Source of the DNA: a virus
Reading direction: 5' to 3' (one strand)
IMG/VR virus record: IMGVR_UViG_3300009182_000283
Location: 1 to 26,302 of that record
DNA: 26,302 bases
Position 1 is the first letter of the stretch. The number at the start of each line of letters is the position of its first letter. Positions 1 to 26,302 of this stretch are shown here, one piece after another. Both the position numbers and the translations under genes were made by a program. Below the pieces are notes generated by a model. It saw only the letters and a list, made by a program, of their open reading frames with translations. It made no database searches and was not told the origin of the DNA.

Positions 1-8
1 GCATTCTT

Positions 9-1541
9 ATGAAAATGCTTGGCACTCTCGGTAAATTTCTTAAGCCATTATTAAAGCGTATTCCTATTATTGGTACAATTATAGGGCTATCCTACGCTTG
101 GACAAGATTTAAATCTGGAGACATAATAGGCGGTATAATTGATGTCGCTTCAGCTATTGCTACTTTAATTCCTGGCGTAGGTACAGCCTTATCGATTGGT
201 CTTGATTTACTAAATGCCTTTGTTGATATAAAAACAGGTGGCTCGGGTCTTGAAGCTGGTAAGAAAAAGATGTCGTTTGTACGCGATGTATCTGAATGGC
301 TATATAAAAAGATAAAATATGTACCTGTTATTGGACCATTAATCGGAATGGGTCTTGCAATTGCTGACGGCAATTGGAGCGAGGCATTTAAGCAACTTGC
401 TAAAACTGTACCTGTTGTTGGTACCATTATAGATTTATTTGAAAATAAGGAAGCCATTGGCGAGTCTTTAACTTCTGCTGGTGATTGGATTGGTGGTGTT
501 ACATCATGGATTTATGAAAAAGCAAAGACATTACCGGTTATTGGTTCGTTAATAAAAACAGGCCAAGCAATTGCTGATGGAAATTGGGGAGATGTCTTAC
601 CGCTATTAGGACAGGCATTGCATGAATCGCCACTTGGAATGATTGCAGATTTATTATCAAATAACAAAGAAGCAATAATAGATTCCGTAATAGCAGCTGG
701 AGATGTTATAGGTAACATGGAGAAATGGGTATATGATAAGGCTAGAGAATTACCCGTTATTGGCTCCTTATTAAAGGCTGGTGAAGCAATAGGGGAAGGT
801 AAATGGGAAGATGCTCTTGGATTTTTAGGCGAAGCAATTCAACCGCTACAATACATCGGTGGACTAATAGCAAGTGGTGCTAAGACAGTAGCTATAACAG
901 CGGCTGATAATATAGGAGATTTTTTCTCAACGATAAAATATAGTTTAATTTCTGCGGTTTTAAATATGCTTCCTGAAACAGTGCTGGGAGTAAGTGTGCG
1001 TTCAAGAGTAGCAAAAATGTTAGGTGTGGAAGGATTTGGTAATCCGACTGATAATTTAGCTGCGCCCGCTACATCCAGTAATACACCAGCAAATACATCA
1101 ACAGGTGTTGCTACTGCAAAAGCACCTGCAAAAGCACCAATAGTACGAGCAGCAATTGCTGCATCAGAACCAAGCAATTCATCTTCCCCACTTAAAGCAA
1201 CCGAGCAAGCAAATGAGGCAGAAGATACATCATGGAGTAGAGGCAATATTGACGCAAATAATACCGAAGATGAAACAGAAGACACTCAGGAAGAACCTGA
1301 CGATACCGGTAAAAAGATGGACAGTGTAAATCAATCTATAATGTCGCAAACAGCATATTTAAAGGGTATAGCAGAATTTCAAAAACAGACCGCTGCAAAT
1401 ACTAAGCAGTTAATAGCTTCATTTAAGGCATTAGAGGCAAATGCCGGCAAAACCATAAATGTAAGTAGTACAAATAGCCCAACAAATTTCATATCAAGCC
1501 CAATGACAAGTACAACATTTAGGGCTGGAATGCTTGACTAA
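9..1541 (+). CDS. Tape-measure-like virion protein, probably the C-terminal part
   Basis: The reading frame stays open to the left edge of the window (codons at 3-5 and 6-8 are sense), and the ATG at 9 has no late-type promoter octamer before it, so this is probably the 3' part of a longer gene. Residues 98-300 hold three copies of a 70-73 residue unit. Each begins near a W/Y-x-K-A/I-x-x-(V/L)PVIG motif (PVIG cores near 106, 176 and 249) followed by AIADGNW or a variant; a degenerate IPIIG copy lies near 18-22. These glycine-rich hydrophobic helices could enter membranes. Residues 350-440 are Ala/Pro/Glu-rich and look disordered, and the end carries a helix with an AANTKQLI stretch often seen near tape-measure C-termini. 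Position just before a gp48-like gene matches T4 gene 29. Tape-measure identity is inferred from layout and composition. Confidence 0.5.
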   Translation: MKMLGTLGKFLKPLLKRIPIIGTIIGLSYAWTRFKSGDIIGGIIDVASAIATLIPGVGTALSIGLDLLNAFVDIKTGGSGLEAGKKKMSFVRDVSEWLYKKIKYVPVIGPLIGMGLAIADGNWSEAFKQLAKTVPVVGTIIDLFENKEAIGESLTSAGDWIGGVTSWIYEKAKTLPVIGSLIKTGQAIADGNWGDVLPLLGQALHESPLGMIADLLSNNKEAIIDSVIAAGDVIGNMEKWVYDKARELPVIGSLLKAGEAIGEGKWEDALGFLGEAIQPLQYIGGLIASGAKTVAITAADNIGDFFSTIKYSLISAVLNMLPETVLGVSVRSRVAKMLGVEGFGNPTDNLAAPATSSNTPANTSTGVATAKAPAKAPIVRAAIAASEPSNSSSPLKATEQANEAEDTSWSRGNIDANNTEDETEDTQEEPDDTGKKMDSVNQSIMSQTAYLKGIAEFQKQTAANTKQLIASFKALEANAGKTINVSSTNSPTNFISSPMTSTTFRAGMLD

Positions 1542-1549
1542 TAAAGTTG

Positions 1550-1557
1550 ATTAAATA
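1550..1557 (+). promoter_or_regulatory. Late-type promoter octamer (ATTAAATA)
   Basis: ATTAAATA ends 5 nt before the ATG at 1563. It resembles the T4 late -10 element TATAAATA and recurs at the same spacing upstream of six other genes in the window. The mRNA start would fall at or next to the start codon. Confidence 0.6.
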
Positions 1558-1562
1558 TTTTT

Positions 1563-2741
1563 ATGGCAAATTATCTATGGGGGTTTGACAATAATACAGT
1601 AGGTGTTGGCAGTACTAATCAAAATAGTATTGCTCTACCTACTGTCGTACCTGTAGGTAGAGGGAGTAATAATACGAGTACTGGATCCACAGGAGCTGCT
1701 ACTCAGATTAACGTTGTAAGAGATTTTTATTGGACGTATTCCAAATTAAAAGAAGGCAGACAAGAGGTACCTAGAATTATCTTAACAGAACGTAAACTAA
1801 GAACTAATGCTCTTGTTAGTCAATTAAAGTATTCTTTAGGGCAGGTATCTAATAATCTTGCACAAACACTTGATAATATCGGTCAATATGCTGGCAATAG
1901 ACCAAGTGTTAAGGACTTTGTTTCAAAAATGAAGAGCGCTGTTGCAGGTGCACCTGCAGTAGTTAATGATTTAGCGAGTACATTTACAGATAATTTTCAG
2001 GATGATAATAACCCAACAGTTAATAGTAGCCCTTGGTTAAAACCGTATAGAAATCTTTATCTTACAGACCCTACAGGTTGGGTATACATTTTACCATATT
2101 TCGACAACAATCACGCCAGTCAATCAAATTCGTTTGCTGATACCGGTAAAGTAGGTGGTATCGGCGATGCCGCTGCACCATTTATTGGCATGGTAACTCA
2201 GGCAGCTGAAGTCACAGCCTCAATTAACAACCCAACACAAATTACATATATTGAAAAAACTAAGTTCTACAATTACCCTACAGAGGGTGAAGATATTAAT
2301 ATTGAGTTTCCGCTCATTAATACCGGCGAAGTAACATACGAGGATGTCATTCGAAATTGGCAATTTTTATTCTTGTTAGTATATCAAAACCGACCAGGCA
2401 AAACAAGTCAAAATACTGTAGATCAACCTGTTATCTATCAAGCTGAAATTCCTGGTGTTAAGTTTTTTCCGTTCTGCTATATGACATCCATTACTATTGA
2501 TTTTCAAGGATCTAGAAGAGAGATGGATATTAGCATTCCCTCAAGCAACAATACATCCTCTGATGCTGGTAGCGAAGCAGGTCAGGCACTTGGCAGTACA
2601 TCTGGTGCAACTACAATGAAAGCTATTATTCCAGATGCATATAGAGTTAGATTATCTCTCAAGAGCATGACAGCTAATACAAAGAATTTTATGCAACATA
2701 TGATCGGACCAAGTAATATTGTTGAAACAGGGACTGCATAA
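1563..2741 (+). CDS. Tail-tube/baseplate junction protein, gp48/gp54-like
   Basis: A 392-residue virion protein that probably joins the tail tube to the baseplate. Support is positional and structural in style. It directly follows the tape-measure-like gene, as T4 gene 48 follows gene 29; its length is close to T4 gp48 (about 360). The C-terminal half (about 155-392) is rich in alternating beta segments, including a conserved-looking RNWQFLFLLVYQNRPG region and a final IPDAYRVRLSLKSM strand like those in tube-fold proteins. The N-terminal 60 residues are Ser/Thr/Asn/Gly-rich. It has its own late-type octamer and no Shine-Dalgarno. I recognise the fold class only loosely; another tube or sheath-terminator protein is possible. 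Confidence 0.4.
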   Translation: MANYLWGFDNNTVGVGSTNQNSIALPTVVPVGRGSNNTSTGSTGAATQINVVRDFYWTYSKLKEGRQEVPRIILTERKLRTNALVSQLKYSLGQVSNNLAQTLDNIGQYAGNRPSVKDFVSKMKSAVAGAPAVVNDLASTFTDNFQDDNNPTVNSSPWLKPYRNLYLTDPTGWVYILPYFDNNHASQSNSFADTGKVGGIGDAAAPFIGMVTQAAEVTASINNPTQITYIEKTKFYNYPTEGEDINIEFPLINTGEVTYEDVIRNWQFLFLLVYQNRPGKTSQNTVDQPVIYQAEIPGVKFFPFCYMTSITIDFQGSRREMDISIPSSNNTSSDAGSEAGQALGSTSGATTMKAIIPDAYRVRLSLKSMTANTKNFMQHMIGPSNIVETGTA

Positions 2742-2772
2742 AGTATATAGAGTGTTAAAACTATAATATTCG

Positions 2773-2780
2773 GTTAAATA
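2773..2780 (+). promoter_or_regulatory. Late-type promoter octamer (GTTAAATA)
   Basis: GTTAAATA ends exactly 5 nt before the ATG at 2786, in a 44-nt gap. It probably drives the gp53-like, hub, 3D-domain and 384-residue genes as one unit, since the following genes are separated by only 1-3 nt. Confidence 0.6.
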
Positions 2781-2785
2781 TCTAT

Positions 2786-3148
2786 ATGGACGGACAGTAC
2801 CAGAATGCGATTAAAGCTCTACCAAATTTAAATATCTATAGATATGAAAAGATATTTAAACTATACAAGAACGCTGACAATCAGTATTTTTATAATATTA
2901 TTCAGTCTGTGTTTATGCCCGAAAAACTCGATAAGCGAGCCATTTTCTACCTTACAATAAAAAAAGATCAACCATGGACAATGGTTAGCTTTAATGCCTA
3001 TCAAACGATTGAACTCTGGTGGCTAATTTTACTTACAAATAAAATTTTTAACCCTTTTAAATTACCTGTAACAGGAACAACTATAAAGCTTATTAAGCCA
3101 GAATACATCCCAGGTATTCTAAAAGAAATTAATGCTGCATTGACCTAA
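2786..3148 (+). CDS. 53: Baseplate wedge protein, gp53-like
   Basis: A 120-residue protein of the gp53 baseplate-wedge type, expected to clamp neighbouring wedges of the baseplate. The pattern is characteristic: a segment reading RAIFYLTIKKDQPWTMVSFNAY, then the hallmark ELWWLILLTNKIFNPF (about residues 75-91), then a short (T)GTTIKLIKPEYI strand. This matches the LysM-like core in gp53, where a WW-(I/L) block follows a 'which amino acids arrive late' Y/F-x-T turn. T4 gp53 is longer (about 196), so this is the compact form. It lies just ahead of the hub gene and ends 1 nt before it. Confidence 0.75.
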   Translation: MDGQYQNAIKALPNLNIYRYEKIFKLYKNADNQYFYNIIQSVFMPEKLDKRAIFYLTIKKDQPWTMVSFNAYQTIELWWLILLTNKIFNPFKLPVTGTTIKLIKPEYIPGILKEINAALT

Positions 3149-3149
3149 T

Positions 3150-4820
3150 ATGAGCGGAGATCTCTACAGTCATAAGATTAATAATAATAACTACATTTTT
3201 AAAGTTACTATTATAAGCGCAGCTGGCGAAAAAACTAAAGCGCAGAATATTAAGCCTTCTTCAATTAAATCGTTAATAATTGAAGATACATTTAATAATT
3301 TTTATCAGCAAGGTTCAATTGTTATCGATAACTCGTTTGATGTAATTGAAAGAGATACACCAGATCTACAATCTCAAACTAATCCTTCATACTACAATAA
3401 TGCAGGTCAATCTGCTCAAAATCAAGAATCAGGATTTGTATTCCGAGGAGAGGCTCGTGATTTACTTCATATTGAAATAATGCCACTGCTCGATGGTACA
3501 GCAGTTGACAGTATGGGATCCGAAGACGGTCAACGATTATATAGAATGAGTTATGATTTTGCTATTTATAACTCTGAAGAAATTACAGGAGATCAACCAG
3601 ATCAAAAATTTAAAAAATTATATTTTTGGGATTTATACTATCAACTTTTACGCGAAAAAAATGTAGCTTTTTCAACAGCTACTCTTCCGAGTTTTTACGA
3701 TGAAGCTGGCAATCCTAATGCAGACGGCGAGCCAAGTGGTGATAATGGAATTGAAACTGGTATCGCTCTAAAAGAATTTCTTAAAGCTGCTTTTCCAAAA
3801 GATGATGGCTATTCAATTGCATTTTCAACAAATATACCCGGCACAGCTTCTAATGCTCAAACTAATGATGCGACCATGGATGCGCAAAATACCGACTGGG
3901 ATATTGGTGGCACAAAAATATTCTTTTCAACTCCAGCAAATTATAAAGCTATTGATTGCGTAAATTATATTTTATCCAGACACGTATCCAACGCTGACAG
4001 TGATTTTGATCAATGCTTTCTTCATCTCGAGAGATTTCCAAGAGAATTTTCTCTTAAAAGTGTAAAACAATTTTTTGATGAAGCATATAATCCAAGTAAT
4101 GATTCGCCTGGCAATTTGTACGTCGAGACAGTAAAGCTCGGTGGTACTACTAATCAAGACGGTAAAAGTTCTCCTGAGGCATATTTCACTCCATCTAAAG
4201 CTTTATATTTTGATCGTATAGGTACGATCAAAAGTTTTTCATTTGACAATATGGCTGGTGTTTATTCACAACAGCGTCTTGTACCGTACCTTGTTCATAG
4301 CTATGATTATGAAAATAAGCAATTTAGTATTGATATTGAAAGAAACGGCATTGAGCAATCGATGAAAACATATCAAGCAAATTACGTCAATAAAATGAAT
4401 AGCTCGTCTGAAGCACCTGCGTATCCAAATTTTGCTCCCGGTCAATTACGCTTTACTAATAAAAATGTACATAATGTCTTTTCTGTAATCGAGCAAAGTC
4501 CAGATCAGCGTCTTAATTTTGGTAGAAATAAATTTTTACGTACTAGCGTAATTATGAACAATCTTATGTCATTTAGATTACCAGGGGTAACACACAGACA
4601 AGCGGGTAGCTTTATAGGTATAGATAGAGACGGTGCTATACCAGCAAGCAGCTTTGACAATAAATTATTAGGAATATATATGATTTTAGAAGTTAAGCAT
4701 ATTTTCAACGGAAATGAGTATTTTAATGATTTACATTGCGTTAAAACGTATAACTTTAAGCAATTAGATGATACAGTTGAAGATACTGAGCTAAAAGGAC
4801 TTGTATCTAACGGATTTTAA
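3150..4820 (+). CDS. Baseplate central hub protein, gp27-like
   Basis: A 556-residue hub candidate, which in contractile tails forms the trimer that connects tube and spike. The N-terminal 60 residues form a beta-rich opening (INNNNYIFKVTII, then SIKSLIIEDTFNNFYQQGSIVIDNSF), a pattern common to gp27-type hubs, and another barrel-like segment (FRGEARDLLHIEIMP) lies near 100. The last 130 residues read like the second barrel of gpD/gp27 hubs: FLRTSVIMNNLMSFRLPGVTHRQAGSFIGI, then KLLGIYMILEVKHIF and a closing DLHCVKTYNF strand. Length is greater than T4 gp27 (391), with an acidic/Asn-rich insertion about 165-250. Neighbours (gp53-like before, spike-like after) fit. Assignment rests on motif style and context. 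Confidence 0.6.
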   Translation: MSGDLYSHKINNNNYIFKVTIISAAGEKTKAQNIKPSSIKSLIIEDTFNNFYQQGSIVIDNSFDVIERDTPDLQSQTNPSYYNNAGQSAQNQESGFVFRGEARDLLHIEIMPLLDGTAVDSMGSEDGQRLYRMSYDFAIYNSEEITGDQPDQKFKKLYFWDLYYQLLREKNVAFSTATLPSFYDEAGNPNADGEPSGDNGIETGIALKEFLKAAFPKDDGYSIAFSTNIPGTASNAQTNDATMDAQNTDWDIGGTKIFFSTPANYKAIDCVNYILSRHVSNADSDFDQCFLHLERFPREFSLKSVKQFFDEAYNPSNDSPGNLYVETVKLGGTTNQDGKSSPEAYFTPSKALYFDRIGTIKSFSFDNMAGVYSQQRLVPYLVHSYDYENKQFSIDIERNGIEQSMKTYQANYVNKMNSSSEAPAYPNFAPGQLRFTNKNVHNVFSVIEQSPDQRLNFGRNKFLRTSVIMNNLMSFRLPGVTHRQAGSFIGIDRDGAIPASSFDNKLLGIYMILEVKHIFNGNEYFNDLHCVKTYNFKQLDDTVEDTELKGLVSNGF

Positions 4821-4822
4821 AT

Positions 4823-6817
4823 ATGGGCTATAAAATAACAACAACAATTAATAAGGATACTAGCGAAGCTGGTAGACTTCAGCGTGTTGCTGCGTTTCAT
4901 GCTCAACAAGCTGCAGATACATCAAAGCTTAACACAGCAAATGATCAAATTGTTGCTGCAAGTAAAGCATCTCTTGCAGCACCCACTACCACGGCACCCG
5001 CCACTACAACACCTGCTACTACTACACCTACAACAGCTAATACTTCCACTACAAGTAGTGGTACATACAGTCAAACAACAGAACAGACAGGTACTACAGA
5101 TTATCAGCCTGCTGATGCCGCTGCAGCGGCTAACGAGGAACCAACAGGAGCTCGTAAAGGCAATACAAATGAAATTACTGCAGCACCAAGCTTAGTAGAT
5201 ATTGATTTAACGAGTAGCTATGAAGCACTATACAATAGTGATAACATGACAGTTAGCTCGGTATTTCCGCAAGAAGTTATATCAGAATCAGAAGTTCGAG
5301 CAGCAATTGAGTATAGAAACGCATTCAAGCAAGGTGATGTTATAACAGGAATTACAAAATTTAACGATAATTTAAATACTCAGTATTTTAATCAAGCAGA
5401 TTTCTCACTTGAAAATATTTTATACTGGTATCAAAAATTAAAGTGTAGTAATAAAGAAATTCTTTCCTACGTTTCAGAGTCATCATTTCATCAAAATAAC
5501 ATTTTATCAAATCAAATACCCGGAGCCGCTCTGTTCGCGCAAAATGTATTTAACGGCGGAGCGCAAGACCAAGCAAAATATTTTGATAATATGAGTGATA
5601 CTATCGGTGTGTTAGCTAACTCCAAATACCTACAGCTCGATACAACACTTCCTGTGTTTGATGTTAACCAAGCATATTACGGGGTACCGATTCCATATGC
5701 AGCTTCTATTGAGAGTAAAATGAGCGCAGCAGCTAGAAATGTTGCATACGACCTTAGTCATAAAACAACAATGGTCATGAGACGAAATTTAATGGGCGTC
5801 GCCTATACAAATGTTACTCTACAACAAAACATGGCCGCTGATGCTACAACATCGCACGGACTCAATCTTATAAACGATCTTCCGACGTTCGTTAATATTA
5901 ATAAAGAGTTAGCTTCTATAGCAGCAGCATTAACCAACGTATTTACAAACGCAAAGCTATATAGCTTTGTACAGTATATGTGTAATATTGCAAATGAGAC
6001 AGCAATGAATTTACGTGATATCTTTCCTGTTGCAGAAGATGATAAAGACTTTGTAGTTATTACATCAGAAGAAAGGGCTAGATCATCACAGGCCATAGCT
6101 AATCAAGAAGTACAAGCTGCACAAGCAGAGCAAGCTCTTTACGCGCAGCAACAAACAATGATAACAGCTGATATGGGTAGATATAATCCAAATATAGGCG
6201 CTAGACCATACGCTCCTAGCAGTGGCCAAGCCACGCAACCCGGCGACCCAGCAGCGTTAAATTATGACCCTAATACTGCACCATCTCCTATCACAGCAGA
6301 TATGGTCGAAGGAACAGGTCAAGTGACAGATCGTAACGTGTCTACGTATGGTGGTGCAAAGAGCGACTTCACAACGTACCTTGATATTAAGCCTCCAAGA
6401 CCGCAGGATGCAACAGATTATTGGGAAAGTAAAGGGTATAATATAGCTGCGCGCGAAGCTGAAATGCATAAAAATTATCCAGGATGGAAGCCAATTCTTT
6501 CGGAAGCCGATACATCAAGAGGTGCATACGTCGGTTCAAAACTCTCTGCTAATTTTGACGTAGCTGTTTCAAAATCATATGGATATCCACCAGGTACATT
6601 ATTAAAGATAACGGATTCAAAGGGTAACCCTGTTGGTGCAGCTGTTGGCAATAAGGATGGTATATTCCGTGTCGGTGATTGCGGTGGTGGAAGTCTTAAG
6701 AAACGAAATGCTCTCGACTTTTATACCGGCAACGATCCTAAAGTTGCAAAATATTATAACCAACTCGACAGTAAAGGCGGCGGGTTGAAAGTGGAGGTTG
6801 TTAAACTCAAAGCATAA
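4823..6817 (+). CDS. Baseplate/spike protein with C-terminal 3D-type (double-psi barrel) domain
   Basis: A 664-residue protein. Residues about 50-110 are a Thr/Pro/Ala/Ser low-complexity linker. Residues 130-430 are mostly helical and unassigned; 430-520 are Gln/Ala/Pro-rich. The last 96 residues (569-664) look like a 3D domain, the small double-psi beta-barrel related to MltA lytic transglycosylases: PPGTLLKITD, then GIFRVGDCGGG and NALDFYTG correspond to the family pattern 'PLGT...DTGG...IDVYF'. D619 and D632 match two of the conserved aspartates and D579 could be the third. It follows the hub gene, where T4 has gp5 with its lysozyme domain, so a role in cutting peptidoglycan during infection is a reasonable inference. 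Catalytic activity is not shown. Confidence 0.5.
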   Translation: MGYKITTTINKDTSEAGRLQRVAAFHAQQAADTSKLNTANDQIVAASKASLAAPTTTAPATTTPATTTPTTANTSTTSSGTYSQTTEQTGTTDYQPADAAAAANEEPTGARKGNTNEITAAPSLVDIDLTSSYEALYNSDNMTVSSVFPQEVISESEVRAAIEYRNAFKQGDVITGITKFNDNLNTQYFNQADFSLENILYWYQKLKCSNKEILSYVSESSFHQNNILSNQIPGAALFAQNVFNGGAQDQAKYFDNMSDTIGVLANSKYLQLDTTLPVFDVNQAYYGVPIPYAASIESKMSAAARNVAYDLSHKTTMVMRRNLMGVAYTNVTLQQNMAADATTSHGLNLINDLPTFVNINKELASIAAALTNVFTNAKLYSFVQYMCNIANETAMNLRDIFPVAEDDKDFVVITSEERARSSQAIANQEVQAAQAEQALYAQQQTMITADMGRYNPNIGARPYAPSSGQATQPGDPAALNYDPNTAPSPITADMVEGTGQVTDRNVSTYGGAKSDFTTYLDIKPPRPQDATDYWESKGYNIAAREAEMHKNYPGWKPILSEADTSRGAYVGSKLSANFDVAVSKSYGYPPGTLLKITDSKGNPVGAAVGNKDGIFRVGDCGGGSLKKRNALDFYTGNDPKVAKYYNQLDSKGGGLKVEVVKLKA

Positions 6818-6820
6818 ACT

Positions 6821-7975
6821 ATGGCTATTACAGATTTAACATTTAATAAAGCAAGCACGTTTCTAGATTTAGCTAAAAACGTGGCTCCAGGTGCTACTGC
6901 AAACCTTACAAGCCTACAGCCTGCTGTGCAGAGTCTTGTTGCAAACGATCCTACTAAATATCAACCAAGCCCAGAAGGCGCGCAAGCTCTACAGCTAAGA
7001 GCTCAAGGACAATATAGTAATAAACAAATTATAACACCCGTTAAATATCAAATTAACGTTGAAGGGACTTTTATTACTGTAGATCAACTTGGCAAACGTA
7101 TTGTAACAGATAATAATATGCCGTATAGAGAGATTAAGTCTCTCTCAGCAACAACTGTTACCATTAAGTCTATTAATGACCCTAGAGCTCTCGGCGAGAC
7201 AAGATCTGTTAAAGCATCTCCATCTGTCAACGCTGCAAGACAGATGTTTGATACCGGTACAAATGCTATAACAAATAGTCTTGGTAATAGATTCACACAA
7301 TATTCAAGTCAAATTCTTGATCAGGGATCTAAGGCTTTTACATTTTTACAAACAGGTAATGCTGGTGCACTACAGTCAGTTCCAGGCTTATCAGAGTTTA
7401 AACAGTCTATTAGCAAGTTACCAGGTTTATCAGTCGCTACGAATGCAGCAGGGCAGATACCAGGTCTTGCAAGTAGGTTGCCAAATCTAACAAATACACT
7501 CGCAAATCCTGTCGATGACGCCACTGGATTACTTGGTAAAGCAGCAACTGGATTAAATTTACAAGCTAAATTACCATCCGCAGATTTAGGATCCTTAACA
7601 GATGTATTTGGTGCTGCAACAGACATATTCCATAACGGCCCACCTACAAGCTTGACTGGTATAATATCTCTTGAAAAACAAGTTAAAGGTATAATCTGTA
7701 ATTTTAAATTACCTAATATAACAATGCCATCGTTTGATTCTCTTACAGATGTTAAATTTCCAAAACCGTCAGATCTCATTAAGCAACTTAAAAAAGCTGT
7801 AGAGGATGAAATATCAAATATTGTTAATAAGCTAGATATAAGAGAGCAACTTAAAAAGCTAATGGAAGAACTTGATCCTGAAAAACTTTACAATGCAGCT
7901 ATTAAGGAGATCACATCCTGTGATAATAGCCCTAATGCTGACAAAAATAAGAAGTCTGGTAAGTCAAGCAGCTAG
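6821..7975 (+). CDS. Unassigned virion/baseplate protein
   Basis: I do not recognise a family. The 384-residue product begins 3 nt after the 3D-domain gene and is the last of that unit, so it is probably another baseplate or hub-associated part. Residues 65-130 form a beta-rich segment (NKQIITPVKYQINVEG, TVTIKSIND). Residues 180-250 repeat short proline/glycine-leucine units (VPGL, LPGL, IPGL, LPNL) spaced by 10-17 residues. The C-terminal 60 residues are charged helices (KQLKKAVEDEISNIVNKL and following) ending in a Lys/Ser tail. It stops 2 nt before the stop of the opposing gene. Confidence 0.45.
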   Translation: MAITDLTFNKASTFLDLAKNVAPGATANLTSLQPAVQSLVANDPTKYQPSPEGAQALQLRAQGQYSNKQIITPVKYQINVEGTFITVDQLGKRIVTDNNMPYREIKSLSATTVTIKSINDPRALGETRSVKASPSVNAARQMFDTGTNAITNSLGNRFTQYSSQILDQGSKAFTFLQTGNAGALQSVPGLSEFKQSISKLPGLSVATNAAGQIPGLASRLPNLTNTLANPVDDATGLLGKAATGLNLQAKLPSADLGSLTDVFGAATDIFHNGPPTSLTGIISLEKQVKGIICNFKLPNITMPSFDSLTDVKFPKPSDLIKQLKKAVEDEISNIVNKLDIREQLKKLMEELDPEKLYNAAIKEITSCDNSPNADKNKKSGKSSS

Positions 7976-7977
7976 GT

Positions 7978-8442
7978 CTAAACTGGCTTATTATCGATAA
8001 GCTCCGCTTCGATGGGCTTTGACTTATCACTAAGCATTTTAAAGATATCTTCTCTCGTAGCAAGAAGCCGCTGCTTATTATCTGTTTGTTGCAATTCTTT
8101 CTTCGTAGCAATATCCATCTCTTTAAGCTTTATAGATGTATCAGCCCTTTTATCTGATATTGCAAGATGATTGAGAGAGTCAATCGCTGATGATGCTGCC
8201 TTTATTAATCCAGCTAAGGCATCAACATCCTCCGCGTTCGGGGCTGATATGATAAAATCCTTCACAGTAGCTATCATCTCAAGTGCATCCTCAACAAGAG
8301 CTCCTCCTTTCTCAATCGTAAATCGTTCTAAATCTTCTTTTTTTAAAGGATCTCTTTCTTGTTTTACTCTTTCTGTTTTAATGCTAACTGCTTGAAGCTG
8401 GTCAAGTAACGTGCCAACTTCGGTGTTTAAATTGTCATCCAT
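7978..8442 (-). CDS. Probable small terminase subunit, gp16-like
   Basis: A 154-residue, almost wholly helical, charged protein on the minus strand. Its layout resembles T4 gp16: a flexible N-terminus, a central helix pair (EDALEMIATVKDFIISAPNAED, then VDALAGLIKAASSAIDSLNHL) matching the gp16 oligomerisation region 'AAKIFLETAKNAD...MEVFATLMGQMTTTNREIL' in pattern, then a coiled segment with KEMDI and a short acidic tail. T4 gp16 is 164 residues. Small terminases bind the genome and regulate the packaging ATPase; the large subunit is not in this window. A late-type octamer lies upstream, as expected for a packaging gene. It could instead be another helical structural protein. Confidence 0.45.
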   Translation of the reverse strand: MDDNLNTEVGTLLDQLQAVSIKTERVKQERDPLKKEDLERFTIEKGGALVEDALEMIATVKDFIISAPNAEDVDALAGLIKAASSAIDSLNHLAISDKRADTSIKLKEMDIATKKELQQTDNKQRLLATREDIFKMLSDKSKPIEAELIDNKPV

Positions 8443-8452
8443 ACTGTAGTAA

Positions 8453-8460
8453 TATTTATC
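8453..8460 (-). promoter_or_regulatory. Late-type promoter octamer (GATAAATA)
   Basis: Read on the minus strand, GATAAATA ends 10 nt before the ATG at 8442. Spacing is longer than the 5 nt seen at most others, so the leader would be about 4 nt. The opposite-strand dUTPase gene shares this 59-nt divergent gap but has no octamer. Confidence 0.5.
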
Positions 8461-8501
8461 TACTATTGATTTTAATCAAAGGTATAGTATTATTGTCTTA
8501 T

Positions 8502-8951
8502 ATGTCTGATCCAAATATTCAATACCTACCGATTTTAAAGTTTGAAAAAACAAATGAGCTTGCTAAGCTACCAACGAAGAATCATGAATCCGACACGGGC
8601 TACGACGTTTATAGTGTCGAGAGCGTTGTTATACCAGCTCGTGGTAGCGGCGTTGTTAATGTAGGGCTTAAGTTTGCTTATATCCCTGAAGGATACTGGG
8701 TTAAGGTTGAAAGCCGCTCTGGTATGGGCTTTAAGCATAGCGTTCTAGCGCATCCCGGTATTATTGATAATGCCTATAGAGGTGATGCAGGTATTAAGCT
8801 TAATAATTTTTCTGATGTTGATTATGTCGTTAATGTTGGTGACAGAGTAGCACAATTTGTCGTTTATATGAATATTCATATGCCGGTAGAGTGGGGTAAG
8901 GCCGAAGCATCTGATAGAGGTGAAAAGGGGTTTGGTAGCTCCGGACGTTAA
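8502..8951 (+). CDS. dut: dUTP diphosphatase (dUTPase)
   Basis: Hydrolyses dUTP to dUMP and pyrophosphate, keeping uracil out of phage DNA and feeding dTMP synthesis. From the ATG at 8502 the 149-residue product has all five trimeric dUTPase motifs: DTGYDVYS (31-38), SRSGMGF (71-77), GIIDNAYRGD (86-95, with the catalytic Asp and Tyr), GDRVAQFV (113-120) and the glycine-rich C-terminal RGEKGFGSSG (about 139-148). Length is normal for the family. A TTG at 8466 would add 12 unconserved residues and was rejected. No late-type octamer lies upstream; the gene is followed after 4 nt by the clamp loader, so the pair is likely an early or middle replication unit. Confidence 0.93.
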   Translation: MSDPNIQYLPILKFEKTNELAKLPTKNHESDTGYDVYSVESVVIPARGSGVVNVGLKFAYIPEGYWVKVESRSGMGFKHSVLAHPGIIDNAYRGDAGIKLNNFSDVDYVVNVGDRVAQFVVYMNIHMPVEWGKAEASDRGEKGFGSSGR

Positions 8952-8955
8952 TTTA

Positions 8956-9888
8956 ATGAGTTACGACTTTAATAATATTTGGGTAGAAAAGCACCGTCCT
9001 CACACGTTTGATGATTTTGTTTGCTCGCCCTTTATAAAGGAAACTCTTCTTTCGTTTAAAAACAAAGATGAAATTCCGAATCTATTGTTTACCGGAGCTG
9101 CTGGTATCGGAAAGACATCTGCAGCTAAAATTATTGTCAATGATATTCTTGGATGTCAGTATCTCTATATTAATGCCTCTGATGAAAATGGTATTGATAC
9201 TATTAGACACAAGGTAGTTAACTTTGCACAGACGATGAGCATTGACGGTAAGATTAAAGTCATTATTCTCGATGAATGTGATGGTTTGTCAATTGATGCA
9301 CAACGTGCGTTGAGAAATACAATGGAAGAGTTTGCAGGTATTACGAGATTTATTTTAACTGCAAATTACAAGTACAGAATTATACCTGCTTTGCAGAGTC
9401 GTTGTCAGAATTTTGACTTGACACCGCCCATTGATCTTGCGATTAAAAGATGTGCTAGCATTCTAAAGAAAGAAAACGTTATTGTGCCTGATGATCAGCG
9501 AGTTAAGCTGGTAGAGTTTATTAAAGGGACATATCCTGACTTACGTAAGTGTATTAATGAACTACAGAAGTTTTCAGCGTCTGGTACTCTCGCATTGATA
9601 GATTCAAAAAATAACAAAGTACTTGAGCTTATTTTTAAGGAGGTAAAAAAGAAAAATGTCGAGTCTTTACGTCGCGCTTTAATTGAGAGTGAACATACAT
9701 TTAACTCGGATTATGTTTTATTACTTAGCAACCTATTTAACTATATTGATGAAGTAGAGACTAGCTCTGATCTTAAGAGATACTACTTACTAGCTATTGC
9801 TGAGTATCTGCATCGTTCAGCATTTAGTGTAGATCAGGAGCTTAACTGCTACGCCTGTCTTATACAGCTATCAGATATCAAGCTTTAG
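8956..9888 (+). CDS. 44: Sliding-clamp loader large subunit, gp44-like AAA+ ATPase
   Basis: Member of the RFC-small-subunit/T4 gp44 family, which opens the sliding clamp and loads it on primer-template DNA. The 310-residue product (T4 gp44 is 319) has a Walker A TGAAGIGKTS (46-55), a Walker B with IILDECD (103-109), the sensor-1 stretch FILTANYKYRI and the SRC motif (148-150) that supplies the arginine finger to the next subunit. The N-terminal WVEKHRPHTFDDFV is the standard clamp-loader opening. The start was placed at ATG 8956; a GTG at 8920 would overlap dUTPase. Its stop overlaps that of the opposing gene (9885-9888). The small subunit (gp62) and clamp (gp45) are not in the window. Confidence 0.92.
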   Translation: MSYDFNNIWVEKHRPHTFDDFVCSPFIKETLLSFKNKDEIPNLLFTGAAGIGKTSAAKIIVNDILGCQYLYINASDENGIDTIRHKVVNFAQTMSIDGKIKVIILDECDGLSIDAQRALRNTMEEFAGITRFILTANYKYRIIPALQSRCQNFDLTPPIDLAIKRCASILKKENVIVPDDQRVKLVEFIKGTYPDLRKCINELQKFSASGTLALIDSKNNKVLELIFKEVKKKNVESLRRALIESEHTFNSDYVLLLSNLFNYIDEVETSSDLKRYYLLAIAEYLHRSAFSVDQELNCYACLIQLSDIKL

Positions 9889-10478
9889 GGCAGATACGCT
9901 GCTGTATATGAAGCAGGGTCTTTATGATTAACAGCCGGTGATGAAGGAATGCTAATATTTGCATTCTTAAGTGTTCTATCACCTGCACCTTGCTTTCCAC
10001 CGCCAATGTCTGATGTACGGGTACGAGCTGGTGAGTAGAACGGTACTTCCTCAGCTTCATCCTTAACTTCAACAGGTTTAATATTAATTTTGTCTTTACG
10101 TTTATTTTTATCTGGTACTGGCTCAAGATTAGGCACAGTATCAATCTTTGTAAGTAATGCAGCTGGCACTATAGCGCTGTCACCTAATCTACCACCACCT
10201 GTGTCTGCGCTAACTTCAACAGTAAATTCAGGACCTGTATCATCAGGGTTACCAGCACCCATAACTGTTGGGTATTTGTTGACAACATTTGTTACTCTGA
10301 GCGTATAACCCGAATCAATTATTGATTTGATGTTTTGTACAACAGTATCTGGTTGTGTTTTGAAAAACGGATTCTTTAAAGCCCCATCTACAAACTTAAC
10401 AATATCACCGACAAGAAACCCACCATGGTTGCTTCTTTTTAACCAACTTTCATACAGTGTTATAAAACGCTTTTTCAT
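9885..10478 (-). CDS. Unassigned late-type phage protein with SH3/KOW-like start
   Basis: I do not recognise the family with certainty. The 197-residue product opens with MKKRFITLYESWLKR followed by GGFLVGDIVKFVD (residues 19-31), a strand pattern like KOW or SH3-type barrels. A second beta stretch lies at YTLRVTNVVNKYP (58-70). The C-terminal half is charged and proline-rich and likely disordered, ending in a tyrosine/alanine tail. A late-type octamer 7 nt upstream places it with virion genes; a small head or tail decoration part is possible but not shown. Confidence 0.5.
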   Translation of the reverse strand: MKKRFITLYESWLKRSNHGGFLVGDIVKFVDGALKNPFFKTQPDTVVQNIKSIIDSGYTLRVTNVVNKYPTVMGAGNPDDTGPEFTVEVSADTGGGRLGDSAIVPAALLTKIDTVPNLEPVPDKNKRKDKINIKPVEVKDEAEEVPFYSPARTRTSDIGGGKQGAGDRTLKNANISIPSSPAVNHKDPASYTAAYLP

Positions 10479-10485
10479 CTATTAT

Positions 10486-10493
10486 TATTTATT
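10486..10493 (-). promoter_or_regulatory. Late-type promoter octamer (AATAAATA)
   Basis: Read on the minus strand, AATAAATA ends 7 nt before the ATG at 10478. It forms a divergent pair with the octamer at 10536-10543 in a 70-nt gap. Confidence 0.5.
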
Positions 10494-10535
10494 ACTTATG
10501 GTCCATTAAACCAATTACTCAAACAAAGAAAACAA

Positions 10536-10543
10536 GATAAATA
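10536..10543 (+). promoter_or_regulatory. Late-type promoter octamer (GATAAATA)
   Basis: GATAAATA ends 5 nt before the GTG start at 10549. It likely drives the gp25, gp6 and gp7-like genes, which are joined at 1-nt gaps or overlaps. The gap upstream carries the opposing octamer. Confidence 0.6.
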
Positions 10544-10548
10544 TATAT

Positions 10549-11058
10549 GTGGCTACTATCAAACTTCAGTCATTAACCGAGCAACCTACTAAATCCATTA
10601 AGGGATATACGTATAATGACCTGCATTTAGATTTTACCCCTGTATATAATAATACTGCATTTGGAGGATACACGCAAAATAACGAGCTATTAAGAGTACA
10701 GGAAATAATAGACATTTTAGCAGATTATGACTTAGGTGCTATAAAAAATTCACTTACAAATTTATTTTTGACTATACCAGGTCAAAAAATTCTTAATCCG
10801 TACTTTGGTCTAAACTTAATGCAATATGTATTTGAGGCCTGCGACGAAGATACAGCGAATTTAATCGGCAATCAAATTGTAAGCGGCATTACAACGTTTG
10901 AGCCACGTGTAAATTTAAACAAAGTCAGAGTCGTTGCTGACCCTGAAAACCATCAGTACGATATTATTATTTCTTTTTATGTGCCAACCCTTGGTACAAC
11001 TAGCTTTCAACTCTTCGGCACATTAAGTACTTCCGGAGTCGTTTTAACAACACAATAA
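10549..11058 (+). CDS. 25: Baseplate wedge protein, gp25-like (GPW/gp25 family)
   Basis: A 169-residue wedge protein of the GPW/gp25 fold, which in contractile tails joins the wedge to the sheath start. Visible family features are NNELLRVQEIIDILADYDLGAIKNSLTNLFLTIPGQKILNPYFGLNL (about 42-90), whose P-G-(Q/E)-x-x-x-x-P-x-F-G core is diagnostic, then FEPRVNLNKVRVVAD (about 122-136) and beta strands. T4 gp25 is 132 residues, so this one has a longer N-terminus. The start is GTG at 10549; a nearby ATG at 10547 is in another frame and stops quickly. It is followed 1 nt later by the gp6-like gene, the usual 25-6-7 order. Confidence 0.85.
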   Translation: MATIKLQSLTEQPTKSIKGYTYNDLHLDFTPVYNNTAFGGYTQNNELLRVQEIIDILADYDLGAIKNSLTNLFLTIPGQKILNPYFGLNLMQYVFEACDEDTANLIGNQIVSGITTFEPRVNLNKVRVVADPENHQYDIIISFYVPTLGTTSFQLFGTLSTSGVVLTTQ

Positions 11059-11059
11059 C

Positions 11060-12919
11060 ATGGCCACAAATAATCAATTTAATGACTTTAACCTGCCTGT
11101 CGATGGATATGCAGCGTTCGACGCTCTAAGTCTCAAGAATCTTATAATTAAACGTTTAAATTCTTCAAACTCTTATACAGATCAAAAATATGAAGGCAGT
11201 AACCTCTCTTCAATAATTGATATTATTGCATATTCGTATCATATCCTTTTATTTTATCTAAACAGAACAAGTGCTGAGAGTACATTTACAACGGCAGAAT
11301 TGTATGAGAATATTAATAAGATTGTTAAGTTAATCGGATACAATCCAGTCGGCTATCAAACAGCTATTCTACCGTTTAAAGCTACCGGTAATCAAAATCT
11401 CCCTGCTGGGACATATACTATACCGAGATATTCATACTTTAATGTAAATGGAACTGGATACGTGTTTAATAGCGATGTTACTTTTACAAAGAACACAGAC
11501 GCAGCTGCTAATCTAACAGACTTACAGGACAACAATTTATTATATCAAGGCACATATACTGAGTATCCTACATATCTTGCTACAGGAGCGCCTCTCGAGG
11601 TACTAACACTTACAGTTGTAGATCCAAGCGGTAATAATGTTCTCATTGATCACTTTAATATAGATGTTTACGTAAGAAGTAGTTTAGCTAATTCAAAGTG
11701 GGAAAAATGGCAGCCAACTCAGTCACTATTTTTAGAAAAAACAAACGCCACACGATATGAAATTCGCTTAAACGAAAATGGGAGATATGAAATTAAGTTT
11801 GGTAATAATGTTACCGGCAAGCAACTCGATCCCGGGTCAGAAGTAGCTGTATACTACATCCAGTCAAACGGCTCGAAAGGTGAAATCGGACCCGGATTAC
11901 TTGATCATAAGCTACTTTCGTTTTATAGCACAGCAAGATTTAACGCAATTAAAGCAGATACAATTTCACCAAATTTAAGAATAATTAAAACAACAGAAGT
12001 TGCTAATATTACTTTTTCAAATGTAGATAGCTCTACAAAATTTGTCGATATTGAAAGTATAGCTAGTATTAAGAGCAACGCGCCTAATACTTTTAGAAGT
12101 CAGTTTAGACTTATTACTGCAGATGACTTTACGAATTATATAAACAAAAATTATAGCAATATTATTGCGTCAACTCAGGTTGTAAATAATTGGGATTATA
12201 TATCTGGGCATTTAAAGTATTATTTCGATCTCGGAGTGAATACACCGAATATACAATCACGTGTGCTATACAATCAGGTAAAATTTGCTGATTCAAGTAA
12301 TTTTAATAACGTCTACGTTTACGCGGTACCAAAGCTTGCTAAAACATCCTCCGTAACAGCACGTACCAATTATTTAAATAACGCGCAAAAGCAGTTAATC
12401 TTAAATGACCTACAAGATGTTAAGTTAACAACAGCTGAATTAATCGTAAACGACCCTGTGTATATAGAAGTCGATCTTGGTGTGCGTAATCCCCAGGAAG
12501 ATCTAGTCCCGAGTATTGGTGACGAAACAACACTCGTTATTAATCGTGCAATTACCTCAAAAAGAGATGCCACTTTAATAAAGCAATTAGTTGCCGGTGT
12601 TATTACAGATTATTTTGCCACGACAAAGGATAATTTAGGATTGTCGTTAAGTATTACCGATCTCACAAATCAAATACTCGCAATTGACGGTGTTGACGGT
12701 GTATCTACACAAAGAACGATTAACGGTCAGTTATACAGTGTACCGGGAATTAGTTTAATAGCATATAATCCTATATACCCATATGACGATATTAACATTT
12801 ACGCACAAGACGTCAAACTACCGTATTTTAAGTATCCATACTTAAAAAATACACTAGATTTCATTAATAAAGTGACAGTGGTGACGACATCGATCCAAAC
12901 CCTGACTAGAGAGTTCTAA
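11060..12919 (+). CDS. 6: Baseplate wedge protein, gp6-like
   Basis: A 619-residue protein of the gp6/baseplate-J type; T4 gp6 is about 660. In T4, gp6 dimers form the inner iris that changes shape on tail contraction. Family features: an N-terminal helical region (IIDIIAYSYHILLFYLNRTSAESTF, about 52-76) with the common pattern 'Y..H...FY.NR...E.FL.TA', then KIVKLIGYNPVGYQ (about 86-99). A central barrel carries RYEIRLNENGRYEIKFGNNVTGKQL. The C-terminal region has PVYIEVDLGV and the ITDLTNQILAIDGVDGV motif found in J-type proteins. It sits between gp25 and the gp7-like gene, and its stop overlaps the next ATG by one base (TAATG). Confidence 0.82.
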   Translation: MATNNQFNDFNLPVDGYAAFDALSLKNLIIKRLNSSNSYTDQKYEGSNLSSIIDIIAYSYHILLFYLNRTSAESTFTTAELYENINKIVKLIGYNPVGYQTAILPFKATGNQNLPAGTYTIPRYSYFNVNGTGYVFNSDVTFTKNTDAAANLTDLQDNNLLYQGTYTEYPTYLATGAPLEVLTLTVVDPSGNNVLIDHFNIDVYVRSSLANSKWEKWQPTQSLFLEKTNATRYEIRLNENGRYEIKFGNNVTGKQLDPGSEVAVYYIQSNGSKGEIGPGLLDHKLLSFYSTARFNAIKADTISPNLRIIKTTEVANITFSNVDSSTKFVDIESIASIKSNAPNTFRSQFRLITADDFTNYINKNYSNIIASTQVVNNWDYISGHLKYYFDLGVNTPNIQSRVLYNQVKFADSSNFNNVYVYAVPKLAKTSSVTARTNYLNNAQKQLILNDLQDVKLTTAELIVNDPVYIEVDLGVRNPQEDLVPSIGDETTLVINRAITSKRDATLIKQLVAGVITDYFATTKDNLGLSLSITDLTNQILAIDGVDGVSTQRTINGQLYSVPGISLIAYNPIYPYDDINIYAQDVKLPYFKYPYLKNTLDFINKVTVVTTSIQTLTREF

Positions 12920-15900
12920 TGTCTTATAATATTGATACAACATATGTGTACTTTAGTGTAACAGACTATTCTAATAGTCCGGTTCTTTCGTCCTACACAC
13001 TTGATATTACCCCTTTAACGTTTGTACCTAATTTTAATACGTCGCCCTTATTATCAGCTGTCAATAGCATTTCTAATAAAAATATAAAATGGGATTTTGG
13101 CGATGGAACGTTTTCAACAGAATTACGCCCGCAGCATGTCTACAAATGGCCAGGTCAGTATACTGTCAGTCTTACAGTCTTTGATACATATGGAAAGGCA
13201 TTTGACAGTCAGTACAGTACAACAGTGTATATTTATGATTACATTTCAACGCAAATTGCTTTTCGTGAATACAGTGGTCTTATCTATGATGTACCAGCTG
13301 GTCGACTTGTGTCACCATTAAATGTTGATGTACATACAAGTTGGCAAAACTATCAGGAATTAAGCGGTGCCGGTGTTACAATCAATTTATACGCTTCCGG
13401 AGCGAGAGGAGATTATAATTACGTACCTGCAACTCTGAATGACAAATGGTCGCATTTAAGATCACTTAGTAGATTTTACAAGCAAGTTCAGAATGACGAT
13501 ATGTCAACAGAGTATGTTGAAATAGATAGCTTGTCAGCAACTCAAACAGAAATATATGTAAAGCTTAATAGTCGCACTTTACAAAGATGTTCATCCACTG
13601 ACACAGGTAGTGTATTAGCTGGTGTTACAGGTACATGTGAATTTTGGTACACAGATGATAAGCCTGGTAATTTAAGAACAGATAATAGCCCTGTAATACT
13701 CCTTGCTACGCTCGATAATACTAAGTTTAAGGATGCATTTACTCAACGAATAGATGCTTACGGTTCTATAAATTATCCACCTGCAGGATTTCAAAATTTA
13801 AATCCTGCAGTCTTTCCTGTCGTAAAAATTAGATTTAACCCTGCAGATCATTTAGCAATTACAACCACAGGTATAGATGCTAATGGAGCAGATACCGCAA
13901 CAGGATTTAATATTCCAGAAATTAGTTGGCAACAAACAGAAATACCCTTTGTTGTCACCTTTAAAGATAGTTATGGATATACAACAAAAAACTATCCACC
14001 GCTTTCGTCGTCGGCTGCTATCAATACCAAGATATCACCTACAACTTATTGCGATGTGCAGGCAGGTATAGTACAGCTGTCTGGTAACAATTATATACCT
14101 GTCGACGGTGTTGAGTTTTACGAAGACTTTAACGCTCAGGTACCGCAATCTTTAGGTGCGTTTTATAAAGGATATTTTATTCCATCTTATTCTACAGAGA
14201 ATTGCTTATTAACGGCAAACGTAACAGTCCTTGAACCAGCACACTATCCAAAAGACGCCTTATTAGGTTGGATAGCAATGCCTCAATATAATATTGCACA
14301 GAGAATATTGCGTCAGGAATACTATAGTGGTGTTGATCATTCAAAAATTATAACTTTTGCAGAGCCTGGCTCACAATTTCCTATTAATAATGAGAGGAAT
14401 ATATATGCTATCACTGTTGCACCATCAGGCGCTGGCGGTGAAAATGATTATCAGACTTGGTTTGCTGACGCTGTTAATGATCGTATTCTTAAATTTGATC
14501 TATACGGCAATCAACTTACCGATACATATTACCTATCTGCAATGCCGACGCTAACAAATAATCAAGTCGCGCCGGTGGATTATCGCAACTCACTCTCAGC
14601 TACTGAGTTTGTAAATAGCGCTTCACCAAACTGTATGGCCCTTGACGGTGAAAATAATCTCTGGGTAACACTTCTTGATAGTGGCACTGCTTTAAAAATC
14701 GACCCTGCTCGTGGTGTCGTTGTTGCAACAGCTGTTCCATACAATATTTCTAACGTAGCGTATACAAAAAGTACAGATTACTTGCCACATAAGGGATTTG
14801 TAGGTGAAGGGCTTATCTTACCTTCTTCTATTGATACAGATTTAGAAAATAACGTTTGGATTACATATAATCACCCTGAGTATAGTGCTCTTGTAAAGTA
14901 TAGAGGAACCAACAATTTTACAACCGCAGCTGAAATTCTCACATCTGTGTTTTTCCCATCAAACTTTACACCAAATGAAGTATGCGTTGATAGAAACAAG
15001 AATGTATGGGTTACTGTTGTAAATTACAATAATAGAGGACCGGTGTTTGAAGAAAATAATGACTACCTATACAAGTTTGATTCTACCGGAAAAATTGCAC
15101 CTGGATTTCCGTTAAGCGGATTTAACGGAATTGGTAATTTAATTGTAGATGGTAATCAAAATGCTTGGGTTTCACATCACCGTGAAACACTATCAAAGAT
15201 CGACAACATTACAAATCAACGTATTGACTTTAAGGGCGGAACGGGCTCCAACACATCTGATTACATCTGCAGTATCGGTGGATTAACATGCGATACATCA
15301 AATAATTTATGGGTAATTAATAACTATGACAATACACTATACACGATTAATGCTGCTGGTGGCCCAACGCAACAATTAGCGTATTTAAATAAGATTGATC
15401 TTACCTATCCTAATACCACTCTACCTGTAATTACATCATATAATTATTTTCAGCTTCCTGGAAGCAATCTTTCATATCCTTCTGCTCTAACAAACTTCGC
15501 TACCGTAGATGACCCAGGATTTGTGTACGGCTTCAATGTTGTATTAAGTGCCGGAAAAGCTCTTGACTGGACAAATCATGCGACACGTCTTTACGGCAGC
15601 GGTTACGCTAATTTTAATCAATATAATATTTTAACTAACGAAGTATATACCCCTTATACCGCTAGCGTTTACGTTAGTCCAAGCGCAACTGCAGCAAACG
15701 GAATACTTCGTGTAATACTAGCATGTAATAATGGAGATCAAGCAGTTGCTAATTTCAATACAACAACCAATGCTGTTTATACATCAACAGGTGGAAGCGG
15801 AGTTAGTGCATTAACAGCGACTGTATCTTATACCAACGTAGGTAATTGGTATCGTGTAAGTATAACCGGTATGTTTCCGGTTGCTACACCGTATTTCGGA

Positions 15901-17040
15901 CTAGTATTAGATAGTCAAAGCGCTCCTATCGATGTACAAGTATGGGGCGGGCAGATTGAAAAGAGTAATACGATGAATAATTTCGTATATACAACAACAG
16001 CTGCTGTGCTTACTAGCTTTACTACTCCAAGCCTACAGACACCAATTCCAGTTAACGAGTACAGCGACGGCTTTCAAGAATTTCAAGCATACGGTGATTG
16101 GAATGGATATAGATGGATTAACAAATATATGGTACCTGTTAACACGGTGCGCACTATAACAGGCTGCTCAAATTTATTCAATATATATCCTGCAGATGGA
16201 AAATATAACGTTTCAAAAGTCAATGAAAATTGGGACGCAGCAGGTTTTTATGATTCTTTAAGGTTTCAAGAAACATTATTAGACAAACAAGTCTTTTTTG
16301 ATCAATTTCTCGGAGTTATTGTCGGTAAGTCTGATGCTCAACCATATGAATTGGGTAAGACAATATATGAAAAAGTTGCTAATTTTGTTGAAAATAGAGC
16401 AGACGTAGATAGAGTCAATCTTGATGCGTTACTTTCACTTTGTAAAGAGCTAACTGTGGATTTTGAAAAATATAACTACCTTTTACCACCTCAGTTAAAA
16501 CGTCTCACCGATATTCTTTCTATCAAGCAAAGCATACTATGGGGTACAAGAAATAAGTACGCGTTAAATTTTGATAACCGTGGCACACAATTTCCAAATG
16601 ATACATATGGTATTAATTTAAGCTCAGCAATCGATGTATTTACCGGTACTATTACCTCAGGGGTACCTATTGTCGCATATGAGACATTCTCTGGAATTTA
16701 TAAGGTTGTTAATACAAATTATATTACGGATCCTGGGACAGTTCACCCTCTATCAACTTATAGTCTGTCCTGGGGATGGGAGCTTACCGCTCCAGAATCA
16801 ACTTCCGGACCAGCTATAGGATCCTATTATCAGTTCTTTCATTACAATCCATCATATAGCGACATTTTCTATAATAATATTATAGATTGGGAAAACCCAT
16901 TAACGACCTTAACACCTGAAAATAGTGCATATGATACATGGAGCAATGATAACGGTATTATGCAAAATATGTTAAGTTACGAAATAACAAAAGGGTTTCA
17001 ACTTTTTACATCTGCCGTTAAAATCACTTATAACAGCTAA
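12919..17040 (+). CDS. gp7-like baseplate wedge protein with PKD, beta-propeller and beta-sandwich modules
   Basis: A 1373-residue multidomain protein following gp6. Near the N-terminus is a PKD domain (about 52-107) with the hallmark WDFGDG at 58-63 and the later HVYKWPGQYTVSLTV. Residues about 500-830 contain at least five NHL/Vgb-type propeller blades, each with a D-x-x-x-N-x-(V/L/A)W(V/I) core (near 574, 635, 685, 740 and 788). Residues about 870-1015 form a beta-sandwich with YTASVYVS and NWYRVSITG...VQVWGGQIE, a pattern common in phage carbohydrate-binding modules. The C-terminal 290 residues, with LLPPQLKRLTDILSIKQSILWG and PIVAYETFSGIYKVVNT, are the likely wedge-anchoring core. T4 gp7 (about 1030 residues) occupies this map position. 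The gp7 assignment is mostly by position. Confidence 0.6.
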   Translation: MSYNIDTTYVYFSVTDYSNSPVLSSYTLDITPLTFVPNFNTSPLLSAVNSISNKNIKWDFGDGTFSTELRPQHVYKWPGQYTVSLTVFDTYGKAFDSQYSTTVYIYDYISTQIAFREYSGLIYDVPAGRLVSPLNVDVHTSWQNYQELSGAGVTINLYASGARGDYNYVPATLNDKWSHLRSLSRFYKQVQNDDMSTEYVEIDSLSATQTEIYVKLNSRTLQRCSSTDTGSVLAGVTGTCEFWYTDDKPGNLRTDNSPVILLATLDNTKFKDAFTQRIDAYGSINYPPAGFQNLNPAVFPVVKIRFNPADHLAITTTGIDANGADTATGFNIPEISWQQTEIPFVVTFKDSYGYTTKNYPPLSSSAAINTKISPTTYCDVQAGIVQLSGNNYIPVDGVEFYEDFNAQVPQSLGAFYKGYFIPSYSTENCLLTANVTVLEPAHYPKDALLGWIAMPQYNIAQRILRQEYYSGVDHSKIITFAEPGSQFPINNERNIYAITVAPSGAGGENDYQTWFADAVNDRILKFDLYGNQLTDTYYLSAMPTLTNNQVAPVDYRNSLSATEFVNSASPNCMALDGENNLWVTLLDSGTALKIDPARGVVVATAVPYNISNVAYTKSTDYLPHKGFVGEGLILPSSIDTDLENNVWITYNHPEYSALVKYRGTNNFTTAAEILTSVFFPSNFTPNEVCVDRNKNVWVTVVNYNNRGPVFEENNDYLYKFDSTGKIAPGFPLSGFNGIGNLIVDGNQNAWVSHHRETLSKIDNITNQRIDFKGGTGSNTSDYICSIGGLTCDTSNNLWVINNYDNTLYTINAAGGPTQQLAYLNKIDLTYPNTTLPVITSYNYFQLPGSNLSYPSALTNFATVDDPGFVYGFNVVLSAGKALDWTNHATRLYGSGYANFNQYNILTNEVYTPYTASVYVSPSATAANGILRVILACNNGDQAVANFNTTTNAVYTSTGGSGVSALTATVSYTNVGNWYRVSITGMFPVATPYFGLVLDSQSAPIDVQVWGGQIEKSNTMNNFVYTTTAAVLTSFTTPSLQTPIPVNEYSDGFQEFQAYGDWNGYRWINKYMVPVNTVRTITGCSNLFNIYPADGKYNVSKVNENWDAAGFYDSLRFQETLLDKQVFFDQFLGVIVGKSDAQPYELGKTIYEKVANFVENRADVDRVNLDALLSLCKELTVDFEKYNYLLPPQLKRLTDILSIKQSILWGTRNKYALNFDNRGTQFPNDTYGINLSSAIDVFTGTITSGVPIVAYETFSGIYKVVNTNYITDPGTVHPLSTYSLSWGWELTAPESTSGPAIGSYYQFFHYNPSYSDIFYNNIIDWENPLTTLTPENSAYDTWSNDNGIMQNMLSYEITKGFQLFTSAVKITYNS

Positions 17041-17045
17041 AACCC

Positions 17046-17053
17046 GTTAAATA
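17046..17053 (+). promoter_or_regulatory. Late-type promoter octamer (GTTAAATA)
   Basis: GTTAAATA ends 5 nt before the ATG at 17059 and begins only 5 nt after the previous stop codon. Confidence 0.6.
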
Positions 17054-17058
17054 ATAGT

Positions 17059-20000
17059 ATGGCAGATGCGTTAAAATTCATAGACGAAAAGCTTAGTAAC
17101 TCAATAACGGCTCTCGTCCCTGTAGTTAATCCTGTCGATAGCCTTGAACCACTTACGTTCACAGAGTGGCTTAAGTATAATACTCAATTATTTTCAACTA
17201 CAAATGAATTTTTATCGAGATATCAATCTTATCTAACCAATTGGTATGCTGTAAAAAATGTAGCACAAGAAAAAGCAACTGAGGGCATCCAATATTACTA
17301 TACAAATTTAATAAATGATATCATTATTAATTATTCTTCGACAAGCGAGCGAAGATACTTAAAGAATATTGACCCATCTAATCCTCGCGACCTTGCAATC
17401 GCCGTTCCATTTTTTGCTAAAAAAATCAAAGACATTTGTTTATACTATAGCACGTTAAGAGATGAAACACAGACAGCAGCTATTAGCTATAATTTAAAAG
17501 GCTCCAATACAGGTATACAAAATTTACTATACACATCGATTTTAAAAACTCTTCAAACACAGGATATAGTCGAGCTTTTTAGTTCTTTAAATCTTTCACT
17601 CTCTTCAATACGAGAAAATATTTTAATAGAAGTTGAAGATCTTTATGATACATATCCTGACTATTACGATATAAGCCCAACGCTTCCAGCGTCAGCATAT
17701 AATACCGCGAGCGGTATTCGTAATGATTATTTTAGTTTAAATCAAGTCGATATAGATCCCTATCTATACATTAATAGTGATCAAAGTATTCTTAAGTCAA
17801 TACTTGCTTATCCATTTTACCTAGTTGAACTCGGAGATAATTTTACAATCGATCCACTTGTAAATTCAACACAACTCAACCTTCTAAAGGATAGCGACTT
17901 TTTTACAACCGTAAATGATAATACTGTTACATCACTTAACCTTAATACACAGTCACTTGAGATTCCAAAATACATAGGGGTAGATTTTTATTATATTGTA
18001 ACATCATCTACAACTACAGCGTATACATCAGGTCAGCTATTTACGGCGGATAGCGAGTTTGCTAATAGTTTAAACAAAAGGTATCCCTCTATCGCAGCAG
18101 TTCCAAGTCAGGAGTTTCTTAAAACAAGTAAAGAGATTGGATTATTCTTTAAACCAGATAAGATAGGCTTAATTAATTTCAATAGTTTTAAATTCGAATC
18201 AAGGGTGAACCTGGATAGACTAGAACCTAATACTGTTTATTATTTTCCAGACCCTACAAAATTCGGTAATATATCCGGAAATACAAAATTAGATTTTAAA
18301 TCCCCACTCGACTTTTTTGAAGAAAATCACTTTAATAAAGTTGATATTGGTAATCAGTATAAAATGGGTGATGTAACAACAGATCCATATTTCCAGACAT
18401 TTAGAGCGTATCAGGCTAGAGAGCAAACCCTCAATACAAGTAATCAGGGTGTTTCGCGATATATAGATTCGCAAGATTTTTTTGCTGGTAATCTCGATAC
18501 AATGTGGAGTAACGAAGATGTTTATCCTCTTGTCTCAGTTAGTCAATTTCCAATCGATAAGCGAGTGGAAACATTGCTGTCTTTCGATAACAATAAAACA
18601 CTATTTCAGTATAAAAATGACGTTTACGGCAATGAATACGGCTTATATAAATCTGCTATTAACAAGCAATTTAGTCAAACTAATACAAGTAGTATATTTA
18701 TTAATTATATTCTTGACGGATATACATTTTACGATACCCTTTGCGGTCAAGGATATGATTTCAATTATAGTGTCTCAGGCTCGGCAAACGGTTTAGTTTT
18801 TTCAGGTGTAATATTACGTACAAGTGAATCGGATCCTGCAACATTCTCTGACGGTAATCCCATAATCTTAGCGTCGTATGATTTTTCACAAAATTACAAA
18901 TACCTTGATAGTTTTAAAACATTCGATTCAATAACATATTCTTGCATTATTAAGGATGCTGAAACTTTTACGTTACCTAATAATACAAAACTACCCGATA
19001 TACCAAGCGATGATATTCAAAATTATAACGTATTGAATAGCTCACTATACTACGACGAGCTTGCAGACGGTGCTTATGTATCAGACGCTCCTTATAATGT
19101 AGCATCCTTTACGTTTAATGGTAATTTCTTAACAATACCACCAGTCGATAAATTTGTGACATACGACGGCAATGTATTCATAGATAGCAGCACTGGCTCT
19201 GAGCCTTGTACATTAAGCGCACATGTATATAGTTATACCTATACAGAGCCTGCTAACTTTAAAGATGTAAGGGTATATGATAAGGAGACGTTAGTCGATT
19301 TTGCGTTATCTGGTGTTTCATACATAAGGCCATCTTTATACCATACAAAAAACGTAGAGCAAGGTGAATTGTATTTTAGAAATATCAATAGCACAATTAT
19401 TGGTCCTATCTCCTCAACACTTAGCGCAGCGTTCTTAAACTTTAGTGACAGCGTTCGAACAGAAATCTTTAATAAAGCGATAAATTTTGATTTATACTAC
19501 GATACCATTCAAATAGAAACTGAAAACTATCTCGTGTTTGATAAACTTGAATACAACTATGCCGATAATGAGATAACCGGCAATACAAAAACTTACGATG
19601 TCATTGTGCGAGGCGAATATCCTGAGCTTGAAAAATTCTCAACGGTTTGGTTTAATGAAAAGGATAAAACTTTACTTGTATGTAAGACTACATTATTATT
19701 AGATAGTCTGAGTGCATCTAACTACAAGGTTGTATATCCTACAATATATAAAATTGACTTAACAGATCGTCAAATGACGCAAATCTATCCGACTAAGCTT
19801 ATTTCAGATCTTACATTTAATGACCTAAGTCTATTCTCACTCTTTGGTAAGCAATTTGAGTTAAATATCGTAACTATTGAAAAACCAGTATTAAACTACA
19901 GCGTGGATACAGATACTTACACACTAACATATCTTGCAAAAGATACTGCAAGTTGTTTTTACATTGTAACTATACGCTTTAAGTATATTAATAATATTAT

Positions 20001-20163
20001 TAAAAATATAAACTGTACACTACACAAACCTGCCACAGACACTCATCACATTACATTCGGTAACCCAACAGGGAGCCCGTATCTAGAGACACATACAATA
20101 GTGGGATCAGCAGCTGGCTTTATCGACTCAACAGATCATACGTTCACTTGGGGATACGAGTAA
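17059..20163 (+). CDS. Large baseplate-associated structural protein, unassigned
   Basis: A 1034-residue protein after the gp7-like gene, where T4 has wedge genes 8-10. I cannot match it to any of these. The N-terminal 220 residues are helical and rich in Tyr, Ser and Asn (TFTEWLKYNTQLFSTTNEFL, then SSTSERRYLKNID). The middle (350-560) contains NLDRLEPNTVYYFPDPTKFG and a stretch rich in aromatic and acidic residues. The C-terminal 450 residues are beta-rich with many short strands and turns, as in receptor-binding or fibre-connector proteins. It carries its own late-type octamer and ends 2 nt before the stop codon of the opposing gene. A role in wedge or fibre attachment is inferred from location and size. 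Confidence 0.5.
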   Translation: MADALKFIDEKLSNSITALVPVVNPVDSLEPLTFTEWLKYNTQLFSTTNEFLSRYQSYLTNWYAVKNVAQEKATEGIQYYYTNLINDIIINYSSTSERRYLKNIDPSNPRDLAIAVPFFAKKIKDICLYYSTLRDETQTAAISYNLKGSNTGIQNLLYTSILKTLQTQDIVELFSSLNLSLSSIRENILIEVEDLYDTYPDYYDISPTLPASAYNTASGIRNDYFSLNQVDIDPYLYINSDQSILKSILAYPFYLVELGDNFTIDPLVNSTQLNLLKDSDFFTTVNDNTVTSLNLNTQSLEIPKYIGVDFYYIVTSSTTTAYTSGQLFTADSEFANSLNKRYPSIAAVPSQEFLKTSKEIGLFFKPDKIGLINFNSFKFESRVNLDRLEPNTVYYFPDPTKFGNISGNTKLDFKSPLDFFEENHFNKVDIGNQYKMGDVTTDPYFQTFRAYQAREQTLNTSNQGVSRYIDSQDFFAGNLDTMWSNEDVYPLVSVSQFPIDKRVETLLSFDNNKTLFQYKNDVYGNEYGLYKSAINKQFSQTNTSSIFINYILDGYTFYDTLCGQGYDFNYSVSGSANGLVFSGVILRTSESDPATFSDGNPIILASYDFSQNYKYLDSFKTFDSITYSCIIKDAETFTLPNNTKLPDIPSDDIQNYNVLNSSLYYDELADGAYVSDAPYNVASFTFNGNFLTIPPVDKFVTYDGNVFIDSSTGSEPCTLSAHVYSYTYTEPANFKDVRVYDKETLVDFALSGVSYIRPSLYHTKNVEQGELYFRNINSTIIGPISSTLSAAFLNFSDSVRTEIFNKAINFDLYYDTIQIETENYLVFDKLEYNYADNEITGNTKTYDVIVRGEYPELEKFSTVWFNEKDKTLLVCKTTLLLDSLSASNYKVVYPTIYKIDLTDRQMTQIYPTKLISDLTFNDLSLFSLFGKQFELNIVTIEKPVLNYSVDTDTYTLTYLAKDTASCFYIVTIRFKYINNIIKNINCTLHKPATDTHHITFGNPTGSPYLETHTIVGSAAGFIDSTDHTFTWGYE

Positions 20164-20165
20164 AC

Positions 20166-20522
20166 TTATTTTAAAGTTAGCAAATATTTGAGCCGATTTA
20201 GCTCACCAAGCATTTCATCACGAATGTTTAAGAGATCTGTATCAGCAGGATCTAGCTCACTTGTAAGTCCTGTAAGATAACCTACATAGTTGTCAATAAC
20301 CTCAGTAAAATCTCCCCCTAAATTATCCAACTCAATCGTATACCGTACACTCGCTTTTGAACGACCGTACTTGCCCATAAACACCTCTACAAACGCATCA
20401 ATTAACTCATCTAAAGCTTCATACGCTTTACCAAACGCTTTATGTTGAGCATAACTTGTCGTCTGCCAGTGAAAAATACGTAACTGATTTTGAATTCTAA
20501 GAAAAGGTGCAATGAGTTTCAC
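20166..20522 (-). CDS. Dps/ferritin-like small protein (DUF5856-type)
   Basis: A 118-residue helical protein. Helix 1 contains LRIFHWQTTSYAQHKAFGKAYEALDELIDAFVEVFMGKYG (about 12-51): His18, His27, Asp38, Asp42 and Glu46 lie in the spacing seen in Dps-type ferroxidase segments ('HW...F...H...Y..L...D...E'). I associate this pattern with the DUF5856 family of large phages and giant viruses. The remaining 65 residues are two further helices. Full Dps proteins are about 150-170 residues, so this is a shortened relative and metal binding is unproven. The start is GTG at 20522; a late-type octamer 6 nt upstream overlaps the preceding stop codon, suggesting late expression and possibly packaging in the virion. 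Confidence 0.6.
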   Translation of the reverse strand: MKLIAPFLRIQNQLRIFHWQTTSYAQHKAFGKAYEALDELIDAFVEVFMGKYGRSKASVRYTIELDNLGGDFTEVIDNYVGYLTGLTSELDPADTDLLNIRDEMLGELNRLKYLLTLK

Positions 20523-20528
20523 AGTAAT

Positions 20529-20536
20529 TATTTAAT
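20529..20536 (-). promoter_or_regulatory. Late-type promoter octamer (ATTAAATA)
   Basis: Read on the minus strand, ATTAAATA ends 6 nt before the GTG at 20522 and includes the TAA stop codon of the upstream gene (20532-20534). Confidence 0.45.
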
Positions 20537-21008
20537 GCTGAACGTCAAACGCTACACAAAGAACTGATACAGTATCATTCGATGCCGGTGATTGACTAAC
20601 TGGAACGTATGATTCGTATTCACCGTATGGATCTGCAACGTTTATATTAATTGACTGCGATACCGAGGGTTGAGGTTCAGTATATGGTGTAATTTTACGA
20701 ATTTTCTCAAGTATTAATGTTAGGAGTTGAAATAAAACAATATCTGAATTAGCTTCTGTAACAAATTCAGAAATATCGGAACGTGTAAACTTACCTTTTA
20801 AGACTTCAAATGGATTTGCATAGTGACCGAATACAAAATGTGGCAAATATTTATTTGCTAGTGTAGCGCAATCTTTAATAACATAAAAAGCCGCAGGCGT
20901 CTGTATAGTTATACCTGTTTCAGGTCGTTCTGATGCTTTTTTTGACGGACCGTATAGCTTAGCTTCTTTAATCTGACTATGTTGTAGTATTAAATCAATA
21001 AATTTCAT
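20532..21008 (-). CDS. Unassigned protein coupled to nuclease gene
   Basis: I do not recognise this 158-residue product. Its ATG overlaps the nuclease stop codon as ATGA (21005-21008), so the two are probably translated in coupling and may work together. The N-terminal 60 residues include GITIQTPAAFYVIKD and a Tyr/His/Phe-rich KYLPHFVFGHYANPF segment. Residues 70-105 are helical (DISEFVTEANSDIVLFQLLTLILEKIRKI). The last 50 residues are Ser/Pro/Val-rich and probably extended. It has no octamer of its own. Confidence 0.5.
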   Translation of the reverse strand: MKFIDLILQHSQIKEAKLYGPSKKASERPETGITIQTPAAFYVIKDCATLANKYLPHFVFGHYANPFEVLKGKFTRSDISEFVTEANSDIVLFQLLTLILEKIRKITPYTEPQPSVSQSININVADPYGEYESYVPVSQSPASNDTVSVLCVAFDVQH

Positions 21009-21694
21009 TGTTGTTTAAGATAATTAAGCATTGACATTACTTCGTGCTTCATATAATTGACGGGATAATGCGTAAACTTACAATTATCCCTATCGTAATA
21101 CATAACACCAAGTTGATTGACCTTACGGCCAGTGATACCTTGATACATATACGCGTAAAGCGATAGCTGCAATGCATATATTGAGTATTCACATGCAGGT
21201 AAATGACTTATAGGTGACAAAAGGTAATCATTATACTGACTATATAGATTAAATTTCTTATTTGTCTTTAAATCAAAGATACTAAACCCACCTTTCTCTT
21301 CTACCCGAATAATATCTGCTGTTCCAGCAATTTTGTATTCGTGATTATATACTTGCTGTTCAATAAGTAGCTCATCTCGCTTACTATCAACAAGATCAAG
21401 ATCAATATATGCTTGAACAATATCAACGTACTTAATATCGTACGTACCGAGCTTATTGTATTGTTCAATTACAGCATGAATCTCTGTTCCATATGTCTTA
21501 CTATCGTCGTTCGACTTCTTCCACTCTGCTTTTACTTCCTCGACAGTGCATTTTCTTTTTTTAGCTACTCTTTCCGCAACTAAGTCAGCTTCAAACGGCT
21601 TTTTAAACTTACCGAGAACTGCTGACGCTGATGTGTAGATGTCGCCTGTAAAGGCATTTTTATATGAATGGGCAATTGCATCAAAGACTAGCAT
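21005..21694 (-). CDS. PD-(D/E)XK nuclease, RecB/Cas4-like
   Basis: A 229-residue nuclease of the RecB C-terminal/Cas4-like type, likely acting on DNA in replication, recombination or host DNA breakdown. All motifs are visible in order: TEIHAVIEQY with His73; IEQQVY with Glu112; IAGTADII with Asp127; the catalytic FDLKTNK with Asp141 and Lys143; and YALQLSLYAYMY with Gln176 and Tyr180, the QxxxY motif. There is no cysteine cluster of the Fe-S Cas4 kind. No late-type octamer lies upstream; instead TATAATT occurs about 10 nt before the ATG, which may mark a host-type promoter. It is coupled to the following 158-residue gene. Confidence 0.8.
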   Translation of the reverse strand: MLVFDAIAHSYKNAFTGDIYTSASAVLGKFKKPFEADLVAERVAKKRKCTVEEVKAEWKKSNDDSKTYGTEIHAVIEQYNKLGTYDIKYVDIVQAYIDLDLVDSKRDELLIEQQVYNHEYKIAGTADIIRVEEKGGFSIFDLKTNKKFNLYSQYNDYLLSPISHLPACEYSIYALQLSLYAYMYQGITGRKVNQLGVMYYDRDNCKFTHYPVNYMKHEVMSMLNYLKQQ

Positions 21695-21727
21695 ATTCCA
21701 TAATTATACTATGACTTAGTGTAAAGG

Positions 21728-21943
21728 CTAGGAATTAATATACAAATATGTGCAGGTATAAAATTTACCAATTGCAGATTTGTGTACAAGCTGACAACGC
21801 ATTGAAATCAGACGCTTATTTAAGCAGGTATACCACTCCTTACCAACATTTATAATAATGCTACGCTTTTTATGATCGACAAGCATTGTTGCAGTAAATT
21901 CTTCACAAACCGCAACAATCGCATCTAAAGTCATTGCAGTCAT
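21728..21943 (-). CDS. Small unassigned late-type protein
   Basis: A 71-residue product read from the ATG at 21943; a TTG at 21961 would start inside the promoter octamer and was rejected. I recognise no family. Residues 1-20 are helical (MTLDAIVAVCEEFTATML), followed by alternating strands (KKRSIIINVGKEWYTCLNKR) and three cysteines at scattered positions. Its octamer and start region, GCATAAATATATGTATG, is nearly identical to that of the 42-residue lysis-region gene at 24194, so late expression is predicted. Confidence 0.5.
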   Translation of the reverse strand: MTAMTLDAIVAVCEEFTATMLVDHKKRSIIINVGKEWYTCLNKRLISMRCQLVHKSAIGKFYTCTYLYINS

Positions 21944-21948
21944 ACATA

Positions 21949-21956
21949 TATTTATG
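21949..21956 (-). promoter_or_regulatory. Late-type promoter octamer (CATAAATA)
   Basis: Read on the minus strand, CATAAATA ends 5 nt before the ATG at 21943. Fourteen of the fifteen following and overlapping bases match the octamer region before 24194. Confidence 0.6.
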
Positions 21957-21976
21957 CACAACTCGCGTGGGTTATC

Positions 21977-22171
21977 TTATTCAGGGCTCTCTAGAGTAAC
22001 AATTAAAGATTTAAGCTTCTTGCTCAATGTATCAATTATTGTATTACTCTCGTCAGCAAATAAAGTAATATTAATGCATGTATCAATAATATAATCGAGT
22101 GTTTTGATGTCAGATAAAGTTAACTCTGTAAGAACTTCTTTTGCGTCTGATTTATTAGTTGTATTCTCCAT
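21977..22171 (-). CDS. Small acidic helical protein, unassigned
   Basis: A 64-residue helical product (MENTTNKSDAKEVLTELTLSDIKTLDYII and on) with no recognised family. It is divergent from the metallopeptidase-like gene across a 41-nt AT-rich gap that contains TATAATAATATAATTATAT but no late-type octamer, so an early-type promoter may serve one or both genes. It ends 33 nt before the 71-residue gene. Confidence 0.45.
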   Translation of the reverse strand: MENTTNKSDAKEVLTELTLSDIKTLDYIIDTCINITLFADESNTIIDTLSKKLKSLIVTLESPE

Positions 22172-22212
22172 ATATAATTATATTATTATAGATACTATTA
22201 GTAATCCACTCT

Positions 22213-22686
22213 ATGTTAGTCTTTAAATTAAAATTAACAGAAAAGTCCGTGCCATGGTTTGAAGATCACCGGCTTGATGTAAGAGCTATGGAGTCTGCTC
22301 TTTCTATTTTATTTGCAGAGGTTGAAGCTACAAATAGAATACGTAAGGTGATAATAACAATTCAAGTATTGTATAATACCGAAAGTAGCGACTATACCTT
22401 TGAAACAAATAAGATACGTTTAAGTGATAGTCCGTACTTTAACAATTCGTCAAAGAAGGAAATGACAAATGCAATCTTTGATCACTTTTTACATGAATTT
22501 AGACATTGGATGCAGTCAAGAATATACAAGGTCAGTCATACAAAGATCAATTACACGGATCAGGACGTTGAACTAAACACAAATGCCTACTATAAAAATG
22601 AATATGAGGTTGATGCAAGACAGTTTTCACGAAACTACCTACCTAAGTTTTACAAATATTACCAATATTTTAAAAAGCAAGCTTAA
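22213..22686 (+). CDS. HExxH metallopeptidase-like protein
   Basis: A 157-residue protein with a zincin signature: HEFRH at 94-98 in the helix FDHFLHEFRHWMQSRIY, giving two His ligands and the catalytic Glu95. Glu132 in NEYEVDARQFS lies 34 residues later and is the likely third ligand; the E-x-D-A pattern is common in small zincins. The N-terminus is a beta-rich layer (RKVIITIQVLYN). It is the only plus-strand gene in the last 6 kb and has no late-type octamer, so it may act early on a host or phage target. Its TAA stop overlaps the stop of the opposing gene. No protease activity can be shown from sequence alone. Confidence 0.65.
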   Translation: MLVFKLKLTEKSVPWFEDHRLDVRAMESALSILFAEVEATNRIRKVIITIQVLYNTESSDYTFETNKIRLSDSPYFNNSSKKEMTNAIFDHFLHEFRHWMQSRIYKVSHTKINYTDQDVELNTNAYYKNEYEVDARQFSRNYLPKFYKYYQYFKKQA

Positions 22687-22883
22687 CCGATAGCTGACAT
22701 GTAGGCCGTCCATACAAGCTCCATATATTTAACTTTTATCTGAGACAACGCACAAGACTTACAATTTGCTTGTTGTGCTTTATCTATTTCTCTTTGATAG
22801 TCGTCTCGCAGTTGCTGACAGTTCGGTATTTTTATAGAACACGGTATTGAAAAGTCAAAAAAATCATTAATAAGGTTGCTCAT
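22683..22883 (-). CDS. Small cysteine-containing protein after the endolysin
   Basis: A 66-residue product from the ATG at 22883, whose start overlaps the endolysin stop as ATGA; an in-frame ATG at 22889 would add two residues. It has four cysteines, two in the pattern NCKSC near residue 40, plus helices (QLRDDYQREIDKAQQ, then QIKVKYMELVW). There is no membrane segment or signal peptide. The tight coupling suggests a role linked to lysis, such as regulating the endolysin; no family recognised. Confidence 0.5.
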   Translation of the reverse strand: MSNLINDFFDFSIPCSIKIPNCQQLRDDYQREIDKAQQANCKSCALSQIKVKYMELVWTAYMSAIG

Positions 22884-23491
22884 ATGCAACTCTCTATTAA
22901 CTTGGCTTCAGCTTCTCGTCTTGTTATTAACCCATCAAGACCTTTCCCCTGCAATATTCGCTTAATCTTTCTAAACTCTTGAGCCATTCCCTTATAATCT
23001 TTTTTTGGTACAAGTACCCTTAAATTTCTCATCTCAAGTCGACTATCACCAGCCATCGATGTACCTCTATTAAAAACTAATGACACAAATGCACCATAGG
23101 CATTATCACACAATTGATCTAACCCAGGGAAGGCCTTTTCAGCAAGCTTAGAAAACTTAGGCCATGTTAGGCTATCAAATATTTCAATTGCTTGATCCCA
23201 TGTAATGACTATACCACTGTTCTTATACTTGTTTGTATAATCTCTACCTGCTTGACCTGTTTTTCCAGCGGCTCCTTTAACAATTTGTAATTGATCCGCG
23301 GAGAGAAAGTGAAATAATTTGCCTAGTTCATCTGGTGTGTAGTAGCCACAATCAACACCAATACCTAGTGTAAAACCGCTCGCGCCACCTGGCCAAGTGG
23401 GCTTTGAAAGGTATTTATCATAATATGATTTACCGCCTCCAACTTCGTACTCTAAAATTAATTCTAATGCTTTTGCAGATGGTAGTCTCAT
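22880..23491 (-). CDS. Endolysin, T4-lysozyme-like (GH24/pesticin type)
   Basis: A 203-residue peptidoglycan-cleaving enzyme that would break the cell wall at lysis. The catalytic region is clear: LILEYEVGGGKSYYDKY (12-27) has Glu16 and Asp25 with the 9-residue spacing of T4 lysozyme Glu11-Asp20, and SGFTLGIGVDCGY (38-50) supplies Thr41, equivalent to Thr26 of T4 lysozyme in YTIGIGH, after an insertion of about 10 residues containing PTWPGG. The C-terminal GLDGLITRREAEAKL matches the usual GL..RR..E...Y end. No signal peptide, so export depends on a holin. Its ATG overlaps the holin stop as ATGA and is preceded by a GGAGGT 6 nt upstream, the only strong Shine-Dalgarno I found. Confidence 0.88.
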   Translation of the reverse strand: MRLPSAKALELILEYEVGGGKSYYDKYLSKPTWPGGASGFTLGIGVDCGYYTPDELGKLFHFLSADQLQIVKGAAGKTGQAGRDYTNKYKNSGIVITWDQAIEIFDSLTWPKFSKLAEKAFPGLDQLCDNAYGAFVSLVFNRGTSMAGDSRLEMRNLRVLVPKKDYKGMAQEFRKIKRILQGKGLDGLITRREAEAKLIESCI

Positions 23492-23931
23492 ACTTCTACC
23501 TCCGATATGGTATAATCATTTTCTTTAGCATTATTAGTTAATATAGATTCGTTAATATTAACTTCTTTTTGCTCTAATATACCTTCAGTGCTCGCGTTAG
23601 ATGAACTATTATAACGTAAATCTACTAATCCCTGAGCACCGAGATATACAGAGATAATAACACCAAATATTTCTATCATCTTCGTAAAGATTGTAACGAA
23701 CGCTGTTACAATCTCAGGCGTCTTTGGTATAATCCAGAGAAACCCCACACTTGTATAAAACACAAACGCAAGCATGAATAGTGAGCTGAATATAATAAAA
23801 AACTTTTTTGATGCTAAGTGATTGGTATCCTCCAGTTGCTGTGATAAACGCGGAGGTGTATTAGGCGGCGCTTTATCGTTACTAAGAAAAGCACTCGCAG
23901 ATTGCACAACTTCGAGAATATGCTGTATCAT
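23488..23931 (-). CDS. Holin candidate with two membrane segments
   Basis: A 147-residue protein with a polar N-terminus (1-42), a strong membrane segment at about 44-68 (FFIIFSSLFMLAFVFYTSVG and on), a second at about 75-102 (containing FGVIISVYLGAQGLVDL), and a polar acidic C-terminus. It is directly upstream of the endolysin with an ATGA overlap and has a late-type octamer, so it is the best candidate for the pore that releases the endolysin. The YLGAQG stretch at the end of the second segment recalls small phage holins. It is long for a holin, and a general membrane protein is possible. Confidence 0.6.
   Translation of the reverse strand: MIQHILEVVQSASAFLSNDKAPPNTPPRLSQQLEDTNHLASKKFFIIFSSLFMLAFVFYTSVGFLWIIPKTPEIVTAFVTIFTKMIEIFGVIISVYLGAQGLVDLRYNSSSNASTEGILEQKEVNINESILTNNAKENDYTISEVEV
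23495..23506 (-). promoter_or_regulatory. Shine-Dalgarno (GGAGGT) for the endolysin
   Basis: On the minus strand GGAGGT lies 6 nt before the ATG at 23491, inside the last codons of the holin-like gene (encoding E-V of SEVEV). It stands out because no other start in the window has such a site, but it may also be a chance product of the coding sequence. Confidence 0.5.
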
Positions 23932-23936
23932 AAAAG

Positions 23937-23944
23937 TATTTATC
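23937..23944 (-). promoter_or_regulatory. Late-type promoter octamer (GATAAATA)
   Basis: Read on the minus strand, GATAAATA ends 5 nt before the holin ATG at 23931. It contains the stop codon of the 35-residue micro-gene. Confidence 0.6.
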
Positions 23945-24047
23945 CTAAATGATAAAGTAAGGCATGAGCTAATTGATACCCTAGAAATAAGCTATACCCA
24001 TACAATAAGACATAGGGATAGTATGAGCGTGTATGTTCGTCGTACAT
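23940..24047 (-). CDS. 35-residue hydrophobic micro-ORF
   Basis: A short frame from ATG 24047 to TAA 23940-23942: an N-terminal polar head (MYDEHTRSYY) followed by a hydrophobic stretch rich in Leu, Tyr and His (PYVLLYGYSLFLGYQLAHALLYHLG). It fits neatly between the 42-residue gene (18 nt away) and the holin, its stop lying within the holin octamer. This packing and the single-membrane-segment look suggest a real small protein, perhaps a holin regulator, but with only 35 codons it could be chance. Confidence 0.35.
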   Translation of the reverse strand: MYDEHTRSYYPYVLLYGYSLFLGYQLAHALLYHLG

Positions 24048-24065
24048 AATTGCTAAACAGCTCTA

Positions 24066-24194
24066 TTAAAAGAGAGAGCCGATAATAAAGCCGACGACAA
24101 AAATGACGATGGCAAGAGCAGTTTTAGGGTGGAGACTGACCCAGTTAGTAACAGAATCAACCACAGATGAAATTGTTTTAATAAATTTATCCAT
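24066..24194 (-). CDS. 42-residue single-membrane-segment protein in the lysis region
   Basis: A 42-residue gene from ATG 24194 to TAA 24066-24068. The product begins with an amphipathic segment (MDKFIKTISSVVDSVTNWVS), then LHPKT, then one strong membrane helix (ALAIVIFVVGFIIGSLF). It has a late-type octamer exactly 5 nt upstream, which strongly supports expression. Location between the spanin candidate and the holin suggests a small holin, antiholin or pinholin-like role; this is inference. Confidence 0.65.
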   Translation of the reverse strand: MDKFIKTISSVVDSVTNWVSLHPKTALAIVIFVVGFIIGSLF

Positions 24195-24199
24195 GCATA

Positions 24200-24207
24200 T
24201 ATTTATG
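24200..24207 (-). promoter_or_regulatory. Late-type promoter octamer (CATAAATA)
   Basis: Read on the minus strand, CATAAATA ends 5 nt before the ATG at 24194. GCATAAATATATG is shared with the octamer at 21949-21956. Confidence 0.62.
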
Positions 24208-24227
24208 CCCAGACTATGCTTTTTCCA

Positions 24228-24809
24228 CTATAACATGAATAACCTGTTCATTCGCAGGTAGATATATCCACCAATAAGTACCAGTAAACTAATAATAATG
24301 ATATTTCTCCACAGGATTGCTAGGTCCTTCTTGTAAACTTCAGCTTGAAGATGATTTAAATCCTTTATCATTTTATTTGTATACTCAGCCTGCTTTGCTA
24401 ATTCCTTATCTGTATTTTCTTTAGCGTTTGCAAGATTTGCGTTATCTTTCTTCAACTGCTCAGCAATAGCTTTAACTTTTAGTAAATCCTGATATTCAAC
24501 GGAATCAACAACTACAACTTTATCTCCTTTATATTGGCTCGGTACAATAACGACTCTTGTCTTTTCTCCAGCCTTAGCATCCTTAACGACTTCACCGGCT
24601 TGATAGATTGACTGAATTTCAATCTTCTTTTTTGGAGGCTTAACCAATCTCGTTGTTTGATCGGAATAATAATAGGCTAGATCAACTCTTGCTTTATTAA
24701 GAGAATCGTTCGCTGCATAAACATTCTGACTAAGAGCTTCAGATTGCTTTTCAGTGTAGTAGGTACAACCTGTAATAAACAGTGCAGCAAGTAATAGTAT
24801 CTTCTTCAT
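24228..24809 (-). CDS. Putative unimolecular spanin (lipoprotein with C-terminal membrane helix)
   Basis: A 193-residue protein with two membrane anchors at opposite ends. The N-terminus MKKILLLAALFITGC is a lipoprotein signal with an ITGC lipobox, so Cys15 would be acylated and held in the outer membrane. The middle (about 95-165) is charged and helical with coiled-coil character (LLKVKAIAEQLKKDNANL, then KQAEYTNKMIKDLNHL). The C-terminus holds a membrane helix (about 168-185, WRNIIIISLLVLIGGYIYL) for the inner membrane. This is the layout of T1 gp11-type u-spanins, which span the periplasm and fuse the membranes at lysis. Its place next to holin and endolysin genes agrees. A degenerate octamer (ATTAATTA, 5 nt before ATG) may be its promoter. 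Confidence 0.62.
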   Translation of the reverse strand: MKKILLLAALFITGCTYYTEKQSEALSQNVYAANDSLNKARVDLAYYYSDQTTRLVKPPKKKIEIQSIYQAGEVVKDAKAGEKTRVVIVPSQYKGDKVVVVDSVEYQDLLKVKAIAEQLKKDNANLANAKENTDKELAKQAEYTNKMIKDLNHLQAEVYKKDLAILWRNIIIISLLVLIGGYIYLRMNRLFML

Positions 24810-24814
24810 ACTAT

Positions 24815-24822
24815 TAATTAAT
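24815..24822 (-). promoter_or_regulatory. Degenerate late-type octamer (ATTAATTA)
   Basis: Read on the minus strand, ATTAATTA ends 5 nt before the ATG at 24809 and is followed by the same ATAGTATG as the 17059 gene. One mismatch in the TAAATA core; support is the identical spacing. Confidence 0.3.
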
Positions 24823-24840
24823 ATCCAACTACACGATAAT

Positions 24841-25293
24841 CTAGTCTTTTACGTTATACCAATTAGGCTTTTCGGGAGCTCTATATAGGATATCACCATC
24901 TATAATATTATCACTATTGCAAATACTAGTATCGTTATTAATAGAGTCAGAATCGATAGCAGCTTTCTCTAAGATAAGCTCTCTCGAAGTAACTTTAACG
25001 AGATCTTCATCCGTTGGATACTTGTCTAAAGACTCCTTTAGTAAGTTGCTAATAACATCATTAGCAGAAATATCTTCTTCACAAGATGTTTTAATAATCA
25101 TCTCGAGAACTTCTCTAGGCCATTCAGACATATCTAATTCAATACCAACGTAAGGGTGAAGCTCAATAGAACCGTCATCATTAATCTTAGTTTCAAATTT
25201 AGTTCCAGGTCCTGCTCCAATAGCACTTAGTTCTTCTTCTGTAAACTGAATATAAACATCATTAGTAGGTTGTAATATTTTTTTTGTTATCAT
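24841..25293 (-). CDS. Phage protein with AbrB-like start and possible ribbon-helix-helix segment
   Basis: A 150-residue acidic product. Residues 13-50 (VYIQFTEEELSAIGAGPGTKFETKINDDGSIELHPY) have the pattern of a SpoVT/AbrB-type swapped barrel: a short helix, 'PGTKF', and a final 'DGSIELHPY' strand. Residues 53-92 (ELDMSEWPREVLEMIIKTSC, then ISANDVISNLLKESL) resemble a ribbon-helix-helix, as in antitoxin-like DNA binders. The C-terminal 50 residues are acidic and unstructured, ending RAPEKPNWYNV. Its ATG overlaps the kinase stop as ATGA. A regulatory role is possible but unproven. Confidence 0.5.
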   Translation of the reverse strand: MITKKILQPTNDVYIQFTEEELSAIGAGPGTKFETKINDDGSIELHPYVGIELDMSEWPREVLEMIIKTSCEEDISANDVISNLLKESLDKYPTDEDLVKVTSRELILEKAAIDSDSINNDTSICNSDNIIDGDILYRAPEKPNWYNVKD

Positions 25294-25814
25294 AGTATTG
25301 CTGCATTATATATCAGTTCCATAGCTTGTTCAACTGTATAATTAAAAGGAATTATAATTTCAGCATGTCTTGCGGGTTCATAAATCGAATCAATACCTGT
25401 AAAATCTTCAATCTCTCCTGCTCTTGCTTTTTTATATAAACCTTTCGGATCTCTTTGTTCACAAATTTCTAAAGGTGTATCCATATAAACTTCTATAAAT
25501 CTTACATTACAATACTTTGTTAAAACGTCTCGAGCATTATCTCTCATAGATTGAAGAGGAGAAATCATAGCAACAATGACGAGATCTGCTTTTTGAAACG
25601 TTATCATATTTTTTGACATATACACAGCTTCAGATACTATTCTTTCTCTACTCTTCATATCAAAGCCTTTTGGCTTATCGTATTGTGCTCTTATCGTGTC
25701 GCCATCAACAATACCTACTCTGTATTGTTCTTTACACTTTTTATGTAGAGCATTAGCTACAGTTGTCTTACCAGCTCCAGATAACCCTGTAATCCATACA
25801 ACTGTAGGCTTCAT
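25290..25814 (-). CDS. cysC: APS-kinase-like (CysC-family) P-loop kinase
   Basis: A 174-residue P-loop kinase closest in appearance to adenylylsulfate kinase, which phosphorylates the 3' hydroxyl of APS to make PAPS. It shows Walker A GLSGAGKTT (10-18), VDGDTIR (36-42), IVSEAVYMSKNM, and the CysC C-terminal signature EVYMDTPLEICEQRDPKGLYKKARAGEI with FTGIDSIYEPA. The standard 'DLGF...DR.EN.RR' segment is partly changed (PKGFDMKSRERIVSE), so the substrate might be another nucleotide or sugar-nucleotide. In a phage it could support sulfur metabolism or modify a small molecule. It has no late-type octamer and lies in a tightly packed minus-strand operon. Confidence 0.72.
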   Translation of the reverse strand: MKPTVVWITGLSGAGKTTVANALHKKCKEQYRVGIVDGDTIRAQYDKPKGFDMKSRERIVSEAVYMSKNMITFQKADLVIVAMISPLQSMRDNARDVLTKYCNVRFIEVYMDTPLEICEQRDPKGLYKKARAGEIEDFTGIDSIYEPARHAEIIIPFNYTVEQAMELIYNAAIL

Positions 25815-25818
25815 AATA

Positions 25819-25992
25819 TTATATACTCTCTAAGGCTAATTTAAGCTTCTTGATTTCAGCCTTTAATCGCTCGTTCTCTTCTCTAAGCTTATAGACTTCA
25901 GGATCTGTCCAATCTACATTACAGCAGCATTCACTATCTGAATGAGCATAACACTTACAACCTTTACCTGGATAATATTCTTCTATGTTCAT
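25819..25992 (-). CDS. Small Cys-rich/coiled-coil protein, unassigned
   Basis: A 57-residue product from ATG 25992, chosen over an in-frame TTG at 26025 that would overlap the upstream 38-residue gene. The first half has a cysteine/histidine cluster (GCKCYAHSDSECCCNVDW) able to bind a metal ion; the second is a leucine-heptad coiled coil (VYKLREENERLKAEIKKLKLALE). No family recognised. It starts 1 nt after the preceding stop (TAATATG) and ends 4 nt before the kinase. Confidence 0.5.
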   Translation of the reverse strand: MNIEEYYPGKGCKCYAHSDSECCCNVDWTDPEVYKLREENERLKAEIKKLKLALESI

Positions 25993-25993
25993 A

Positions 25994-26110
25994 TTAGTAT
26001 TCAATTCTAAACCAAAGCCACTCAATAAACTTTCTTAGTTTATTACATCTTGTATCCATAACATAGTAAGAGTCTGGCTTTAATCTAAAGTCTGATTTAT
26101 AAAATTTCAT
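25994..26110 (-). CDS. 38-residue basic small protein, unassigned
   Basis: A short frame from ATG 26110 to TAA 25994-25996. The start overlaps the stop of the upstream gene as ATGA, and the next gene starts 1 nt after its stop, so it fits the operon exactly. The product is basic and aromatic (MKFYKSDFRLKPDSYYVMD, then CNKLRKFIEWLWFRIEY). No family recognised; the tight junctions on both sides are the main support. Confidence 0.55.
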   Translation of the reverse strand: MKFYKSDFRLKPDSYYVMDTRCNKLRKFIEWLWFRIEY

Positions 26111-26302
26111 ATATCAAAATCAATATGATAAGATTTCATTAAGTTGTGCAATTCAGCTCTTACCTGATCCATAGTATTTGTAAGAAGCTTTGGAGCACCT
26201 TCTGTTGGGTACTTGACACAGTTTCTAAGATACTGATCTAAATCCCAAAGAACAGAATAATATTTTCCAGCATTATTTGCTATATCAAACTCACTTTGTT
26301 CC
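26107..26302 (-). CDS. Conserved-looking phage protein, C-terminal part only
   Basis: The gene enters from the right edge; only the last 64 residues are seen, ending at TGA 26107-26109. They include KYYSVLWDLDQYLRNCVKY, then LTNTMDQVRAELHNLMKSY, a helical pattern I have seen in hypothetical proteins of T4-like phages near replication genes. Function unknown. Confidence 0.6.
   Translation of the reverse strand, partial: EQSEFDIANNAGKYYSVLWDLDQYLRNCVKYPTEGAPKLLTNTMDQVRAELHNLMKSYHIDFDI

Follow-up and report, generated by a model that had tools for sequence, protein, structure and literature searches.

A modular Ig/PKD and beta-propeller protein encoded directly after gp6 in an uncultured T4-related myophage, a candidate baseplate wedge-region protein

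The baseplate wedge contains a heterotrimer of composition (gp6)2-(gp7)1 (PMC6300606). The gp7 gene follows gp6 in T4, the order is gp25-gp6-gp7 in Ochrobactrum phage OC, and in S-ShM2 gp25 and gp6 are followed by a giant protein with a gp7 core. Pelagi- and cyanomyophages are reported to lack T4 gp7, for which VrlC seems to substitute (PMC7029224), and this provides a precedent for divergence or replacement at the gp7 position. Baseplate proteins with surface-binding-like domains are a known theme for which precedents exist. The wedge protein Gp119 of Bacillus phage Vp4, which has CBM folds, decorates host cells, whereas its CBM-less homologue in Deep-Blue does not (PMC11406892). In phage E217, the baseplate triplex protein gp45 is the anchor of the tail fibre (PMC10329688).

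Here we describe a gene, P0001, in a 26,302-base viral record (IMGVR_UViG_3300009182_000283, the whole of which is called the window below). The local gene order is gp25-gp6-P0001-P0003 (Table 1); by profile and sequence matches, the identification of gp25 and gp6 upstream of P0001 is secure. P0001 is directly after gp6, the slot that gp7 occupies in cyanophages and an Ochrobactrum phage. The original prediction described its product as a gp7-like wedge protein expanded with PKD, propeller and carbohydrate-binding-like modules. The protein is real and modular, and we conclude with moderate confidence that it belongs to the structural proteins of the wedge region of the baseplate, in an uncultured T4-related myophage, and that surface-binding-like modules are inserted into it and exchanged.

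Table 1. Features of the P0001 locus and of two relatives (coordinates of L009 and L039 are those of their own loci)
Feature	Position	Strand	Residues	Description and evidence
gp25 (baseplate wedge)	10549-11058	+		PF04965, E 1.6e-13; phrog_261, E 8e-25
gp6 (baseplate wedge)	11060-12919	+		phrog_219, E 3e-46; tblastn matches gp6 of cyanophages and of an Ochrobactrum phage
P0001, whole gene	12919-17040	+	1373 aa	Single uninterrupted ORF; Ig/PKD array, propeller, beta-sandwich insert, conserved C-terminal domain; wedge-slot structural protein
PKD domain	13057-13218	+	~47-100	PF18911, E 1.8e-11; PF00801, E 2.5e-9
Further all-beta, Ig-like domains	13249-14247	+	~111-443	AlphaFold2 model of L069, Foldseek matches, inserts
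Six-bladed NHL/Vgb-type beta-propeller	14401-15420	+	~495-834	Profile, AlphaFold2, Foldseek, blade motifs
Accessory beta-sandwich insert	15445-16038	+	~843-1040	Gap in relatives, L090 match, E217 gp45 match
Conserved C-terminal domain	16072-17037	+	1052-1373	Helices, then mixed beta part
P0003	17059-20163	+	1034 aa	Next gene after P0001, conserved partner in relatives
L009 member	5785-9306			Natural pair with L039, differing by one lectin-bearing insert
L039 member	8977-13263			Natural pair with L009, differing by one lectin-bearing insert

Elsewhere in the window, the frame at 9-1541, open at its 5' end, encodes a tape-measure-like product with several degenerate hydrophobic repeats (PVIG..I..G.AI.DGNW...L) and a short stretch that matches phage peptidase/endolysin PHROGs (E 5e-12). 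Two minus-strand genes (7978-8442 and 9885-10478) are found within the plus-strand structural block, and relatives have frames of similar length at the matching places. Genes for a dUTPase and a clamp loader (8466-9888) are likewise embedded among structural genes.

A profile scan of IMG/VR recovered at least 80 loci encoding P0001 relatives, some overlapping an earlier locus set and most of them near full-length matches. Searches of 50,697 phage records by tblastn with P0001, P0003 and two distant family members gave no match, and no P0001 relative was found among the isolate phages in these records. P0001 has no match in PHROGs; the PHROG matches elsewhere in the family are isolated and weak, and we judged them to be due to chance. 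In the relatives, the order gp25-gp6-P0001-P0003 is kept as far as each locus extends: the P0001 homologue follows the gp6 homologue, and the P0003 homologue comes next in nearly all loci long enough to include it. This order holds even where the gp6 homologues are less than 40% identical. We infer the virion location of P0001 solely from this gene order. It seems very unlikely to us that the gene lies beside gp6 by chance and that P0001 acts apart from the baseplate, as an adhesin, whisker or decoration protein. Many phages do have Ig/PKD proteins as decorations on their capsids and tails, and a fold search of a viral library (BFVD) returned one full-length, PKD-containing family member from an uncultured phage, the remaining matches being weak and mostly to Ig-like proteins. 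However, the P0001 start codon begins on the final base of gp6 and so overlaps the gp6 stop, and this overlap, the order kept across diverged gp6 homologues and the strong conservation of the C-terminal domain all argue for a baseplate protein.

The PKD domain expected near the N-terminus is present (44.4 bits, against a curated cut-off of 27) and was found in 40 of the 40 family members scanned. When genome contigs were scanned, the best 80 matches lay over the PKD region and on cellular contigs, with no recognisable family member and no clue to the host among them. The region that follows is predicted to be a series of Ig-like domains, a reading judged from the AlphaFold2 model of a propeller-less relative, L069 (mean pLDDT 77.6), whose Foldseek matches in the PDB are dominated by Ig folds.

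Downstream of this array, repeated four-stranded blades, each with a blade motif, identify a propeller. The six motifs (W514, 582, 647, 697, 750 and 798) agree with the original prediction of five or more NHL/Vgb-type blades. A profile of five family members matches Pizza6 chains (E 3e-16) and PknD (E 7e-9), and the region has about 24 strands in the AlphaFold2 model, with pLDDT mostly 80-96. Foldseek aligns it to Vgb lyase with a TM-score of up to 0.73 by target and to NHL and Pizza6 structures with scores of 0.55-0.65; a closed ring is predicted from the pLDDT and TM-scores. P0001 has the same fold and blade motifs as the NHL and Vgb lyase propellers. Vgb lyase is an enzyme, whereas the residues that are invariant in the propeller alignment lie at blade-repeat positions, so that no catalytic set is suggested. 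The best Foldseek match is PDB 1l0q, a tandem propeller-PKD structure from an archaeal surface layer. Both proteins pair a beta-propeller with PKD, but 1l0q is a cellular surface protein with a YVTN-type propeller, and the phage C-terminal domain is absent from it. The propeller is missing from L069 and L081 only, which form a two-member sister lineage with intact frames of 725 and 726 aa; it is therefore not required for assembly in every member of the family.

The third predicted module, a beta-sandwich containing YTASVYVS...VQVWGGQIE, is supported by strands that AlphaFold2 places, with moderate confidence, between about residues 889 and 1008. It falls in a gap in all aligned relatives, and of the relatives examined L090 alone has it (68% identical to the window within the insert and 59% over the whole protein). 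In a tree of gp6, the closest partner of the window is L008, which is without the insert, and L090 groups with L012 and L013, a distribution that implies at least two changes of state. The description of P0001 as expanded therefore holds for the beta-sandwich and fails for the PKD domain and the propeller, which are ancestral parts of the family and were not added onto an already known wedge protein; the beta-sandwich is the sole extra. A Pfam search with the window insert matched no CBM family. The insert is similar to E217 gp45 (E 8.8e-4) and to E217 gp46, annotated 'baseplate wedge 2' (E 1.1e-3; PDB 8env and 9b45), and shares with both the beta-sandwich motif IDVxxWGxQIE...TxxxYxxTT. Only the insert matches, and the remainder of P0001 is unrelated to these proteins at the sequence level.

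Lectin- or CBM-like modules are exchanged between close relatives. The P0001-family proteins of L009 and L039 align over 1174 residues with 91.7% identity, and their gp6 proteins are identical at 601 of 622 positions. L039, but not L009, carries an insert of 255 aa that includes a Laminin_G_3 lectin domain (E 9.3e-19) and is located inside the Ig-like region at the equivalent of P0001 residue ~389. Other members vary elsewhere: L031 contains an additional 118 residues in the propeller region, L085 an N-terminal extension and L070 (8998-13536) a glycine-rich, collagen-like C-terminal extension of ~370 aa. In L035 (8980-14067), the conserved C-terminal domain is followed by a long Pro/Thr-rich repeat linker and an RCC1-like repeat, possibly a second propeller. 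The inserts and losses in L009/L039, L069/L081, L090 and the others indicate a stable scaffold on which accessory modules come and go.

These modules may face the host or other parts of the virion. It is possible, though doubtful in our estimation, that the propeller, Ig array and insert dock other virion proteins, such as tail fibres or pins, and not the host. Protein binding is a general property of propeller and Ig folds, and almost every member has the propeller. In T4, gp9, gp10 and gp8 are bound by gp7 (PMC3004832), and the E217 protein that the insert resembles, gp45, anchors the tail fibre (PMC10329688). On the other hand, L069 and L081 manage without the propeller, and the lectin/CBM-like inserts vary among near-identical relatives, which would be unusual for internal scaffolding.

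The propeller differs from the C-terminal domain in conservation. Identity within the family is highest in residues 1100-1215 (mean pairwise identity 0.495, compared with 0.344 for the propeller), and this drop from the C-terminal helical part to the propeller is as expected for an anchor and an exposed part. It is this C-terminal part for which similarity to a gp7-type core had been set beforehand as the test of the gp7-like label, and none was found at the sequence level. With hhalign, the P0001 family and its C-terminus gave probabilities of ~1% or less, both against T4 gp7, Ochrobactrum p050 and the cyanophage giant protein and against a 60-sequence gp7 profile; in the same comparisons the gp7 controls find each other with E 5e-5 to 2.5e-16. 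The Pfam gp7 models PF21427, PF21456, PF21428 and PF23786 do match T4-type gp7s and Ochrobactrum p050 but have no match to P0001 at E up to 1. At the level of structure, T4 gp7 is absent among the 50 PDB matches listed for each of the P0001 and L069 models, although those lists are crowded with Ig and propeller folds. The family C-terminal profile was found in none of seven gp7-type records, in a search without its own positive control. The gp7-like identification comes from gene position.

There are nevertheless likenesses between P0001 and gp7, whether that of T4 or the PF23786-type of cyanophages and Ochrobactrum phage OC. Both are large, multidomain proteins encoded after gp6, and the N-terminus of T4 gp7 weakly matches fn3, an Ig-like domain. 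They differ in that P0001 matches no gp7 model or profile and has an N-terminus of PKD and NHL propeller; the phages that carry them are different as well. Among the gp7 proteins themselves, a profile search of PDB sequences gave no propeller match for T4 gp7, although most of the T4-type members examined have one Asp-box-like motif, and the gp7 core of the S-ShM2 giant protein (L087) is split, with profile matches at residues 4-107 and 671-812. In one PF23786-type gp7 (L168, 3749-7072), the C-terminus resembles Laminin_G_3 at a score that does not reach the curated cut-off (E 2e-4), and true gp7s may also carry lectin-like domains.

On these comparisons, P0001 would either have replaced gp7 or be a gp7 that has diverged beyond detection. 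In the second case, its C-terminus would be a gp7/TssG-type core within the (gp6)2-(gp7)1 heterotrimer that sequence methods fail to see. The gene position behind gp6, which matches that in T4, S-ShM2 and Ochrobactrum phage OC, and the build of the C-terminus, a helical stretch and then a mixed beta part, speak for such a protein. So does the failure to recognise a gp7 elsewhere in ten large relatives: PF23786 matches four of four gp7-type control records and none of the ten, whose contigs may be incomplete, and searches with phrog_17744 and Ochrobactrum p050, which lacked a working control, found nothing. The four unmatched Pfam models and the hhalign results beside their positive controls argue against it, and we regard a highly diverged true gp7 as a tentative reading with a low, though real, chance of being right. 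Since the sequence tests for gp7 fail while their controls work, we refer to P0001 as a protein of the wedge slot and take its ancestry as unproven.

The gp7 core might instead be carried by P0003, in which case P0001 would be an extra protein placed between gp6 and gp7. P0003 has no Pfam, PHROG or isolate-phage match, and in distant relatives both of its ends are conserved and its middle is variable. Its N-terminus alone gives a gp7-profile signal, a weak one (E 0.0098, probability 4%) that falls on the matching N-terminal part of the profile. We followed this hint to the alignment and did not count it as evidence: the conserved gp7 motif could not be placed convincingly, and the Pfam gp7 models do not match P0003. 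We consider this arrangement clearly unlikely.

Returning to P0001 as a wedge-region protein with its own surface-binding modules, the conserved C-terminal domain would dock on the wedge (gp6/gp25), and the Ig/PKD array and six-bladed propeller would extend outward to form a platform. The lectin- or CBM-like modules that are inserted into this region, among them the beta-sandwich of the window, would most likely bind host-surface glycans or proteins, adding to adsorption by tail fibres. A lectin-like fold alone is no proof of sugar binding; in E217, the role of gp45 is to anchor a tail fibre. The recent gain or loss of the lectin domain, the variable insert and the literature precedents lend indirect support to the original suggestion that the baseplate may have its own host-surface binding sites. 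Vp4 Gp119, set beside P0001 by description, is also a wedge-region protein with carbohydrate-binding-like folds that a related phage lacks; it differs in that its cell binding has been tested and that no propeller is reported in it. A further-reaching reading, which we think rather unlikely, is that gp7 was replaced by an unrelated Ig/PKD-propeller protein that is both a wedge subunit and a built-in receptor-binding platform, with lectin modules swapped independently of the tail fibres, in a widespread uncultured T4-related lineage.

The L009/L039 pair, near-identical but for one lectin domain, makes host recognition by the baseplate testable. If the proposed role is right, host recognition would be encoded partly in the baseplate, and host-range prediction based on tail fibres alone would miss it; the gp7 slot would then be a core baseplate position that is held by different proteins.
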